Assembly: GCF_017565425.1 (NCBI RefSeq)
Contig: NZ_JAGEMK010000002.1
Span: 1-64,000, forward strand
Direction: 5' to 3'
DNA length: 64,000 bases
Source of the DNA: Actinotalea soli
Lineage (GTDB): Bacteria > Actinomycetota > Actinomycetes > Actinomycetales > Cellulomonadaceae
Positions 1-64,000 of the stretch are shown piece after piece. The notes beneath the pieces were generated by a model that saw nothing but the letters and a program-made list of their open reading frames with translations, ran no database searches and was not told where the DNA came from. A program made the position numbers and the translations under genes. Position 1 is the stretch's first letter. Every line of letters begins with the position of its first letter.

Positions 1-55
1 GGCGGAACCACGCCCAGCGGGTCGGGGTCGCCGCGGGGGGGGACGCCGCGCCCAG

Positions 56-150
56 CGTGACGTGGTCGCCGAGGTGGGGGACGCCGTCGTCGTGCAGGCG
101 GACCTGTGCCTGGACGAGTTCACCGACCACGGGCACTGCGGGGTGCTGGA

Positions 151-151
<1 letters not shown>
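56..151 (+). pseudogene. hemB: Fragment of delta-aminolevulinic acid dehydratase (HemB)
   Basis: Reading the frame that starts at base 2 gives 32 residues that match the HemB active-site region: RDVVAEVGD followed by ADLCLDEFTDHGHCGVLD, the actinobacterial form of the HemB zinc/active-site segment. Upstream of base 56 no frame reads as HemB, and downstream the frame runs into a C tract coding only prolines. It is therefore a piece of about 10 percent of a normal 320-residue protein. It may be a decayed copy or, more likely, an assembly edge: hemB usually lies just beyond hemH in such haem clusters, and hemH is the last gene of this window. Family recognition is confident; the cause is inferred. 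Confidence 0.7.
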
Positions 152-192
<41 letters not shown>

Positions 193-250
193 ACCCCAAC
201 GTCGGTGAGCCGGGCTGGAGGGCGGTGCGGGGCGCGGGTCCAGGCTGGGG

Positions 251-775
251 TCAGGCGCTCACGTCGTGCAGGTGGTGGACGACGTCGTGCGCGAAGTACT
301 GCCCGAGGGTCTCGACCGTGAAGGCCGAGCCGTTGCTGCGCAGCCCCGTCCGGGACCACTCGTCGGGGCCGACGGCGGCGAAGCGCTCGGCGAGGTGCTC
401 CCCCGCCGCGACGAGCTCGTCGGCCACGAGGGCCGGGTCCTGCTCGGCGTAGCGGCCCTCGACCGCGGCCTCGTCCTGGTCCCAGTTGGCGAAGGTCGGC
501 GCGTGCTCGGTGACCATGAGCCGCACCCTCTCGTCGAAGGTCAGGTAGACGTCCCGCACGTGGCAGGCGTACTCGAGGACCGACCAGACCTCGGGACGCG
601 GACGCCGGGTCGCGTCGGGGCGGGCGAGAGCCGTGACCCAGCGTGGGCCCCAGCCGCGGACCAGGGCCGGGAGGTCGCGCCCCTCGACGGCGGCGGAGTC
701 GAGCCCGCACTCGGGGCAGCGCTCACGCAGCACCCAGGTCCAGTCCTTGGTGTCCGGCTCGATCGCGTCGCTCAT
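251..775 (-). CDS. DinB-family protein
   Basis: A 174-residue protein resembling the DinB/DUF664 four-helix bundle superfamily, whose members include mycothiol-dependent enzymes and metal-binding proteins of unknown substrate. Visible support is the spaced histidines typical of the fold: one in YACHVRDVY (about residue 92) and the C-terminal HDVVHHLHDV cluster. A CPEC-type pair near residue 20 is an N-terminal extra. The gene is divergent from a TetR regulator at 921. There is no Shine-Dalgarno; a TAGGGT hexamer (787-782) ends 6 nt before the ATG, which suggests a leaderless mRNA. Substrate unknown. Confidence 0.75.
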   Translation of the reverse strand: MSDAIEPDTKDWTWVLRERCPECGLDSAAVEGRDLPALVRGWGPRWVTALARPDATRRPRPEVWSVLEYACHVRDVYLTFDERVRLMVTEHAPTFANWDQDEAAVEGRYAEQDPALVADELVAAGEHLAERFAAVGPDEWSRTGLRSNGSAFTVETLGQYFAHDVVHHLHDVSA

Positions 776-920
776 GCCGCGACCCTAGGGGCCGAGCGCC
801 GCCCCGGTGAAGGGCCGCCCGGATCCCGGAGGCACCCGCACGGGTGAGCGCACCGGTGAGCCTGCGCGTGACCTGCGGCCCGACGGCGGGCAGCGGTGCT
901 CCAGGTGAGAGAATGGGCCC

Positions 921-1511
921 GTGCCGAAGATCATCGGGGGCTCGCTGACCGAGCACCGCGAGCAGACCCGCAACAAGCTCTTCGCCGCGTTGACCAGCCT
1001 CATGGCCGACCGCGGCTTCGACGCGATCACCCTGGCGGACATCGCCGGTGCCGCGGGCATCGGCCGTACCGCCGTCTACAACCACTTCCCCGACAAGGAG
1101 TCCCTGCTCCTCGCCTTCATCACCCACGAGACCGAGCAGTGGGTGGCCTCCCTCGAGCGCGCCCTGAACGGCGTCGAGGACCCGGTCGAGCAGATGCGCG
1201 CCTACGTGCGTCAGCAGGCCCAGCTCAAGCGCGTGTTCCACCTGGCCCCCGGCCCCGAGCTGCGGTCGGTGCTCTCCCCCAGCACCCGCGCCCGGCTGCG
1301 CGAGCACGCCGAGCCCGTCGAGGAGCTGCTGCGCCGCATCCTGCGGACCGGGATCGCGACCGGGGCCTTCACCGACCAGCCCCTCGAGACCACCGTCGTG
1401 CTGGTCAACGCCTGCCTGTCGAGCCGCGGCGTGCCCGACGACGGCCCGGGCCGTGAGGCCGCCATCGCCGCGACCGAGGCCTTCGTCCTCCGGGCCCTCG
1501 GCGCCACCTGA
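921..1511 (+). CDS. TetR/AcrR family transcriptional regulator
   Basis: A 196-residue one-component repressor of the usual TetR length. The N-terminal HTH is clear: ITLADIAGAAGIGRTAVYNHFPDKESLL at about residues 39-66, ending in the family hallmark VYNHFPDKE. The remaining helical ligand domain is family-variable and its ligand cannot be read. The start is the GTG at 921. There is no Shine-Dalgarno, but GAGAAT lies exactly 6 nt upstream, as at other probable leaderless starts here. It is divergent from the DinB-like gene, so self-regulation and control of that gene are plausible but unproven. Confidence 0.88.
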   Translation: MPKIIGGSLTEHREQTRNKLFAALTSLMADRGFDAITLADIAGAAGIGRTAVYNHFPDKESLLLAFITHETEQWVASLERALNGVEDPVEQMRAYVRQQAQLKRVFHLAPGPELRSVLSPSTRARLREHAEPVEELLRRILRTGIATGAFTDQPLETTVVLVNACLSSRGVPDDGPGREAAIAATEAFVLRALGAT

Positions 1512-1609
1512 GCCCCGCGTCGGCCGGGAGGGCTCCGACCCCCGCCCGACCTGCAGGTGCGCGCGCCCGAGCGGCGTTGCACCCTGGTGCTGTGGTGGAG
1601 AAGACGACG

Positions 1610-2107
1610 ATGCGCCGGTCTGTCGACGAGAACGCCCACGCGGCGGAGCACCTGGCCAGCGGGCTGGCCGACGGGCTGGCTGCCCACGGGTGGACGGTGG
1701 CGACGGCGGAGTCCCTGACCGGTGGCACCATCGCCAGCGTGCTCTCCGCGGCCCCTGCGGCCTCGACGTGGTTCCGTGGGTCGATCGTGGCCTACTCCCC
1801 CGAGGTGAAGTTCGGGCTCCTGAAGGTCCCGCGCGGCCCTGTCGTCACCGAGGCCTGCGCCACGCAGATGGCGAGCCGCACCGCTGAGCTGCTGGGGGCG
1901 GAGGTCGCGGTCGCCGTGACAGGGGTGGGCGGACCCGAGCCGGACGAGGGCCAGCCTCCGGGCTCGGTGTGGTTCGCCGTCGTCTCCCCGGCAGGGACGC
2001 ACACCGAGAAGCTCGTCGTCGAGGGCGACCCGCCCGCCGTGCTCGCCGCGACCAGCGAGCACGCGATCACGCTGCTCCACCGCGTCGCGCGGGGCGAGCT
2101 GCCCTGA
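1610..2107 (+). CDS. pncC: Nicotinamide-nucleotide amidase (CinA C-terminal domain)
   Basis: A 165-residue stand-alone CinA C-terminal domain. The family deamidates nicotinamide mononucleotide to nicotinate mononucleotide in the pyridine nucleotide salvage cycle. Visible motifs are TAESLTGG with the catalytic-type serine, the WFRGSIVAYS segment and AVTGVGGPEPDEGQPPGSVWF, which is the conserved glycine-rich core. No N-terminal molybdopterin-binding CinA domain is present, as is normal for PncC. An upstream TTG at 1577 is in frame, but the GGTGGAG ribosome-binding site 9 nt before the ATG at 1610 favours the shorter start. Confidence 0.88.
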   Translation: MRRSVDENAHAAEHLASGLADGLAAHGWTVATAESLTGGTIASVLSAAPAASTWFRGSIVAYSPEVKFGLLKVPRGPVVTEACATQMASRTAELLGAEVAVAVTGVGGPEPDEGQPPGSVWFAVVSPAGTHTEKLVVEGDPPAVLAATSEHAITLLHRVARGELP

Positions 2108-2128
2108 CGCTGGGCGGCAGCCCTCGGC

Positions 2129-4105
2129 TCAGCCGTGCAGCGGGAGGCTGAGCTCGGCGGGGCCGCCGTCGACCACGCGGACCGGGACGCCCCAGTCCTG
2201 CTGGTTGAGGTGGCAGGCCGGGAACTCGATCGCAGGGTCGGCGTCGCAGCTCGCGGCCTGGGCCGTCACGTGCAGCACCCCCTCGGTCACCTCGGGGTTG
2301 AGCCGCAGCACCCGCTCGAGCGGGACGTCGTCCCCCGCGCCGTCGAGGAGCAGCTCGGGCGGTGAGGCCGAGACCTGCAGGCGGGTCGAGGGGCCGTACC
2401 GGTCGTCGTACTTCTGCCCGGTCGCCGGGGTGAAGACGACGTCGAGCCGCACCTCCCCCGCGCCGATCTCGGAGACGGGGCGCGCCGTGCGGTGGGCGCC
2501 CGCGTCGAGGAGCTCCCCCGCGAGGCGGGCCGGCAGGCGCAGCCGGGTGATGCGGTGCGCGGCGGACTCGACGACCAGCAGGTCGACCGCCCCGTCCTCG
2601 TGCACCTCGACCAGCAGGCCCGAGGGCTCGGCGAGTCCCTGCGCCAGGGTCGTGACCTCGCCGGGGCCCTCGCCGTCGGGTGCGGGGGCGTAGCGGCGGA
2701 CGGCGCCGTTGTAGGTGTCGGCGATGGCGACCGACCCGTCGGGCAGCACAGCCACGCCGAGGGGGTGCTGGAGCAGGGCCTGGTCGGCCGCTCCGTCGCG
2801 GTGGCCGAAGTCGAAGAGCCCGGCCCCGACCGCGGTGCCGGTGCGGGCGCCGTCGGGGGTGGCCTCGAGCCAGCGCAGGGCCGAGACCTCCGAGTCGGCG
2901 AGCCACAGGCGCCCGTCGTTCCCGACGGCCAGCCCCGAGGTCTGGGCGAACCACGCCTCAGACGCAGGCCCGTCCACGAGCCCCTCGTTCATGGTGCCTG
3001 CGAGGTGCTCGACCGTGCCGCGCCCGTCGAAGGACCACAGCGTGTGGTTCCCGGCCATCGCGACCACGAAGGATCCCAGGGCGGGCACCCAGCTGACGTC
3101 CCACGGGGAGGAGAGCTTCTGGCGGCGCGCCTGGTCGGGGGCCTCGCCCGCGGGCAGCACGTTGTCCCCCGCGCCGACCATGAACTGCTGACCGTTGCCC
3201 GCCAGCGTCGTGACGAGACCGTCGCGCAGCCGGACCCCGCGTAGGGCGTGGTTGACCGTGTCCGCGACGAGCACGTCGAACCCGAGCTCGGCGCGCAGCT
3301 CCTCGGGGACCAGGCACAGGCCGTTGGGCTCGCTGAACCTGGCCTCGTCGGGCCCGCCGTCGACCAGGCCGCGCTCACCGCTGCCGATGCGGCGCACGAG
3401 GGTCTCGCCGTCGGCAGCGAGCTCGACCAGGCTGTGGTGCCCGGCGTCGGCGACCAGCAGGGTGCCGCCGCGAGGGTCCGTGCCGTCCCCCACCCAGCCG
3501 TGACCGTCGGCCTCCGGGAGCCGGATGGCCTTGGCGGGGAAGCGCAGGGTGGTCGACGTCGGCTCGGGGGCCACGTAGGGGCCGTCACCGCGGTGCAGGG
3601 TGCCCTTGGCCTCGTGCTCGGCGACGAGCTCGCGGACCAGCACCGAGACGTTGTTCTTGTGCCCCTCGCCGGCCATGTGGGCCACGATGTAGCCCTCGGG
3701 GTCGACGACGACGAGGGTCGGCCAGGCCCGGGCGCTGTACGCGGACCAGGTGGTGAGCTCGGGGTCGTCGAGCACCGGGTGGTGCACCTCGTAACGGTCC
3801 ACCGCAGCAGCGAGCGCGACAGGGTCGGCCTCGTGCACGAACTTGGGCGAGTGGACCCCGACGATCACCAGGACGTCGCGGTGCTCGGCCTCGATCTCGC
3901 GGAGCTCGTCCAGGACGTGCAGGCAGTTGATGCAGCAGAACGTCCAGAAGTCGAGCAGCACGATCTTGCCGCGCAGGTCGGCCAGGGAGACGTCCTTGCC
4001 GCCGGTGTTGAGCCAGCCGCGGCCGACCAGCTCGGAGGCGCGGACCTTGGGCAGTCGCTCGTGAGGGGTCACACCGGTAGTGAACACGACCGGGGGCCGA
4101 TCCAT
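2129..4105 (-). CDS. Thioredoxin-like / NHL-repeat protein
   Basis: About 658 residues. The first 170 form a thioredoxin-like (AhpC/TSA-type) domain with the redox-type motif WTFCCINCLHVLDEL and the strand WPTLVVVDPEGYIVAHM. The rest is a series of NHL beta-propeller blades, for example GTLLVADAGHHSLVELA, VLVADTVNHALRGVR and SVAIADTYNGAVRRYAP. This matches the bacterial NHLRC2-like architecture; its precise substrate is not known. No signal peptide is seen, so it is probably cytoplasmic. The start is uncertain: the ATG at 4105 lacks a good ribosome-binding site. The GTG at 4072 has TTCACT 6 nt upstream and would begin just before the conserved KVRASELVGRGWLNTGG. Confidence 0.85.
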   Translation of the reverse strand: MDRPPVVFTTGVTPHERLPKVRASELVGRGWLNTGGKDVSLADLRGKIVLLDFWTFCCINCLHVLDELREIEAEHRDVLVIVGVHSPKFVHEADPVALAAAVDRYEVHHPVLDDPELTTWSAYSARAWPTLVVVDPEGYIVAHMAGEGHKNNVSVLVRELVAEHEAKGTLHRGDGPYVAPEPTSTTLRFPAKAIRLPEADGHGWVGDGTDPRGGTLLVADAGHHSLVELAADGETLVRRIGSGERGLVDGGPDEARFSEPNGLCLVPEELRAELGFDVLVADTVNHALRGVRLRDGLVTTLAGNGQQFMVGAGDNVLPAGEAPDQARRQKLSSPWDVSWVPALGSFVVAMAGNHTLWSFDGRGTVEHLAGTMNEGLVDGPASEAWFAQTSGLAVGNDGRLWLADSEVSALRWLEATPDGARTGTAVGAGLFDFGHRDGAADQALLQHPLGVAVLPDGSVAIADTYNGAVRRYAPAPDGEGPGEVTTLAQGLAEPSGLLVEVHEDGAVDLLVVESAAHRITRLRLPARLAGELLDAGAHRTARPVSEIGAGEVRLDVVFTPATGQKYDDRYGPSTRLQVSASPPELLLDGAGDDVPLERVLRLNPEVTEGVLHVTAQAASCDADPAIEFPACHLNQQDWGVPVRVVDGGPAELSLPLHG

Positions 4106-4253
4106 GCCGGGGCGTCCGGACGGCGGGCGACGACGCGGGCCGGGCGGGCCCGCCTCCGACGTGATCCGCGCCACGACCGTTCGACGGGCGGTGCCCTGCG
4201 GGCCGTGTGAACATCCTCCGGGCGCAGATCGTGCCCCTCATGAAGGAGGAACC

Positions 4254-4508
4254 ATGATCGGTTTCATCGTCGCAGGCCTGATCATCGGGGCCCTCGCTCG
4301 ACTCATCAAGCCGGGCAAGCAGAACCTCGGCATCATCGCCACGCTCCTGCTGGGCCTCGTCGGCTCGGTCATCGGAGGCGTGGTCGCCAACCTGCTCGGC
4401 ACCGGTGACATCTTCGAGCTCAACGTCATCGGCTTCGTCGTCGCCGTGATCGCGGCCGTGCTGCTCATCGGGACCGCCGAGGCCCTGACCGGTCGCAAGC
4501 GCTCGTAG
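4254..4508 (+). CDS. GlsB/YeaQ/YmgE family membrane protein
   Basis: An 84-residue, three-helix hydrophobic protein of the GlsB/YeaQ/YmgE (transglycosylase-associated) family, often linked to stress but of unknown biochemical role. The family pattern is visible: an opening GFIVAGLIIGALARLI, a basic PGKQNLG turn and the helix IIATLLLGLVGSVIGG. The start is fixed by the near-perfect ribosome-binding site AAGGAGGAACC immediately upstream of the ATG. A strong hairpin terminator follows the stop by 6 nt, so it is probably monocistronic. Confidence 0.9.
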   Translation: MIGFIVAGLIIGALARLIKPGKQNLGIIATLLLGLVGSVIGGVVANLLGTGDIFELNVIGFVVAVIAAVLLIGTAEALTGRKRS

Positions 4509-4514
4509 TCGCAG

Positions 4515-4541
4515 GTGGCGGGCGTCCCGGACGCCCGCCAC
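4515..4541 (+). terminator. Rho-independent-like hairpin after the YeaQ-type gene
   Basis: A perfect 13-bp inverted repeat (GTGGCGGGCGTCC / GGACGCCCGCCAC) with a single central C, 6 nt after the stop codon. There is no T tail, as is common in high-GC actinobacteria. The 200 bases that follow, up to the next gene at 4741, show no other structure. Confidence 0.75.
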
Positions 4542-4740
4542 TGCTCCATACGGGTGAATCCCGTACTGATCGCTCAAGCCTTGCTGCGGTCGGGCCGATA
4601 GACCAGACATACCCCGCTCCACCCTCCAGCCGTGATCCGTCTCCTCGGGTCGCGGCTGCTGTCGTTCCAGGGCCCGCCTGCGCACCGCGTACCGTGCAGG
4701 GGCGGGCCGTCCCGGGTCCGCCCGATGGAGGTGAGGGTCT

Positions 4741-5235
4741 GTGCAGGTCTCGTTGTCGGTCGAGGAGGCCGTGACGCTCGCGGCGGTGGCGCAGCCCCTC
4801 CCGCCCTTCGTCTCAGGGGTCCGGGGCGAGGGCGCCCTCGTGCACGCCGAGGTCGACCTGCCCGAGGTGCCTGGCGCCTCCGGCCTCGCTCGCCTCGCCC
4901 TGCAGGCGGCCGGCACCGTCACCGTCTCCGCTCAGCTCATCGGCTACGCGGCCGGGGTCGCGACCCTCGAGGTGCACGCCGAGGCCCGAGGGCTGCCCGC
5001 CCACCGCCTGCTCAACCAGCTGACGGGTGTGCTCTCGGAGCGGCTCGCCGCGCAGGGCCTGCCCGACGGTCTCCTCGAGGTCCGCCCCGGCCCCCGTGCC
5101 CCGCTGATCATGGTGCGGGTGCAGGACGCCGTCGCGAGCCGGGTCGACGGCGTGACGCTGACCGGGCTCGTCCTGCGCGACGGCCAGGTCCACGCCGACC
5201 TCGCCCTCCGCCCCCCGGTACGCCCCCTCCCCTGA
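4741..5235 (+). CDS. Hypothetical protein
   Basis: A 164-residue soluble protein that I do not recognise. It has alternating hydrophobic patterning suggestive of beta strands (VTVSAQLIGYAAGVATLEVHA; LIMVRVQDAV; VTLTGLVLRDGQVHADLAL), no signal peptide and no membrane segment. A good ribosome-binding site (GGAGGTGAGG) precedes the GTG start. A 50-bp palindrome begins 5 nt after its stop and separates it from the convergent small membrane gene. Codon usage matches the neighbours. Function unknown. Confidence 0.65.
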   Translation: MQVSLSVEEAVTLAAVAQPLPPFVSGVRGEGALVHAEVDLPEVPGASGLARLALQAAGTVTVSAQLIGYAAGVATLEVHAEARGLPAHRLLNQLTGVLSERLAAQGLPDGLLEVRPGPRAPLIMVRVQDAVASRVDGVTLTGLVLRDGQVHADLALRPPVRPLP

Positions 5236-5240
5236 CCCAC

Positions 5241-5290
5241 CTCGTGTCAGAACCTGAGGTCGCCCCAGGTATCCCAGGTTCTGACACGAG
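5241..5290. repeat. 50-bp palindromic repeat, copy 1
   Basis: A perfect 16-bp inverted repeat (CTCGTGTCAGAACCTG / CAGGTTCTGACACGAG) around an 18-bp loop. It lies between convergent genes and could act as a bidirectional terminator. It differs from the copy at 5607-5656 by one loop base. Three more diverged 50-bp members lie inside the E2 gene at 41069, 41267 and 41339. Confidence 0.95.
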
Positions 5291-5310
5291 CGTGCTGGCG
5301 AGGGCGCGCG

Positions 5311-5580
5311 CTAGAGGAGCACCCCGAGGAACAGCGCGACGAGGGTGAGGAGAACCAGCGCGTGGATGAGCCAGCGTCCACCCACCGCAGTCCGTCGGGC
5401 CCCGCGTTCGACCGCGGTGAAGGCCGCGGCCGGCAGGAAGACGAGCGCCATGGCGTAGGCCTGGTGGATGACGGGCCACGGGTCGACCGAGTCGCTCGGG
5501 AGCAGCCGGTGCACGGCCAGGCCGAAGACCACCCAGGTCAGGGCCGCGTAGGGCACAGCGGCGAGCACCTTGTACACCAC
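5311..5580 (-). CDS. Small three-helix membrane protein
   Basis: About 89 residues with three predicted membrane helices (AAVPYAALTWVVFGLAVH; AYAMALVFLPAAAFTAV; LIHALVLLTLVALFLGVLL). I recognise no family and no catalytic motif. The start is chosen at the first of two adjacent GTG codons (5580), after a G-rich stretch. The open frame continues further upstream but there only shadows the aldehyde dehydrogenase on the same strand. Two almost identical 50-bp palindromes bracket the gene, 20 bp beyond its stop and 26 bp before its start, so it may be transcriptionally isolated. Confidence 0.6.
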   Translation of the reverse strand: MVYKVLAAVPYAALTWVVFGLAVHRLLPSDSVDPWPVIHQAYAMALVFLPAAAFTAVERGARRTAVGGRWLIHALVLLTLVALFLGVLL

Positions 5581-5606
5581 CGTCCGCCCCCTCCCGCTCT
5601 CCCCAT

Positions 5607-5656
5607 CTCGTGTCAGAACCTGAGGTTGCCCCAGGTATCCCAGGTTCTGACACGAG
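5607..5656. repeat. 50-bp palindromic repeat, copy 2
   Basis: Same 16-bp arms as copy 1, with one C-to-T change in the loop. It starts 9 bp after the last gene of the ectoine degradation operon (minus strand, stop at 5666) and is well placed to be its terminator. Confidence 0.95.
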
Positions 5657-5665
5657 GGTGGGGGG

Positions 5666-7042
5666 TCACACCTTGGGGCCGACCCACACCTGCTGGGCGT
5701 TGACGAACTCGAGGATGCCCTCGCGGCCGAGCTCGCGCCCGTACCCCGAGCGCTTGACGCCGCCGCTGGGCAGCCGCGGGTCGGTCTTGACGATGCCGTT
5801 GACGGCGACCTGCCCGGCGACGATCTGCCGGGCGATGGCCTCACCGCGCTCGGTCGAGGTCCACACGCTCGCGCCGAGCCCGTACGCGGTGTCGTTCGCG
5901 ACGGCGACCGCGACCTCGGCGGAGTCGACCCGCAGCACGGCGGCCACGGGCCCGAAGGTCTCCTCGACGCAGGCCGTCATCCCCGGGCGCACCTCGGTCA
6001 GCAGGGTCACCGGGTAGAAGAACCCGGGCCCCTCGGGCAGCTCGCCGCCGAGCCGGCACTCGGCCCCTGCCTCGACCGTCTCGGTGACCTGACGGTGCAG
6101 GTTGGCACGCAGGTCCTCCCGGGCGATCGGTCCGATCTGAGTGCTGTCCTCCCGCGGGTCCCCGACGACGAGGGCTGCGAGGCGCTCGTGCAGCAGGGCG
6201 ACGAACTCGTCGTGCACCGGCTCCTCGACGATGATCCGCTTCGCGGCGATGCAGGACTGCCCCGCGTTGATGATCCGCATGGTCGCGATGGTCGCGGCGG
6301 CGGCCTCGAGGTCGGCGTCGGCCAGGACGATCGCCGGGTCTGAGCCCCCGAGCTCGAGCACGTGGGGCTTGATCTCCGAGGCTGCGACCGACGCGACCGC
6401 GGCCCCGGCCTTGTCCGAGCCGGTGAAGGAGACGGCCTGGATCCGCGGGTCCCGGATGGCGGCCTCGACGTCAGGGGTCTGGGCGAGCAGGGCCTGCACG
6501 AGCCCGGGGGGCGCCCCGACGGACTCGTCGAAGAGCTCGGCGACGGCCTGAGCGCACCGCGGGACGCGCGGGTCGTGCTTGAGCACCCCCGTGTTGCCTG
6601 CCATGAGCGTCGGGGCGAGGAACCGGAAGGCCAACCACATCGGCGCGTTCCACGGCAGGATGCCCAGCACCGGTCCCAGCGGGAGGTACTGCACGTAGCT
6701 GCGCGTCGCGTCAGAGGAGACCTCCTCGGTCGCCAGGTACGCCGCCGCGTGCTCGGCGTAGTGGTCCGCGGCCCACGCGGCCTTCTCGACCTCGGCCCGG
6801 GCCTCGGTGATCGGTTTGCCCATCTCGACGGTCATGATCGGCGCCAGCCGCTCCCGCTCGTCCCGGAGTCGGCCGGCGACGGCGTGGAGGACGGCGGCCC
6901 GCTCCTCGAACGTGCGCCCGCTCCACCCCCCGAAGGCCTCCTGGGCACGACCGATGACCTGCCCGATCTCCTCAGGCCCGGCAGCCGGTACCTCGTGGGC
7001 GACCTCGCCGGTTCGCGGGTCGATGACGGTCAGCACACTCAT
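5666..7042 (-). CDS. doeC: Aldehyde dehydrogenase, probable aspartate-semialdehyde dehydrogenase of ectoine catabolism
   Basis: A 458-residue NAD(P)-dependent aldehyde dehydrogenase. The general-base glutamate is seen in VLELGGSDPAIV and the nucleophilic cysteine in NAGQSCIAAKR; the SFTGSDKAG motif is the cofactor loop. By sequence alone it is a succinate-semialdehyde dehydrogenase-like enzyme. Its place as the last gene behind doeA and doeD makes oxidation of aspartate semialdehyde to aspartate, the last step of ectoine breakdown, the likely role. Its ATG overlaps the doeA stop (ATGA), indicating translational coupling. A palindromic repeat follows as probable terminator. Substrate assignment rests on context. 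Confidence 0.82.
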   Translation of the reverse strand: MSVLTVIDPRTGEVAHEVPAAGPEEIGQVIGRAQEAFGGWSGRTFEERAAVLHAVAGRLRDERERLAPIMTVEMGKPITEARAEVEKAAWAADHYAEHAAAYLATEEVSSDATRSYVQYLPLGPVLGILPWNAPMWLAFRFLAPTLMAGNTGVLKHDPRVPRCAQAVAELFDESVGAPPGLVQALLAQTPDVEAAIRDPRIQAVSFTGSDKAGAAVASVAASEIKPHVLELGGSDPAIVLADADLEAAAATIATMRIINAGQSCIAAKRIIVEEPVHDEFVALLHERLAALVVGDPREDSTQIGPIAREDLRANLHRQVTETVEAGAECRLGGELPEGPGFFYPVTLLTEVRPGMTACVEETFGPVAAVLRVDSAEVAVAVANDTAYGLGASVWTSTERGEAIARQIVAGQVAVNGIVKTDPRLPSGGVKRSGYGRELGREGILEFVNAQQVWVGPKV

Positions 7043-8250
7043 GCTTCCTCCACGGCGTCGACGGCGCTCAGCAACGGAGCGGCGCCCGCCGGCTTGACGG
7101 TGAAGTCCTCGGGCAGGTCGAAGAAGGACGCGCAGCCGTCGGCGGTGATCCTGATGGTGTCGGAGATGCCGACGGTCTTGTCGCCGTCGACCCCCCACAT
7201 CCACGGGATCACGTGGAAGGTCATGCCCTCCTCGAGCACGGTGAAGTCCCCCGGGTTGAGGCTGAGGATGTAGCCCTCGTCCCAGCTCGGCGGGAAGGCG
7301 ATGCCGATCGAGTACCCGGACCGCGTGACCAGGCGGGCGTCGACGTCGTTGTCCGTGATGATGTTGCGGACGATCGAGTCGGCGTCGGAGACCGTCAGCC
7401 CCGGGCGCATCTCGGCCTTGAGCTCGCGCAGGGCCATCTTCATGCGCTCCTGGGCCTTCTCCATCGAGGGGCTCAGGTCGTCCAGGATCACGGTGCGCAT
7501 CATGGCCGTGTGGTATCGCCGGTAGCACCCGCCCACCTCGAGGAAGACGTGCTCCCCGGGCTGGACCTCGCGACCCTCCCAGGTGGCGTGCCCGATCATC
7601 GAACGCGGCCCCGAGGCGACGTAGGGCATGACGGCGGGCGGCTCACCCCCGGCGCGGAACATCGCAGCACTGATCGCGGCACCGATGTCGTTCTCGGTGA
7701 CCCCGGGCTGCGCGGCGTCGAGCCCCGCCGCGATCCCGGCCTGCGTCGCGATCGCGGCGCGGGTCATGATCTCGATCTCGGCCGGGGACTTGCGACGGCG
7801 GCCCTCCTCGACGATGCCGAAGCAGTCGCGCAGGGTGCCGCGCTGGAAGCTCGTGTGGATGCGGTCCTGCTGGTAGGCGGGGAAGAAGTAGCTGTTCCGC
7901 TCGTACCCGATGCGCTTGGTGGCCAGCCCGAACTCCGTGAGCGCGGCGATGAGCTGCTGGATCGCGTCCCCGGTGTCCGGGTAGGGCCGGGTGACCTCGA
8001 CCCAGGTGCGCTCGATGACGTTGGACTCCTCCATCGCACGCGTGATCATGAAGGGCTCGTCCTCGAGCGGGACGACGAGTGCCTGGAAGAACGAGTACCC
8101 GGTGGTCTGGTAGTCGGTCAGGTAGATGAGGTTCTCGGGGTCGGTGATGATCACCGCGTCCAGCAGACGGGCCGCCATGCGCTCGCGCAGCTCGGCGATG
8201 CGGCGCTCGTACTCCTCGGGCGCGAAGGTCATGTCCTCCCGGCGCCTCAT
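7039..8250 (-). CDS. doeA: Ectoine hydrolase (M24 peptidase fold)
   Basis: A 403-residue creatinase/aminopeptidase-P fold protein. DoeA/EutD opens the ectoine ring to give N-acetyl-2,4-diaminobutyrate. The M24 landmarks are present in altered form: FLEVGGCYRRYHTAMMRT replaces the metal-binding DxG...SDxTR region of prolidases, losing both aspartates. The GYSIGIAFPPSWDEG and EEGMTFHVIPWMWG segments are typical of DoeA. Loss of the metal ligands is known for ectoine hydrolases and separates it from a true peptidase. The start overlaps the doeD stop by ATGA. It is flanked by the other three pathway genes, which makes the assignment strong. Confidence 0.9.
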   Translation of the reverse strand: MRRREDMTFAPEEYERRIAELRERMAARLLDAVIITDPENLIYLTDYQTTGYSFFQALVVPLEDEPFMITRAMEESNVIERTWVEVTRPYPDTGDAIQQLIAALTEFGLATKRIGYERNSYFFPAYQQDRIHTSFQRGTLRDCFGIVEEGRRRKSPAEIEIMTRAAIATQAGIAAGLDAAQPGVTENDIGAAISAAMFRAGGEPPAVMPYVASGPRSMIGHATWEGREVQPGEHVFLEVGGCYRRYHTAMMRTVILDDLSPSMEKAQERMKMALRELKAEMRPGLTVSDADSIVRNIITDNDVDARLVTRSGYSIGIAFPPSWDEGYILSLNPGDFTVLEEGMTFHVIPWMWGVDGDKTVGISDTIRITADGCASFFDLPEDFTVKPAGAAPLLSAVDAVEEA

Positions 8251-9506
8251 GCCGCGACCGCCGTCGCGATGGCCTTCTCGAGCAGGTCGAGACCCTCGGT
8301 GAGGTCGTCCTCGGGGATGGTCAGCGGCGGGATCAGCTTGATCACCTGGCCGTTGGTGCCGCACGGGCCCAGGAGCAGACCGCTGTGGAAGGCGAGGCGC
8401 TGCACCTCCTTGGCCAGCGCGCCGTCGTGCAGGTCGAGGCCCTGCATCATGCCGCGGCCGCGCACCTCCCAGCCGTGCCCGGCGTGGGCGGCGGCGATGG
8501 CCTCGAGCTTGTCCCGCATGGTGGCGCCCTTGGCGTGCACCTCGGTCATGAGGACGTCGTCGGTGAAGTAGTCCAGGGCCACGGCGCCGGCCACGAAGGA
8601 CAGGCCCTGCCCACGGAAGGTGCCGGTGTGGGCCCCCGGGGACCAGTGCGCGTCGACCTCAGGCTTGTTGAGGTTCATCGCGATGGGTGTCCCGAACCCG
8701 CCGAGCCCCTTGGCGAGGGTGATGATGTCCGGGTCCAGGCCCATGCCGTCGAAGCTGAAGTACGAGCCGGTGCGCCCGCAGGCCGCCTGGATGTCGTCGA
8801 TGATGAACAGCGCGCCGACGTCCTTGGCGAGGGCCTGGATGGCGTGCAGCCACTCGGCGCTCGCCACGTTGACCCCGCCCTCGGCCTGCAGCGGCTCCAC
8901 GAGGAAGGCCGCCGGGGGCCTCTGCCCGCTCGAGGGGTCGCTGATCGCCGTCCGGTAGGCCTCGAGCCCTGCGATGCCACCGCCCGGGGAGGTCTCGTTC
9001 GGCAGCCGCACGATGTTCTCGAGGGGCACGCCGGCCCACTTGCGGAAGGCGTCGTTCGCGGTCGCGGCGAGGGAGCCGAGGGTCATGCCGTGGAAGCCGT
9101 GGCTGAAGGCCACGACGTCGCTGCGCCCCGTGGCCAGGCGGGCCAGCTTGAGGGCGGCCTCGACGGCGTTGGTGCCGGTCGGACCCATGAACTGCATCTT
9201 GTGGTCCATGCCGCGCGGCGTGAGGATCACGTCGCGGAAGCGCTCGATGAAGTCCCGCTTGGTCGTGGTGTAGGTGTCGAGGCTGTGCGCGACACCGTCC
9301 CCCTCGAGGAAGGCGATCATCGCCCGCTTCATGCGCTCGTTGTTGTGGCCGAAGTTCAGCACGCCGGCCCCGGCGAAGAAGTCGATGTAGGACGTGCCGT
9401 CCTCGTCGACCTGGCGGGCGTTCGATGCCGTGGCGAAGACCGTCGGGTACGCGCGGCAGTACCCGCGGACCTCGGACTCCCACTGCTCGAAGGGGGTCAT
9501 GTCCAT
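8247..9506 (-). CDS. doeD: Diaminobutyrate-2-oxoglutarate transaminase (class III aminotransferase)
   Basis: A 419-residue PLP-dependent class III aminotransferase of the EctB/DoeD type. It transfers the terminal amino group of 2,4-diaminobutyrate to 2-oxoglutarate, forming aspartate semialdehyde. Visible are MGPTGTNAVEAALKLA (phosphate site), FIIDDIQAACGRTG (cofactor aspartate) and ITLAKGLGGFGTP with the Schiff-base lysine. No ectA or ectC is nearby, and the flanking genes are degradative, so this is the catabolic form. A strong ribosome-binding site (AAGGAGC) precedes the ATG. It follows doeB2 by 11 nt and overlaps doeA by 4. Confidence 0.9.
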   Translation of the reverse strand: MDMTPFEQWESEVRGYCRAYPTVFATASNARQVDEDGTSYIDFFAGAGVLNFGHNNERMKRAMIAFLEGDGVAHSLDTYTTTKRDFIERFRDVILTPRGMDHKMQFMGPTGTNAVEAALKLARLATGRSDVVAFSHGFHGMTLGSLAATANDAFRKWAGVPLENIVRLPNETSPGGGIAGLEAYRTAISDPSSGQRPPAAFLVEPLQAEGGVNVASAEWLHAIQALAKDVGALFIIDDIQAACGRTGSYFSFDGMGLDPDIITLAKGLGGFGTPIAMNLNKPEVDAHWSPGAHTGTFRGQGLSFVAGAVALDYFTDDVLMTEVHAKGATMRDKLEAIAAAHAGHGWEVRGRGMMQGLDLHDGALAKEVQRLAFHSGLLLGPCGTNGQVIKLIPPLTIPEDDLTEGLDLLEKAIATAVAA

Positions 9507-9517
9507 GCGTGCTCCTT

Positions 9518-10750
9518 CTAGGACGGTGTCGTGGCCTCCTCGGCGGCCTGGACGGCGGATGAGGTGCGGGGAGGCGGCGCGGGGGCGCCGGCCAGCTGGA
9601 CGTACACACGGGCGACCCGCTCGAGCAGGTCGTCGTTGAAGTCGTAGCGCGGGCTGTGGCAGGACTCGTCGTGACCCGCGCCGTCGCCGCCGCCCACCAG
9701 GGCGAAGGCCCCGGGCACCTCGTCGAGGTAGTAGCTGAAGTCCTCCGAGGCCATGACGGGGACAGGGGTGCCGGTGCTGAGCCACCCCTCCCCCAGCTCG
9801 TCTGACAGGGCGGCGCGGAGCTCGGCGGCGGGGGCGGGGGCGTTGACGGTCGCGCCATAACGCGGGGTCGGGGTGGTGACGGCCTGCACCCCGTAGGCGC
9901 TGGCGGTCGCGGTGGCGATCTCGGCGATGAGGGCGAAGACCTCGGCCCGCTGCGCGGTGTCGCCGATCCGGATGCTCCCCGAGACGACGGCGTGCTCAGG
10001 GGTCACGGTGGGCGCCCCGGCGCGCGCGTCGATCGAGGTCACGGCGACGACGGCGGCCTGGTTCGGCGGCAGGCGCCGCGCGACGACCTGCTGCAGGGCG
10101 AGGGTGATCGCCGCGGCGGCGAGCACCGGGTCACGGGTGGCCTCGGGCTGGCTGGCGTGCCCGCCCTGGCCGGTGATCTCGATGACGAAGGTCCCGTTGG
10201 CGGACATCACCGGGCCGTCGGGGCACACCGCCTGGCCGTAGGGGATGGCCGGCCAGTTGTGCCAGCCGAAGACGACGTCGACCGGGCGCGGGGCGAGGTG
10301 CCCGTCCAGGGCGCCGTCCTCGATCATGCCGCGGGCACCGTGCCCGCCCTCCTCGGCGGGCTGGAAGAGCAGGGTCACCGGGCCGGGCAGCTCGTCCTCG
10401 TGGGCCTGGAGCCACGCAGCGGCGGTGAGCAGGGTGGCCATGTGGCCGTCATGACCGCACGCGTGCATGACGCCCTCGTGCAGCGAGGACCACGGGGCGC
10501 CGGTGGACTCCTGGACGGGCATGCCGTCGAGGTCCGCGCGGAGGGCGATGTGCCGACCGGGGGCCGTCGGCGCGAGGGTCGCGAGGGTGCCGGTGCCGGC
10601 GCAGGGGCGGTGCGGGACGTTCAGCCGGTGCAGCTCGGCGCGCACGGTCTCCGCGGTGCCGTGCTCCTGCCAGGCGACTTCCGGGCGCCGGTGCAGGTCG
10701 CGGCGCAGCGCCACTCCCGCATCCACCAGAGTGGACCAGCCAACCCGCAC
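9518..10750 (-). CDS. doeB2: M20 family amidohydrolase, probable N-acetyl-diaminobutyrate deacetylase
   Basis: A 410-residue M20 (aminoacylase/HipO-like) metallohydrolase and the first gene of the operon. Visible motifs are the metal-binding HACGHDGHM, the base/ligand pair QPAEEGGHGARGM and the C-terminal ASEDFSYYLDEVPG with a later histidine in CHSPRYDFND. In this context it should remove the acetyl group from N-acetyl-2,4-diaminobutyrate, made by DoeA. The classical DoeB/EutE of proteobacteria belongs to a different (AstE/AspA-like) family, so this is the alternative DoeB2 type. The start GTG at 10750 follows GGAGGAGG; the open frame extends upstream without homology. Confidence 0.85.
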   Translation of the reverse strand: MRVGWSTLVDAGVALRRDLHRRPEVAWQEHGTAETVRAELHRLNVPHRPCAGTGTLATLAPTAPGRHIALRADLDGMPVQESTGAPWSSLHEGVMHACGHDGHMATLLTAAAWLQAHEDELPGPVTLLFQPAEEGGHGARGMIEDGALDGHLAPRPVDVVFGWHNWPAIPYGQAVCPDGPVMSANGTFVIEITGQGGHASQPEATRDPVLAAAAITLALQQVVARRLPPNQAAVVAVTSIDARAGAPTVTPEHAVVSGSIRIGDTAQRAEVFALIAEIATATASAYGVQAVTTPTPRYGATVNAPAPAAELRAALSDELGEGWLSTGTPVPVMASEDFSYYLDEVPGAFALVGGGDGAGHDESCHSPRYDFNDDLLERVARVYVQLAGAPAPPPRTSSAVQAAEEATTPS

Positions 10751-11133
10751 CCAACCTCCTCCGAGGACGCCGCACGCGACCGGTCGACGTCGAGGAGTCG
10801 TCTGGTCGCGCGGCCATCCGGTGGTCTGGACAGTCCGCCGACCGTAACCCGCCCGACCGCCCCGGGTCGACACCACCAGCAGCCACGGCGCGCCCACCCC
10901 CCTCCACCGCCTCCCCCCGCCCCCGTCGAGATGTCACTCTCTGCCGTATTCCCGCCGCCGCGATCCGCCAAGACGTGACATCTCGACGGGGGTGGGCCCG
11001 GGGAGGCGGGGAGCGGGGCGGGGGGAGCCCCGGCGGATCGTGCTGAAGTCGTGACCCGGGGGACCCCCACGCGGGGCTTGGATCATCTTGACTGGGCCGG
11101 GTGGCCCCAGGGGCCGCGGACAGGGGGACAGGC
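10751..11133. other. 383-bp intergenic region upstream of the doe operon
   Basis: This is the only gap over 300 bp. It should hold the doe promoter, but I find no convincing -35/-10 pair. Two weak related sites, TCTGGTCG (10801) and TCTGGACA (10825), could be half-sites of a GntR-like regulator. The rest is a long palindrome (10921-10991, listed separately) and a GC-rich stretch leading to the plus-strand gene at 11134. No coding signal is seen. Confidence 0.5.
10921..10991. repeat. Long-loop palindromic element (second type)
   Basis: A perfect 16-bp inverted repeat (CCCCGTCGAGATGTCA / TGACATCTCGACGGGG) around a 39-bp loop. It lies between divergent genes and differs in sequence and loop length from the 50-bp repeats. 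I find only one copy in the window. It resembles the dispersed REP-like palindromes of actinobacteria, but membership of a family is not shown here. Confidence 0.85.
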
Positions 11134-11487
11134 ATGGGGACGGCGACGACGCCATCACCGCAGGACGGAACGTCACCGGGACCGAGACCGGACGCAGCGC
11201 CGAGCGCCGAGGGGCGCGCCTCCGGGGCCGCCCGGGCCGGTGTGATCGCCCGCCGGACCGCTGGCGTGCTGCTCGGGACGGCGAGCTTGCTGGTGTCGCT
11301 GGCAGGGGTGGGTGCGGTGATCGTGCTGATGACGATCACCGCGGGCCTCGCGCAGGACCTCTTCGGCGAGGAGGAGGTCGCCGTCGTCGTCGAGGAGCCC
11401 GGCGAAGGAGGTGCGGAGGACCCGGAGGAGCCCGCGCCTGAGGAGGAGCCCGCTCCCGAGGAGGGGGCCGAGGGGGCCACCGAGTAG
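11134..11487 (+). CDS. Single-pass membrane protein with acidic C-terminus
   Basis: A 117-residue protein with a Pro/Ser/Gly-rich N-terminal segment, one membrane helix (about residues 41-73, VLLGTASLLVSLAGVGAVIV and onward) and a strongly acidic tail made of repeated E, P and G residues (EEPAPEEEPAPEEGAEG). No family is recognised. The ATG at 11134 follows an AGGGGGA ribosome-binding site; an upstream GTG in the same frame is less likely. The gene ends 9 nt before the stop of a convergent cupin gene. Confidence 0.6.
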   Translation: MGTATTPSPQDGTSPGPRPDAAPSAEGRASGAARAGVIARRTAGVLLGTASLLVSLAGVGAVIVLMTITAGLAQDLFGEEEVAVVVEEPGEGGAEDPEEPAPEEEPAPEEGAEGATE

Positions 11488-11496
11488 GCAGCCTGG

Positions 11497-11838
11497 TCAG
11501 GCGTGGCCGAGCTGGTCCTCGTTGAGGCTCGTGACGGTCGTGAGGAGGAAGACGGAGTCCTCGAGGGCGCTCACGGCGTGTCGCTCGTGGGTGAGGACCG
11601 TGAGCTCTCCCGCGGCGACCTCGGGCCCGTCGACGCCGGTGACCCGCACGCGCCCGGTCAGCACCTGGATGCTCGCGGCGGGCGGTGAGTTGTGCTCGGC
11701 CAGCTCGGAGCCCGCCGTCAGGGCGATCACCGACTGGCGCAGGACGCCGTCGTGCAGCACGAGCTCGGCGCTGCGGCCGTGGGGTGAGGCGTGAGCCGCC
11801 TCGAGGTGGGTGGTTGCCAGGGCCGTCAGGTCGGACAT
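11497..11838 (-). CDS. Cupin-domain protein
   Basis: A 113-residue single-cupin protein. Conserved small-barrel features are ELAEHNSPPAASIQVLTGRVRV, corresponding to cupin motif 1 with one of the usual histidines, and the glycine turn before ELTVLTHERHAVSALEDSVFLL (motif 2). Proteins of this type are often metal-dependent or ligand-binding. The partial replacement of the motif 1 histidines leaves the function open. AAGGAG precedes the ATG at 11838. It is convergent with the membrane gene at 11134. Confidence 0.75.
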   Translation of the reverse strand: MSDLTALATTHLEAAHASPHGRSAELVLHDGVLRQSVIALTAGSELAEHNSPPAASIQVLTGRVRVTGVDGPEVAAGELTVLTHERHAVSALEDSVFLLTTVTSLNEDQLGHA

Positions 11839-12108
11839 CACGTCTCCTTCGCCGTCGTGCCCCCATCAGACCATCCAGGGCCACGCGCCGCAGAGGTTCG
11901 GGTCTCCGCACTTCCCTACGTCCTTGCGCACTCACGCGACGACGCAGAGAGCCAACCGGTTCGCAACGCCCTGGCCCACCCCGCCTGTCCCAGCACGCCG
12001 CCGCACCACGGGTGAGGACCTGGACGTGCCCGGCGGCGCGCAAGAACGATCGCTCGTCGCACACAGGCCAGATGACGACGTGCTCCCCCGAGCCTCGGAG
12101 GCACTGCG

Positions 12109-12594
12109 ATGGCATCGTCCTACCGCTCTCGGATCGCCCCTGCCGCGGCGAGCGTCCTCGCCGTGGTGGGGCTCGTCGGGTGCGCCCCCTCGGAGGCCCA
12201 GACCTGTGTGGACTGGGTCGACTTCGCATCACCGGAGCACGCCCTCGCGGATGCGGAGCTCGCGGTGACGGGCGAGGTGCTCGAGGCGGCCGGCGCCACC
12301 GACCTGTACGGCGCCCAGGCGACGGTGTGGTCGGTGCGGGTGACAGGCGAGCCGCTGGCCGGGGAACCGCCGCCGGGCGATGAGATCCGTGTGATCTCCA
12401 CCCCTGTGACCTGCACGGGTGAGGAGATCTACCCCGGCGGCGACCCGCTGGACACGGCCGGACCACTGATCCTCCTGCTCACCAGCGACGAGGCCGACGG
12501 CGACTGGCGCACCATCACCCCGAGGCAGGGGGCGGTGCCCGCGGGGCCCGACGGCGAGCTGCCCCTCGCGTGGCCCGAGGACGAGGAGGCCTAG
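12109..12594 (+). CDS. Putative lipoprotein
   Basis: A 161-residue exported protein with a basic N-terminus, a hydrophobic segment and a lipobox (LVGC, cysteine at about residue 25), so it should be anchored to the outer face of the membrane. The mature part has two more cysteines (QTCVDW; VTCTGEE) that could form a disulfide, and an acidic C-terminus. No enzymatic motif is seen. It is followed after 3 nt by a second lipoprotein gene, with which it probably forms an operon. The 270 bases upstream show nothing clear beyond a GAGG ribosome-binding site. Confidence 0.65.
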   Translation: MASSYRSRIAPAAASVLAVVGLVGCAPSEAQTCVDWVDFASPEHALADAELAVTGEVLEAAGATDLYGAQATVWSVRVTGEPLAGEPPPGDEIRVISTPVTCTGEEIYPGGDPLDTAGPLILLLTSDEADGDWRTITPRQGAVPAGPDGELPLAWPEDEEA

Positions 12595-12597
12595 TCG

Positions 12598-13026
12598 ATG
12601 GACGAGCGGGCATCAGAGGTGCGAACTGGGCGCAGCCTCCGAACCGCGGTCGCGGCGGTGGTCACCGGCGCTGTGCTCGGGGGCTGCGGCGTGTCGATCC
12701 CGGAGGTGCCTGACCTCGGGCCTGGGGAGTACTGGGTCATCGGGATCGGGCACCCGCGGGGGGAGTGGGGAGAGTGCTTCGAGGACGAGGCGGTGGCTCA
12801 GTGGTTGATGAGGGCGGACATGCCGTCGTCGGGCTCCACCGCCACCTTCGGCCGAGATGCCGAGCCGGCCGACGTCGACCGCGTCCTGGCCTGCCTCCGT
12901 CGATCACTCTCGGGGGGTGAGGTGTCAGTCGAGGCGACGACCATCGGCCCGGTGGTCACGACGCCGGAGCCCCCCGCTGAGTGGCCGGACCAACCCGACG
13001 AGGTGCGTGCACGGACACCAGACTGA
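12598..13026 (+). CDS. Putative lipoprotein
   Basis: A 142-residue protein with a signal sequence and lipobox (LGGC, cysteine near residue 30). The mature domain carries two further cysteines (GECFEDEAV; LACLRRSL) and the pattern ADVDRVLACLRRSL. No family recognised. It lies 3 nt after the preceding lipoprotein gene and is probably cotranscribed. The C-terminal tail is rich in proline and acidic residues. The downstream gene is convergent. Confidence 0.6.
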   Translation: MDERASEVRTGRSLRTAVAAVVTGAVLGGCGVSIPEVPDLGPGEYWVIGIGHPRGEWGECFEDEAVAQWLMRADMPSSGSTATFGRDAEPADVDRVLACLRRSLSGGEVSVEATTIGPVVTTPEPPAEWPDQPDEVRARTPD

Positions 13027-13035
13027 TGCGAGGGC

Positions 13036-13368
13036 CTAGGGGCGCACCGCCAGGCACGCGGAGGCGATCAGGATGCCCTCGGCCACCAGCACGACCCATG
13101 CACGGTGTCGGTGCCGCTCGAGGTTGGCCCCGATCACGCCGAGGACGCCGACGAGCGCGAGCGTCAGGATCCAGAAGCTGGCCCAGTACTGCCGGAGGTC
13201 GGGGTTGCATGCTCTGAACGGCGGAAGGATGGCGAAGCAGGTGTCGGGCGAGTAGGACGCGATCGACCAGATCAAGGCCCCACCACCGACCGCGAGGCCG
13301 ATCAGGGCGCCGGTCAGCAAGCGTGGCGACAACGTCCTGCTCGTGGCCTCTCGGGCGGGGGCTGACAT
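13036..13368 (-). CDS. Small membrane protein
   Basis: A 110-residue protein with three predicted membrane helices (LLTGALIGLAVGGGALIWSI; WASFWILTLALVGVLGVIG; WVVLVAEGILIASACLAV) and two cysteines in the first external loop (DTCFAILPPFRACNPD) that could pair. No family recognised. There is no ribosome-binding site, but TATCGT lies exactly 6 nt before the ATG, which points to a leaderless mRNA. It ends 9 nt from the convergent lipoprotein gene. Confidence 0.6.
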   Translation of the reverse strand: MSAPAREATSRTLSPRLLTGALIGLAVGGGALIWSIASYSPDTCFAILPPFRACNPDLRQYWASFWILTLALVGVLGVIGANLERHRHRAWVVLVAEGILIASACLAVRP

Positions 13369-13468
13369 GACAGGACGATAGCGAGACGTCGGGCCACCAC
13401 GAGGGCTTTCGCCGACGGAAGGCCGGGGCTCGGTCCGCGCGACGCGAAGGCCCTTGAGAGGTTGACGC

Positions 13469-13696
13469 TCAGCCGTCTCCGCCGAGCGCCCGGACCGGCC
13501 CGACGACGTGGACGTGTACGGAGACACCGTCGACGTCGGCCGGGATGTCGGTCGCGATGACGGTCCGCGTGACGTTGACCTGGACGCAGTAGCCGTCGCC
13601 GTCGGGGGCGAGCCCGACGCCTTCGATGCCGTCGTGGTCGGCGAGGGCCTCGCGGAGGCGCGCCTTCGCGGCCCTGGCGTGGTCCAGGTCAGCCAT
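13469..13696 (-). CDS. Small protein resembling the N-terminal domain of the neighbouring protease
   Basis: A 75-residue protein whose centre (EGVGLAPDGDGYCVQVNVTR) resembles the segment SLGLAPQPDGGFGVAVRYR of the protease encoded just upstream. The gene starts 11 nt after the protease stop, so the two are probably cotranscribed. It has no signal peptide. I infer a stand-alone copy of the protease's N-terminal (pro- or sensor-like) domain, perhaps an inhibitor, chaperone or substrate of the protease. The ATG is preceded by GAGGTGCGCG. Confidence 0.55.
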   Translation of the reverse strand: MADLDHARAAKARLREALADHDGIEGVGLAPDGDGYCVQVNVTRTVIATDIPADVDGVSVHVHVVGPVRALGGDG

Positions 13697-13707
13697 CGCG
13701 CACCTCG

Positions 13708-14724
13708 TCAGCTCGCGAGCTCGGCCCCCAGGGCCTCGAGCACCGCATCGATGGGGTTGAGGTAGGTCAACCCGGTGCCATTCTCGCCCCCGGTCTCGCT
13801 GCCGGCAAAGAGCAGGCCGAGGGCCGCGCCGTCAGAGGGGCGGTAGACGAGCGAGCCGCTGTCGCCCCCGCGTGAGAAGGGCCCGGTGCCGGTGCCCTCG
13901 ACCTCGATCTGGTTGTCGAGGCTGATGTCCCCGAGTCCCGGCCCGTAGCCCACGACGACGTCGTCGAGCTCGATCGCGGTGACGCGGCCCTGGGTGAGGC
14001 CGGTGGTGCGCCCGATCTTCTCGACCTCCTCCCCACCAAGGGCCACGGCCGTGGTGCTGACAGCACCGACGGGGAAGCGCAGGTCGACCTCGGGGTCCTC
14101 GAGGCTGGCCAGGGCGGCATCGACCAGGGCGGTGCTGCCGGGCTCGAGGGCAACGAACCCCGCGAGCGCGCCGACCCTGTCCTGCGGGTCGCGGCCGCCG
14201 TCGGCCGGTCCGGGCTGCAGCACGGCGTCCCCGGCGACGCCCCGGGGGGAACCGACGAGGACGTGGTAGTTCGACAGGGCGTGCAGCACCCCGTCCACCC
14301 GGACGAACCCACCGAGGGTGCCCGCGCTGACGTCGACGTGAGCGATCGAGACCCCCGGTCGCAGCGGCCGGGCACGTCCCGTCTCGCCGACGGCCTGCGC
14401 GGTGATGACCGGTGGCCGCGGACCGGGGCGTGCTGCGGCCGGACTGATCCGCCCGGTACGCCGCACATCGAGCGCCGGCCCGGCGTGCTCGGCGACCCGC
14501 CGCACGACCATGCGCGCCGTCGGGACCCCCAGCCGGTACCGCACGGCGACCCCGAAGCCGCCGTCGGGCTGCGGGGCGAGACCCAGGGAGACCCCAGCCC
14601 GGAGGGCAGCCGGGGAGTCCACCCCCGCGGGCTCGACCCTGCTGGCGGTCGCGCGGCGGTCGAGCACCTCCCCGATGAACGACGCGAGCTCGCCCTTGCG
14701 CTGCCGTGCTTCCTGAATGTCCAT
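13708..14724 (-). CDS. Trypsin-like serine protease
   Basis: A 338-residue protein with a chymotrypsin-fold domain in its second half. The catalytic histidine is in LSNYHVLVGS, the likely aspartate in LVDAALASLEDPEVD and the nucleophile in SRGGDSGSLVYR. The N-terminal 120 residues form a separate domain containing the SLGLAPQPDGGFGVAVRYR motif. There is no obvious signal peptide, so it may act in the cytoplasm or leave by an unrecognised route. A 75-residue relative of its N-terminal domain is encoded directly downstream. The ATG follows a G-rich stretch. Substrate unknown. Confidence 0.82.
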   Translation of the reverse strand: MDIQEARQRKGELASFIGEVLDRRATASRVEPAGVDSPAALRAGVSLGLAPQPDGGFGVAVRYRLGVPTARMVVRRVAEHAGPALDVRRTGRISPAAARPGPRPPVITAQAVGETGRARPLRPGVSIAHVDVSAGTLGGFVRVDGVLHALSNYHVLVGSPRGVAGDAVLQPGPADGGRDPQDRVGALAGFVALEPGSTALVDAALASLEDPEVDLRFPVGAVSTTAVALGGEEVEKIGRTTGLTQGRVTAIELDDVVVGYGPGLGDISLDNQIEVEGTGTGPFSRGGDSGSLVYRPSDGAALGLLFAGSETGGENGTGLTYLNPIDAVLEALGAELAS

Positions 14725-14905
14725 CGGTGCCCCCCTGTCGTGTGGGTCGAGTCTGCACTCCCCCACCGACATCGCGGCAGGGGCTGGATCCCGTTCGCCT
14801 CGTCGCCGTGCGACGCCCCCAGGCCTCGTCGCCCACCGTGATGCCACGAGATCACCCGCCCGGGTGACAGAACCTGTGAGTTACCTGGCAATCGGGTGAG
14901 ACGGG

Positions 14906-14933
14906 TCATCCCGACGCTTCGATACGCCGATGT
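14906..14933 (+). promoter_or_regulatory. FliA (sigma-28)-like promoter
   Basis: TCAT (14906-14909), 16 nt, then GCCGATGT (14926-14933), resembling the FliA/WhiG consensus TAAA-N15-GCCGATAA. The ATG of the frameshifted gene follows 7 nt later without a Shine-Dalgarno. The chemoreceptor gene at 56996 has a similar arrangement. Two matches are suggestive, not proof. Confidence 0.4.
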
Positions 14934-14940
14934 ATCCGGC

Positions 14941-15298
14941 ATGAGCATTCCCCCCGTCGGCCCCGCAGCCCTCTACTCGGCCCAGACCGCCCCGGCGTCC
15001 CCCAGCCTCGAGGGCGCGCGCACCGGTGACGTCCCGGCCGCCCCGCCGGTCAGCTCACCCACCGCCCCCCGCCGAGGGCACCCCCGCCTCGAGCATCGGG
15101 CCCGGGGACGCCCTGCCCGGCTACGTCACCGCGACGGCGGGGCTGCTGGGCCTGGGCGTGGACCAGGTCCTCACGGCCCTCGGCCAGGGCACCACCCTCA
15201 CCGAGCTCTTCGCCGAGCACCGCGGCAGCATCGAGGTCGGCGGGGCCGAGATGAGCCGTGGCACCGAGCAGGGCCAGCTGGTCGACCGCGACGTCTGA
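14941..15298 (+). pseudogene. Hypothetical protein interrupted by a one-base frameshift
   Basis: Two frames join into one sensible protein of about 118 residues if one C is removed from the C6 run at 15065-15070. The first part begins MSIPPVGPAALYSAQTA and reaches SSPTAP; the second continues AEGTPASSIGPGDALPGYV and ends EQGQLVDRDV. The C-terminal part (LGLGVDQVLTALGQGTTLTE) resembles short repeats of small actinobacterial proteins, sometimes found near motility genes, but I do not know its function. The break may be a sequencing error, a true mutation or slippage. No ribosome-binding site precedes the ATG. Confidence 0.6.
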
Positions 15299-15364
15299 GG
15301 GCCACCCCGGCAAGACCCCGCGACGCCGCTCGCGAGAAACCCGGAAAGAAATCTTGATCCGGGT

Positions 15365-15392
15365 GCATCCAGGCGCGCCCCCTGGGCCGTAG
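15365..15392 (+). promoter_or_regulatory. SigK-like ECF promoter upstream of the DUF4397 gene
   Basis: GCATCC (15365-15370), 16 nt, CCGTAG (15387-15392). This is close to the mycobacterial SigK promoter (CCATCC, 16-17 nt, CCGAAT). The ECF sigma gene encoded three genes downstream with its RskA-like anti-sigma is the natural candidate to read it, giving autoregulation of the cluster. Confidence 0.5.
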
Positions 15393-15446
15393 TAGGTGTG
15401 TCAAGCAGTTCCCGTGCCCCTCGGGGCAGGAAACAGGAGGACCACC

Positions 15447-16277
15447 ATGCGCACCCGTCTCTTCTCTGCCGGCACCGCCGGCGCCGCCGGCCTCGCCCTG
15501 GCGATGGTCGCAGCAGCGCCCGCCACCGCCGCGACCGACGACATGGCCATGCTGTCCGTGCTCCACGGCGTGCCCGACCTCACGGTCGACGTGTACGTGG
15601 ACGGCGAGCTCACCCTCGACGACTTCGAGCCCGGCGACCTGGCTGGCCCCCTCGAGCTGCCCGCCGGCACCTACAGCGTCGCCATCACGGCCGCTGACGC
15701 CGCGGACGACTCCGAGCCGGCCATCGGCCCCATCGACCTGCCCCTCGAGGCCGGCATGAACTACACGGCCGCCGCGCACCTCACGGCTGAGGGCGAGCCC
15801 ACCGCGTCGCTCTTCACGAACGACATCTCGGCCACCGAGGCCGGCGAGGGGCGCCTGACCGTCCGTCACGCGGCCGCCGCCCCCGCCGTCGACATCCTCG
15901 CCGGTGAGGACGCCGTGATCACCAACCTGTCGAACCCGGACGAGGAGATCCTCAACCTCCCCGCTGGCACCGTCCCGGCCGCCGTGGCCGCGACCGGCAC
16001 CACCGAGCCCGTGATCGGCCCGGCCGACGTCAACGTCGCCGAGGGCGTCAACACGATCGTCTACGCGTGGGGCAGCCTCGAGGACGACAACCTGGACCTC
16101 GCCGTCCAGACCATCGAGGGCCTGCACTCCTCGCCCTCGGGCGTCCCGTCCGGTGAGCTGGGCCTCGCGGCCGGTTCCTCGACCGCTCCGTGGCTGATCG
16201 GGGGCGCGCTCCTGCTCGCCGCCGGTGGCGCCACCCTCGTCGTGCGTCGCCAGCAGCTGGCCACCGCCAACCGCTGA
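15447..16277 (+). CDS. DUF4397 domain-containing secreted protein
   Basis: A 276-residue exported protein: a signal peptide ending near ATAATDD, then repeated beta-rich DUF4397 units (MAMLSVLHGVPDLTVDVYVDG and RLTVRHAAAAPAVDILAG). A C-terminal membrane helix followed by RRQQ would hold it at the cell surface. No LPXTG motif is seen. DUF4397 proteins are cell-surface proteins of unknown function that often accompany class F sortases and SigK-type regulators, as here. The ATG follows ACAGGAGG. A large hairpin separates the gene from the sortase, so its mRNA may be more abundant than the downstream part. Confidence 0.82.
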   Translation: MRTRLFSAGTAGAAGLALAMVAAAPATAATDDMAMLSVLHGVPDLTVDVYVDGELTLDDFEPGDLAGPLELPAGTYSVAITAADAADDSEPAIGPIDLPLEAGMNYTAAAHLTAEGEPTASLFTNDISATEAGEGRLTVRHAAAAPAVDILAGEDAVITNLSNPDEEILNLPAGTVPAAVAATGTTEPVIGPADVNVAEGVNTIVYAWGSLEDDNLDLAVQTIEGLHSSPSGVPSGELGLAAGSSTAPWLIGGALLLAAGGATLVVRRQQLATANR

Positions 16278-16299
16278 CACCCGCACGACCCGCTGACCG

Positions 16300-16348
16300 C
16301 GGGTCGGCCGGCATCCGACACGACGAGCCATGGATGCCGGCCGACCCG
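16300..16348 (+). terminator. Hairpin between DUF4397 and sortase genes
   Basis: A perfect 17-bp inverted repeat (CGGGTCGGCCGGCATCC / GGATGCCGGCCGACCCG) with a 15-bp loop, 22 nt after the DUF4397 stop. It is a probable partial terminator or mRNA-stabilising hairpin within the operon. Confidence 0.75.
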
Positions 16349-16411
16349 GCCGCACGCCCCGAGAGCATCACCCAGCAGCACCCATCCCCCACCACAGCCT
16401 TGGAGTCGACC

Positions 16412-17086
16412 ATGTCGAGGAGCACCACCCGCCGCGGACGAGCGGCAGCTGCCGTCATCTCCGCGACGGTGCTGGTCCTCGCAGGATGCAGCTCCACGCA
16501 GGACGACACCGCCGACGCCCCGGCTCCCGTGACCTCCCCGACCGCGGAGCCCGAGCCCGAGGAGACGCGCCCCCCGCTCCCCGACGTCCCCGTGCAGTCG
16601 ACCGACCTCGAAGCCCTGGCCGCCTCGGCCGCCGTCGAACCGACGAGCCTGACCATCCCGGCCCTGGACATCTCCCTGCCGATCGACCCGGTGGGGGTCG
16701 AGGAGGACGGACAGATGGAGATCCCCCCGCTGGCCGAGCGGGCCGGGTGGTACCGCTACGGCGCCTCCCCCGGGGAGGAGGACGGCACCGCGGTGGTCGC
16801 CGCCCACGTCGACTCGGTCGCCTCGGCGGGCATGGGCCCCTTCGCCAAGCTGATGGACGTCGAGGAGGGCGACACGGTCGAGGTGACCCTGGCGGACGGC
16901 GCCACGGTCGAGTACTCGGTCACCGACGTGACGGTGCTCGCCAAGCCCCAGGTCACCTGGCCCGAGGTCTTCGTCCGGGACGGCGAGCACCGACTCGTGC
17001 TGGTCACCTGTGGCGGTACGTTTGAGCGCGAGGCCCGCAGCTACACCGACAACGTGATCGTCACCGCGGTGCCTGTCGGTGCATGA
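16412..17086 (+). CDS. Class F sortase
   Basis: A 224-residue exported sortase. It has a lipobox-like signal sequence (VLAGCSS), a proline/acidic spacer and a compact sortase barrel. The catalytic histidine is seen in VVAAHVDSV, the cysteine in VTCGGTF and the arginine shortly after in EREARSY. Class F sortases of actinobacteria are transpeptidases of poorly known substrates. The neighbouring DUF4397 protein has no sorting motif, so the substrate is elsewhere or unusual. The gene ends in an ATGA overlap with the sigma factor gene. GGAG precedes the ATG. Confidence 0.85.
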   Translation: MSRSTTRRGRAAAAVISATVLVLAGCSSTQDDTADAPAPVTSPTAEPEPEETRPPLPDVPVQSTDLEALAASAAVEPTSLTIPALDISLPIDPVGVEEDGQMEIPPLAERAGWYRYGASPGEEDGTAVVAAHVDSVASAGMGPFAKLMDVEEGDTVEVTLADGATVEYSVTDVTVLAKPQVTWPEVFVRDGEHRLVLVTCGGTFEREARSYTDNVIVTAVPVGA

Positions 17087-17760
17087 TGAGCGTGCTCACC
17101 GTGGCCCCGGCCGCGGAGCCCCGAGCCAGACCACGACCGTCGACGACGACCGAGCCGAGGAGGAACGTCCTGAGCGCCTCTCCCCCGACCGTGCCGCTCG
17201 ACGTCCGTGAGGCCTGGAGCGACGCGGACCTCGGCACGGCCTTCGCGCAGGGCGAGGAGTCGGCGCTCGCCGAGGCGTTCCGCCGCTGGTCGGCCTTCGT
17301 GCACACGTTGGCCTTCCGGGCGCTGCGGGACTCCACCGATGCCGAGGACGTGACCCAGCAGGTCTTCGTCGCCGCGTGGCGCGGGCGTACCGGGTTCGAC
17401 CCCGAGCGCTCTCCCCTCCCGGCGTGGCTCACCGGGATCACCCGCAACGCGATCGCCGACGTGCACCAGCGCAGGGCCCGGGACCGGCGCAACGAGCTCG
17501 CGGTCGCGACGACCGCGGGGCCCGAGCCCGAGTCGGAGATGGCCTCGGTCGCCGACCGCGTGACGGTCGCGGACGAGCTGGCTCGCCTGGGTGAGCCGCA
17601 ACGGACCATCCTGTCCCTGGCCTTCTACGACGACCTGACGCACGACCAGATCTCATCCCGGCTCGACCTGCCCCTGGGCACCGTGAAGAGCCACATCAGA
17701 CGTAGTCTCACGCGACTGCGCGACCGATTGGAGGTGGAGCATGGAGCACGTCGACCCTGA
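17083..17760 (+). CDS. ECF RNA polymerase sigma factor, SigK-like
   Basis: Up to 225 residues. Region 2 is visible as FRALRDSTDAEDVTQQVFVAAW and region 4 as FYDDLTHDQISSRLDLPLGTVKSHIRR. It is followed, with a 20-nt overlap, by an anti-sigma gene of the RskA type, and preceded by DUF4397 and sortase genes, a context typical of SigK. The start is uncertain. ATG 17083 overlaps the sortase stop but has a weak ribosome-binding site. A much better one (AGGAGGAACG, 17158-17167) lies before an in-frame CTG at 17170, which would give a 196-residue protein starting at SASPPTVPLDV. Confidence 0.88.
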   Translation: MMSVLTVAPAAEPRARPRPSTTTEPRRNVLSASPPTVPLDVREAWSDADLGTAFAQGEESALAEAFRRWSAFVHTLAFRALRDSTDAEDVTQQVFVAAWRGRTGFDPERSPLPAWLTGITRNAIADVHQRRARDRRNELAVATTAGPEPESEMASVADRVTVADELARLGEPQRTILSLAFYDDLTHDQISSRLDLPLGTVKSHIRRSLTRLRDRLEVEHGARRP

Positions 17761-18559
17761 GGTCCTGGCACTGGCCGCCCTCGGCGAGCCCGTCGACGAC
17801 GCGACCCGCGCCCACCTCGAGGCGTGCACCACCTGCGCCGCCGAGGTCGCCGAGCTCGCCTCGGTCGTCGCGACCGCACGCACCGCCACCCCCGAGGACG
17901 CGCCCGTCCCGGCCCCCGCCGGGGTGTGGGGCCGCATCCACGCGGAGCTGGACCTGAGCCCGGGGCTCGCCCCCGACGGCGAGACGGCGCCCGTCGCGCC
18001 GGTCGCTTCCGTCCCGGTCGCTCCGGACGACCGCACGACGACGGCCTCCGGCTCGGCGCCGGCGTCGCCCTCGGCCACCCCCGAGAGCGGAGCCCCGAGC
18101 AACGTCGTGCCCCTGCGACGTCGTCGTGCGCCGTGGGTCATGGCTGCGGCCGCGGCCGGCGTCGTGGTCGGTGGCGTCGGTGGCGCGGTCTGGGGCGGCG
18201 GCCTGCTCGACTCGGAGGCCCCGGCCCCCGTGGTCGCCGAGGCCGCCCTCGACCCGCTGCCCGGTTGGGACGCCACCGGCGCGGCCCAGGTCCACGAGGC
18301 CGAGGACGGCACCCGCCAGATCGTCGTGACCCTCGACACCGCCGCCGACGACGACGGCTACCGCGAGGTCTGGCTCATCGACCGCGAGGTCACCCGGCTG
18401 GTCAGCCTCGGCGTCCTCGAGGGCTCCGAGGGGACGTTCACGGTGCCCTCCGGGCTGGACCTGGACGACTTCGCGGTCGTCGACGTCTCCGCCGAGCCCT
18501 ACGACGGCGACCCGAACCACTCCGGGGACAGCATCATCCGGGGGATTCTGGACGCGTGA
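17741..18559 (+). CDS. Anti-sigma factor, RskA-like, with zinc-binding N-terminus
   Basis: A 272-residue single-pass membrane protein. The cytoplasmic N-terminus has the zinc anti-sigma motif HLEACTTC (H-x3-C-x2-C, about residues 27-34). A long Pro/Ala linker leads to one membrane helix (about residues 128-150) and an extracytoplasmic domain with REVWLIDREVTRLVSLG, typical of the RskA C-terminal domain. It should sequester the sigma factor encoded just upstream and release it after regulated proteolysis. The gene ends in a GTGA overlap with the DUF1990 gene. Confidence 0.88.
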   Translation: MEHVDPEVLALAALGEPVDDATRAHLEACTTCAAEVAELASVVATARTATPEDAPVPAPAGVWGRIHAELDLSPGLAPDGETAPVAPVASVPVAPDDRTTTASGSAPASPSATPESGAPSNVVPLRRRRAPWVMAAAAAGVVVGGVGGAVWGGGLLDSEAPAPVVAEAALDPLPGWDATGAAQVHEAEDGTRQIVVTLDTAADDDGYREVWLIDREVTRLVSLGVLEGSEGTFTVPSGLDLDDFAVVDVSAEPYDGDPNHSGDSIIRGILDA

Positions 18560-19071
18560 CGAGCGCCGGCGGGTCCGCTGCTGGCCTGACCTACCCGGAG
18601 GTGGGCGGCTCCTTGAGGGAGCACCTGCCGGGTGGCTACCGGCATTTGAGGTACCGGGTGCGGGTCGGGTCCGGGCACGAGACCTTCGCGCGGTACGCGG
18701 AAGCAGTCCTGACCTGGGAGCTGCACCGCCGTGCGGGGCTCACGGTGACGCCCTCCGCACCGACCGCCGTCGCGGGTGCGGACGTCGAGGTCGGCCTGCC
18801 TCTCGGCCCGGTGCTGGTCCGGGCGCCGAACCGGGTGGTCGCGGTCGTCGACGAGGACAACCGACAAGGCTTCGCGTACGGCTCGCGCGCCGGTCACCCG
18901 GAGTCCGGCGAGGAGGCCTTTGTCGTCCGCCTCGGCCTCGACGGGGGCGTCTGGTTGCACATCGACGGCTTCTCGCGCCCCGCCCGCTGGTACGCGCGCC
19001 TGGCCGCGCCGGTGACCAGGGCCGTGCAGGACGTCGTCACCCGGCGCTACCTGGCGGTGCGGCTGGACTGA
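18556..19071 (+). CDS. DUF1990 family protein
   Basis: A 171-residue soluble protein of the DUF1990 family, seen from GYRHLRYRVRVGSGHETFARYAE near the N-terminus, the VVAVVDEDNRQGFAYGSRAGHPESGEEAF core and FSRPARWYARLAAPVTRAVQD at the end. Biochemical function is unknown. The GTG start overlaps the anti-sigma stop, so it belongs to the same operon and may be under SigK control. It ends 8 nt before the convergent TetR gene. Confidence 0.82.
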   Translation: MTSAGGSAAGLTYPEVGGSLREHLPGGYRHLRYRVRVGSGHETFARYAEAVLTWELHRRAGLTVTPSAPTAVAGADVEVGLPLGPVLVRAPNRVVAVVDEDNRQGFAYGSRAGHPESGEEAFVVRLGLDGGVWLHIDGFSRPARWYARLAAPVTRAVQDVVTRRYLAVRLD

Positions 19072-19078
19072 CCCGAGG

Positions 19079-19615
19079 TCAGCTCACCGGCCTGAGCCTG
19101 CGGAGGAGGTCGCGCAAGGACGCCTCGTCGTCCTGGATCCGGGGCTCGGCCCCGACGAGGATCAGCTGGACGACGCCGTGCACGAGGGCGAAGGCGGCCA
19201 GCGCGTCGGTCCGCCGCGCCTCGGTGGACGGACCGAGACGACGCTCGAGGTGGTGCCAGGCGTCGCGGCGGGCGCGCTCGAGGGGTTCGTGCGTGCGGTC
19301 GAGGAGCTCCGTCTGCCACATGACCCCGTACAGGCCGGGGTGGCCGACGCCCCAGCGCACGTAGGCCACGCCCGCGTCGTCGAGGTCCTCCCCTGCGTCA
19401 GACAACGCCGCAGCCAGGCCTTCGAAGCCCTGGCAGGCCAGCTCGGTCAGCAGACCCGTCCGGCTGCCGAAGTGGTGGATCGGGGCTGCGTGGGAGACAC
19501 CCGCCCTGCGGGCGAGGTCGCGCAGGCTGAGTGCGTGGACGCCTGAGCTCTCGAGGGTCTGCGCTGCCAGTTCGAGGAGCTCGGCGCGCAGCGAGCCGTG
19601 GTGGTACGTCTCCAT
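19079..19615 (-). CDS. TetR family transcriptional regulator
   Basis: A 178-residue repressor beginning METYHHGSLRAELLELAAQ, a common opening of one TetR subgroup. The HTH is LSLRDLARRAGVSHAAPIHHFGSRTGLL at about residues 28-55, and the C-terminal domain is of the TetR_C_33/WHG type (YVRWGVGHPGLYGVMW). It is divergent from a DoxX-like membrane gene, with an inverted repeat between them that is its likely operator. TACACT ends 6 nt before the ATG and there is no Shine-Dalgarno, so the mRNA is probably leaderless and the operator overlaps its promoter. Confidence 0.88.
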   Translation of the reverse strand: METYHHGSLRAELLELAAQTLESSGVHALSLRDLARRAGVSHAAPIHHFGSRTGLLTELACQGFEGLAAALSDAGEDLDDAGVAYVRWGVGHPGLYGVMWQTELLDRTHEPLERARRDAWHHLERRLGPSTEARRTDALAAFALVHGVVQLILVGAEPRIQDDEASLRDLLRRLRPVS

Positions 19616-19643
19616 CTTGTCAGTGTAACTTGTCACCGACAAG
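19616..19643. promoter_or_regulatory. Probable TetR operator
   Basis: CTTGTC-ACC-GACAAG (19629-19643) is a 15-bp inverted repeat, with a third copy of the half-site CTTGTC at 19616-19621. It overlaps the -10-like hexamers of both divergent genes: TACACT (minus) and TAACTT (plus). Repression of both by the adjacent TetR protein is inferred. Confidence 0.6.
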
Positions 19644-19645
19644 AT

Positions 19646-20152
19646 ATGCCCAGCGTCTCTCACGAGGTCACCGTGACACTCCTCATCCCTCTCGTCATCG
19701 CCACGCTCGGCACCCGCGCGGGCGCCCACCTGGCGGTGCGGCGCGGTGCCCGGCGCGCCCAGGCGTGGGACTCGTGGCCCGGGGCGTGCGGCGCAGGTCT
19801 TGCCGCGGTGCTGGGCTCTGCCGCCGTCACCCACTTCATCGAGCCGCATCGGTCCGGGCTGATCGCGATCGTCCCCGCCTGGGTCCCCCACCCCGGGGAC
19901 GTCGTCACAGCCACCGGCGTGCTCGAGCTCTGCCTCGCGGTGGGCCTGGTCGTCCCCAGGACGCGCAGGTTCGCGGCCGTCGCCGCCATCCTCCTGCTCG
20001 TCGCGTTGTTCCCAGCCAACGTCGTCGCCGCCCAGGGAGTCGACCACCCGGCGGCGCCCGACACCCCCTTGCTCCCGCGCACGCTGCTGCAGGTCCTGCT
20101 CGTCGGAGTCGGGGCCGCCGCCGCGTCACGCGCCGACCTGCCACCACGATAA
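19646..20152 (+). CDS. DoxX-like membrane protein
   Basis: About 168 residues with four predicted membrane helices, including LLIPLVIATLGTRAGAH, AVVTHFIEPHRSGLIAIVP-type and ELCLAVGLVVPRTRRFAAVAAI. The HFIEPHR segment and helix order match the DoxX-like/DUF417-type family, small membrane proteins of uncertain role. The ATG at 19646 sits inside the operator. An in-frame GTG at 19673 with GAGGT upstream is an equally good start. It is probably repressed by the divergent TetR protein. It ends 32 nt before the next sigma gene. Confidence 0.7.
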   Translation: MPSVSHEVTVTLLIPLVIATLGTRAGAHLAVRRGARRAQAWDSWPGACGAGLAAVLGSAAVTHFIEPHRSGLIAIVPAWVPHPGDVVTATGVLELCLAVGLVVPRTRRFAAVAAILLLVALFPANVVAAQGVDHPAAPDTPLLPRTLLQVLLVGVGAAAASRADLPPR

Positions 20153-20183
20153 ACATGTCGTACCCCCTGCGACTTGGACGGGT

Positions 20184-20693
20184 ATGACGAGAACACGGTC
20201 CACGGGACCACCACGGGAGTTCGCGGCCTGGTACGCCACCGAGCTCCCCGGCATCTGCCGCGCGCTGGCGCTGGCGACCGGGGACGTGGGCCTCGGCGAG
20301 GAGGCCGCCGCCGAGGCCTTCGCCCGCGCCCTGCTCCACTGGCCGCGGGTCAGCCAGATGGACTCACCGACCGCGTGGGTCTACACCGTCGCCCTCAACG
20401 AGGTCCGGAGGTCGTGGCGACGCGGGGTCCTCGAGCGTCGTTACGTCCAACGGCTCCGCGACGAGCACCTGCCCGCCCCCACCGAGCCCGAGGACGAGCT
20501 GTGGCGCGCGGTCGCCGCCCTGCCGCCCCGGGCCCGGACCGCCATCGCCCTGCGGTACGTCGCTGACCTGCCTGAGCGCGAGATCGCCGACGTCATGAAC
20601 ATCTCCCGCGGCACCGTCGCCGCGACCCTCTCCACCGCCCGCCGTCGGCTCGCCGCGGCGCTCGGCCCCACTCTCGAGGAGTCCCTGCGATGA
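20184..20693 (+). CDS. ECF RNA polymerase sigma factor, SigE-family like
   Basis: A 169-residue sigma factor with a poorly conserved region 2 (EEAAAEAFARALLHWPRV; TAWVYTVALNEVRRSWRRG) and a clear region 4 (LPPRARTAIALRYVADLPEREIADVMNISRGTVAATLSTARRRL). It overlaps by 4 nt with a downstream gene for a membrane protein that is probably its regulator. This is the second ECF system within 3 kb. The promoter it recognises is unknown. Confidence 0.85.
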   Translation: MTRTRSTGPPREFAAWYATELPGICRALALATGDVGLGEEAAAEAFARALLHWPRVSQMDSPTAWVYTVALNEVRRSWRRGVLERRYVQRLRDEHLPAPTEPEDELWRAVAALPPRARTAIALRYVADLPEREIADVMNISRGTVAATLSTARRRLAAALGPTLEESLR

Positions 20694-21790
20694 ACGACGA
20701 CCAGCTCCACCGCCTCGCCCACGTCCAGACCCCCCGGCCCACGGTCCAGATCGGTCAGGTCGAGCAGCGCGCCAGGGCTCTGCGCCGGCGGCACCGGGCC
20801 ACGGTCGGGGCCGGGACCGCGGCCCTGGCCACTGCCCTCGTCGTCGGGGGCGTGAGCATCCCGGGCTCGCTGCAGCCTGGCGGCTCGAGCGACGAGCCCG
20901 TCGTGGCTCTCGCCCTCGGCGCCGCCCCCGCTCGGGCCGCCGACGCGGGCAAGGACTGCGACACCGGGACGGCCGCCTGGGCTGAACGCTCGACGTGGGC
21001 CCAGGACCAGGACGTCCTCGGCGCGGCGAGCCTGGTGGCCGACGCGCCGTGGCCGCTGACGGGCGTCGGGGTGCACGAGGAGACGGGCGCGTGCCTGCCC
21101 GCCGCCCCCGTGGCGGTGCTCGTCGACACCGCCCCCGTCCGTGGGATCACCGTGTGGGCCGACGTCGCCGAGCCCTGGACCGAGGACACCGAGGGCGTCG
21201 CCCCGTCCGAGGTCCGAGGCGTCGAGGGTCAGCTCCGCACCCTCGACGCGTCCTCGTACGCGACGTGGACCGAGGACGGGGTGCTGTGGATGGCGAGCGG
21301 GAGCGGGCTCCCCGCCGGCGAGCTGCTCGAGATCCTCGACGGGCTCGAGCTCGACCAGGGGCAGCTGGCGGAGGGCTCGGTGCCGCCCGGCTTCGACGTC
21401 GTGCAGCCCGGGGCCCGCCCGACCGAGCTCACGACCACCACCTGGTGGGTGCGCTACGGCGACACCGAGGCGGTCGAGGGCGAGGACCAGCCCGTCGGCG
21501 AGGGCGTCGACCTGGAGGTCACTGCGTCGTACCGGGAGCCCCCCGAGGTGGCCGCCTCCCACTTCGCGGAGGGGGTGCGGTTCGCCGAGGTCGACGGCGC
21601 CCGGGCGACCTTCGCTCCCATGGGCGACCCCGCCACCGACGTCGGCGGGTGGTTGCGCTGGCAGCGGGACGGGCTGACCTACACCGTGGTCGGCACCCTG
21701 CCGATGGAGGAGCTGCTCGACCTGGCGCGGTCGGTCGAGCCGGTCGACGTGACCGAGCCCGAGGTCATCGAGGCGCCGGACCTCTTCTGA
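20690..21790 (+). CDS. Membrane protein, probable partner of the upstream sigma factor
   Basis: A 366-residue single-pass protein: a short cytoplasmic N-terminus, basic RARALRRRHRAT, one membrane helix (about residues 41-63) and a large acidic extracytoplasmic domain with one cysteine pair (GKDCDTG; TGACLPA). It has no zinc anti-sigma motif and no enzyme motif. Overlap with the sigma gene suggests an anti-sigma or sensor role, as in other actinobacterial sigma/membrane-protein pairs, but this is inferred. Its last 26 bases overlap the convergent DUF4406-like gene. Confidence 0.6.
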   Translation: MNDDQLHRLAHVQTPRPTVQIGQVEQRARALRRRHRATVGAGTAALATALVVGGVSIPGSLQPGGSSDEPVVALALGAAPARAADAGKDCDTGTAAWAERSTWAQDQDVLGAASLVADAPWPLTGVGVHEETGACLPAAPVAVLVDTAPVRGITVWADVAEPWTEDTEGVAPSEVRGVEGQLRTLDASSYATWTEDGVLWMASGSGLPAGELLEILDGLELDQGQLAEGSVPPGFDVVQPGARPTELTTTTWWVRYGDTEAVEGEDQPVGEGVDLEVTASYREPPEVAASHFAEGVRFAEVDGARATFAPMGDPATDVGGWLRWQRDGLTYTVVGTLPMEELLDLARSVEPVDVTEPEVIEAPDLF

Positions 21791-22166
21791 CCGGCTCCAC
21801 CCCGGGCACGTCCTCGAGCCGGTAGTACACCGGCAGCCCCCGCTCGGTGGCGATGGCGACGTCCTGGTCGGCGCCTCGGGACTCCCCGGGCAACCTCAGC
21901 ACGGCGTCGCAGTGCGCCAGGAGTCGCTCAGCCGTCGGGTACATCACCTGGGAGGCCAACGGGTCCAGCGGGCCGGAGGCCCCGGCGGAGCTCAGCACGG
22001 GCAGGGCCACCCACTCCCCGATCATCGGGAGGTGGCCGGCGCTGAACAGGGGCCAGGCGGCCTCCTCCAGGTGTGCGAGGTTGGCCGCCATGCGCTCGGG
22101 GTCGTCATCCGTGCCTGAGCGGTAGGGGCCGGCAATGAGGATCATCAGGGACGTGTCAGTCGTCAT
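21765..22166 (-). CDS. DUF4406 / nucleoside 2-deoxyribosyltransferase-like protein
   Basis: A 133-residue Rossmann-like protein. It starts with MILIAGPYRSGTDDDPERM and has CDAVLRLPGESRGADQDVAIA followed by GLPVYYRLEDV, the pattern of DUF4406 and nucleoside deoxyribosyltransferase-like proteins (A/VxPYR...S.G...E...A...G). Its substrate is unknown. It is divergent from a DeoR-type regulator, with a short palindrome between. No Shine-Dalgarno is present; TACTGT ends 7 nt before the ATG. Confidence 0.72.
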   Translation of the reverse strand: MTTDTSLMILIAGPYRSGTDDDPERMAANLAHLEEAAWPLFSAGHLPMIGEWVALPVLSSAGASGPLDPLASQVMYPTAERLLAHCDAVLRLPGESRGADQDVAIATERGLPVYYRLEDVPGVEPVRRGPAPR

Positions 22167-22170
22167 AGGC

Positions 22171-22181
22171 GCTACAGTAGC
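22171..22181. promoter_or_regulatory. Short palindrome between divergent genes
   Basis: GCTACAGTAGC is a perfect 5-bp inverted repeat around one base. It contains -10-like hexamers on both strands (TACAGT, plus; TACTGT, minus). It may be the operator of the adjacent DeoR-type regulator. Confidence 0.4.
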
Positions 22182-22208
22182 CGCAAACACGCAACACTGG
22201 GGAGCATT

Positions 22209-22985
22209 GTGGATGATCGTGGATTGAGCCTTCCGGCGCACCGACGCGCGCTGCTCCTCGAGCGCCTGCAGACCGAGGGGCGGATCGTCGCCAAGGAGAT
22301 CGCTGCGGAGCTCGGAGTCACCGAGGACAGCGTGCGCCGGGACCTGCGCGAGCTCGCTGCCGCCGGGCTGTGCCAACGGGTCTACGGCGGGGCCCTGCCC
22401 GTCTCGCCCGCGGTCGCCGCCTACGCCGAGCGTCGCGCGGTGGCCACGACCAGCAAGCACCGGGTCGCCGTGACGGCGGCAAGCCTGGTGCAGCCCGGGG
22501 CCACGGTCATCATCGACGGCGGCACGACAGCCCTCGAGCTCGCCCGAGCCCTCCCGCCGGGCCTGGACGCCACCGTCGTCACCCACAGCCCCACCGTCGC
22601 GGCGGCCCTCGTCGAGCACCCCACGGTCCGGGTCTTCATCCTCGGGGGCCAGCTGTTCAAGCACTCTGCGGTGGCCTGCGGCGCCGTGACCACCGAAGCC
22701 GCCGCCCGCATCTCCGCGGACCTGTTCTTCCTCGGCGTCACCGGGGTGCACCCCGAGGAGCAGCTGACCACCGGGGACCCGGAGGAGGCTGCGATGAAAC
22801 GCGTGCTCGCCTCCCGCGCCGCCGACACCTACGTGCTGGCCAGCGAGGAGAAGATCGGCGCGGCCTCAGCGCACCAGGTGCTGCCCTTCGCGAGCGTCAC
22901 CGGCCTCATCACCGACGCCCCCGTCTCGACCGAGCTCGCGGCCGCACTCACGCGCGGAGAGGTCGGCGTCGTGGTCGCGGAGTGA
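22209..22985 (+). CDS. DeoR/GlpR family transcriptional regulator
   Basis: A 258-residue regulator. The N-terminal DeoR winged HTH is RRALLLERLQTEGRIVAKEIAAELGVTEDSVRRDLRELA at about residues 12-50, and the sugar-phosphate sensor domain has VIIDGGTTALELARALPP and VFILGGQLFKHSAVACG. DeoR proteins usually sense phosphorylated sugars or nucleosides, which fits a divergent nucleoside-deoxyribosyltransferase-like gene. The GTG start has GGGGAGC upstream. No sugar-utilisation genes follow, so the regulon may be just this locus or lie elsewhere. Confidence 0.88.
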   Translation: MDDRGLSLPAHRRALLLERLQTEGRIVAKEIAAELGVTEDSVRRDLRELAAAGLCQRVYGGALPVSPAVAAYAERRAVATTSKHRVAVTAASLVQPGATVIIDGGTTALELARALPPGLDATVVTHSPTVAAALVEHPTVRVFILGGQLFKHSAVACGAVTTEAAARISADLFFLGVTGVHPEEQLTTGDPEEAAMKRVLASRAADTYVLASEEKIGAASAHQVLPFASVTGLITDAPVSTELAAALTRGEVGVVVAE

Positions 22986-22994
22986 CCCCGCCCC

Positions 22995-23435
22995 TCACCC
23001 CGCCCGTCGCAGGTCGCGTGCCGGGTCGACGTCGTCCTCGTCCGCGCGACGCCGACGCGCCCTCGACGGGGGGAGGACGTCCCGGTCGGACCGGATCGCC
23101 AGCAGCACGCATCCAGCCAGACCCGCCGTCCCCGCGAGGACCAGCAGCGCAGCCTCCAGCTCGCTGGTCCCGCGGAACGCGCGCCAGGCGCTCAAGGAGC
23201 GGTCGCCGTCGATCGGGTCGTCGGTGGTCACCGGGGCGTCCCAGAACTGGGTCGCCCGTTCGGCCTCGGAGACGGTGGTGACGTCCTCCCACCACCCGCT
23301 CAGCCCGGGGGCTCGGTCGTCCCCACCGCCGAACGTCACCCCGGTGACGGTGGTGACCCCGAGGAGGGTGAAGGCTGCCGCTCCGAGCAGGACGAGGGCG
23401 ATCTCCCACCCCCGGCACCGCAACCACCTGCGCAC
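22995..23435 (-). CDS. Membrane protein of unknown function
   Basis: A 146-residue protein with two membrane helices (IALVLLGAAAFTLLGVTTV; AALLVLAGTAGLAGCVLLA) flanking an external acidic loop and ending in an Arg/Asp-rich tail. No family recognised. It lies 61 nt after the last gene of the anchored-repeat ABC operon and has its own likely start signal: TACGTT exactly 6 nt before the GTG and no Shine-Dalgarno. It is convergent with the DeoR gene. Confidence 0.55.
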   Translation of the reverse strand: MRRWLRCRGWEIALVLLGAAAFTLLGVTTVTGVTFGGGDDRAPGLSGWWEDVTTVSEAERATQFWDAPVTTDDPIDGDRSLSAWRAFRGTSELEAALLVLAGTAGLAGCVLLAIRSDRDVLPPSRARRRRADEDDVDPARDLRRAG

Positions 23436-23496
23436 GGTCGGAACGTAGCTGTCATGACCGTCCCTCGAGCGACGTGTCGGTGAACTCGAGGCGACG

Positions 23497-24408
23497 TCAC
23501 GAGCCTGGCACGAGCACCCCCGCCCCCTCGGCCTCCTCCGGCGTCGGTGCCGCCGTGCGCCCCCGTCGTCGGGCGATGAGCCCGTGCCGGGGGGCCAGGA
23601 ACCACGCCACGAGGAAGACGGCGGTCGCGACGAGGACGATGGTGCCTCCCGCGGGCAGGTCGAGGCTCCAGGACAGGTAGAGACCCACCAGCGCCGAGGA
23701 CCCGCCGATGACCGGCCCGAGCAGCATCATCACGCCGAGCCGGTCGGTGAGCAGGCGGGCCGCCGCGGCGGGCGTGATGAGCAGGGCCAGCACCAGGATG
23801 TTGCCGATGGTCTGCACCGAGATGACGATCGCGATGGTCACCAGGACGTAGAGCACCAGGTCGAGCCAGAAGACCGGCAGCCCGGCCGCGCGGGCCATCT
23901 CCCGGTCGAGGCTGACTGCGACGAGCTCCTTGTGCAGCACCAGCGCGACCAGGAGCAGGAGCGTCCCGGCGACCGCGACGACGAGGACGTCCTCGTCGGG
24001 GATGCCCGTGATCGAGCCGAAGAGGAACTGCTGCAGCGAGCCCGCGTACCCAGGGGCCGTGGAGATCACCACGATGCCGAGGGCGAAGGCCGCCACGAAG
24101 AAGACCCCGATGATCGAGTCCTCCTTGAGGCGCCGGTTCTGGGAGAACACCGCCACCAGCACGGCCGTGATCACCCCGGCGACCGCCCCGCCGATCACCA
24201 GGGAGCCCTGCAGGACGAAGGCCACCGCGAGACCGGGGAAGACGGCGTGGGCCACCGCGTCACCGATGAAGGCCATGCCGCGCAGCACCACGTGGCACCC
24301 GATCACCCCGCACACCACGCTCGACATGACGGCGACGAGCAGCGCCTTGGGCAGGAAGCCCAGGTCGGGGTTGAGCAGGTCCTGGACGAACTCGCCGATC
24401 GAGATCAT
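23497..24408 (-). CDS. Anchored-repeat-type ABC transporter, permease subunit
   Basis: A 303-residue ABC-3 family (ZnuB-like) integral membrane protein with about eight helices. The family signature is clear: GCHVVLRGMAFIGDAVAHAVFPGLA near residue 37 and QTIGNILVLALLITPAAAARLLTDR near 200. It is the last gene of a five-gene operon and overlaps the ATPase gene by ATGA. It should move a divalent metal, most likely zinc, into the cell. The association with surface repeat proteins defines the 'anchored repeat' subtype (TIGR03770-like). Confidence 0.9.
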   Translation of the reverse strand: MISIGEFVQDLLNPDLGFLPKALLVAVMSSVVCGVIGCHVVLRGMAFIGDAVAHAVFPGLAVAFVLQGSLVIGGAVAGVITAVLVAVFSQNRRLKEDSIIGVFFVAAFALGIVVISTAPGYAGSLQQFLFGSITGIPDEDVLVVAVAGTLLLLVALVLHKELVAVSLDREMARAAGLPVFWLDLVLYVLVTIAIVISVQTIGNILVLALLITPAAAARLLTDRLGVMMLLGPVIGGSSALVGLYLSWSLDLPAGGTIVLVATAVFLVAWFLAPRHGLIARRRGRTAAPTPEEAEGAGVLVPGS

Positions 24409-25241
24409 GACCGTTCCCCCGCCCGGGCCGCTCGGGGGGACGACGAGATGCCGAGGGCCGTGAGCAGGGGCGAGTGCTCCGCGATGCCGAAGGCCCGCAT
24501 CCACAGCGCCGGGTCGTCGAGCTCGGCCGGGGTGCCGGTGGCGATGACGGTGCGGTTCAGCAGGCACAGCCGCGTGCAGCCGTGCACGGCGCCGACGAGG
24601 TCGTGGGTCGTCATGAGCACCGCGGTGCCGTCCTGCTGGGCGAGCTCGGCGAACAGGGCGGTGAGCAGCTCCTGGGTGGGGACGTCGAGCCCGGTGAAGG
24701 GCTCGTCGAGGAGCAGCACCCGCGGGTCGAGGGCCAGGGCGCGGGCCACGAGCACACGCTGCCGCTGGCCGCCCGAGAGCTCCCCGACGGGTCGCTTGCG
24801 CAGGTGGGACATGCGGACCCGGTCCAGGGCCGCGCGGGCGGCCCGGTAGTCGACCACCCCGGGTCGGCGCAGCCAGCCGATCGACCGGACCCGACCGGAG
24901 AGCACCGCGTCCTCGACCGAGATCGGGAACTCCCAGGCGAACTCGTGCCGCTGGGGCACGTAGCCGATCGCCCGGGCCGCGGCCCGCCCCCGCGCGCCGT
25001 CGACCGTCACCTCACCGCTGCGCAGCCGCACGAGCCCGAGGATCGAGCGCAGCAGGGTCGTCTTGCCCGCACCGTTCGGACCGATCAGGCCCACCAGCTC
25101 CCCGGCCCCGACGTCGAGGTCCGCCCCGTGCAGGACCAGCCGCCCGCCCAGCTCGACCGCGACGTCCCGCACCGCGAGCGCGGGCCGCGGGGGTTCGACG
25201 ACGTCGCCCGCCCCGACCCGGGCCCGGGTCGCGAGCGTCAC
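24405..25241 (-). CDS. Anchored-repeat-type ABC transporter, ATP-binding subunit
   Basis: A 278-residue ABC ATPase. Motifs in order: Walker A GPNGAGKTT, Q-loop YVPQRHEFAWEFP, signature LSGGQRQR, Walker B RVLLLDEPF and H-loop MTTHD. The Q-loop region is of the metal (ZnuC/MntB) type. It belongs to the same operon as the permease and substrate-binding protein; its GTG start overlaps the upstream stop by GTGA. It energises metal uptake (TIGR03771-like). Confidence 0.92.
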   Translation of the reverse strand: MTLATRARVGAGDVVEPPRPALAVRDVAVELGGRLVLHGADLDVGAGELVGLIGPNGAGKTTLLRSILGLVRLRSGEVTVDGARGRAAARAIGYVPQRHEFAWEFPISVEDAVLSGRVRSIGWLRRPGVVDYRAARAALDRVRMSHLRKRPVGELSGGQRQRVLVARALALDPRVLLLDEPFTGLDVPTQELLTALFAELAQQDGTAVLMTTHDLVGAVHGCTRLCLLNRTVIATGTPAELDDPALWMRAFGIAEHSPLLTALGISSSPRAARAGERS

Positions 25242-26323
25242 CGGTCTGCCCGCGGTTCGTCCGGACCGCCGGCACCGCCGGACCGCGCGTCGGCCTCGGC
25301 GTCGGCGACCGCCCGTGCGCGCCGCCCCTGGAGCACGACGAACGTCACGACGCCCGCGAGGACGAGGACGGCGAGCCCCACCCAGAGCCCGACGGCGCCG
25401 ACCGCGGACTCCGTCTCGGGCTGCGCCTGGGGCTCGGCGGGCTCGTCGGTGGGCTCCTCCTCGCCGGCGCCGTCGTCCTGCTCGGCCTCTGCGGCCTCGG
25501 TCTCCGTGGGGCTCGGCGACTCCTGGGGATCGTCCGCCACCGCGAACGCGTCCTGCGGGTCGGTCGCCGTCCCGATCGCGAAGCGCAGCACCCCGGCGTC
25601 CTCGACCGAGGTCCCGTCGGTGAGGTCGGCCAGGACGCTCACGTCGAGGGTGTAGACCCCGGGCTCGGTGAACACCCAGTTCGCGTGGACGTGGGTGTTG
25701 ACCTCCATCCACAGGTCCTGGGGCCCGTCGACCCCCGAGTCCCACAGCAGGTTGGGCGGACCGGTGACCCCCTCCTGGAGGAAGAGGAAGACCTCCCCGG
25801 GGCCCTCCATCCCGTTCAGCCGCAGGGTCGCGCCGCGGTCGATGCGCTGGGTGACCTCCGGGTCCTGGGTGTTCCAGCCGATCCAGACGACGTCCTGGTT
25901 CTGGACCTGCGGCACCACGTAGAGGGGCTGCCCGGGCTCGACGTCGAGGAAGGCGAAGTCGGGTCCGTCGGGGGCGGGCAGGACGGACTCGTCCAGCACG
26001 TGCAGCACGGTCTCCTCGGGCGCACGCCACACCGGCGGCACCGAGCGGTCGTCGCGCGCCTGGAAGGTCCACTCCCCGTCGAGGAAGCGCGGCCCGACGT
26101 CGAGGTGGCCCTGGCTGATCACCTCGCGGCCCTCGACGGTCTCCTCGCCCGCTCCGACACGCTGGTCGAGCCCGGGGTCGACCTCCGTGCCGAGGGCGAC
26201 CGCTGGGGTTCCTCCCGCGAACCCGAGGGCTGCGGTGAGCAGGACGGCGACCGCCACGGTCGGACGGCGGTCTCGCGGGCGTCGGGAGGCGGATGGCACG
26301 CGTGGGGCCGAGCGGGGTGTCAT
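25238..26323 (-). CDS. Choice-of-anchor M domain surface protein
   Basis: A 361-residue exported protein. It has a signal peptide (about residues 22-44), one actinobacterial surface-anchored repeat ('choice-of-anchor M', TIGR03769-like) with GHLDVGPRFLDGEWTFQARDD, FAFLDVEPGQPLYVVPQVQNQ, WIGWNTQDPEV and NTHVHANWVFTEPGVYTLDV, then an acidic Pro/Glu-rich stalk and a C-terminal membrane helix with a basic tail. The HVHANW motif, rich in histidine, may bind metal. It sits between the substrate-binding protein and the ATPase, so it is an accessory of the transporter, probably displayed on the cell surface. Confidence 0.88.
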   Translation of the reverse strand: MTPRSAPRVPSASRRPRDRRPTVAVAVLLTAALGFAGGTPAVALGTEVDPGLDQRVGAGEETVEGREVISQGHLDVGPRFLDGEWTFQARDDRSVPPVWRAPEETVLHVLDESVLPAPDGPDFAFLDVEPGQPLYVVPQVQNQDVVWIGWNTQDPEVTQRIDRGATLRLNGMEGPGEVFLFLQEGVTGPPNLLWDSGVDGPQDLWMEVNTHVHANWVFTEPGVYTLDVSVLADLTDGTSVEDAGVLRFAIGTATDPQDAFAVADDPQESPSPTETEAAEAEQDDGAGEEEPTDEPAEPQAQPETESAVGAVGLWVGLAVLVLAGVVTFVVLQGRRARAVADAEADARSGGAGGPDEPRADR

Positions 26324-26363
26324 GTCAGGTCCTTGGTCGGGGCAGGCGGTTCGAGCGGGCAGA

Positions 26364-27992
26364 TCAGCTGAGGCAGCGATGGATCGAGTCGGCGTTGGCC
26401 CGCACCATCTGGACGTAGGTGGTGACCTCCCGGTCGAAGGACTGGGAGTAGATCGGGCAGACCTCGATCCCGTTCTCGCGGGCCACCTCGGTCAGCACCG
26501 CGGACCGTGCCGCCAGGTGCTGCTCGAGGAAGACGGCGGGGACGCCCAGGGTGCGGACGGTCCGGGTGAGACGGGCGCGCTCGGCCACGCTCGGCTCGGT
26601 CGCGGCGCTCGGGGTCACGAACCCCGCGATCTCGACGTCGTAGGCGGCACCGAGGTAGGCGAAGGCGTCGTGGGTGGTGACGAGGTAGCGCCGCTCGACG
26701 GGCACGGCGGCGATGGTCCGCTGCACGTCGGCGTCGGTCTCCTCGAGGACCCGCAGGTACGCGGCCGCGTTGGCGCGGTACTCCTCGGCACCCTCGGGGT
26801 CGGCCTCGACGAGGGTGTCGCGGATGATCTCGACGTAGGCCTGGGCGTTGCGCACGTCCTGCCACAGGTGGGGGTCGATCTCCCCGTGCACGTGCTTGCC
26901 GAGCACCGCCTGGGGCAGCTGGTAGATCTGGTCCCCCGCCCGGCCGAGGAAGGCGAAGTCGGGGCCGGCGGGCACAGGGGCGAGGGCCTTGGTCGGCACC
27001 GCGATCAGCGTCTGCTCCGGGTCGGAGTAGTGGTGGTGATGGCCGTCGTGGTCACCCCCGTGATCACCCGAGGCGTCCTCGCCGTCGTGGGAGCCGTGGT
27101 CGTCCGTGGCGTCTGCCGCCAGCACGATCGCCCCCTGGTCGAGCTCGACCGCGAGGTCCGCGTGGCCGTCGTCGAGCACCGTGGCACCCGTGGCGGCTGC
27201 GACCTCGTGCGGCTCGACGCCGACCGCGAAGGTCACGGTCGTCCGCCCCAACCACACGGGGTCGGCCTCGGGCGCGGGGTGCAGCTCGGCCTCGACGTCC
27301 AGGGCGTACACACCCGGCTCGGAGAAGGTCCAGCTCATGTGGGTGTGCGCGTCGGTGGGGAGGGTCACGGCGTCGTGGTCGTCGAACCCGTCAGCCGAGT
27401 CGAGGAAGACCCGGGGCTGACCGAAGGTCTCGGTGACGTAGCCGGTCAGCTGCCCCGGCCCGTCGAGACCGACCGCCCGCAGCTCGACGTCGGAGGCCCG
27501 GGTGGCGCCGTGCCGCTCGCCGGTGCCGGTGACCGCCAGGCCGAGCCAGAGGGTGTCGAGGTTGACGTTCTCGACCAGCGGGATGATCGTCGCGGCGTAC
27601 TTGACCGCGGCCTCCGCGAGCACGACGTGATCTGCCTCCGCGCGCAGGTTGGCCTCGAGGGTCGAGGTGAGCGCGGGCCCCTCGAGCAGCGCGTAGCCGG
27701 AGAACGCGACATCGGCGTAGACGACGTCCCGCACGTCCCGAAGAGAGGGCTCGTGCGAGGCCGGGTCACCGCCCCGGGGCACCAGGGAGGTCACCTGGGC
27801 ACGGTCCCCGGCGACGTTCCGGGCGAGGTCGGCCAGGACCTCCGTGGTGGTCACGACGCTCAGCGGGGCGTCCGGCCCCCCCGCCGGGCCGGTGCCCGTC
27901 GTCCCGCACCCCACCAGGGTGGCGACGAGGGCACCGGCTGCGGCTGCTCGGGTCGCGCGAGCAGCCGCAGGGATGGTCCGGTCGGATCTCAC
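26364..27992 (-). CDS. Anchored-repeat-type ABC transporter substrate-binding protein (ZnuA fused to a surface repeat)
   Basis: A 542-residue lipoprotein (lipobox LVGC near residue 29). The N-lobe of a ZnuA-like metal-binding protein (VVTTTEVLADLARNVAG; metal histidine in PASHEPS) is followed by an inserted surface-repeat domain (about 145-265, HTHMSWTFSEPGVYALDV). Next comes a His/Asp-rich stretch (about 295-325, with DGHHHHYSD), a second repeat fragment (GPDFAFLGRAGDQIYQLPQ) and the ZnuA C-lobe with HGEIDPHLW and VTTHDAFAYLG. The histidine-rich loop is typical of zinc binders. The GTG start overlaps the wall-protein stop. Confidence 0.92.
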   Translation of the reverse strand: MRSDRTIPAAARATRAAAAGALVATLVGCGTTGTGPAGGPDAPLSVVTTTEVLADLARNVAGDRAQVTSLVPRGGDPASHEPSLRDVRDVVYADVAFSGYALLEGPALTSTLEANLRAEADHVVLAEAAVKYAATIIPLVENVNLDTLWLGLAVTGTGERHGATRASDVELRAVGLDGPGQLTGYVTETFGQPRVFLDSADGFDDHDAVTLPTDAHTHMSWTFSEPGVYALDVEAELHPAPEADPVWLGRTTVTFAVGVEPHEVAAATGATVLDDGHADLAVELDQGAIVLAADATDDHGSHDGEDASGDHGGDHDGHHHHYSDPEQTLIAVPTKALAPVPAGPDFAFLGRAGDQIYQLPQAVLGKHVHGEIDPHLWQDVRNAQAYVEIIRDTLVEADPEGAEEYRANAAAYLRVLEETDADVQRTIAAVPVERRYLVTTHDAFAYLGAAYDVEIAGFVTPSAATEPSVAERARLTRTVRTLGVPAVFLEQHLAARSAVLTEVARENGIEVCPIYSQSFDREVTTYVQMVRANADSIHRCLS

Positions 27993-30900
27993 GGACGGGC
28001 GACCGACCGACGTCGACGTGCCGCGAGGTGCATGGCCGAGCCGACCACGAGCAGCATGGCGACGAGAGCGAGGGGCGCGGTGGGGTCGAGCCCGGTCGCC
28101 GCGAGCTGAGCCTTCTGCTCGGCGCTCAGCTCGCAGTCCTCACCGGCCGCCGTCTTGCCGACGTAGGTCGTGGTGGTCGTGGTGCCCGAGCTGTCCCCCA
28201 CCGAGAAGGTCAGGGTCGCGGTGTCCGAGGCGGTGCCCCCGGAGGCCAGCGGCACCGACTGGGTCAGGGTCACCCGGTAGACCCCGGGGGCGTCGAAGGC
28301 CCAGTTGCCGTGCACGTGCTGGTTGAGCGGCACGGACATGCTGCGCGGGAAGCCGGCCATGGTGCCGAGGTACCGCTGACCCACCCCGCCGAAGTTCCCG
28401 GTGGCGTAGATCCCGAGCCGCCCTGGGCCGGACACGCCGTCGAGGGTGTAGGTCACCGGGCCCGAGGCCGCCTCGACCAGGGACGGGTGCTGGGTGTTCC
28501 ACCCGAGCCACGGCACACCGGGCTTCTGCACCTGCCCGACCGACCAGATGGTCGACCCGGGCTCCCCGAGGAAGGCGAAGTCGCCGCCTGCCGGGACCTC
28601 GTCCTGCGCGGCGTCGGCCAGACGGAACACGAAGGAGCCCGGCGCGACCCAGCTGGCCGGCTGCTGCCTGTCGTCCTTGACGGAGGCGACCATCTGGCCG
28701 CCCTCGATGCGGGAGCCGAAGTCGAAGTGCCCCCCGGTCACGCCGTCCAGGACCGGGACCTCCTCCTCAGTGGTCACCGGGGTGGGGATGCACTTCTCCT
28801 CGGTGACCACGGGGGCGGGCGCCGCCGGGGCGTCGGTCCCGCCGCCGGCCTCCGCCCCGCCCGGCGCCGGGACGGGGGCGGCTGCCGCGGCGACGGCCGT
28901 GAACGGGGTCCAGCCGAGGAGGTCCCCGGTGGCCGCGTCGTACACCGCGAGCTTGTGCGCCCCCGTGCCGACGGACACCGGGATCCGCACCCTGACCTCG
29001 CCGCCGAGGGCACGGCTGGCCCCGGCGTTGGTGGGCTCGGAGTACACGTACGAGACGACGTCCTGCCCCTCGGCGAAGTCCGGCGAGGAGACGACGACGG
29101 GCGAGCCGAGCGGGATCCTCCGGGCGTCCAGCGAGAGGTCCCCGCGGTTGGCGGAGGTCAGCTGGGCGTCGGTCAGCGGCTCCCAGTCGGGCGTGTAGGC
29201 CCCGACCCGCACGTGGTACTCGGCGGGGTCCCCGGCGATGGTGCGCCCGGCCGCGGTCCGCAGGCGCGGGGTCACGGTGAGGCTGTAGTCGCCCTGCTCG
29301 GTGAAGACCCAGTTGGTGTGCACGTGCGCGTTGGCGGTGACCGGGATGGTGCCGCCCGACGAGGTCGTGGTGTCGATGTACCGGTTGATCGGGTTGCCGA
29401 AGGAGTCGTTCTGGAAGGTGAGCACGTCCCCGGGACCGTCCACGACGACGTCGAGGGTGACCGGTGAGCCGAGGCCCGGGGTGATCCCCGTGCCCTCGAG
29501 GGAGGAGAGCAGCCGCTCGGTGCTCCAGCCGACCCACGGCAGGTACTCCTGGTCGGTGCCGGTCTGGGTGCCCATCCACGCGGTCTTCCCCCCGTGCTTG
29601 CCGAGGAAGGACCACACCCCCTGGGCCGCGGGCAGGCGCTGCTCGGCGCGCGGGTCCTCGTAGGCGATGGTCACCTCGGAGGGCTTCCGGTGCACCGACC
29701 CGGACTGGTAGATCCCGGTGTCGTCCTTGATCGAGAGCACGAGCTTCTCGCTCACGCGGTCGTACCGCGTCTCGAAGCCGTCGATGTGCCCGTGGGTGAG
29801 GACGTAGCGTCGGCCCGGGCTCGGCGGAGGCTCTACCTCGGGCGCCGTGCCCACGGTCACCGTGACGGCAGGCGACGTGCCCGCCACCCGGGTGCCGTCG
29901 AGCAGGACGGCCCGGACCCGAGCCCCGTCGTCGGCCAGGGTCATCGCACGCTGGTAGGTGCTGCGCGTGGCGCCCTGGACGGCCACGTACTCCTGCTCAC
30001 CCGCGGCGCGCACCTCCCACCGGTAGGTGGTCAGCGGGGTCGCGGGGGACTGCACGACGGAGAAGCGGGCCGTGTCGCCGACCGTGTAGCTGGTGGTGGC
30101 GGTCGACACCGTCAGGGTCGTGGTCACGGGCTCGGGCTCGGGATCCGGGTCCGGCTCCGGGTCCGGGTCCGGGTCCGGGTCGGGCTCAGGGTCCGGGTCG
30201 GCAGCGCTCACCCTCAGGGTGAGGGCCTCCGAGGTGCCGGCCACCCGCTCGCCGTCGAGCAGGACGGCCCGCACCCGGGCGCCCTCGTCGGCCGTGGTGA
30301 CGGCCCGCGCGTACGAGGGACCGGACTGCCCCTCGACGGCGACGAACTGGTCGCTGCCCGCGGGAGCGACCTCCCAGCGGTAGGTGGTCAGCTCCGTGAC
30401 CGGCTCCTGCGCGGCGGTGAAGGTCGCGGTCTCGCCCTCGACCAGCTCGGCGGAGTCCACCGCGATCGCCAGGGCCGTGGTGACGGGCTCGGGCTCCGGG
30501 GCACGGTCCCCGACACGGACGTGGTACGTCGCCGGAGGGCCGGTGATCGTGCCGTGCTCGGTGGTCGCGAGGGACGGGGTGACGACGAAGGTGTAGTCGC
30601 CGGTGGCCGTGTAGACCCAGTTGGTGTGGACGTGGGCGTTCGCCGAGACGGGGATGGTGCCGCCGCCGGAGGTCGTGGTGTCGACGTAGCGGTTGATGGG
30701 CGAGCCGAACGAGTCGTTCTGGAACGCGAACACGTCGCCGGGACCCGAGATCTGGACGGCGAGGGAGACCGGCATCCCGGCGGCCGGGGTGATGCCGGTC
30801 CCGGCCAGCGTCGGGATCAGGCGCTCGGTGCTCCAGCCGACCCACGGCGCGTAACCCTGCTCGCTGCCCGTCTGGGTGCCGAGCCACGCCGGGGTTCCGC

Positions 30901-31243
30901 CGTACGCGCCGAGGAAGGCCCACACGCCGCTCGCGGGCGGCAGGGTAGCCACCAGACGCTCGTCGGCGTAGGCGAAGGTGGTGCTCTCCGGCGAGCGGTA
31001 GACGGCCCCCGAGTCGTAGATGCGGGTGTCGTCCTTCACGCTCAGCACGAGGTTCCCCGTGCCGGCGTCGTACGAGACCTCGAAGCCGTCGACGTGGCCG
31101 TGGGTCAGCACGTGCGCCCGGTCGGGGACGACGGCGGCCGAGGCCGTCGGGGCTCCTGCGGCGATCGGTACGACCAGGGCTGCCAGGAGGGCGAGAACCC
31201 CCAGGACGGCGGTCATGGGTCTGCTGCGCGCGGCAGTCGTCAC
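27989..31243 (-). CDS. Large cell-wall repeat protein of the anchored-repeat ABC transporter
   Basis: A 1084-residue exported protein (signal peptide to about residue 37). Domains in order: surface repeat 1 (THGHVDGFEVSYDAG, AHVHTNWVYTATGDY), Ig-like domain, a DPDPEP linker, a second Ig-like domain, surface repeat 2 (THGHIDGFETRYDRV, AHVHTNWVFTEQGDY), a variable region, and surface repeat 3 (GHFDFGSRIEGGQMVASVKDD, QHVHGNWAFDAPGVY). At the end, LAATGLDP, a membrane helix and RRRR form an LAXTG-type sorting signal. It is the first gene of the operon, and its HVH-containing repeats may bind zinc. The GTG at 31243 has GGAGAGGG upstream; a start 7 codons earlier is less likely. Confidence 0.9.
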   Translation of the reverse strand: MTTAARSRPMTAVLGVLALLAALVVPIAAGAPTASAAVVPDRAHVLTHGHVDGFEVSYDAGTGNLVLSVKDDTRIYDSGAVYRSPESTTFAYADERLVATLPPASGVWAFLGAYGGTPAWLGTQTGSEQGYAPWVGWSTERLIPTLAGTGITPAAGMPVSLAVQISGPGDVFAFQNDSFGSPINRYVDTTTSGGGTIPVSANAHVHTNWVYTATGDYTFVVTPSLATTEHGTITGPPATYHVRVGDRAPEPEPVTTALAIAVDSAELVEGETATFTAAQEPVTELTTYRWEVAPAGSDQFVAVEGQSGPSYARAVTTADEGARVRAVLLDGERVAGTSEALTLRVSAADPDPEPDPDPDPDPEPDPDPEPEPVTTTLTVSTATTSYTVGDTARFSVVQSPATPLTTYRWEVRAAGEQEYVAVQGATRSTYQRAMTLADDGARVRAVLLDGTRVAGTSPAVTVTVGTAPEVEPPPSPGRRYVLTHGHIDGFETRYDRVSEKLVLSIKDDTGIYQSGSVHRKPSEVTIAYEDPRAEQRLPAAQGVWSFLGKHGGKTAWMGTQTGTDQEYLPWVGWSTERLLSSLEGTGITPGLGSPVTLDVVVDGPGDVLTFQNDSFGNPINRYIDTTTSSGGTIPVTANAHVHTNWVFTEQGDYSLTVTPRLRTAAGRTIAGDPAEYHVRVGAYTPDWEPLTDAQLTSANRGDLSLDARRIPLGSPVVVSSPDFAEGQDVVSYVYSEPTNAGASRALGGEVRVRIPVSVGTGAHKLAVYDAATGDLLGWTPFTAVAAAAAPVPAPGGAEAGGGTDAPAAPAPVVTEEKCIPTPVTTEEEVPVLDGVTGGHFDFGSRIEGGQMVASVKDDRQQPASWVAPGSFVFRLADAAQDEVPAGGDFAFLGEPGSTIWSVGQVQKPGVPWLGWNTQHPSLVEAASGPVTYTLDGVSGPGRLGIYATGNFGGVGQRYLGTMAGFPRSMSVPLNQHVHGNWAFDAPGVYRVTLTQSVPLASGGTASDTATLTFSVGDSSGTTTTTTYVGKTAAGEDCELSAEQKAQLAATGLDPTAPLALVAMLLVVGSAMHLAARRRRSVARP
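30127..30202. repeat. Hexanucleotide-based tandem repeat in the wall-protein gene
   Basis: About twelve imperfect 6-bp units (GGGTCC/GGGCTC on the plus strand) encode the DP/EP linker between the two Ig-like domains. Such tracts change length easily by slippage and would alter the stalk without breaking the frame. Confidence 0.85.
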
Positions 31244-31312
31244 GGTGATCCCTCTCCAGGCCACCCCCTGGTGGCACGTGCGTCACGCGTGCGCCGAAGG
31301 CACGCGAGCCGC

Positions 31313-31342
31313 ACCGTACAGAATGGTTTTCATTCTCACCAA
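31313..31342 (-). promoter_or_regulatory. Promoter with Zur-like operator for the anchored-repeat operon
   Basis: On the minus strand: -35 TTGGTG, an 18-bp spacer, -10 TACGGT. The spacer is filled by the inverted repeat AGAATG-AAAAC-CATTCT (31320-31336), which resembles Fur-family Zur boxes (TGAAAAT...ATTTTCA). A repressor bound there would block RNA polymerase directly. The operon starts about 70 nt downstream. Zinc repression through Zur is inferred. Confidence 0.65.
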
Positions 31343-31430
31343 GCTGATGCGGGAAAGTCGCCCGAGAGAGGCACGAGAGGGCGGTGGTCGGGGGTCGTGG
31401 CCGGGCCCGCGATCGCGGGCCGGGTGCACG

Positions 31431-31469
31431 GCACGGGGGAGCCTGCCCCTCGCGGAGGCTCCCCCGTGC
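31431..31469 (-). terminator. Hairpin terminator after the small peptide gene
   Basis: A perfect 14-bp inverted repeat (GCACGGGGGAGCCT / AGGCTCCCCCGTGC) with an 11-bp loop, 45 nt downstream of the peptide stop. An 18-bp palindrome (31404-31421) lies just beyond. It isolates the peptide gene from the downstream ABC operon. Confidence 0.8.
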
Positions 31470-31513
31470 GGTGTGCCGGCCCGATCAGGCGGCGGGGCCT
31501 CGCTCCAGCGAGG

Positions 31514-31687
31514 TCAGGAGCACTTGCCGTGCCAGATCATGGAGTTGCCGTTCCCGTCCCAGATGACCCAGTCGGCCCCGTCGCACGCGCCATACCACGC
31601 GGCCGAGCTGGCACCGGCCGTCGCGGTGATGAGCCCCGCCGAGACCAGTACGGTGGCCGCTGCCCGCTTGAGTGCCCTGCGCTTCAT
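31514..31687 (-). CDS. Small secreted two-cysteine peptide
   Basis: A 57-residue precursor. The basic MKRRALKRAAA start and a hydrophobic stretch form a Sec-type signal peptide, with likely cleavage at ASSA/AWYG. The mature peptide would have about 28 residues, with four tryptophans, four aspartates and two cysteines about 22 residues apart (YGACDGADW ... WHGKCS) that could close one disulfide loop. The gene is real by several criteria: an excellent ribosome-binding site (GCAGGAGGACGACG), its own terminator and a clear signal peptide. I recognise no family. It is divergent from a large HTH-NB-ARC-TPR regulator, suggesting a signal peptide, bacteriocin or regulated effector. Confidence 0.72.
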   Translation of the reverse strand: MKRRALKRAAATVLVSAGLITATAGASSAAWYGACDGADWVIWDGNGNSMIWHGKCS

Positions 31688-31824
31688 CGTCGTCCTCCTG
31701 CGTCCGGGCGCGAGCGGTGCTCGCCGATGATGGTGGTCCACCCCGTCCGCGGCACCGCCGGTACCGCCGTCCGTGGTTGTCGACAGGCTGGCACCGGCGT
31801 GGCGGGGACGTCCGCGTACCGGAG

Positions 31825-31858
31825 CGTTCCCGAACGATCCCGAACGGCGGCCTAGGGT
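31825..31858 (+). promoter_or_regulatory. Tandem repeat operator and -10 box upstream of the STAND regulator
   Basis: TCCCGAACG occurs twice (31828-31836 and 31838-31846), one helical turn apart; the first is part of the palindrome CGTTC-CC-GAACG. A -10-like TAGGGT (31853-31858) follows. The geometry recalls SARP/AfsR-type direct repeats placed at the -35 position. Which protein binds is unknown; the adjacent regulator itself is the first candidate. Confidence 0.5.
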
Positions 31859-31892
31859 GAGCCGGACCTGACGACCGGCTCGAGGGGGCGCT

Positions 31893-34409
31893 GTGACCAC
31901 GAGGGACGCGAGGCTGTCCGCCGTCGACACGCTCGACGACGTCGCGGCGCAGCTGCACGCCTGGCGAGCCGCCGCCGGGTCGCCGTCGTACACCGAGATC
32001 GCCCGTCGGGTCGGCGTCCTGCGCGCCGCGCGAGGTCCTGCCTCGCACGCGCCGGGCCGGGTCACCGTGTACGACAGCTTCGCCACGGGCCGCAAACGGC
32101 TCGACGTCGACCTGGTGACCGACATCGCGCAGGTCCTCGACATCGACGGCGACGAGCTGGCGCGGTGGCGCGTCCGGTGCGCCCGGGCGCAGGACGGGCG
32201 GTCGAGGAACGACGTCTTCGTGGTCCGGCGCGGGGTACCCGACCGGCAGATGCCCTTCGTCGGACGCGCCGCAGAGCTCGAGGCGTGCGTCAGCGCCGCG
32301 CGGCCGGTCGTGATCGAGGGCATGGCGGGGATCGGGAAGTCCTGCCTCGCGCGCCAGGCGATGGCGGACCTTCACGCGGCGGGCCACCTCGAGGACGTCG
32401 TCGTGGTCGCCCTGTCCGCCCGGTCGGGCGACTCGCCCTCGTGGTCGGCGATCTCTGAGTCGTTGCTGCGCACCCTCCTTCCCGACGCGCCGGTCCCCTC
32501 AGGACCGCACGAGCGGGCGAGGCGTCTCGCCGACCTCCTCACCTCGCGACGCACCGGCCTGGTGCTCGACGACGTCACGGACCCGGACCAGGTGCTCCCG
32601 CTCCTCGGGGCCGGCCCTCGCACGCCCGTGCTCCTCACGACACGGCAGTCGCTGGGCCTGCCGGGAGTCGTCGGCGTCCTGCTCTCGCCGTGGACGTCCG
32701 GGGAGACGGCGACGCTGCTGCGGGAGGTCGCCGACGACGCGCGCGTCGACGCAGACCCGGGGTCCGCGGACCGCATCGAGGAGCTCGTGGGCGGGCTGCC
32801 CCTGGCGGTGTCCCTCGCCGCCTCACGGGTCCGCGACCGCCCCGACTGGTCGCTGGCCGACCACGTGGACGCCCTCGAGGCCCGGATCTCCGCGCGCCAC
32901 CTCGACATCCCGGTCGAGGCCTCGATCGCGCTCTCGTACAACGCCCTCCCCCCGGGCCCGCGCCGCACCCTTCGGTTCCTCGCGGCCCAGCCGTGCCTGG
33001 AGATCTCCTTCGACTCCGTCGCCGTGCTGCTCGGGGTCACCCCGAGGACCGCGCGCGCCGACCTCGCGGCCCTCGACCGCGCCGGCTGCCTGCTCGGGGG
33101 CCCGACCCCAGGTCGCGTCCTGCTGCATGCCCTCGTGCGGACCTTCGCGCTCGCCCGCACCTGGGAGGAGGACCCCCCGTCAGCACGGGACGAGGCCATC
33201 TCACGCTTCGCCGACGAGATGGTGCGCCGGACCCAGGACGCCGCACGGATGCTCTACCCCGGATCACTGCCCGCCGCGGAGGGCCCTGGGGCGCACGAGG
33301 ACCCTCCCGCCGCGGCCCGGTGGCTCGACAGCGAGCTCGACGCCCTCGTGCAGCTCGCCTTCGCCAGTGAGCGCTCCCGACCGCGGGTCACGACGGATCT
33401 CTCCCTGGCGCTCAGCCGTCACTTCGACGGCAAGGGACGCTCCACGCTCGCCCTGGGCCTGCACCAGGCGGCAGTGCGGGCCGCTAACCTCACCGAGGAC
33501 CCCGTCGTGCAGGCCTTCGCCGAGCTCGCGGTCGGGCAGTCGGCGCTGCGGCTGGGTCTCCCCGAGACCGCGGGGCACCTCCTGCGGGCGCAGGAGCTCG
33601 GGCGGCTCGGTGGCGCCGCTCGGCCCGTGTACGCGGCCAGCAACGCCCTCGCCATCCTCGCCGCGAACAACGGCGACCTGAGGGAAGCCCAGGCTCGGTT
33701 CCACGAGGCGCTCGTCCTCGCCCGCGAGGACGGCATGACCGAGGCCATCCCGCTCCTCACGGACAACATCGCCGTGATCCTGCGGCGCCTCGGTGATCTC
33801 GACGGCGCCCTCGACCACCACCGTGAGGCCCTGGCCGATGCCCGCTCGCGCGACGACCTCGGAGCCGTCGCCACCTCCCTGACGAACATGAGCGAGGTCC
33901 TGCTCCTGACCGGTGACGCGGACGGGGCCGAGGCGGCCGCCCGGGAGGGCATCGACGTCTCGCGCGCCCTCGGGGACTCGACCATGCACGGCTACGGCCT
34001 CGCGAACCTCGCCAACGCCCTCGCCCGACGGGGGCAGCTCGACGATGCCGTCGAGCTCCAGCGCGAGGCCCTGGAGTACGCGCGCGCCCACGAGATCACG
34101 GCGCTGGAACCCGCTGCGCTCGTCAACCTCGGCGAGCACCTCGAAGGGCTCGACACCGACGCGGCGGGTCGCGCGTTCGACGAAGGGCTCGAGATCGCGA
34201 CCCGGCTCGACCTGAGCTTCGAGCGGTCCCGGGGCCTGCACGGACTGGCGCGCCTGGCCGCCGGCGCGGGCGACCCGGACCGCGCCCGCTCCCTGCTCCG
34301 TGACGCCCTGGCCGTCCTCGGTGCGGAGGCGGACGGCCCGGAGGCCCGCAGCATCCGCGACGCGCTGTCGTCGCTCACCGAGGACCCCGGGGCCGACGCC
34401 CCCGGATGA
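31893..34409 (+). CDS. HTH - NB-ARC - TPR (STAND) regulatory ATPase
   Basis: An 838-residue multidomain regulator. Residues 1-95 form an XRE-like helix-turn-helix (SPSYTEIARRVGVLRAARG; VTVYDSFATGRKRLDVDLV). Residues 120-400 are an NB-ARC NTPase: Walker A GMAGIGKSCLA, Walker B-like TGLVLDDVTD, sensor PVLLTTRQS and GLPLAVSLAA. A winged-helix region follows, and residues 500-830 are tetratricopeptide repeats (LRLGLPETAGHLLRAQELG; LGDLDGALDHHREALADAR). STAND proteins are switches that assemble on binding a ligand through the TPRs. GAGGGGGCG precedes the GTG start. The divergent secreted-peptide gene is a possible ligand or target. Confidence 0.85.
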   Translation: MTTRDARLSAVDTLDDVAAQLHAWRAAAGSPSYTEIARRVGVLRAARGPASHAPGRVTVYDSFATGRKRLDVDLVTDIAQVLDIDGDELARWRVRCARAQDGRSRNDVFVVRRGVPDRQMPFVGRAAELEACVSAARPVVIEGMAGIGKSCLARQAMADLHAAGHLEDVVVVALSARSGDSPSWSAISESLLRTLLPDAPVPSGPHERARRLADLLTSRRTGLVLDDVTDPDQVLPLLGAGPRTPVLLTTRQSLGLPGVVGVLLSPWTSGETATLLREVADDARVDADPGSADRIEELVGGLPLAVSLAASRVRDRPDWSLADHVDALEARISARHLDIPVEASIALSYNALPPGPRRTLRFLAAQPCLEISFDSVAVLLGVTPRTARADLAALDRAGCLLGGPTPGRVLLHALVRTFALARTWEEDPPSARDEAISRFADEMVRRTQDAARMLYPGSLPAAEGPGAHEDPPAAARWLDSELDALVQLAFASERSRPRVTTDLSLALSRHFDGKGRSTLALGLHQAAVRAANLTEDPVVQAFAELAVGQSALRLGLPETAGHLLRAQELGRLGGAARPVYAASNALAILAANNGDLREAQARFHEALVLAREDGMTEAIPLLTDNIAVILRRLGDLDGALDHHREALADARSRDDLGAVATSLTNMSEVLLLTGDADGAEAAAREGIDVSRALGDSTMHGYGLANLANALARRGQLDDAVELQREALEYARAHEITALEPAALVNLGEHLEGLDTDAAGRAFDEGLEIATRLDLSFERSRGLHGLARLAAGAGDPDRARSLLRDALAVLGAEADGPEARSIRDALSSLTEDPGADAPG

Positions 34410-34440
34410 GCCAGGGCCCCTCGGACCGGCCTGCCGAACC

Positions 34441-34668
34441 TCAGACGGCCGGCGGCGGGGTGCGGTCGTCGTGGCGCTCGACGACCTCGCGGTGGCTGGT
34501 GTTGGCGCGCTGCGCGTTGAGCACCAGGGACAGGATGACGGCGAGCACCCCCGCGCCGAGGCAGATGTAGCCGACGACGGTCAGGTCGACGACGTCCCAG
34601 GAGTCGCGCACCGCGAAGGCGAGGACCGCGCCCACCACGATGAGGAAGATGCCGCTGCCGATACCCAT
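34441..34668 (-). CDS. DUF6458-like small membrane protein
   Basis: A 75-residue protein with two membrane helices (GIGSGIFLIVVGAVLAFAV; YICLGAGVLAVILSLVLN) and a charged C-terminus. The opening GIGSGIFLIVVGAVLAFAVRD is characteristic of a small actinobacterial membrane family (DUF6458) of unknown function. GGAGGTTCGACC precedes the ATG. A clear inverted repeat (34688-34706) lies 20 nt upstream. Confidence 0.8.
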   Translation of the reverse strand: MGIGSGIFLIVVGAVLAFAVRDSWDVVDLTVVGYICLGAGVLAVILSLVLNAQRANTSHREVVERHDDRTPPPAV

Positions 34669-34687
34669 GGTCGAACCTCCGTGTCAG

Positions 34688-34706
34688 CGGGTGACTGAGT
34701 CACCCG
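34688..34706. promoter_or_regulatory. Inverted repeat upstream of the DUF6458-like gene
   Basis: CGGGTGAC-TGA-GTCACCCG is a perfect 8-bp inverted repeat 20 nt before the start codon. Its position near the ribosome-binding site suggests an operator or 5'-leader hairpin. The binding protein is unknown. Confidence 0.45.
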
Positions 34707-34852
34707 GTCAACCACGGAGCATTCCGGACCTGGGCAGGTGCCGCCTGTTGAACGGCGGATCTCACCCGGCCTGACGCGCGGACCTGGCCTGCTGCCCGGG
34801 GACCGTGGTCCCACGCGCACCGGCCGTGGCGCGCGGAGGGCGGCCGCTCGCC

Positions 34853-36946
34853 TCAGCCCCGGCGGGGCTGCTCGGTCGTGCCGGCCCGCGCGGCGAGCAT
34901 CTCGTTGTAGGCCTCGAGCTCGGCGTCGCCGTCGCGGTCCGCAGCACGGTCGCGTCGTCGGGCGGTGCGCTCGTCGTCCCGGGTCCAGGAGATGGCGACG
35001 GCGATCGCGAGGAAGAGCATGGGCAGCTCGCCGATGCCCCAGGTGATCGCGCCGCCGATCTGCTGGTCCTCGAGGGCCGGCGGGCCCCAGGGCCGCCCGA
35101 GCAGCCCGAACCAGTCGGGGACCAGGAGGGTCTCGCTGCTCACCAGCGCCACCCCGAAGAAGGCGTGGAAGGCCATCGTCGCGAAGAGCAGCAGCAGGCG
35201 CAGGGCGTGGCTCGGGCGGGTGGGCCCCGGGTCCACCCCGACCAGGGCGTTGACGAACAGGTACCCCGCGAGGGTGAAGTGGGCGATCATCAGCAGGTGG
35301 CCCAGGTAGGTGGTCAGGGCCAGGGAGAACAGGTCGGTGTAGTAGAAGACGATCATCGACCCGGCGAAGTTCACCGCAGCGACCACCGGGTTGGCGAAGA
35401 ACCCCGCCCACCGCGAGTGCACCAGGCCGAGCAGCCACTCGCGCGGGCCGCGGGAACCGTCGGTCCGGGACGGCAGCGCCCGGGCCGCCAGGGTCACCGG
35501 GGCCGAGAGCGCGATGAAGACCGGGACGATCATCACCAGCGTCATGTGCTGGATCATGTGCGCGCTGAAGAGCACGTGCCCGTAGACGGCCGCACCCCCC
35601 GAGGTCGTCCAGGCGAAGATCACGACGCCGACCACCAGGCTCGCGGTCCGCAGCACGGGCCACTGGTCACCACGGGCGCGCAGCCGGCGCACCCACCGCA
35701 GGTAGACCACGAGGGCGGCGAGGCAGCCGAGGGCCGGGACGAGGTCCCAGCGGAAGCTGGTGAGCCAGAGCTCGGCGGTCGGGGCCGGGGGCAGGGCGTG
35801 GCCGGTGACGAGCTCGGCAGGGGTCGGGTCGGTGGGCGGCTCCTGCGGGATGGGCGGGGCCGAGGACCCCAGGGCCGCGGCCACCCCGGAGACGGCACCC
35901 ATCACGGCCAGCTCGACGGCGACGAGCCGCCAGAACACCCCGGGCACCCCCGCCGAGGCCTGGCGGGCTCCCGCGGGGCCGGCGGCGACCTCGTGGAGCC
36001 GGCGGACGACGAGCCGGCGGTGGGCCCACCCGAGGCCACCGAGCACCGCGAAGAGCACCACCTTGGCGACCAGCAGCAGGCCGTACCGCGAGGTCACGCC
36101 GTCGAGCCCGCCGAGCCGGATGGCCCCGTTGACCGCCCCCGAGACCGCGACCGCGACGAAGCACCAGGCGGCGATCGAGGAGTAGCGGGCGACCGTGGGC
36201 GCGAGGTCCCGACCGAGCCTGCGGGCGACCAGAGCCAGGGCCCCGAGCCCGCCGATCCAGACGGCGGCCCCCGCGAGGTGCAGGAAGAGCGAGGAGATCG
36301 CGAGCTCGTGGTTGGTGCTCCCCACGGTGTGCCCGGTCGCGGCCTGCATCGCGAGGGCCGCGGAGACGACGAGGGCCGAGCCGAGCGCCCCGACCGGCGT
36401 CGTGACCAGCAGGGCCAGGGCGCAGCTGACCGCGGCGATCATCGTGATGCCGAGCAGGGTGCGCCCCAGGGACACCTGGGTGACGAAGAGGCCGAGCTCG
36501 GAGCCGAAGCTCGGGCTGCTCAGCGGCGTGCCGGAGATGCTGCCGTAGGTCAGCACCAGGTGCACGAGGCTCAGCACGGCCCACGCCCCGGCCGCGACCG
36601 AGGCGACGAGCATCGTCGAGGGCCACGCGCGCCCGTCCGAGCCCGACCGGCCGCCACCGCGGGGCAGCACGAAGGCCGCGAGCACCAGGGCGCCGAGGGC
36701 CACCGAGGCCGTCAGCTCGACCAGGACGGTCGCGACCGGCAGGCCCCACCGCACCACGGCCCCGGGGTCCAGGAGGGCGCTCGGCAGGGCGGCGCCCGAG
36801 AAGGCAGCGGCCGCCACGACAGCGAGCAGGGCGGCGACCACCCCGCCGACGAGGCCGAGGAGGGGCAGCCGCGCGGGCACGGTCACCTGCTCCGCGCGCC
36901 CCGGGGCCGGGGCGGCGGGGGTCGTGGAGGTCGCAGGTGGGGGCAC
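34853..36946 (-). CDS. CopD-CtaG fusion: copper import / cytochrome oxidase assembly membrane protein
   Basis: A 697-residue protein with about 15 membrane helices. The N-terminal half is CopD-like (FLHLAGAAVWIGGLGALALVARRL; YSSIAAWCFVAVAVSGAVNG); the C-terminal half is the caa3-type CtaG domain (HVLFSAHMIQHMTLVMIVPVFIAL; HLLMIAHFTLAGYLF). Such fusions are common in actinobacteria and are thought to deliver copper to haem-copper oxidases. The start is the GTG at 36946: no Shine-Dalgarno, TAGGCT exactly 6 nt upstream. It is divergent from an MFS gene whose promoter is only 40 bp away, and CopC is encoded nearby. Confidence 0.9.
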   Translation of the reverse strand: MPPPATSTTPAAPAPGRAEQVTVPARLPLLGLVGGVVAALLAVVAAAAFSGAALPSALLDPGAVVRWGLPVATVLVELTASVALGALVLAAFVLPRGGGRSGSDGRAWPSTMLVASVAAGAWAVLSLVHLVLTYGSISGTPLSSPSFGSELGLFVTQVSLGRTLLGITMIAAVSCALALLVTTPVGALGSALVVSAALAMQAATGHTVGSTNHELAISSLFLHLAGAAVWIGGLGALALVARRLGRDLAPTVARYSSIAAWCFVAVAVSGAVNGAIRLGGLDGVTSRYGLLLVAKVVLFAVLGGLGWAHRRLVVRRLHEVAAGPAGARQASAGVPGVFWRLVAVELAVMGAVSGVAAALGSSAPPIPQEPPTDPTPAELVTGHALPPAPTAELWLTSFRWDLVPALGCLAALVVYLRWVRRLRARGDQWPVLRTASLVVGVVIFAWTTSGGAAVYGHVLFSAHMIQHMTLVMIVPVFIALSAPVTLAARALPSRTDGSRGPREWLLGLVHSRWAGFFANPVVAAVNFAGSMIVFYYTDLFSLALTTYLGHLLMIAHFTLAGYLFVNALVGVDPGPTRPSHALRLLLLFATMAFHAFFGVALVSSETLLVPDWFGLLGRPWGPPALEDQQIGGAITWGIGELPMLFLAIAVAISWTRDDERTARRRDRAADRDGDAELEAYNEMLAARAGTTEQPRRG

Positions 36947-37002
36947 CCCGCCAGCCTAAGCCGCGTCGATCCCCCGTCAGGTGCCGGGAGTAAGGTGCGC
37001 TG

Positions 37003-38796
37003 GTGAGCCAGCCGACCGCCCCAGGCGCCGCTGTGACCGGGACCACCCCCGCCGTGACCAGCGGGTTCGTCCCGCCCACCCACCGGCAGATCCTCACCAT
37101 CCTCGGCGGGCTGATGATGGGCATGTTCCTCGCGGCCCTCGACCAGACCATCGTCGCGACGGCCATCCGCACCATCGGGGACGATCTCGACGGGTTGTCC
37201 CTCCAGGCCTGGGTCACCACGGCCTACCTCATGACCTCGACCATCTCGACCCCGCTCTACGGCAAGCTCTCGGACATCTTCGGGCGCAAGCCCCTGTACC
37301 TCGTCGCGATCGGCCTGTTCCTGCTCGGCTCGCTGCTGTGCGGGACCGCGGGGTCGATGTACGAGCTCGCGATCTACCGCGCGGTGCAGGGCCTCGGCGG
37401 GGGCGGGCTGATGTCCCTGGCCATCACGATCCTCGGGGACCTGCTCAGCCCGCGGGACCGCGCCCGCTACCAGGCGTACTTCCTCGCGGTCTTCGGCACC
37501 TCCTCGGTGCTCGGCCCTGTGATCGGCGGGGCCCTCGCGGGGACGGAGACGCTGCTCGGGATCACCGGGTGGCGCTGGATCTTCCTGGTCAACGTCCCCT
37601 TCGGCATCCTCGGCGCCGTGGTCATCACCCGGGTGCTGCGTCTGCCGCCGATCCCCCGCCGCACGCACCGCATCGACTGGCCCGGCGCCCTGGCCCTGGT
37701 GCTGACCCTGGTGCCCCTGCTGCTCGTGGCCGAGCAGGGCCGTGGGTGGGGCTGGGCCTCCCCCGTGGCGCTCACCTGCTACGGGCTGTCCGTCGTCGGG
37801 CTGGGGCTGTTCCTGGCGGCCGAGCGCCGTGCGGGGGACGACGCCCTGCTGCCGCTCCGCCTCTTCCGCAACCGGACCTTCTCCTCGAGCGCCGTGATCA
37901 ACACGATCATCGGCATGGGCATGTTCGGCGGCTTCGCGACGCTGCCCCTGTACTTCCAGATCGCGAAGGGCATGACGCCCACGGCCGCAGGACTGGCCCT
38001 CATCCCGTTGACCGGCGGGATCATGCTCGCCTCGGTCGTCGCGGGGCAGACGACCTCCCGCACCGGCCGCTACAAGCTCTTCCCCGTGACCGGCACCTTC
38101 CTGCTCACCGTCGGGGCCCTGCTGCTCTCCCAGCTGCACGCGACCTCGACCATGGGGGACGTGAGCTGGCGCACGGTGATCTTCGGGCTCGGCCTCGGGT
38201 TCTGCTTCCAGCCCCTGGTCCTCGCCGTCCAGAACGCCGTCCCCGCGCGGGACATGGGCGTGGCGACGGCCTCCTCGCTGTTCTTCCGGCAGATGGGCGG
38301 GACCCTCGGCACCGCGGTGTTCCTCTCGATCCTCTTCTCGACCGTGGGGCAGCGGATCCGCGAGGGGGTGACCGAGGCCCTCGGCACCGCACCGTTCCAG
38401 GCGGCCCTCGAGGACCCTGCCGTGGTCGAGGACCCGGCCAACGCCCCCGTGCTGCAGATGCTCGACGGCGGCCCGCTCCCCTCCCTGGACGACTCCTCCT
38501 TCATCGGCGCCCTCGACCCGCGGCTCGCCGCCCCCTTCACCGAGGGGTTCGCGCAGAGCACCTCGACCGTGCTGCTCGTGGCGGGGGCCGTGCTGGCCGT
38601 CGCGTTCCTGCTGTCCTTCGCGCTGCCCGAGGTCCCGCTGCGCCAGGTCTCGGGGATCCAGAGCCGCATGGAGGACGAGGACGAGGACGCCGCGGCCCTC
38701 GCCCGGTCGGCCGAGGCCATGGCTGCGGCCGAGCAGGGTGTGGGGCCCGACGCCGCCCGGGCCGAGGCCGAAGACGGGCCCGAGGCGCGCACATGA
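37003..38796 (+). CDS. MFS transporter, DHA2 family (14 helices)
   Basis: A 597-residue drug/proton antiporter-type major facilitator. Motif A is seen in GKLSDIFGRKPLYL and the family N-terminal motif in FLAALDQTIVATAIRTIGDDL; motif C is present as GPVIGGALAG. A C-terminal cytoplasmic tail of 60 residues is acidic. Substrate cannot be read; multidrug export is the usual role. GTG 37003 has TAAGGT exactly 6 nt upstream and no Shine-Dalgarno. It overlaps the next membrane gene by ATGA, so it is the first gene of a unit with copC. Confidence 0.9.
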   Translation: MSQPTAPGAAVTGTTPAVTSGFVPPTHRQILTILGGLMMGMFLAALDQTIVATAIRTIGDDLDGLSLQAWVTTAYLMTSTISTPLYGKLSDIFGRKPLYLVAIGLFLLGSLLCGTAGSMYELAIYRAVQGLGGGGLMSLAITILGDLLSPRDRARYQAYFLAVFGTSSVLGPVIGGALAGTETLLGITGWRWIFLVNVPFGILGAVVITRVLRLPPIPRRTHRIDWPGALALVLTLVPLLLVAEQGRGWGWASPVALTCYGLSVVGLGLFLAAERRAGDDALLPLRLFRNRTFSSSAVINTIIGMGMFGGFATLPLYFQIAKGMTPTAAGLALIPLTGGIMLASVVAGQTTSRTGRYKLFPVTGTFLLTVGALLLSQLHATSTMGDVSWRTVIFGLGLGFCFQPLVLAVQNAVPARDMGVATASSLFFRQMGGTLGTAVFLSILFSTVGQRIREGVTEALGTAPFQAALEDPAVVEDPANAPVLQMLDGGPLPSLDDSSFIGALDPRLAAPFTEGFAQSTSTVLLVAGAVLAVAFLLSFALPEVPLRQVSGIQSRMEDEDEDAAALARSAEAMAAAEQGVGPDAARAEAEDGPEART

Positions 38797-39461
38797 GGGG
38801 GCGCACCCGGGCCGCGCGGGGGCTCGCCGCGGCGGGCTTCTCGACCTTCGTCGCCTGGGCCTCGCACCTCCTCGCGGGCGGGGCGCCCCCTGGGCTCGCG
38901 GGGGTGCTGGTCCCCGTGGTCTTCGCGAGCGCCGTGTGCGTGGTCCTCGCCGGGCGGCGCCTCTCGCTCCCCCGCCTCGCCCTCTCGGTCGCCGCGAGCC
39001 AGCTGCTGTTCCACACCCTCTTCGTCCTGGGCAGCACGACGGCCGGCAGCACGACGGCGGGCAGCGCGACGGGCCACGGCCACCACGGGCTCCTCACGGA
39101 CGGGAGCACGTCCCTGAGCGGGAGCGCGCTGCTGGGCGGGGGTGCTGTCGCCGACGGCAGCACGCTCACCAGCGGCGCCGTGCTCGTCCACGGCCCGCTG
39201 ACGATGTGGCTCGCACACCTCCTCGCGGCGGTCGTCACGGTCGCAGCCCTGCACCGCGGTGAGCGGGCCCTGGTCGGGCTGGTCGCGCTGGGTCGGCGCG
39301 TCGTCCGTGCCGTCACCCCGGCCCGCGAGCTGCTCGCGCACCGGCCGGCCGCCGACCCTCGACGCGCCGTCCTCCCCGTCGTCGGGCAGGGTCGGGAGCA
39401 CCTGCACCTGCTCCACCTCGCCGCCGCGGTGGCCCGTCGCGGTCCCCCGCGTCTCGCCTGA
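38793..39461 (+). CDS. Membrane protein of unknown function
   Basis: A 222-residue protein with about four membrane helices, a Gly/Ser/Thr-repeat loop (GSTTAGSTTAGSATGHGHHG) containing a histidine cluster, and a basic/proline-rich C-terminus. It overlaps the MFS gene and lies 40 nt before copC. The histidine cluster and its neighbours suggest a role in copper handling, by context only. Confidence 0.6.
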   Translation: MRGRTRAARGLAAAGFSTFVAWASHLLAGGAPPGLAGVLVPVVFASAVCVVLAGRRLSLPRLALSVAASQLLFHTLFVLGSTTAGSTTAGSATGHGHHGLLTDGSTSLSGSALLGGGAVADGSTLTSGAVLVHGPLTMWLAHLLAAVVTVAALHRGERALVGLVALGRRVVRAVTPARELLAHRPAADPRRAVLPVVGQGREHLHLLHLAAAVARRGPPRLA

Positions 39462-39501
39462 GACGCCACCGACCACGACGCACCCCAGACGAAGGACTGC
39501 C

Positions 39502-40119
39502 ATGACCACCGCACGACGACTGACCCTGCGCACCGCCGCCACGGCGGGGCTGCTGAGCGCCCTGCTCCTCGCCCCGACCACCGCCTACGCCCACGACGAG
39601 CTCACCGGCAGCACCCCCGCCGCCGAGGAGAGCCTCGCGACCCCGCCCGAGGAGATCGTCCTCACCTACTCGGCGGGGATCCTCGACCTCGGCAACGAGG
39701 TCACCGTCGAGGCCGAGGGGCAGGACTGGGCCGCGGGCGACCCCGTGGTCGAGGGCCAGGAGGTGACCGTCCCCCTGACCGAGGGCATGCCGGCCGGGGA
39801 GTACACGATCACCTGGCGCGTGGTGTCCTCGGACGGGCACCCCATCGAGGGCGTGATCCCGTTCTCGGTCGAGCAGGGCGCCGCCGAGCCCGCCGAGGAG
39901 GAGCCCGCCGAGGGGACCGAGCCTCCGGCCGCGACCGCCGAGCCCACCCCCGAGGGCACACCGACGGAGGAGCCTGCCCCCTCGACCGAGGAGACCGCGA
40001 CCACCGAGGACGAGGAGGAGAGCGGCGCCGTCTGGCCGTGGGTGCTGGGCATCGGCGCCGTCGTCGTGGTCGGTGGCGTGGTCGCCTGGCTCGTGGTCCG
40101 GCGCCGACGGACGCCCTGA
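39502..40119 (+). CDS. CopC domain-containing copper resistance protein
   Basis: A 205-residue exported protein: a signal peptide ending at AYA, then the CopC fold starting directly with the N-terminal copper ligand histidine (HDELTGSTPAAEESLATPPEEIVLTYS). The second conserved block is ITWRVVSSDGHPIEGVIPFSV with the other histidine ligand. A long acidic Pro/Thr/Glu stalk and a C-terminal membrane helix with a basic tail follow. GAAGGACTGCC precedes the ATG. It would bind copper outside the membrane and may work with the CopD domain encoded 3 kb away. Confidence 0.9.
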   Translation: MTTARRLTLRTAATAGLLSALLLAPTTAYAHDELTGSTPAAEESLATPPEEIVLTYSAGILDLGNEVTVEAEGQDWAAGDPVVEGQEVTVPLTEGMPAGEYTITWRVVSSDGHPIEGVIPFSVEQGAAEPAEEEPAEGTEPPAATAEPTPEGTPTEEPAPSTEETATTEDEEESGAVWPWVLGIGAVVVVGGVVAWLVVRRRRTP

Positions 40120-40128
40120 CGGCCCGCC

Positions 40129-41637
40129 TCAGCCCCAGACCAGGCCCTGGCCCGGCTCCTCGAGGATCGCCGCGACGTCGGCCAGGAACCGCGAGCCCAG
40201 GCCGCCGTCGATCAGCCGGTGGTCGAAGGACAGCGCGAGCTGGGTGACCTGACGGACCTTGATCTTGCCCTTGTGCACCCAGGGCTGGTCCCGGATCGCC
40301 CCGAAGGCGAGGATCGCGGACTCCCCGGGGTTGAGGATCGGGGTGCCGGTGTCGATGCCGAAGACCCCGACGTTGGTGATGGTGATGGTCCCGTCGGACA
40401 TCGCCTGGGGCGTGGTGCGGCCCGAGCGCGCGGTCGCGGTGAGGTCCGCGAGGGCGACGGCGAGGTCGTGCAGGGTCATGCGGTGGGCGTCCTTGATGTT
40501 CGGGACGATCAGCCCCCGCGGGGTCTGGGCCGCGATGCCCAGGTTCACGTAGTGCTTGTACTCGATCTCCTGGGTCTCGTCGTGCCAGCTCGCGTTGACC
40601 TCGGGGTGGCGGCGTACCGCGAGCATGAGGGCCTTCGCGGCGATGAGCAGCGGCGTGACGCGCACGTCGGCGAACTCACGGTCCTGGCGCAGCCGGGCGA
40701 CCAGGCGCATCGTCTTGGTCACGTCGACCGTGTGGAACACCGACACGTGCGGGGCGGTGAAGGCGCTGGCGACCATGGCCTCGGCGGTGCGCTTGCGGAC
40801 GGACTTGACCGGGACGCGGGTCGCCCGGCCGTCGTCGGTCACGGTGCCCGAGGCGAGCCAGGGCTGGTCGTCCCCCGCGTAGGTGGCCAGGGTGCGCGGC
40901 TCGTTCTCGTTGCTGCGGGCCAGCACGTCCTCGCGGGTCACGATCCCACCCGGCCCCGTCGCGTTCACCGTGGCCAGGTCGATCCCCAGGTCCTTGGCGA
41001 GCTTGCGGACCGGCGGCTTCGCCAGCACCGGACCCATCCCGCCCGTCGTGGCGCGCGACGCCCCCGCGCTCGTGTCAGAAGCAGGGATACCCACAGGCCC
41101 CTGAGCGTCTGACGCGAGATCGGGGGTGGCGGCGGGGGCGGGGGGGACGTTGGGGGGGGACGTGGGGTTGGCGGGGGCGCTGCGACGCGCGCGGCGGGAG
41201 GCGCTGTGCCCGACGACGCCGTACCCGACCAGCACCGCGCCGCTCGCCGACTCCCCCTCCCCCCCACTCGTGTCAGAAGCAGGGATACCCAGAGCATCCC
41301 CAGGCTCTGACACGAGATCGGGGGTGGGCTGGCCAGAGCTCGTGTCAGACGCTGGGATACCCCCAGCACCCTGAGGTTCTGACACGAGGTCGGGGGTGGT
41401 GTCGATGGTGATGATGGGGGTGCCGACGTCGACGGTGGTGCCGGGCTCGAAGAGCAGCTCGGTGACCACGCCGGCGTAGGGGCAGGGCAGCTCGACGAGG
41501 GACTTGGCGGTCTCGACCTCGAGGATCGGCTGGTTGACCACGACCCGGTCGCCGACAGCGACCTTCCACTCGACGATCTCGGCCTCGGTCAGGCCCTCAC
41601 CGGCGTCGGGAAGGCGGAACTGCTCGTACCTGGGCAC
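40129..41637 (-). CDS. Dihydrolipoamide acyltransferase (E2) of a 2-oxoacid dehydrogenase complex
   Basis: A 502-residue E2 enzyme. The lipoyl domain (about 1-80) has the lipoyl lysine in EVETAKSLVE. The peripheral subunit-binding domain is VRKLAKDLGIDLATVNATGPGG near residue 210, and the catalytic domain ends with the active histidine in LSFDHRLIDGG. The linker between lipoyl and subunit-binding domains is unusual: three 17-residue segments (DLVSEP/DLASDA ... GIPASDTS) are encoded by three 50-bp palindromic repeats inserted in the same frame. E1 genes lie upstream; no E3 gene is present here. Substrate may be branched-chain 2-oxoacids or pyruvate. GTG start with GAGGAG upstream. Confidence 0.92.
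   Translation of the reverse strand: MPRYEQFRLPDAGEGLTEAEIVEWKVAVGDRVVVNQPILEVETAKSLVELPCPYAGVVTELLFEPGTTVDVGTPIITIDTTPDLVSEPQGAGGIPASDTSSGQPTPDLVSEPGDALGIPASDTSGGEGESASGAVLVGYGVVGHSASRRARRSAPANPTSPPNVPPAPAATPDLASDAQGPVGIPASDTSAGASRATTGGMGPVLAKPPVRKLAKDLGIDLATVNATGPGGIVTREDVLARSNENEPRTLATYAGDDQPWLASGTVTDDGRATRVPVKSVRKRTAEAMVASAFTAPHVSVFHTVDVTKTMRLVARLRQDREFADVRVTPLLIAAKALMLAVRRHPEVNASWHDETQEIEYKHYVNLGIAAQTPRGLIVPNIKDAHRMTLHDLAVALADLTATARSGRTTPQAMSDGTITITNVGVFGIDTGTPILNPGESAILAFGAIRDQPWVHKGKIKVRQVTQLALSFDHRLIDGGLGSRFLADVAAILEEPGQGLVWG
41069..41118. repeat. 50-bp palindromic repeat, copy 3 (inside E2 coding sequence)
   Basis: A diverged member: outer arms CTCGTGTCAGA / TCTGACGCGAG, with the GGGATACC core shared with the other copies. 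On the minus strand it encodes LASDAQGPVGIPASDTS in the E2 linker. Confidence 0.9.
41267..41316. repeat. 50-bp palindromic repeat, copy 4 (inside E2 coding sequence)
   Basis: Outer arms CTCGTGTCAGA / TCTGACACGAG with the GGGATACC core. It encodes LVSEPGDALGIPASDTS in the same frame as copies 3 and 5 (198 and 72 bp apart, both multiples of 3). Confidence 0.92.
41339..41388. repeat. 50-bp palindromic repeat, copy 5 (inside E2 coding sequence)
   Basis: Arms CTCGTGTCAGA / TCTGACACGAG with the GGGATACC core. It encodes LVSEPQGAGGIPASDTS directly after the lipoyl domain. Only 22 bp separate it from copy 4. Confidence 0.92.
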
Positions 41638-41724
41638 TGGCGCGCTCCTCGGTCTCGTCGTCCTGGTGGACTCGTCGTCGTGCGGTCGGTGGTGCGGCTC
41701 GCGTGTGCGGCCCGTGGGTCGACG

Positions 41725-42711
41725 CTAGACCGCGAGGGTGCGGTCGACCGCGTCGAGCACCCGGTCCAGGCTCGGCAGGTACTCGTGCTCGAGGCGGGCC
41801 ACCGGGTACGGGGCGTGGAAGCCGCCGACCCGCAGCACAGGGGCCTCGAGGTGGAAGAAGCACTCCTCGGTGATCCGCGCCGCGACCTCGCCCCCGGTCC
41901 CGTAGAGCACGGGAGCCTCGTGCACGACCACGCAGCGGCCGGTCCGGCGCACCGACTCGGCCACCGTCGCGGTGTCGAGCGGGGAGATCGAGCGCAGGTC
42001 GATGACCTCGATGCTGGTCCCGTCGGCCGCGGCTGCCTCGGCGGCCTTGAGGGCCGTGGTGACGGTCGGGCCGTGGGCGACGAGGGTGAGGTCGTTGCCA
42101 CGCCGCGCGACGCGAGCCTTGTCCAGCCCTCCGCCGACGGCGTCGAGGTCGACCTCGGCCTTGTCCCAGTACCGGCCCTTGGGCTCGAAGAAGAGCACCG
42201 GGTCGGGCGAGGCGATGGCCTCCTGGATCATCGTGAACGCGTCACCCGGGGTCGCCGGGGAGACGACGCGCAGACCCGCGGTGTGGGCGAACAGCACCTC
42301 AGGGGACTCGCTGTGGTGCTCGACCGCGCCGATCCCTCCGCCGAAGGGCACCCGGATCACCACGGGCAGCTGCAACCGCCCCCGGGACCGGTAGTGCATC
42401 TTGGCCAGCTGGGTCGTGATCTGGTCGAAGGCGGGGAAGATGAAGCCGTCGAACTGGATCTCGCAGACCGGCCGGTAGCCGCGCAGAGCCAGCCCGATCG
42501 CGGTCCCGACGATGCCCGACTCGGCCAGCGGGGTGTCCACGACGCGGTCAGGGCCGAAGTCCTTCTGCAGCCCGTCGGTCACGCGGAACACGCCACCGAG
42601 CTTGCCGATGTCCTCCCCCATGAGCATGACCTTGGGGTCCTGCTCGAGGGCACGGCGCATCCCGAGGTTGATGGCCTTGGCGAGGGTGATCCGCTCGGTG
42701 GTGGGGCTCAT
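41725..42711 (-). CDS. 2-oxoacid dehydrogenase E1 component, beta subunit
   Basis: A 328-residue transketolase-like E1 beta subunit. Family blocks include LMGEDIGKLGGVFRVTDGLQKDFG, DTPLAESGIVGTAIGLALRGYRPVCEIQF and the C-terminal transketolase domain SIEVIDLRSISPLDTATVAESV. With the alpha subunit it decarboxylates a 2-oxoacid with thiamine diphosphate and passes the acyl group to E2. Its ATG overlaps the alpha stop (ATGA). The E2 gene starts 87 nt downstream. The substrate (pyruvate or branched-chain 2-oxoacid) is not decided by sequence. Confidence 0.92.
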   Translation of the reverse strand: MSPTTERITLAKAINLGMRRALEQDPKVMLMGEDIGKLGGVFRVTDGLQKDFGPDRVVDTPLAESGIVGTAIGLALRGYRPVCEIQFDGFIFPAFDQITTQLAKMHYRSRGRLQLPVVIRVPFGGGIGAVEHHSESPEVLFAHTAGLRVVSPATPGDAFTMIQEAIASPDPVLFFEPKGRYWDKAEVDLDAVGGGLDKARVARRGNDLTLVAHGPTVTTALKAAEAAAADGTSIEVIDLRSISPLDTATVAESVRRTGRCVVVHEAPVLYGTGGEVAARITEECFFHLEAPVLRVGGFHAPYPVARLEHEYLPSLDRVLDAVDRTLAV

Positions 42712-43838
42712 CGGCCGGCTCCTTCCGTGGCGCTCTCCCCGTCGGCGAGGAAGGAGGCCTCGTACTCGGCGAACCAGGCGCGCTCACCGTCGACCACCGC
42801 GTGCGGGGTCGCGTACACGTTGTCGAACATGGACGAGGTCGCGGGGGCCTCGAGGGCCCGGACCTCGGCGCGCAGCCGCTCTCCCAGGACCTCGGCCTCG
42901 GCAGCCAGGGCCTCCTGGTACTCGGCGGTCAGCTCACCCTCGGCCTCGAGCAGGGCGGTGAGCCGGTCGATCGGGTCGCGCTGACGCCAGTGCTCCTCCT
43001 CGGCGGCGGACCGGTAGCGGGTCGGGTCGTCAGAGGTGGTGTGCGCGCCCATCCGGTAGGTGTACGCCTCGATGAAGGTCGGGCCGCCACCGCTGCGGGC
43101 CCGCTCGAGGGCCTCGGCGGTCACCGCGTAGCAGGCCAGGACGTCGTTGCCGTCGACCCGCACGCTCGGCACGCCGAACCCGCGCCCGCGCTCGACGATC
43201 GGCACCCGGGACTGCTTCTCGGTGGGCTCGGAGATCGCCCACTGGTTGTTCTGGCAGAACAGCACGATCGGTGCGTTGTTGACGGCCGCGAAGACGAAGG
43301 CCTCGTTGGTGTCGCCCTGCGCGGTGGCCCCGTCCCCGAAGTAGGCGACGACGGCGGTGTCGCGCGACGGGTCCCCGGTACCGACCAGACCGTCGCGCTG
43401 GATGCCCATCGCGTAGCCGGTCGCGTGCAGCGTGTGCGAGCCGATGACCAGGGTGTACAGGTGCACGTTGTGCTCGGCCGGGTCCCAGCCGCCGTGGTCC
43501 ACCCCGCGGAAGAGCTTGAGGATGTCGACCGGGTCCACCCCTCGCACCTGCGCGACGGCGTGCTCGCGGTAGGAGGGGAAGACGTAGTCCTGGGTGGCCA
43601 GGGCCCGGGCCGAGCCGACCTGCGCGGCCTCCTGGCCGAGGGCCTGGGCGTAGAGGGCGAGCTCACCCTGACGCTGGAGCGAGGTGGCCTCGGAGTCGAC
43701 CCGGCGGGCGAGCACCATGTCACGGTGCATCCCGCGCAGGGCCTCGGCGTCGAGGTGGGCGATGCGGGGGGTGTAGTCAGGGTGGTCCACCCGGTGCCCG
43801 GTGGGGCTCAGCAGCTGGACGAGGTCGGGCTCGTTCAC
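42708..43838 (-). CDS. 2-oxoacid dehydrogenase E1 component, alpha subunit
   Basis: A 376-residue E1 alpha subunit. The thiamine diphosphate motif is GDGATAQGDTNEAFVFAAVNNAP, and the regulatory-loop region is EAYTYRMGAHTTSDDPTRYRS. The block FPSYREHAVAQVRGVDPVDILKLFRG is typical of the pyruvate/branched-chain type. It is the first gene of the three-gene operon; AAGGACCCC lies before the GTG start. The promoter region holds two tandem TACG-type inverted repeats, so a repressor probably controls the complex. Confidence 0.92.
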   Translation of the reverse strand: MNEPDLVQLLSPTGHRVDHPDYTPRIAHLDAEALRGMHRDMVLARRVDSEATSLQRQGELALYAQALGQEAAQVGSARALATQDYVFPSYREHAVAQVRGVDPVDILKLFRGVDHGGWDPAEHNVHLYTLVIGSHTLHATGYAMGIQRDGLVGTGDPSRDTAVVAYFGDGATAQGDTNEAFVFAAVNNAPIVLFCQNNQWAISEPTEKQSRVPIVERGRGFGVPSVRVDGNDVLACYAVTAEALERARSGGGPTFIEAYTYRMGAHTTSDDPTRYRSAAEEEHWRQRDPIDRLTALLEAEGELTAEYQEALAAEAEVLGERLRAEVRALEAPATSSMFDNVYATPHAVVDGERAWFAEYEASFLADGESATEGAGR

Positions 43839-43874
43839 GCGGTGGGGTCCTTCCGGAGTGGACGAACGAGTAAC

Positions 43875-43903
43875 TTACGTCAGCGTAGGCTACGGCACCG
43901 TAG
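43875..43903. promoter_or_regulatory. Tandem inverted-repeat operator upstream of the E1-E2 operon
   Basis: TTACG-N4-CGTAG (43875-43888) and CTACG-N4-CGTAG (43890-43903) lie 15 bp apart. A -10-like TAAGTT on the minus strand (43877-43872) overlaps the first. The design fits a TetR- or GntR-type repressor of fatty- or branched-chain-acid metabolism. The regulator is not encoded nearby. Confidence 0.6.
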
Positions 43904-44053
43904 GTTAGGGGTTGTTCGGGCCCACAAGGTCCGGAGGGACCCGTTGTGAGCACCCTCCAACCTGCCACGGCCCCCATGACCAGGCCAACTCCCGACGTCC
44001 CTCACAACCGGCCCCCCTGCGAGAGGCGCGGTCGGGCTGGGGGCGCGGCAGGC

Positions 44054-45124
44054 TCAGGCCCCGCCCCAGGCCCGGGTGAGCTCGAGCACGCGGTCGTTCG
44101 CTGCGGCCTCGCCGATGCTGATCCGCATGCCCTCGCCCGCGAAGGGACGCACCAGGACCCCCTGCCGTGCGGCGGCCGAGGCGAGGTCGACCGTCCGGTC
44201 AGCCGTGGGGAGCCACACGAAGTTCGCCTGGCTCTCGGGCAGCCCCCACCCCTGCGCCCGCAGCCGCTCGGCGACCCGCTCGCGCTCGGCGACCACGGCC
44301 TCGACGCGTTCGGCGAGCTCCCCCTCGGCCTCGAGGGAGGCCATGGCGGCCACCTGGGCGAGGTGGTTCACGCCGAAGGGGGTCGACGCGGTGCGCACCG
44401 CGCGGGCGAGGTCGGGGTGGGTCACGGCGTAGCCGACCCGCAGGGCCGCGAGCCCGTACGCCTTGGAGAAGGTCCGCAGGACGACGACGTTCGGGTGCGC
44501 CGCGAGGACCTGCTCGCTGTCGATCGGGTCCTCGGACCGCACGAACTCGACGTAGGCCTCGTCGAGCACGACGAGGACCCGCTCGGGCACGGCAGCCAGC
44601 AGCTCGAGCAGCTCGGCATGGCCGATCGCCGGTCCGGTGGGGTTGTTGGGGGAGCACACGAGCATCACCCGGGTGCGCTCGGTGACCGCCGCGGCCATCG
44701 CCGGGAGGTCGTGACGGCCGTCGACCGTGAGCGGCACCGGGACGGAGACGGCGCCCTGCAGCTGGACGAGGATCGGGTAGGCCTCGAAGGACCGCCACGC
44801 GTGGACCACCTCGTCCCCCGCGTCGCAGAACCCCTGGAGCACGTGCCCGAGGACGGCGACCGAGCCGCAGCCCGCGACGATCGACCCGGCCTCGACGTGG
44901 TGCTTGGCCGCGAGGGCCTCGACCAGCTCGGTCGCGAACATGTCGGGGTACCGGTTGAGGGCGCCGGCCGCCCGGGCGACCGCGTCGCGCACCGAGGGCA
45001 GCGGCGGGAAGGGGTTCTCGTTCGAGGAGAGCTTGTGGGCCCGCCCGAGGTCGGCACGCGCCCCGGGGACGTAGGCGGGGAGGCTCTGCACGGCGGGGCG
45101 CTGGGGCACCTGGGGGCTCGTCAC
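44054..45124 (-). CDS. HisC-like aminotransferase (histidinol-phosphate or aromatic amino acid)
   Basis: A 356-residue class II PLP aminotransferase. Visible are KLSSNENPFPPLPSVRDAV (substrate-binding start), CSPNNPTGPAIGH, DEAYVEFVR, the PLP lysine in RTFSKAYGLAALRVGYA and the phosphate arginine near the C-terminus (VRPFAGEGMRISIG). The family includes HisC and the actinobacterial aromatic aminotransferase Pat. No his genes are adjacent, which favours Pat but does not prove it. The GTG start has CATGCT 6 nt upstream and no Shine-Dalgarno. It is divergent from the holin-like gene. Confidence 0.88.
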   Translation of the reverse strand: MTSPQVPQRPAVQSLPAYVPGARADLGRAHKLSSNENPFPPLPSVRDAVARAAGALNRYPDMFATELVEALAAKHHVEAGSIVAGCGSVAVLGHVLQGFCDAGDEVVHAWRSFEAYPILVQLQGAVSVPVPLTVDGRHDLPAMAAAVTERTRVMLVCSPNNPTGPAIGHAELLELLAAVPERVLVVLDEAYVEFVRSEDPIDSEQVLAAHPNVVVLRTFSKAYGLAALRVGYAVTHPDLARAVRTASTPFGVNHLAQVAAMASLEAEGELAERVEAVVAERERVAERLRAQGWGLPESQANFVWLPTADRTVDLASAAARQGVLVRPFAGEGMRISIGEAAANDRVLELTRAWGGA

Positions 45125-45191
45125 GCGACCAGCATGCCACCGCCCGCACCGACGCCCTGCGCGCTCCCGGCCTCCGTGGAACGATGACCGC

Positions 45192-45572
45192 ATGAGCTTC
45201 GTCCTGCGAGTCCTCGTCAACGCGGTCGCGATCTGGCTCGCGACCCAGCTCCTCAGCGGCCTCGAGGTCGTCGGAGGGGACGACACCGGCACGACCGTGC
45301 TCGTCTTCCTCCTGGTGGCCCTGCTCTTCGGTGTGGTGAACGCCGTCGTCAAGCCGATCGTCAAGCTGATCTCGCTACCGCTGTACATCCTCACCCTCGG
45401 CCTGTTCACCCTCGTGGTGAACGCCCTGATGCTCATGCTCACCGGGTGGCTCTCGGAGATGACCGAGTACGGCCTGCGGATCGAGAGCTTCGGCACGGCC
45501 GTGCTGGGTGGCCTGATCATCTCGATCGTGAGCTTCCTGCTGAGCGTGATCATCCCCGGCCGCCGGGACTGA
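45192..45572 (+). CDS. Phage holin family (DUF membrane) protein
   Basis: A 126-residue protein with four membrane helices and the family pattern LLFGVVNAVVKPIVKLISLPLYILTLGLFTLVVNALMLML. It belongs to the 'phage holin 4-2' family, a widespread chromosomal membrane protein; despite the name there is no phage context here. AACGAT lies 6 nt before the ATG and there is no Shine-Dalgarno. Its last 23 bases overlap the convergent hydrolase gene. Confidence 0.85.
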   Translation: MSFVLRVLVNAVAIWLATQLLSGLEVVGGDDTGTTVLVFLLVALLFGVVNAVVKPIVKLISLPLYILTLGLFTLVVNALMLMLTGWLSEMTEYGLRIESFGTAVLGGLIISIVSFLLSVIIPGRRD

Positions 45573-47115
45573 GCGCCGCGGGGTCCTCGGGCACCCGCAC
45601 CCCGGTGAACCGCATCATCCTCGCCTCGGCCTGCCCTCCCCCGAGCACGCCCTGGATCGCCTGGTCGACCGCGCGCAGCGAGGCGTGGTCGGAGCCCGCG
45701 AGCCGGTCCGCGGTGGCCGCGTAGCGACGCGCGTCGTGCGCGGCCACCGGGGACAGAGCTGCTGCACGGTCCGCAGGGTCGGCCGCCTCGGCCAGGTCTA
45801 CCGCGACGGTGGTGCGGTTGCCCGCCGTCGGGTTGGCCCGGCCGTCCAGGGTCGGCACGTAGTCCGTCCCGTGCTCGAGGTGCAGGGCCTGGACCCCGTC
45901 CTTCAGGGGCAGGTGGCCGACCGGGGACCCGGCCGTGACGACCGCCGCGATCGAGTACCTCTCGGCACGCGGGTCGCCCGCGACCTCCATCGCCGCGATC
46001 CCGCCCTGGCTGTGCCCGGCCAGGAGCACCGGCTCCCCGGGCTCGATCCGCGCGGCGGCCATGGCCCGGAGCACCACCTCGGTGGCGTCGTCGGGCCGCT
46101 CGGCCATGAGCCGCAGGTTGCTGCTGAGGTCGGCCGGGTTGCTGCCCGGCAGGGGGGACCAGTCCTGCGTGCCGGGGACCGTGACGACCCAGCTGCGGGT
46201 GCCGTCGGGATGGGTGAGCTCCTGGACACCCACCGTGCCGTCCCCACCGCCGCCCGGCGCGTAGTGGTCGGCCACCTGCCGCAGCACCTCCCCGGCGCCG
46301 TCCGGGGCCGGGGGCTGGGTCCGGTCCGGCCCCCACGGGCTGGGGGTCTCGACCTTGGGCGCGACCACCAGCGAGGAGGTGGGCACCCCGGCCAGCGGCG
46401 AGGCGATGCGCACCCCCGTGTCGAGCACCCGGGCCGCCTCGGGGACGGGGGTCGGGTCGAGAGGACGGCGTCCGGGCAGCGCACCCAGGAGGAAGCCGGC
46501 GATGCCCGCGACAGCAGGCTCGACCACCCTCGCGTCCGGCGGGGAGGTGGGCAGCCACTGCGCGGAGGCGCCCTGACCCGACAGGGTGGCAGCCCCGGAC
46601 CGAGCCAGCCCGTGGGTCAGCACCGCGAGCGCGCCGACGCCGGTCAGCGCCGCGCCCGCGGCCCAGCCGACCGGCCCTGCCTCACCGAGCACCAGCCCGC
46701 CGACGGCCGCCGTCGCCGGGATCGCCGCGCCGAGCCGGGACACGAGGGCATCGGCCTGCCGGTAGCTCTCGGCCGCCAGGCGCAGGGCCGCGGCCAGGGC
46801 GCGGGCGCTGGCCGCCACCGCGAGGCAGCCACCGGGTCGGGTCGCGACCTCGGCGAGGGCCTCACGGGCAGCCTGCGCGGTGGTCGGTGACCAGCGGGCA
46901 GCGTCCTCGACGGTCGCGCCCAGGCGCAGCGCCCGGGCGCCCGCGTGCTCGAGGAGCTCCGCGAGACGGCAGAGCAGGACCGCCGCGTGCTCGAGCTCGT
47001 CGAGGTGGACCCGGGTGCTGCCGTACCCGCCGCGGACCCGGACCCCGGGCGGGAGCCCGACCAGGTCGGCCGACGGGGGCCGGACGATCTCGCTCGGTGG
47101 GGCGGCCGCGCTCAT
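45550..47115 (-). CDS. Alpha/beta hydrolase with WXG/helical N-terminal region
   Basis: A 521-residue protein. The first 170 residues are helical and alanine-rich (LDELEHAAVLLCRLAELLEHAGARAL), like ESX-type partner proteins, followed by hydrophobic stretches (about 130-170). The second half is an alpha/beta hydrolase: VVTVPGTQDWSP, nucleophile motif LLAGHSQGGIAAM, and a likely acid/histidine in HLEHGTDYVPTLDG and later. The upstream 116-residue WXG-like gene overlaps it by 4 nt, so the pair may form an export-linked unit. Substrate unknown; lipase or esterase is plausible. Confidence 0.72.
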   Translation of the reverse strand: MSAAAPPSEIVRPPSADLVGLPPGVRVRGGYGSTRVHLDELEHAAVLLCRLAELLEHAGARALRLGATVEDAARWSPTTAQAAREALAEVATRPGGCLAVAASARALAAALRLAAESYRQADALVSRLGAAIPATAAVGGLVLGEAGPVGWAAGAALTGVGALAVLTHGLARSGAATLSGQGASAQWLPTSPPDARVVEPAVAGIAGFLLGALPGRRPLDPTPVPEAARVLDTGVRIASPLAGVPTSSLVVAPKVETPSPWGPDRTQPPAPDGAGEVLRQVADHYAPGGGGDGTVGVQELTHPDGTRSWVVTVPGTQDWSPLPGSNPADLSSNLRLMAERPDDATEVVLRAMAAARIEPGEPVLLAGHSQGGIAAMEVAGDPRAERYSIAAVVTAGSPVGHLPLKDGVQALHLEHGTDYVPTLDGRANPTAGNRTTVAVDLAEAADPADRAAALSPVAAHDARRYAATADRLAGSDHASLRAVDQAIQGVLGGGQAEARMMRFTGVRVPEDPAALSPGGRG

Positions 47116-47462
47116 CGCGAGCCCAGCTGGTCGGCCAGACCCACGCCGAGGACGAGCCACCCCGCCCCCGCCGAGGTCGGGTCGAGGCCCTCGGGGACCA
47201 TCGCTGCACGCTGCGCGACCGCGGACTCCGCGTGCCGCGCGAGGGTCTGGTCGGCCCCGAGGACGGCCTCGGTCAGCCGCCGCAGCTCCTGCTCGAGCAG
47301 GTCGAGCTCATCGCGGTACCGGGTCGCGGCCGTCGCCTGCCAGGAGTCGGTCCGTGCCGCGCGCGCCAGACCGGTGGCCTGGTCGGTCTGGGACCGGACC
47401 TCGGCGAGGACCGCGCGCCACTCGTGCGCCCAGGCGCCGTCCTCCCCCACGAACCACGCCAC
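47112..47462 (-). CDS. Small helical WXG-like protein
   Basis: A 116-residue all-helical protein with DSWQATAATRYRDELDLLEQELRRLTEAV, where SWQA takes the place of WXG followed by Y-x3-D-like spacing. This resembles WXG100/ESX-type small proteins. It overlaps the hydrolase gene (ATGA). The start is the GTG at 47462, with GGAGGGG 6 nt upstream. No ESX secretion genes are visible in the window, so the export role is inferred. Confidence 0.6.
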   Translation of the reverse strand: MAWFVGEDGAWAHEWRAVLAEVRSQTDQATGLARAARTDSWQATAATRYRDELDLLEQELRRLTEAVLGADQTLARHAESAVAQRAAMVPEGLDPTSAGAGWLVLGVGLADQLGSR

Positions 47463-47607
47463 CGCACACCCCTCCGCCGCGCCGCCGGGCCGCACGCCGC
47501 GGAGGGCGGGCGACCCGGGCCGCCGTGACCGGCAGCGGGGAGGACGCTAGGCGCGACGGTGCCGCAACCCGGCGGAGGCCCGACCGGGCTGGGGACCCGC
47601 CGACCGG

Positions 47608-47633
47608 ACCACGGCCTGTGGACGGGCCGTGGT
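47608..47633 (-). terminator. Terminator of the ehu operon
   Basis: A perfect 9-bp inverted repeat (ACCACGGCC / GGCCGTGGT) with an 8-bp loop, 2 nt after the ehuA stop codon on the minus strand. Confidence 0.75.
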
Positions 47634-47635
47634 GC

Positions 47636-48451
47636 CTAGAGCACCGCCTGGAGGAAGGCCTGGGTGCGCTCCTCCTTGGGGTCGCTGAACATCACGTCGG
47701 GGGCGGCCTCCTCGATGATGCGGCCCTGGTCGAACATGAGCACGCGGTTGGAGACGTCCCGCGCGAACTGCATCTCGTGGGTCACGATCAGCATGGTGAT
47801 GTCGGTGTTCCTCGCGACCTCCCGCAGGACGCCGAGGACCTCCCCCACCAGCTCAGGGTCCAGCGCCGAGGTGACCTCGTCCAGCAGCAGGATCTCGGGG
47901 TCCATCGCCAGGGCACGGGCGATGGCCACGCGCTGCTGCTGCCCCCCTGAGAGCTGCATGGGGTGGGCGTCGGCCCGGTCGCCCAGACCGACCTGCTCGA
48001 GCAGCTCCCGACCGCGACGCTCGGCCTCCGCCTTGGAGCGGCCGAGGACGTGCACCGGGGCCTCGGTGATGTTCTCCAGCACGTTCATGTTGGGGAACAG
48101 GTTGAACTGCTGGAACACCATGCCGATCCGACGGCGGACGTTCGCCACGTCCTTGGCCTTGCGCTCGACGCGCTTGCCGTTGCGCAGCTCGTGGGTGAGC
48201 GGGTCGCCGTCGACGTAGATGTACCCGTCGGTGAGGTGCTCGAGGGTCATGAGCAGGCGCAGGATCGTCGTCTTGCCCGAGCCGCTGGGGCCGATCAGGG
48301 TGACTCGCTCGCCCTTGTCGACCGTGAAGTTGAGCCCGTTGAGGACGACGGTGTCACCGAACTTCTTGACCACGTCGTCGAACACGATCCGGGGGGTGTC
48401 CCCGCTGCCCGGAGCGCTCGTCTGCGGCTGGGAGCCGCTGTCAGTAGGCAA
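47636..48451 (-). CDS. ehuA: Ectoine/hydroxyectoine ABC transporter, ATP-binding protein
   Basis: A 271-residue polar-amino-acid-type ABC ATPase: Walker A GPSGSGKTT, Q-loop MVFQQFNLFPNMNVLENIT, signature LSGGQQQR, Walker B ILLLDEVTSALD and H-loop IVTHEMQFARD. The start is an unusual TTG at 48451 that overlaps the last codons of ehuD, with GGAGAAG upstream. It is the last gene of an operon with two permeases and a binding protein. The ehu name rests on gene order and on the complete ectoine degradation operon elsewhere in the window; other amino acid substrates are possible. Confidence 0.82.
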   Translation of the reverse strand: MPTDSGSQPQTSAPGSGDTPRIVFDDVVKKFGDTVVLNGLNFTVDKGERVTLIGPSGSGKTTILRLLMTLEHLTDGYIYVDGDPLTHELRNGKRVERKAKDVANVRRRIGMVFQQFNLFPNMNVLENITEAPVHVLGRSKAEAERRGRELLEQVGLGDRADAHPMQLSGGQQQRVAIARALAMDPEILLLDEVTSALDPELVGEVLGVLREVARNTDITMLIVTHEMQFARDVSNRVLMFDQGRIIEEAAPDVMFSDPKEERTQAFLQAVL

Positions 48452-49091
48452 GTTTCTTCTCCATTCGGCGCATGAGCACGGCCGTGGGGTAGCTGGCGGC
48501 GAGGAAGATCAGCCCGGCGATGGTGAACGCCTCGACGTAGGTGAACTCGTTGGCCCCGAACCTGCGGGCCTGGGTGACCATCTCCGCGACGCCGATGACG
48601 ATGAGGAACGGGGTGTCCTTGAACATCGCGATCGACCAGTTGCCCAGCGAGGGCAGGGTCGCGCGCAGGGCCTGCGGGATGATGACCGCCCGCCAGGTGC
48701 GGCCCTTGGGCAGGGAGAGGGCGGTGGCCGCCTCCCACTGCCCCTTGCGGATCGACTCGATCCCGGCGCGGTAGGACTCGGCCATGTAGGTCGAGTAGTG
48801 CACGCCGAGCACGATGTACGCGATCGTCATGACGTCGAGCTGCACGAAGACGTAGTACAAGAAGAAGGCCTGCAGCGGCAGCGGCGTCATCCGGATGACG
48901 TCGAGCACCCAGGCGAGCACCTTGGCGATCGGCGTGGGCAGCTCACGCAGCGCGAGGGCCCAGATCAGCCCGAGCACCGCGGCGATGATCGTGCCCACCA
49001 CGGTCAGCAGCAGGGTGATCTCGACGAAGGAGCGGAGCAGCACGGGGAACGCCTCGCCGGCGGCCTCCCAGTCCCAGCTGAAGCTGTTCAT
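48441..49091 (-). CDS. ehuD: Ectoine/hydroxyectoine ABC transporter, permease EhuD
   Basis: A 216-residue HisM-type permease with about five helices. The EAA loop, which contacts the ATPase, is YRAGIESIRKGQWEAATALSLPKG followed by VIIPQALRATLPSLGNW. The start overlaps the ehuC stop by one base (TGATG). Its order after EhuC, two HisM-type permeases with one ATPase, matches Ehu systems. Confidence 0.85.
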   Translation of the reverse strand: MNSFSWDWEAAGEAFPVLLRSFVEITLLLTVVGTIIAAVLGLIWALALRELPTPIAKVLAWVLDVIRMTPLPLQAFFLYYVFVQLDVMTIAYIVLGVHYSTYMAESYRAGIESIRKGQWEAATALSLPKGRTWRAVIIPQALRATLPSLGNWSIAMFKDTPFLIVIGVAEMVTQARRFGANEFTYVEAFTIAGLIFLAASYPTAVLMRRMEKKLAY

Positions 49092-49795
49092 CACGCCACC
49101 GCCCCTGCTGTCGCCTTCGTGGTCTGCGCCCTGGTGGGCTTGAGCCCGAGCTTGCGCTGGGCCCTGAGCTCGAGGGCCCGCAGGATCGAGGAGAACCCGA
49201 GGGAGATGAGGTAGTAGAGCGCGAACCCGACGCCGAAGGCGAAGTACGTGCCCTCGGTCCGGCGCAGGTTGTCGACCACGAACGTGAGGTCGTGCAGGAA
49301 GATCAGCAGCGCCAGGGCCGTGCCCTTGACCAGCATCACCATGAGGTTGTTGAGCCCGGGCAGCATGAGCGCCCAGGCCTGGGGCCAGATGATCCGGCGC
49401 ATCTTGGTCACCCAGGACATCGACAGGGCGGTGGTCCCCTCCCACTGCGCCTTGGGTACGGCGTTCAGCGAGCCACGGACCACCTCAGCGCCGTAGGCGC
49501 CGTAGTTGAGGCCGAGGGCGATGATGCCGGTGAGCATCGAGTCCATGCGGAGCCCGAACTGCGGCAGGACGAAGAACAGCCAGAACAGCTGCACCACGAG
49601 GGAGGTGCCGCGGAAGAACTCCACGACGACGCGGGAGATCCCCCGCAGCACCGCCACCTCGGAGATGGCCCCCAGCCCGAGGACGACCGCGACGGCGAAG
49701 GCCAGCGCGGCGCCCCCGAGCGAGAGCCCGAGAGTGATCTGGATGCCTGACCACAGCTGTGGCCAGGCATCCAGCAACGACTCAAGGAGTTCCAA
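49091..49795 (-). CDS. ehuC: Ectoine/hydroxyectoine ABC transporter, permease EhuC
   Basis: A 234-residue HisM-type permease. The EAA loop is AEVVRGSLNAVPKAQWEGTTALSMSW with IIWPQAWALMLPGLNN. It starts with an uncommon TTG (49795), 12 nt after the ehuB stop; the ribosome-binding site is weak, so translation may depend on coupling. The C-terminus ends in a basic, cytoplasmic tail. Confidence 0.85.
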   Translation of the reverse strand: MELLESLLDAWPQLWSGIQITLGLSLGGAALAFAVAVVLGLGAISEVAVLRGISRVVVEFFRGTSLVVQLFWLFFVLPQFGLRMDSMLTGIIALGLNYGAYGAEVVRGSLNAVPKAQWEGTTALSMSWVTKMRRIIWPQAWALMLPGLNNLMVMLVKGTALALLIFLHDLTFVVDNLRRTEGTYFAFGVGFALYYLISLGFSSILRALELRAQRKLGLKPTRAQTTKATAGAVA

Positions 49796-49807
49796 GGAAC
49801 CGCTCGA

Positions 49808-50734
49808 TCACTCGGCGTCGGGGAGCTCGCCGGCGCACAGCATCTCGGTCGTGATGTCCTCGGTGGGACGCTCGGCGTCGCTGAAGCCGTAGGGCCCGAG
49901 CACCCGCTCGAACTCGGCCGTGTCGCCGATGATCTGCGCCGAGGCCTCGTTGTAGGCCTCGCGCAGGTCGTCGTCGCCCTCGCGGAAGACGGTGGCGCCC
50001 GCGCCGACCTGCTCCTTGCCGTCGACCACGGCGACGAAGGCGTCGGTCACCTCGACCGGGGCGTCGGGGTTGTTCTCGGCCAGGGCACGCAGCGAGATGC
50101 CGGTGAGGGCGAACACGTCGGCACGGCCGCTGACGACGGCGTCCAGACCGTCGCTCGGGGAGCCGACCGCCATGACGTCGACGCCCAGGTCGCTCGCGTA
50201 GCCGTCCTCGATCGCACCGCTCATCGCGGAGAACGTGATGCCCTCGGCCTCGGCGACGTCCTGCATGTCGTGCAGGTCCATCGGGTTGCCCTCGGGGACG
50301 AGGAGCGCGGTGGTGTACATGATCTCGGGGATGCTGAACGCGGCCTGGTCGCACCGGTCCGGCAGGATCGACATGCCGGCGCTGATCGCGTCGAACCGGC
50401 CCGCGTTGAGCCCGGGGATGAGGGAGTCCCACTCGACCAGCTGGCCCTCGACGTTGTCGATGCCGAGCTCGGCGAACACCTCCTCGTGCAGGGCGATGAC
50501 CGCTCCGCTGAGCTCGCCGTTCTCGTCGAGGAAGCTGTAGGGCTCCTCGCCGGCGATCCCGACGGTGATCGTGCCGGCCTCCTGCGCGGCGGCCAGCGCC
50601 CCGCCGCCGGACCCGGCGGCCTCCTCGCCGTTCGCGTCGGTGTCCGCGTCGCCGCTGCAGGCACCCAGCAGGCCCAGGGCCAGGATGCTGACCCCGGCGG
50701 TCAACGCACGGTTCCTACGAGAGTTGCTCGTCAT
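49808..50734 (-). CDS. ehuB: Ectoine/hydroxyectoine ABC transporter, substrate-binding protein
   Basis: A 308-residue lipoprotein (lipobox LLGAC, cysteine near residue 26) with a type-II periplasmic binding fold: GTITVGIAGEEPYSFLDENGELSG at the N-lobe, RFDAISAGMSILPDRC and GRADVFALTGISLRAL later. This matches the EhuB pattern of amino-acid-type binding proteins. It is the first gene of the ehuBCDA operon. GAAGGGAATTTC precedes the ATG. The likely promoter is about 100 bp upstream. Ligand assignment is inferred from pattern and from the doe operon. Confidence 0.85.
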   Translation of the reverse strand: MTSNSRRNRALTAGVSILALGLLGACSGDADTDANGEEAAGSGGGALAAAQEAGTITVGIAGEEPYSFLDENGELSGAVIALHEEVFAELGIDNVEGQLVEWDSLIPGLNAGRFDAISAGMSILPDRCDQAAFSIPEIMYTTALLVPEGNPMDLHDMQDVAEAEGITFSAMSGAIEDGYASDLGVDVMAVGSPSDGLDAVVSGRADVFALTGISLRALAENNPDAPVEVTDAFVAVVDGKEQVGAGATVFREGDDDLREAYNEASAQIIGDTAEFERVLGPYGFSDAERPTEDITTEMLCAGELPDAE

Positions 50735-50834
50735 GAAATTCCCTTCGGTTTGAACGAGGCAAGGCCCCACTGCCGAAGGCCCCAAGGCCCGCAACGCAGG
50801 ATGAATCGCCCCGAATGGTCATGGCGCAACGACC

Positions 50835-50864
50835 AACCTAGGCACGCACTCGCGCAGGGTTCAA
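50835..50864 (-). promoter_or_regulatory. Housekeeping-type promoter of the ehu operon
   Basis: On the minus strand: -35 TTGAAC (50864-50859), an 18-bp spacer, -10 TAGGTT (50840-50835). The likely start of transcription is about 95 nt before ehuB. No operator-like palindrome is obvious. Confidence 0.65.
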
Positions 50865-51001
50865 GGCGCGTGATGCGTCCTGTGACCACCCGGAATGTCC
50901 CCTGCGACACCCCCGGGAAAGCCGGACTGACCAGTGGCGATACCGACCCTTGACCATGTCATGATCTCGTCGTGACACCCCCCCAGGTACCCGGTGGATC
51001 G

Positions 51002-51649
51002 TTACTCAGCCGAGACATTGGGGCGCCGGCGCAGCCATCCCCCGGGAACCAGGAGCACCACGACGGCCACCGCCGCAGCCACCGCCACGAGGCGGACCCA
51101 GCCCTGCCCGGGGCCCGGGCCGCCCAGTCCGCTGCGGACCCAGACCACGGCCAGGAGCATCACCTGGGCCACGACCTGCACGGCGAGCACCGACCGGCCG
51201 ATCCGAGCCAGCAGCCGTCCCTCGACCAGGCTGCGCCAGCCCACGTGCTGCGCCAGGGCCGCCCCGCGCAGCACCAGGTGCACCGCGAGCACCAGCAGGG
51301 CAGCGCGCACCGTCTCCGCACCTCCCGCCGCGGGCTCCGCGAGCAGGTCGGGGCCTGAGAACACCCACAGGGCCACGAGCAGCAGGAAGACCGGGGCCGC
51401 GGGTGAGCCCGGCCACCACGTGACCGCCGCAGCCGCCCCGAGGCCGAAGGTCACGCCGACCGGTCCCGGTCCGGCGAGCAGCATCGCGCCCAGCATCGCC
51501 GCGGCCGGCACGAGCCGGACCAGGGCGCCGGGCACGGCGACGGCGAGGTCGAGCCGCACCTCGGGGGCCGGGGGAACGGCCGGTTCGACGCCCGGGCGGG
51601 GCGTCATCCGGAGCAGCGCCCGGAGCCGGTCGACGACGCCCGGGCTCAC
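51002..51649 (-). CDS. Membrane protein downstream of DUF58 gene
   Basis: A 215-residue protein with about six membrane helices (VRLVPAAAMLGAMLLAGPG; APVFLLLVALWVFSG; VRLVAVAAAVAVVVLLVPGG). No recognisable domain. The GTG start overlaps the DUF58 stop (GTGA), so it is the last gene of the cluster. Many MoxR/DUF58 clusters end in a TgpA-type transglutaminase gene; that is absent here. Confidence 0.6.
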   Translation of the reverse strand: MSPGVVDRLRALLRMTPRPGVEPAVPPAPEVRLDLAVAVPGALVRLVPAAAMLGAMLLAGPGPVGVTFGLGAAAAVTWWPGSPAAPVFLLLVALWVFSGPDLLAEPAAGGAETVRAALLVLAVHLVLRGAALAQHVGWRSLVEGRLLARIGRSVLAVQVVAQVMLLAVVWVRSGLGGPGPGQGWVRLVAVAAAVAVVVLLVPGGWLRRRPNVSAE

Positions 51650-53037
51650 CTCCCGACCCCCGCCCCGGGCCGCCGGTGCGCGCGGGCGAGCTGCAGCAGC
51701 CCGCGGGTCGCCTCCTCGGGCTCGGCCCAGCGCACCAGCTCGCTGCCCCCGGCGACCAGCTCGGCGAGCCGGTCCTCGCGGTCCATCCGCAGGATCCGCA
51801 GGGCCAGCAGCTCGCGGCGCTCGAGGCCCTGCTCGCGCAGCCGCGGCAGCACGTCGACCGCGATCACGCGGTGCCCGGCCCGGCGCCACACCTGGGCGAG
51901 CTGCGCAGGCTCGGGATCGAGGAAGGTCGAGACCAGGTAGACCAGCGAGCCCGCGGGCAGGTGCGGGGCTCGCAGCCGGCGCGCGGGCTGCCCCTCGGGG
52001 CGGAGCAGAGCGAGCTGGTGGACGATGCGGTCGAGCTGGCGCCGCCCGGCCCCGGGGCGCAGGGCGCGTCGCCGGACGCCGAGGTCCTCGACCCCCACCC
52101 GGTCCCCCGCGCCGAGGTAGCCCTCGGCGATCGTCGCGGCCGCCTGCCGCGCGAGGTCGAGGGAGGTCGCGTCGTCGGGCCGGATGGGGCGCAGCCCGGA
52201 CCAGGTCGAGACGTCGGGCCCGACGTCGTCCCGGGAGTCGACCACGAGGGTGACCGGGGCCTCGGCGAGGGCGACGGTGCGGCGCACGTAGAGCTCCTCG
52301 AGCTGCGGCGAGCGGCGAGCGGTGACCCGCCAGTCGACCCGCCGCGGGCTGTCCCCCGGGGCGAAGGGGTGCACGTCGCGCAGGCCTCCGCCGTCCCCCG
52401 GGCGCCGGGACTCGTGCTGGCCGGTGAGTCCCCTCAGGCGCAGCGGCAGGGGCAGCCCGGGCATCCGGCGCCCGCGCGGCAGCACCACGACGCGGCCCGC
52501 GGGCATCTGGCCGACCGGTCCGGTGAGGTAGGTGCCGGGCCCCAGGCCCTGGTGCTCGACCGCGAAGAGCTCCTGGGCCCCGGTGCGGACCGAGGTGGCG
52601 GACACCCCGAGCACCCGGGTGAGCGGCACGTCGACCAGGGCCTCGGTGGTGCCGTGGCTCAGCCGTCCGACCCGCAGCCGCACGGCCTCCGTGCCAGGGG
52701 GTGCCGTCAGCCGTACCCGGGCCTCGAGGCCACCCGAGCCGCCGGTCCCGCCGTCAGCCCTCTCGACGTCGACCCACACCTCGCCGCGCGGCCGGGTCCA
52801 CAGCCCCCACAGCGAGCCGAGCACCGCGGGCACGCCCAGCAGGGCGAGGTCCGGGCGACCGCCCAGACCGCCCAGGGTGAGCAGCAGGAGCCCCGCGGCG
52901 AGGGACCAGGCCAGCAGGCCGCCGACGGCCCACGGCGCGCGGGCGCGCTCCTCGAGCCGGGCTCGCTCGGCGGCGCCGTCCGAGGGCGGCCGCAGACCCC
53001 ACGGCTCGTCGCGCCCCTCCCACGCCCCGGCGGACAC
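51646..53037 (-). CDS. DUF58 domain-containing protein
   Basis: A 463-residue protein with two N-terminal membrane helices (about 30-75) and the DUF58 hallmark VHPFAPGDSPRRVDWRVTARRSPQLEELYVRR, followed by a von Willebrand A-like fold with PVTLVVDSRDDVG in place of DxSxS. DUF58 proteins accompany MoxR ATPases and are thought to work as chaperone partners at the membrane. The start GTG at 53037 is 1 nt past the moxR stop. Confidence 0.88.
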   Translation of the reverse strand: MSAGAWEGRDEPWGLRPPSDGAAERARLEERARAPWAVGGLLAWSLAAGLLLLTLGGLGGRPDLALLGVPAVLGSLWGLWTRPRGEVWVDVERADGGTGGSGGLEARVRLTAPPGTEAVRLRVGRLSHGTTEALVDVPLTRVLGVSATSVRTGAQELFAVEHQGLGPGTYLTGPVGQMPAGRVVVLPRGRRMPGLPLPLRLRGLTGQHESRRPGDGGGLRDVHPFAPGDSPRRVDWRVTARRSPQLEELYVRRTVALAEAPVTLVVDSRDDVGPDVSTWSGLRPIRPDDATSLDLARQAAATIAEGYLGAGDRVGVEDLGVRRRALRPGAGRRQLDRIVHQLALLRPEGQPARRLRAPHLPAGSLVYLVSTFLDPEPAQLAQVWRRAGHRVIAVDVLPRLREQGLERRELLALRILRMDREDRLAELVAGGSELVRWAEPEEATRGLLQLARAHRRPGAGVGR

Positions 53038-53038
53038 C

Positions 53039-54039
<1,001 letters not shown>

Positions 54040-54043
<4 letters not shown>

Positions 54044-54603
54044 TGCGGCTGCCTTCCGTCGGCGGTACGGGTGAGGTCGGGGTGGATCTGCTCGAGGGCG
54101 CGCACGCAGTGGGTGACCTCGTGCTGGGTCGGCATCCACCCGCCGGGGGCGCTGAGCACCCGCCAGGCGCGCTGGCCGACGAGCTCCTGGGCGCGGGCCG
54201 TGTGAGAGGGGTCCCCCTGGAGGGTCTCGTCGAGAGCCAGGCCGTGCCGTGCGAGCCGGCGCCGGGCCACGGCGCGCAGCTGGCGGACCGCGGCCTCGGA
54301 GACCTTGCCCTCACGCCCGACGAAGGCCCAGGTCAGGGTGGCTATCTCGCGCCGCGTGCCGTCGACGGCCTCGTAGCGGTCCTCGGGCCACACGTACTCC
54401 TCACCGACCGTGGCGGTCAGGGACAGGGCGACCACCACCGCGGTCACCGCCCCGACGAGCAGGGCGTCCGCCGGGTACAGGCCGACCATCGCGCCGACGA
54501 GGGTCACCGCGAGGCCCACGAGCACCGGGCGGGCTGCGGGCCGGCCCGCCACGGCCCACCACCCGCGCAGCGCCGCGGCACGCACGGCGGCTGCCCCCGT
54601 CAC
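54040..54603 (-). CDS. Membrane protein of the MoxR cluster
   Basis: A 187-residue protein with two close membrane helices (VLVGLAVTLVGAMVGLYPADALLVGAVTAVVVALSL, about residues 27-62) and a helical cytoplasmic domain (VSEAAVRQLRAVARRRLARHG). Members of this group occur between DUF4129 and MoxR genes in actinobacteria; function is unknown. It overlaps both neighbours by 4 nt. Confidence 0.7.
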
Positions 54604-55391
54604 GCGTCACCCTCGAGCCCGGCGCCCAGGGTGGTGATCGCGGCGGTGGCCGCCGCGACGTCCTCGGGCCCCAGACGCTGACCCCCGAACCTGGCGCGCA
54701 GGTACAGGGCCAGCAGGGCGCGGGTCGCCCCGGGATCGACCGCGGTCCGGTCCAGGACGGTGACCGTGAACTCGGTCGGGGTCGACGACGGCGCCCGGGG
54801 CACCCCTGAGCGGGCCGCGGCCTCCTCGAGGGCGACCCAGGCCGCGATCACGGCGTCCCCCGGGTTCTGCAGGACCCTCAGCCGGGCCCCGGCCCCGGCT
54901 ACGCCGTCGCGCAGGGCCGGCAGGTCGGGCTCGGCGTCGCTGCCGACGGCGACCACGCCCAGGGCAGCGACGTCGGCGGGGTCCGGGGGGCCGGGCTCCG
55001 AGCGCCCGGGCAGTCGGCGCCGCCACCACTGCAGCACCAGGAACGCGACGCCCAGGAAGACCAGGGTCAGCACCACGCCCGCGAGCCAGCGCAGGTCCCA
55101 CGGCTCGACGTCGAGCCGCTCGAGCTCGCGGAGGAAGGGGTCCGCGGTGGGCGAGGGCACGGGTGGCTGGACGGCCTCGGGCAAGGGCTGCTCGACCGGC
55201 GCGCCGCGCGAGCGGAAGGTCAGCTCCCAGGGCCCGGCCAGGGCCCCCGCGACGACGGCCACTCCGACGAGCAGGACCGCGGCGACCCCGCGGGGCGGTG
55301 GACCGTCGGGGCGGCTCCGGACAGGGGGCGGCTCACCGACAGGGTCTGGCCCCCGCGGCCCCTCGGTGCCCGCCCTCGTCGTCCGGCCCAC
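54600..55391 (-). CDS. DUF4129 domain-containing membrane protein
   Basis: About 263 residues with two membrane helices (GVAAVLLVGVAVVAGALAG; WLAGVVLTLVFLGVAFLVL) and a C-terminal DUF4129 domain (NPGDAVIAAWVALEEAAARSGVPRAPSSTPTEFT), as found at the end of TgpA-type proteins. It is the first gene of the MoxR cluster. The start is uncertain: GTG 55391 has GATGAT 6 nt upstream; the open frame extends to 55460 across the divergent purB start. Confidence 0.8.
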   Translation of the reverse strand: MGRTTRAGTEGPRGPDPVGEPPPVRSRPDGPPPRGVAAVLLVGVAVVAGALAGPWELTFRSRGAPVEQPLPEAVQPPVPSPTADPFLRELERLDVEPWDLRWLAGVVLTLVFLGVAFLVLQWWRRRLPGRSEPGPPDPADVAALGVVAVGSDAEPDLPALRDGVAGAGARLRVLQNPGDAVIAAWVALEEAAARSGVPRAPSSTPTEFTVTVLDRTAVDPGATRALLALYLRARFGGQRLGPEDVAAATAAITTLGAGLEGDA

Positions 55392-55458
55392 CGCCACATC
55401 ATCCCAGCCGACGCGGGCTTCGCCCGGTGGGCCGACGCCCCGTGGAAGGATTGCCCGC

Positions 55459-56940
55459 ATGTCGCAGACCGAGCCCGGGACCTCCTCGACCCACGCCTCC
55501 CACGCCGACGGCGGCCGCCGTCGGCTCGCCGAGGTCGACCCGCCGATCGCTCTCGGCCCCCTGGACGGGCGCTACCGGAAGGCCGTCGCCCCCTTGGTGG
55601 ACCACCTCTCCGAGGCGGCTCTCAACCGTGAGCGCGTGCACGTCGAGGTCGAGTGGCTGATCCACCTGACCTCGCAGCAGGTGGTGCCCGGGGCTCCGGT
55701 GCTCACCGAGGCCGAGCGCGCCTACCTGCGCAGCGTGGTCGAGACCTTCGACGCCGGGACCGTCGCCGAGCTGGCCGAGACCGAACGGGTCACCGTGCAC
55801 GACGTCAAGGCTGTCGAGTACCTGCTCAAGGCTCGGATCGCCCAGGCCTCCGAGGTGCTCGGCGAGGGCACCTCGCTCCCTGCGGTGAGCGAGCTGGTGC
55901 ACTTCGCGTGCACCAGCGAGGACGTCAACAACCTCTCCTACTCCCTCATGGTGCAGGGCGCCGTCCAGCAGGTGTGGCTCCCGGCGGCACGGGCCCTCGT
56001 CGCCGAGCTCGCCGCCATGGCCCGCGAGCACGCCGGGGTCCCGATGCTGGCCCGGACCCACGGCCAGCCCGCCACCCCCACGACCCTCGGCAAGGAGCTC
56101 GCGGTCCTGGCCCACCGCCTGGGCCGCCAGCTGCGACGCATCGAGGGGGCCGAGTACCTGGGCAAGATCAACGGTGCGACCGGGACGTACGGAGCGCACC
56201 TGGCCGCCGTGCCCGAGGCCGACTGGGTCGGGGTCTCGCGCAGCTTCGTCGAGCACCTGGGCCTGACGTGGAACCCGCTGACCACCCAGATCGAGTCCCA
56301 CGACTGGCAGGCCGAGCTCTACGCGGACGTCGCGCGGTTCAACCGCATCCTGCACAACCTGGCCACGGACGTGTGGACCTACATCTCGATGGGCTACTTC
56401 ATCCAGGTGCGCGGCCAGGGCACGGTGGGGTCCTCGACCATGCCGCACAAGGTGAACCCGATCCGCTTCGAGAACGCCGAGGCGAACCTCGAGATGTCCA
56501 GCGCGCTGCTGGACACCCTGGGCGCGACCCTGGTGACCTCACGGCTGCAGCGGGACCTCACGGACTCCACGACACAGCGCAACATCGGACCGGCCTTCGG
56601 CCACTCGCTGCTCGCGATCGACAACGTGCGGCGTGGCCTCGCGGGCCTCGACGCGGACCCGGCTGCGATGGCCCGCGACCTCGACGCGAACTGGGAGGTG
56701 CTCGGCGAGGCCGTCCAGTCGGCGATGCGCGCCGCGGGGGTCGCGGGGGTGCCCGGCATGGACGAGCCGTACGAGCGGCTCAAGGAGCTGACCCGCGGTC
56801 GCCGCATCACCGGAGAGGACCTGCGCGCCTTCGTCGCGACCCTGGGCCTGCCCGAGGACGTCGCGGCACGGCTCAGCGCCATGACCCCCGCCTCGTACAC
56901 GGGGGCTGCCGAGGAGCTCGTGGGGCTGCTCGACCTCTGA
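55459..56940 (+). CDS. purB: Adenylosuccinate lyase
   Basis: A 493-residue fumarase/aspartase superfamily lyase that makes AMP and AICAR in purine synthesis. The superfamily signature is [20 protein letters not shown]; other conserved parts are PLDGRYR at the start, [17 protein letters not shown] and [18 protein letters not shown] with the catalytic histidine. It is of the E. coli PurB-like long type. GGAAGGA lies before the ATG. It is divergent from the MoxR cluster and precedes the chemoreceptor gene by 55 nt. Confidence 0.95.
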
Positions 56941-56962
56941 GGCGTTTCACCCCCGCACCCCC

Positions 56963-56989
56963 TCAGACCTGCGCGAACGCGTCCGATCA
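56963..56989 (+). promoter_or_regulatory. FliA (sigma-28)-like promoter of the chemoreceptor gene
   Basis: TCAG (56963-56966), 15 nt, TCCGATCA (56982-56989), then the ATG 6 nt later without Shine-Dalgarno. It is similar to the site before the gene at 14941. A chemoreceptor is a natural member of a flagellar regulon. Confidence 0.45.
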
Positions 56990-56995
56990 CATGGC

Positions 56996-58396
56996 ATGAC
57001 CCTTCCCCCTGGGGGCCGGACGACGCCGTCACCCGCCGCGTCCCGGCCTGGCCCAGCCCCGAGCACGACCGCCCCGCAGCTGAGCGGACCCGCCCGGTGG
57101 CTCCCCCGCGGGGTGCGCCTCGACGAGGCCTCGTTCCGGACCCGGCACGACGCGTTGTCCTGGGTGCTGGCCGCGCACGTCCCGGTGCTGGCGGCGCTCG
57201 CCCCGTTCTGGCACCCCGGCGGGCACCACGCCACCGGGGGCGACCACGCGTGGATGGGGTGGGTGGGCCTCGGCCTGATCCTCGCGCTCCTGGTCGTCGG
57301 GCGCGTCGGCGGCTCCCAGCTGGTGCGCGCCGCGGCCGTGAGCAGCGGGCTGGTGCTCTCGAGCGTGGTCCTGGTGCACGTCTCGGGCGGGATCACCGAC
57401 CTGCACCTGCACTTCTTCGTCGTCGTGGCCTTCGTCGCCCTCTACCAGGCGTGGACGCCCTTCCTCGTGGCGGTCGCGATCGTGGCGGTGCATCACGTCG
57501 GGATGAGCCTGGTCGACCCGTCGCTGGTCTTCTCGGAGGGTGAGGCGCAGGCCAACCCGCTGCTGTGGGCGAGCATCCACGCCGTGCTGCTGCTCGCCGA
57601 GTGCGCGGCACTGGCCACGAGCTGGAAGTTCACCGAGCAGGCCGACGCCTCCCGGCGGGTCGAGCAGGCCCGTGCCGAGGCGACCGCCGCCGAGCAGCTC
57701 GCGGCCCAGGCCGAGCTCGCCGAGTCCCAGCAGCGCGCGGCAGCCGAGGCCCAGCGCGGGCTCGAGGCCCGTCAGGAGCGCACGGTCGAGCTCGAGCGTC
57801 GGCTGGTCACCCTGACCGCTGCCGGTGCGAACCTGACCGACGGCGCGGAGAACGCCGCGCAGGTCATGGACGGGCTGGTCGAGGCGGCCTCGGAGATCGG
57901 TCAGGCAGCGTCCCAGGCCTCGACCTCGGCCCAGGACGCCGCCGCGAAGGTCTCCGCCTCGGCGGCCACCATGCGTGGCCTCGAGGAGGCCACCAGCCAG
58001 ATCGCAGAGATCGCCCGCACCATCACCTCGATCGCCGAGCAGACCAACCTCCTCGCCCTCAACGCGACCATCGAGGCCGCCCGCGCCGGTGAGTCGGGCA
58101 AGGGCTTCAGCGTGGTCGCCCAGGAGGTCAAGGAGCTCGCCGGGCAGACGGCTCGTGCGACCGACCAGATCGAGGCCGTCGTGGCGAGCGTCCAGAGCGG
58201 CACCCAGGAGGCCCTGGTCGGGACCAGCGGCATCGACCGGGCGATCGCCGAGGTGGTCCACGCCCAGACGACGATCGCCGCGGCGGTCGAGGAGCAGGGT
58301 GCGGCCACCGGCCAGGCCCGGTCCTCGATCGGCGCGATGACCTCCGCCGTCCAGCAGGTCACGCAAGAGGTCGCGGCGATGGCGAGCGGCTCCTAG
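56996..58396 (+). CDS. Methyl-accepting chemotaxis protein (membrane sensor)
   Basis: A 466-residue chemoreceptor. The N-terminal 200 residues have about six membrane helices with the motif [19 protein letters not shown], a compact membrane-embedded sensor. A coiled-coil region (residues 215-270) leads to the signalling domain with the hallmark hairpin [37 protein letters not shown]. No che genes are in the window. The stop codon overlaps that of convergent hemA by three bases. A FliA-like promoter precedes it. Confidence 0.9.
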
Positions 58397-59712
58397 ACGG
58401 GACCGTCCGGGGCCGGGCCGTCTGTCGCTGGGCCCTCGGGCTCGATGCCGAAGACCGCGGCCAGGCCGTCGCGGTACTCCTCGGCGCGCCCCGCCCGGGC
58501 GTGCTCGCGGGCCCGGACCGTGGGCTGGTGCAGCAGGGCGGCGCTGACCCGCCGCAGCGAGCGCTCGACCTGGGCCGCTGCCTCGGGTCCCTGCCGGGCG
58601 GCGACCCGGGCGACCTCGGCGGCGACCTGGGCCTCGACGCGCGCGCGCAGGGCCACGACCTCGGGCACGAGCTCCTGCTCGGCGAGCCCGGCCTCGAACT
58701 CGGCGGCGCTGCGGGCGACGATCTCGAGCCCGGCCTCGACCGCGGGGCTCACGGTGGTGGGCGAGTGCTGCTGCACGGTCGCGAGGTCGATGAGGTGCAC
58801 GCCGGGCACCTGGGCGGCCTGGGGGTCGATGTCGTGGTGCAGGGCCAGGTCGATGAGGACCACGGGGCGCGGCCGCCCGTCGTCGTCCACCGACCGGCGG
58901 CGCGCGTCGACCACCATCGCGGCGTCGACCACCGGCCCGAGGGCACCGCTGCAGGACAGCACGACGTCGGCCCGGGCGAGCTGGGCGTCGAGGGTCCCGG
59001 GCTCGACGGCCTCGAGCCCGCGCTCGGCCGCGAAGCCTGCGGCCCGCCCCGACGGCGAGTGGACGGCGACGTCCGTGACGCCCCGAGCGCGCAGGGCCGT
59101 CACGCTGGCCCCGGCGTAGGAGCCGGTGCCGACCAGGAGGACCCGGGCCTGGGCGAGCTCGAGGTCGCTCTCGACGAGGGCCTCGGCGGCGAGGTCGAGG
59201 GCGACACCGACCACCGAGCGGCCCGTGCCGCCGAGCCCGGTCTGGGCACCCACGGCCCGCGAGGTGCGCGACGCGGTCTGGAAGAGGCGCTCGAGGCGCG
59301 GGGAGGTCGTGCGCTCGGTGCGGGCGGTGTGCAGGGCGCGGCGCACCTGCCCGGCGACCTCGCGCTCACCGATGACCATCGAGTCCAGGCCCGAGGCCAC
59401 CGCGAAGAGGTGCCGGCCGACCTCGGGACCCACCCGCGCCTGCAGGGAGTCCTGCACGTCGGCCTGCGGGAGGCCGCTGGTGCGGGCGACCGTGGCCGTC
59501 ACGGCGTCGAGGGCGGTCTCGGGACCGGCACAGGTCTCGGCGACATCCAGGTACACCTCGAACCGGTTGCACGTAGCGAGCACGACGCAACCGGTGATCT
59601 CGTGGCTGTCCGCCACGACCTCGGAGCCGACGGAGTGCGCTCCCGAGCTCAGCTGCTCGAGGACATCCAGGTCCAGATCGCGGTGGGACGCCGTCAGGGT
59701 CATCAGCACCAC
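58393..59712 (-). CDS. hemA: Glutamyl-tRNA reductase
   Basis: About 439 residues. It reduces glutamyl-tRNA to glutamate-1-semialdehyde, the first committed step of haem synthesis. The catalytic cysteine is in [30 protein letters not shown] and the NADP-binding [16 protein letters not shown] follow. The expected early ASHR motif is present near residue 9. The start is one of two GTG codons (59712 or 59709), ahead of an ATG at 59703. A -10-like TTCAAT lies 9 nt before the start. It is divergent from hemE; the two promoters interlock. Confidence 0.93.
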
Positions 59713-59721
59713 AACGGCCCG

Positions 59722-59753
59722 ATTGAACCAGGCGGAAGAATGTTCGGCACAAT
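59722..59753. promoter_or_regulatory. Interlocked divergent promoters of hemA and hemE
   Basis: Plus strand: TTGAAC (59723-59728), 19 nt, CACAAT (59748-59753), 6 nt, GTG of hemE. Minus strand: TTGTGC, 19 nt, TTCAAT (59727-59722), leading to hemA. The -10 of one overlaps the -35 of the other, so the two genes probably cannot fire together. Spacers are slightly long. Confidence 0.55.
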
Positions 59754-59759
59754 CGCAGG

Positions 59760-60878
59760 GTGAATCTCCCTCAGAACCATCCCTTGATCGACGGCCGCAC
59801 GGCCGGTTCCGCGCTCGTCCGGGCATTCCGCGCGGGCCGTGACGGGCATTCTCGTGACGAAGGCCACACGGCCTCCGCGGGCCCGGTGACCACCTCGCGG
59901 ACGGGGCACGTCCCGGTGTGGTTCATGCGTCAGGCCGGCCGGTCCCTGCCCGAGTACCGGGCCCTGCGCGAGGGCACCGCGATGCTCGACGCCTGCCTGG
60001 ACCCGGCCATGGCGAGCGAGATCACCCTGCAGCCCGTGCGCCGCCACGGGGTGGACGCCGGGATCTTCTTCAGCGACATCGTGGTGCCCCTGCTGCTGGC
60101 CGGGGTGGACGTGGACATCGTCCCGGGCACCGGCCCGGTCTTCGCGGACCCGGTCCGCACCGCGGCCGACGTCGCCCGGTTGCGTCCGATCGACCCCGCG
60201 GCCCTCGCGCCGATCACCGAGGGGGTGGCCCGCACGGTCGCCGAGCTCGGCCAGACCCCGCTCATCGGCTTCGCCGGGGCACCGTTCACCCTGGCCAGCT
60301 ACCTGGTCGAGGGCGGCCCGTCGAAGGACCAGCTGCGGGCCCGCACGCTCATGCACGCCGAGCCCGAGACCTGGCAGGCCCTCATGGACTGGGCGGCCGA
60401 CGTGACCGGGGCGTTCCTGCGGGCGCAGGTGCTCGCCGGCACCAGCGCCGCGCAGCTCTTCGACTCGTGGGCGGGCTCGCTGTCCCTGGCCGACTACGAG
60501 GCGTACGTGGCCCCGGCGTCACGCCGGGCGCTGACCCACGTGGCCGACCTCGACGTGCCGGTGGTCCACTTCGGCACCGGCACGGGTGAGCTGCTCGCGG
60601 CCATGCGGGACGTCGGCGCCGACGTCGTCGGGGTGGACCACCGCATCGGGCTGGCCGAGGCCAACCGACGCCTCGGCGGGACGACCGTGGTGCAGGGGAA
60701 CATCGACCCCGCGCTGCTCGGAGCCCCGTGGCCGGCCCTCGAGGCCCACGTCCGCGAGGTCATCGCGCAGGGCAGCGAAGCCCCAGGTCACGTGCTCAAC
60801 CTGGGTCACGGCGTGCCCCCGACCACCGACCCCGAGGTGCTCACGCGCATCGTCCGCCTGGCCCACGGGGAGCTGTGA
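59760..60878 (+). CDS. hemE: Uroporphyrinogen decarboxylase
   Basis: A 372-residue enzyme that decarboxylates uroporphyrinogen III to coproporphyrinogen III. Signatures [16 protein letters not shown] and [17 protein letters not shown] are intact, as is [25 protein letters not shown] 28-residue Gly/Ser/His-rich insertion precedes the first signature, longer than in most homologues. GTG 59760 has no Shine-Dalgarno but lies 6 nt after CACAAT, suggesting a leaderless mRNA. It overlaps hemY by TGATG. Confidence 0.95.
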
Positions 60879-62278
60879 TGCCCGCTCCCGTGGTCGTCGT
60901 CGGGGGTGGGGTCGCGGGTCTGGTCACGGCCCGAGACCTCGCGATCGCGGGACGCGAGGTGGTGCTCCTCGAGGCGCGGGACCGCCCCGGTGGCTGCATC
61001 GGCGTGCACGAGGTCGACGGGCTGCGGCTCGACGCGGGGGCGGAGTCCTACGCGACCCGCTCCCCCGCCGTCCCGCGGCTGATCGAGGAGCTGGACCTGG
61101 CCGAGGACGTCGTGCTCCCGGCCGCGGGGGCGGCGTGGGTGCACGGTCCGCACGGCGCCGCCCCGCTGCCCCGCACGGGCGCCCTGGGCATCCCAGGGAC
61201 GCCGTGGGCCGCCGACGTGCGGCGGGCGGTCGGGGTGCTGGGCGCGGCCCGGGCGGGCCTGGACCGCTGGCTGCCGGCCCGCGTGGGCCTGGGCGCCGAG
61301 CCGGTGAGCCTGGGCCAGCTGGTGCGGGCGCGCCAGGGCCGTCGCGTGCTCGACCGCCTCGTGGACCCCGTGGTCACCGGGGTCCACTCGGCCCGGCCCG
61401 ACGACGTCGACCTGGGGGTGCTGCCCGGGCTGCGTGAGCTGGTGCTCGAGCACGGGTCGCTGGCCGGCGCCGTGACGGCGATGCGCGCCGCCGCCCCCGC
61501 CGGAGCCGCCGTCGCGGGCCTGCGGGGTGGGATGAACCGCCTGGTCACGGCCCTGTGGGAGGACTCCGTGGCGCAAGGGGTCGACGTCCGCACCGGGACT
61601 CGCGCCGAGTCCCTCGAGCGGGCCGGGGGCACCTGGACCATCGGCACGACGGCGGGCCCGGTGGTGGCCTCGCAGGTGGTGGTGGCCCTCGACAACGACG
61701 CCGCCGTGCGCCTGCTCGCCCCGCACGCCCCGGCCGCCACCGCGATGACCGGGCCGCCCAACGGGGTGGTGCTCGCGACCCTCGTGGTCGACGCCCCGGT
61801 GCTCGACCAGGCCCCGCGCGGGACCGGGGTGCTCGTCGCCCTGGGCGCCCCCGGGGTGCGGGCCAAGGCCCTGACCCACGCGACGGCGAAGTGGGCCTGG
61901 CTCGCGCAGACCGCGGGGCCCGGGCGGCACGTGCTGCGCCTGTCCTACGGCTGGGCGGGACGGCCCGCGGGCCCCTCGGCCGAGGCATCCCCCGAGGTCG
62001 CGGCGGACCTCGGCGACGACCTGCGCGAGACGGCCCTGGCAGACGCCGCGACGCTGCTGGGCGTGCCCCTCGAGCTCGACCAGGTGCGCGGGTTCGGGCG
62101 GACGACGTGGCGCCACGGCCTCAACCCGACGCGGCCCGGGCACGGCGCCCAGGTGGCTCGGCTGCGGGCGGAGCTCACCGCCCAGCCGGGGCTGCACGCC
62201 GCGGGGGCGTGGCTCGCAGGGACCGGTCTGGCGGCCGTGGTGGCCGACGCCCGCCGGGTCGCCGCCTCCCTCGTGTGA
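60878..62278 (+). CDS. hemY: Protoporphyrinogen/coproporphyrinogen oxidase
   Basis: A 466-residue FAD-dependent oxidase. The dinucleotide-binding start is VVVVGGGVAGLVTARDLAIAG with ARDRPGGCIGVHEVDGLRLDAGAESY, and the C-terminal FAD block is GLHAAGAWLAGTGLAAVVADA. Together with hemQ and hemH downstream it indicates the coproporphyrin-dependent pathway of Gram-positive bacteria, where it oxidises coproporphyrinogen III. The start overlaps the hemE stop. Also called cgoX. Confidence 0.92.
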   Translation: MPAPVVVVGGGVAGLVTARDLAIAGREVVLLEARDRPGGCIGVHEVDGLRLDAGAESYATRSPAVPRLIEELDLAEDVVLPAAGAAWVHGPHGAAPLPRTGALGIPGTPWAADVRRAVGVLGAARAGLDRWLPARVGLGAEPVSLGQLVRARQGRRVLDRLVDPVVTGVHSARPDDVDLGVLPGLRELVLEHGSLAGAVTAMRAAAPAGAAVAGLRGGMNRLVTALWEDSVAQGVDVRTGTRAESLERAGGTWTIGTTAGPVVASQVVVALDNDAAVRLLAPHAPAATAMTGPPNGVVLATLVVDAPVLDQAPRGTGVLVALGAPGVRAKALTHATAKWAWLAQTAGPGRHVLRLSYGWAGRPAGPSAEASPEVAADLGDDLRETALADAATLLGVPLELDQVRGFGRTTWRHGLNPTRPGHGAQVARLRAELTAQPGLHAAGAWLAGTGLAAVVADARRVAASLV

Positions 62279-62459
62279 GACCTGTCACGCGACCGGTCGG
62301 AATAGATCGAGGAGGACACCGGAAAGGCATCGTCGCCACCCCCGGGAACAGGAGGGATCTCCCTTTCTGACATGGTGTCCGAATGTTCTGACGACCTGTC
62401 ATCTCAGGTGCGGGCGCCGTGGATTTTCGCATTTCCTTCTGCTCCACCAGACTTCACCC

Positions 62460-63155
62460 ATGACCTCTGCAGCCGATGCCGTGCAGGACGTCCCCGAGCC
62501 CGGGGCCTGGACCCTCTGGACGGTGCTGCGCCGTCCCGACGCGCCGACCTACCCGCGGCCCACCACGCCCCTGCCCGACCTCGCCCACGCCGCCGTCGAG
62601 CCCGGCGAGGGTGTCGAGCTGCGCGGGGTCTACGACGTCTCGGGCATGCGCGCCGACGCCGACCTGATGATCTGGCTGCACGGCGAGAGCCCCGAGGGCC
62701 TGCAGGCCGCGATCCGCCGGCTGCGCCGCACCACCGAGCTCGCCCCGCTCACCCCGAGCTGGTCCGCCATGGGGGTGCACCGCCCGGCCGAGTTCAGCGC
62801 CAACCACCTGCCGGCCTACATGCGGGACACCACGCCCAAGCAGTGGATCACCGTGTACCCCTTCGTCCGGTCCTACGAGTGGTACCTGCTGCCGACCGAG
62901 GAGCGTCGTGCGATGCTCGGTCAGCACGGCCGCATGGGCCGTGAGTACCCCCAGGTGCTGTCCAACACGGTCGCCTCGTTCACGCTGGGCGACTACGAGT
63001 GGATCCTCGGTCTCGAGGCCGACGAGCTCGTGGAGCTGGTCGACCTCATGCGCTACCTGCGTGAGACCGACGCGCGTCGCCACGTGCGCGAGGAGGTCCC
63101 CTTCTTCACCGGACGGCGCATCGAGGTCGACGAGGTCGCGGAGGTCCTGCTGTGA
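62460..63155 (+). CDS. hemQ: Coproheme decarboxylase (chlorite dismutase family)
   Basis: A 231-residue HemQ. The catalytic tyrosine lies in [17 protein letters not shown] and the proximal haem histidine in [15 protein letters not shown]. It converts iron-coproporphyrin III to haem b, the last step of the coproporphyrin pathway. There is no Shine-Dalgarno before the ATG; AGACTT 5 nt upstream could be a -10 box. The 180 bp upstream (62279-62459) contain no clear structure. hemH follows with a GTGA overlap. Also called chdC. Confidence 0.95.
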
Positions 63156-64000
63156 GCACACCGGTCGAGTCCGGTCCTGAGTTCGTCCGAGCCACCGAGG
63201 TGGGGCCGCAGACGCTGCCCGACCGTGAGCCGCAGGCCCCCGCGCCCTACGACGCGATCCTGCTGGTCTCCTTCGGCGGCCCCGAGGGCCAGGACGACGT
63301 CCTGCCGTTCCTGCGGAACGTCACCCGCGGCCGCGGCATCCCGGACGAGCGCCTCGAGGAGGTCGCGCACCACTACCGCCACTTCGGCGGGGTGAGCCCG
63401 ATCAACGACCAGAACCGAGCCCTGCAGGCCGCGCTGGCCGCCGAGCTCGAGTCCCGTGGCATCGACCTTCCCGTGCTGTGGGGCAACCGCAACTGGGACC
63501 CCTTCCTCACCGACGCCGTGCGTGAGGCCCACGCGGCGGGCCACCGGCGCCTGCTCGCCGTGGTGACCAGCGCGTACTCCTCGTACTCCTCCTGCCGCCA
63601 GTACCGCGAGGACCTCGCCGAGGCCCTCATCGAGACGGGCCTCGAGGGCGAGATGCACATCGACAAGGTGCGCCAGTACTTCGACCACCCCGGCTTCGTC
63701 ACCCCCTTCGTCGAGGGCGTGCGCGAGGCGCTGCTCCGCACCCAGGAGAAGCTCCCCGAGATCGACCTGGCGCGCGAGGCCCACGTGCTCTTCGCGACCC
63801 ACTCCATCCCGACGACGACGGCGGTGTCCTCGGGCCCGCCCGTCGCGAACCTCGGGCCCGACGGCGCGTACGCCGCCCAGCACCGTGCCGTGGCCGAGGT
63901 CGTCATGGCCAGCGCCGGGGCCGGCGGCGACCTGGGGACGGGTGGCTCGGCGGCCCACCTGGCCGCGGTGCCGTGGTCCCTGGTCTACCAGTCCCGCAGC
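63152..64000 (+). CDS. hemH: Ferrochelatase, partial (runs off the window end)
   Basis: 283 codons are seen; the C-terminus lies beyond the window. The start is a GTG overlapping the hemQ stop (GTGA). Family parts include [58 protein letters not shown] and [11 protein letters not shown] with a conserved histidine. In this operon it should insert iron into coproporphyrin III (CpfC function). Residues 1-30 form a divergent N-terminal extension. Genes for hemC, hemD and hemB are expected next. Confidence 0.93.

Follow-up and report, generated by a model that had tools for sequence, protein, structure and literature searches.

Palindromic elements inside and between genes of Actinotalea soli: a candidate new actinobacterial family of protein-coding palindromes

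The Rickettsia palindromic elements (RPE) were reportedly described by Ogata et al. in 2000 and 2002. In the portions of the literature available to us, coding palindromes are known from Rickettsia, Wolbachia and the archaeon Methanocaldococcus jannaschii (PMC10969869, PMC2996958, PMC2229807), and RPE-like coding palindromes are also treated in a further paper (PMC6649704). PARCELs, in the accessible part of their description, are dyad-symmetric repeats of coding sequence (Roske et al., 2010; PMC2996958). As for REPs tagged with GTAG or CGTC, the available part of their survey has them adjoining gene ends and also occurring inside ORFs, many of them in genes for DNA synthesis and repair and some in RNA helicases (Di Nocera et al., 2013; PMC3733652).

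The palindromes considered here, hereafter dyads, lie in a window of 64,000 nucleotides (the whole stretch of A. soli DNA that was analysed), three of them within the gene of an E2 acyltransferase. They are best read as protein-coding palindromic elements, which are a known kind, of a new actinobacterial family that is perhaps spread by a module whose protein is AbiEi-like and DUF559-like. The E2 segments are probably copies of a palindromic element, dispersed and restricted to its lineage, that would be spread by a partner, would insert without regard to reading frame, and would then be sorted by selection on codon phase.

As in Rickettsia, Wolbachia and M. jannaschii, in so far as the available parts of those papers go, the palindromes are found both between genes and in frame within conserved genes, in non-structured segments and with a conserved peptide. 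Such a dual location is seen in a first set of 312 dyads, comprising some of those present in 14 genomes, 90 of which lie inside 61 called genes. The dyads span 42-50 bp and RPE 105-150 bp; the two are set apart by description, not by sequence, the dyad family differing in its fixed 7-bp tags, genome-specific cores, tandem spacing of about 61 bp and candidate nuclease partner. Several features of the dyad family are, as far as known, new for protein-coding palindromes. PARCELs resemble the dyads in being coding and dyad-symmetric but, in the part of their description at hand, are 25-residue amphipathic repeats arranged in tandem tracts within ORFs.

The likeness to tagged REPs, again as partly documented, is that of short tagged palindromes found mostly near gene 3' ends and sometimes in ORFs, and the dyads in HrpA and Mfd closely parallel the REPs hosted by repair and RNA-helicase genes. 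However, the dyad tag is another one (TGTCAGA/TCTGACA, not GTAG/CGTC) and is itself part of the dyad; neither GTAG nor CGTC was seen in the base tables of the dyad flanks. Moreover, the Y1 transposase domain (Y1_Tnp, PF01797) was found in none of the 61 family genomes searched and in only three of 99 genomes overall, all three in other families. Because the RAYT (Y1) family is absent from these 61 genomes, the dyads are not classical REPs, and membership of the REP/RAYT system was rejected on this ground and on that of the tag. A literature search on actinobacterial palindromic repeats, intragenic REPs and RAYTs returned, within the library searched, no report of this dyad family.

The E2 linker and its relatives

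All three 50-bp dyads of the E2 gene lie in the linker that joins the lipoyl domain to the E3-binding domain and have the architecture CTCGTGTCAGA-N28-TCTGACACGAG (Table 1). They are read in one codon phase, CTC GTG TCA GA, giving the peptide L(V/A)S(E/D)...GIPASDTS; the copy at 41069 differs by one base in the tag, its coding strand reading CTCGCG. A preliminary description of the window had placed three 50-bp palindromes here, sharing one frame at spacings of 198 and 72 bp, and two intergenic members of the same family at 5241 and 5607; each of these statements is borne out. A G-rich direct repeat in the same linker (GGGGGGGACGTTG/GGGGGGGACGTGG, positions 41140-41165) bears no relation to the dyads, and a search of Rfam with positions 40900-41700 of the window gave only two matches, both far under the gathering score.

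Table 1. Positions of the E2 gene, of the dyads of the window and of the candidate partner gene
Feature	Position	Strand	Remarks
E2 acyltransferase gene, 502 aa	40129..41637	-	ORF and Pfam; host of three in-frame dyads
Pfam domains of E2			residues: Biotin_lipoyl 5-78, E3_binding 204-239, 2-oxoacid_dh (catalytic) 272-497
Dyad copy 1, site A	41339..41388	-	residues 84-100, LVSEPQGAGGIPASDTS
Spacer between copies 1 and 2, 22 bp	41317..41338	-	start-to-start 72 bp
Dyad copy 2, in tandem at site A	41267..41316	-	residues 108-124, LVSEPGDALGIPASDTS
Dyad copy 3, site B	41069..41118	-	residues 174-190, LASDAQGPVGIPASDTS
Intergenic dyad	5241..5290	.	tag about 10 bp past a stop codon
Intergenic dyad	5607..5656	.	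tag some 14 bp away from the next gene's stop codon
Small predicted ORF between the two intergenic dyads, 89 aa	5311..5580	-	gene caller
Candidate partner gene of this genome	L214 2233-3168 (C32 about 155432-156367)		flanked by two tandem dyad pairs

With at most one mismatch, the half-site CTCGTGTCAGA occurs 11 times in the window against 1.94 expected, a count matched by none of 100 shuffles; ten of these occurrences are in the five dyads and one is elsewhere. The paired pattern with exact tags was observed four times, against 0.00 expected. At the scale of the 3.63-Mb genome (G000), the scan with an element model that the preliminary description had envisaged revealed 66 exact copies of the paired pattern (0 for the reversed control) as well as further coding insertions. 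The half-site CTCGTGTCAGA occurs 67 + 67 = 134 times in the genome; when a longer element with the same ends was sought, these 134 half-sites were, among the matches listed, all inside dyads.

Empty sites, also envisaged earlier, do exist. The E2 comparison took in 16 of 19 sequences of the genus, namely this genome, Actinotalea sp. C106 (G005, the nearest relative found), one partial sequence without the linker and 13 linkers free of the segment; among 80 named E2 loci, some of them without the linker, a dyad was found in C106 only. The HrpA insert is likewise present in this genome and C106, and its site is empty in the other nine of the 11 genus sequences aligned, many genus members having short HrpA loops without trace of the insert. 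One relative with an empty site was found for the loop of the TlpA-like protein and one for that of the P-type ATPase. It is therefore hard to credit that the E2 segments are an ordinary repeat-rich linker that never received an insertion: the E2 linkers of the relatives compared do vary in length and composition, but the same DNA element is also found between genes and in unrelated genes, and relatives lack the segment in both E2 and HrpA.

The E2 of C106 (L025) has three dyads too, one at site A and a tandem pair at site B, this genome having two at site A and one at site B, with tandem steps of 72 bp in both strains. The layout thus differs between the strains, and tandem copies have therefore been gained or lost since the split from C106. 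It had been argued that, 50 bp not being a multiple of three, each insertion must have added or lost flanking bases; this stands in spirit rather than to the letter, site A having one unit more than in C106 and the tandem step being 72 bp instead of 50 or 61.

Differences in gene content between this genome and C106, by gain or loss, also coincide with dyads, an observation that lacks a control for regions far from dyads. The loci are L108 2920-3030 vs L185 835-2521, L173 2515-3851 vs L177 3953-4064, and L112 vs L186; dyads that form a tandem pair in one of the strains lie on either side of two genes in the other. The integron-like cassette reading prompted by these loci was set aside as control-free.

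Anatomy, distribution and possible functions of the dyads

Each half-site comprises 21 bp, the fixed 7-bp tag (TGTCAGA) and 14 bp of inner sequence characteristic of the genome, and two such half-sites stand inverted. The outer tags TGTCAGA/TCTGACA were the search query, so that the constancy of the tag is by construction; the 28 bp between the tags vary among genomes, except that this genome and C106 resemble each other. A loose dyad pattern was found in 19 of 99 genomes including this one (the reversed control matched once, in G035), and a stricter pattern of fixed length in 38 of 200 genomes and 11 of 25 genera of the family, which we infer to be Cellulomonadaceae in the GTDB sense, with 0 for the reversed control in each row. 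Presence is patchy within genera. A search for palindromes with other tags in 17 dyad-poor members of the genus, over about 14-15 kb per genome where reported, revealed no recurrent family, by a weak method that missed the dyads of two of six control loci and four of five in a third.

When the inner arms were compared with the best arm shuffle among copies, pairing was no better in five of six genomes, and G050 alone beat every shuffle; pairing is thus mostly not what is kept. The two halves would mostly act as independent half-sites with a genome-specific consensus, which fits recognition by a protein and not an RNA hairpin.

By location, dyads are mostly found near gene 3' ends and also inside conserved genes. 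For 217 intergenic dyads with both neighbours called (five rows with an uncalled neighbour were dropped), the neighbours are convergent in 88 cases, unidirectional in 98 and divergent in 31, and many intergenic dyads of this genome stand 10-30 bp from a stop codon. Such a placement, together with strong hairpins (for example -35.1 kcal/mol, z -7.80), a tandem spacing near 61 bp that recurs in several genera and the better pairing in G050, speaks for functional DNA or RNA sites under selection, such as bidirectional terminators, 3'-end hairpins or protein-binding sites, of which the coding copies would be by-products. We regard this as unlikely, given the unexceptional arm pairing in the five other genomes, the absence of a T-run in the 14-bp flanks, the patchy presence within genera, and two genomes in which all copies are read inside called genes (G183, L308-L312, 7/7; G192, L313-L314, 3/3). 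Covariation gave no support to a terminator, the arm shuffles being exceeded in G050 only, and no T-run was seen.

No transposition event was seen directly, and singletons of six genomes (4 to 26 each) showed no excess of direct repeats, hence no target-site duplication of the kind expected for a MITE of a DDE transposon. The flanks of dyads are partly conserved, intergenic copies included.

Codon phase and host genes

All 104 dyads found in ORFs, in nine genera, are in one phase, xTG TCA GAx...TCT GAC A. This total (51 + 6 + 39 + 8) includes six copies from HrpA genes of other genomes, sought within a gene, and eight among 25 dyads of further stretches; nine of the 90 copies in the first set carry two mismatches in their tags, and a few of the 104 stand near a called start (e.g. 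L235 2032, L225 2066) and could precede the true one. Of 442 strand readings taken by themselves, 400 are free of stops in phase 0 and 397 in phase 1 (167 and 170 of 182 in the next genomes), and 441 are interrupted by a stop in phase 2. Phase 0 is nevertheless used by none of the 104 copies; were both open phases tolerated alike, the probability that even 40 independent insertions agreed in phase would be about 1e-12. With the gene-calling codon model, trained on this window, frames of at least 200 codons that span a dyad score as coding-like (>0) on either side of it in 67 of 223 cases for phase 1 and in 0 of 138 for phase 0. The longest spanning frames, of at least 500 codons, number 48 in phase 0 vs 127 in phase 1, a control that initially appeared to conflict with the single phase. 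Given their low third-position GC (median 0.72), their non-coding scores and this lack of both-flank passes, the phase-0 frames are taken for chance ORFs of GC-rich DNA.

The peptides of the two open phases are unlike: mean hydropathy (GRAVY) is -1.26 for the coding phase vs -0.08 for phase 0, and cysteine is found in none of 81 coding readings, in most readings of phase 0, and in the phase-1 readings of intergenic copies in 10 of 12 genomes. In the reading preferred here, insertion would be blind to the reading frame, and selection would retain only the copies that keep the frame and whose phase encodes a polar loop of 14-17 residues devoid of cysteine; the loops so retained would sit in protein linkers and loops. 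That the phase is instead set by the insertion mechanism, through a target sequence correlated with codon phase, would account for a count of 104 out of 104, extreme for selection alone, and for the flanks partly conserved even at intergenic copies. It is nonetheless quite improbable: no target duplication was found, and the peptide of the unused phase is cysteine-bearing and more hydrophobic, which makes strong purifying selection plausible.

The common codon phase also makes the spacings of in-gene tandem pairs (up to 80 bp) multiples of three in 15 of 15 cases (54, 60, 63, 69, 72), whereas 58 of 65 intergenic pairs are at 61 or 62 bp start-to-start, both counts leaving out copies with two mismatches. 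The commonest in-gene spacing, 72 bp (7/15), is about one helical turn above the intergenic one, and the tandem spacer is of near-constant length and variable sequence.

All 25 host genes submitted to Pfam match curated families, from which the protein names used here are read. E2 hosts dyads in seven genomes of four genera (G000, G005, G023, G050, G176, G183 and G186, both G050 copies and one G183 copy having two tag mismatches) and HrpA in eight of 30 genomes examined, plus G158. Further hosts are Mfd, MaoC-like, ClpC-like, SMC, NuoG-like and PutA-like proteins, and P-type ATPases of three genomes. The SMC of G186 (L302 1336-3894) has its in-frame dyad at residue 229, inside the SMC_hinge match (166-285). 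The idea that the E2 case is a rare one thus has to be abandoned, with 104 in-ORF copies spread over nine genera and hosted by E2 in seven genomes and by several further conserved proteins; the proposal that an intergenic repeat has been turned into protein-coding sequence in an actinobacterium, much as in Rickettsia, is supported at the level of sequence comparison.

This genome and G023 belong to different genera and have unrelated cores, yet they have four host genes in common (E2, HrpA, Mfd and MaoC), and the dyad loci that were read, 46 and 11 respectively, include no common intergenic one; between genera at large, two pairs of intergenic loci are common, vs several host genes. The pattern of the two genomes is not what random insertion would lead one to expect, and it counts against the reading preferred here. 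The common host sites are either old, with rewritten cores, or loops that were re-used. Some evidence favours an old common set of sites whose inner sequence was homogenised genome-wide, by gene conversion, over repeated insertion: the same genes, and in HrpA one and the same loop, carry unrelated inner sequences in three genera (g1, g6 and g23), and in Mfd (L122/L151), whose gene DNA is 95% identical between the strains, C106 has a same-length non-palindromic segment at the dyad of this genome, which looks like the decay of a shared copy. Homogenisation remains rather doubtful, since in all 13 pairs compared between this genome and C106 a core is closer to its orthologue than, on average, to its paralogues, so that the process is not fast, and many genus members have short, trace-free loops.

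A candidate partner and what the family may mean

If the segments are dispersed elements, as we prefer, the dyad copies would be non-autonomous, and a partner that recognises the half-site would spread or renew them. The best candidate is the product of a gene that recurs between dyads, in two contexts, a protein with an AbiEi-like N-terminal part (profile match, E 6.3e-21) and DUF559-like nuclease residues at its C-terminus, resembling AbiEi-family regulators and DUF559 nucleases, respectively. Pfam AbiEi_4 and DUF559 match only one of three partner proteins, both below the cut-off; residues E209, D241, E255, D257 and H261 are invariant, and the C-terminus presumably has a likeness to Vsr.

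Homologues of the partner were found in six of 375 loci (G000, G060, G124, G135, G158 and G186), all six beside dyads and five flanked on both sides, and none in 165 dyad-free loci (919 kb, partly overlapping). Many of the stretches searched were picked around dyads, with little beyond dyad neighbourhoods, and this adjacency is therefore partly ascertained. G124 is taken as Isoptericola sp. BMS4 and G158 as Krasilnikoviella flava, and G105, also in the family, as Luteimicrobium album. The frame is open in three of the genomes (G000, G124, G186) and looks broken in the other three (G060, G135, G158). There are two chromosomal contexts: G000 and G186 share one, with what we take to be ppk-like and Nudix-like genes, and the four others share a second, with presumed response-regulator-like and ABC-transporter-like genes. 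Since dyads adjoin the gene in two different chromosomal places, gene and dyads are best read as a module. No relatives of the partner were found in solved structures or on plasmids, NCBIfam gave no match, and of 140 matching stretches in viral contigs none was confirmed.

By analogy with RAYTs, the candidate may move or renew the dyads. A fuller version of this reading, which we put forward only tentatively and at somewhat less than even chances, is a REP/RAYT-like partnership in which an AbiEi-DUF559/Vsr-like enzyme would recognise the fixed-tag dyad and renew a fast-changing, genome-specific core, protein-coding genes, in one codon phase, being a main habitat. We know of no link of AbiEi-family regulators or DUF559/Vsr-like nucleases to dispersed palindromes.

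Coding palindromes, best known, in the sources as available, from Rickettsia, Wolbachia and one archaeon, now have an actinobacterial family whose copies can reach dozens in a genome, and the many sequenced relatives of its bearers allow comparison. How a DNA repeat enters central proteins such as SMC, Mfd, HrpA and E2, why it does so in one codon phase, and what moves such elements in genomes where the known REP transposase is lacking can now be tested, the nuclease-like gene beside the dyads being a concrete candidate for their mover.
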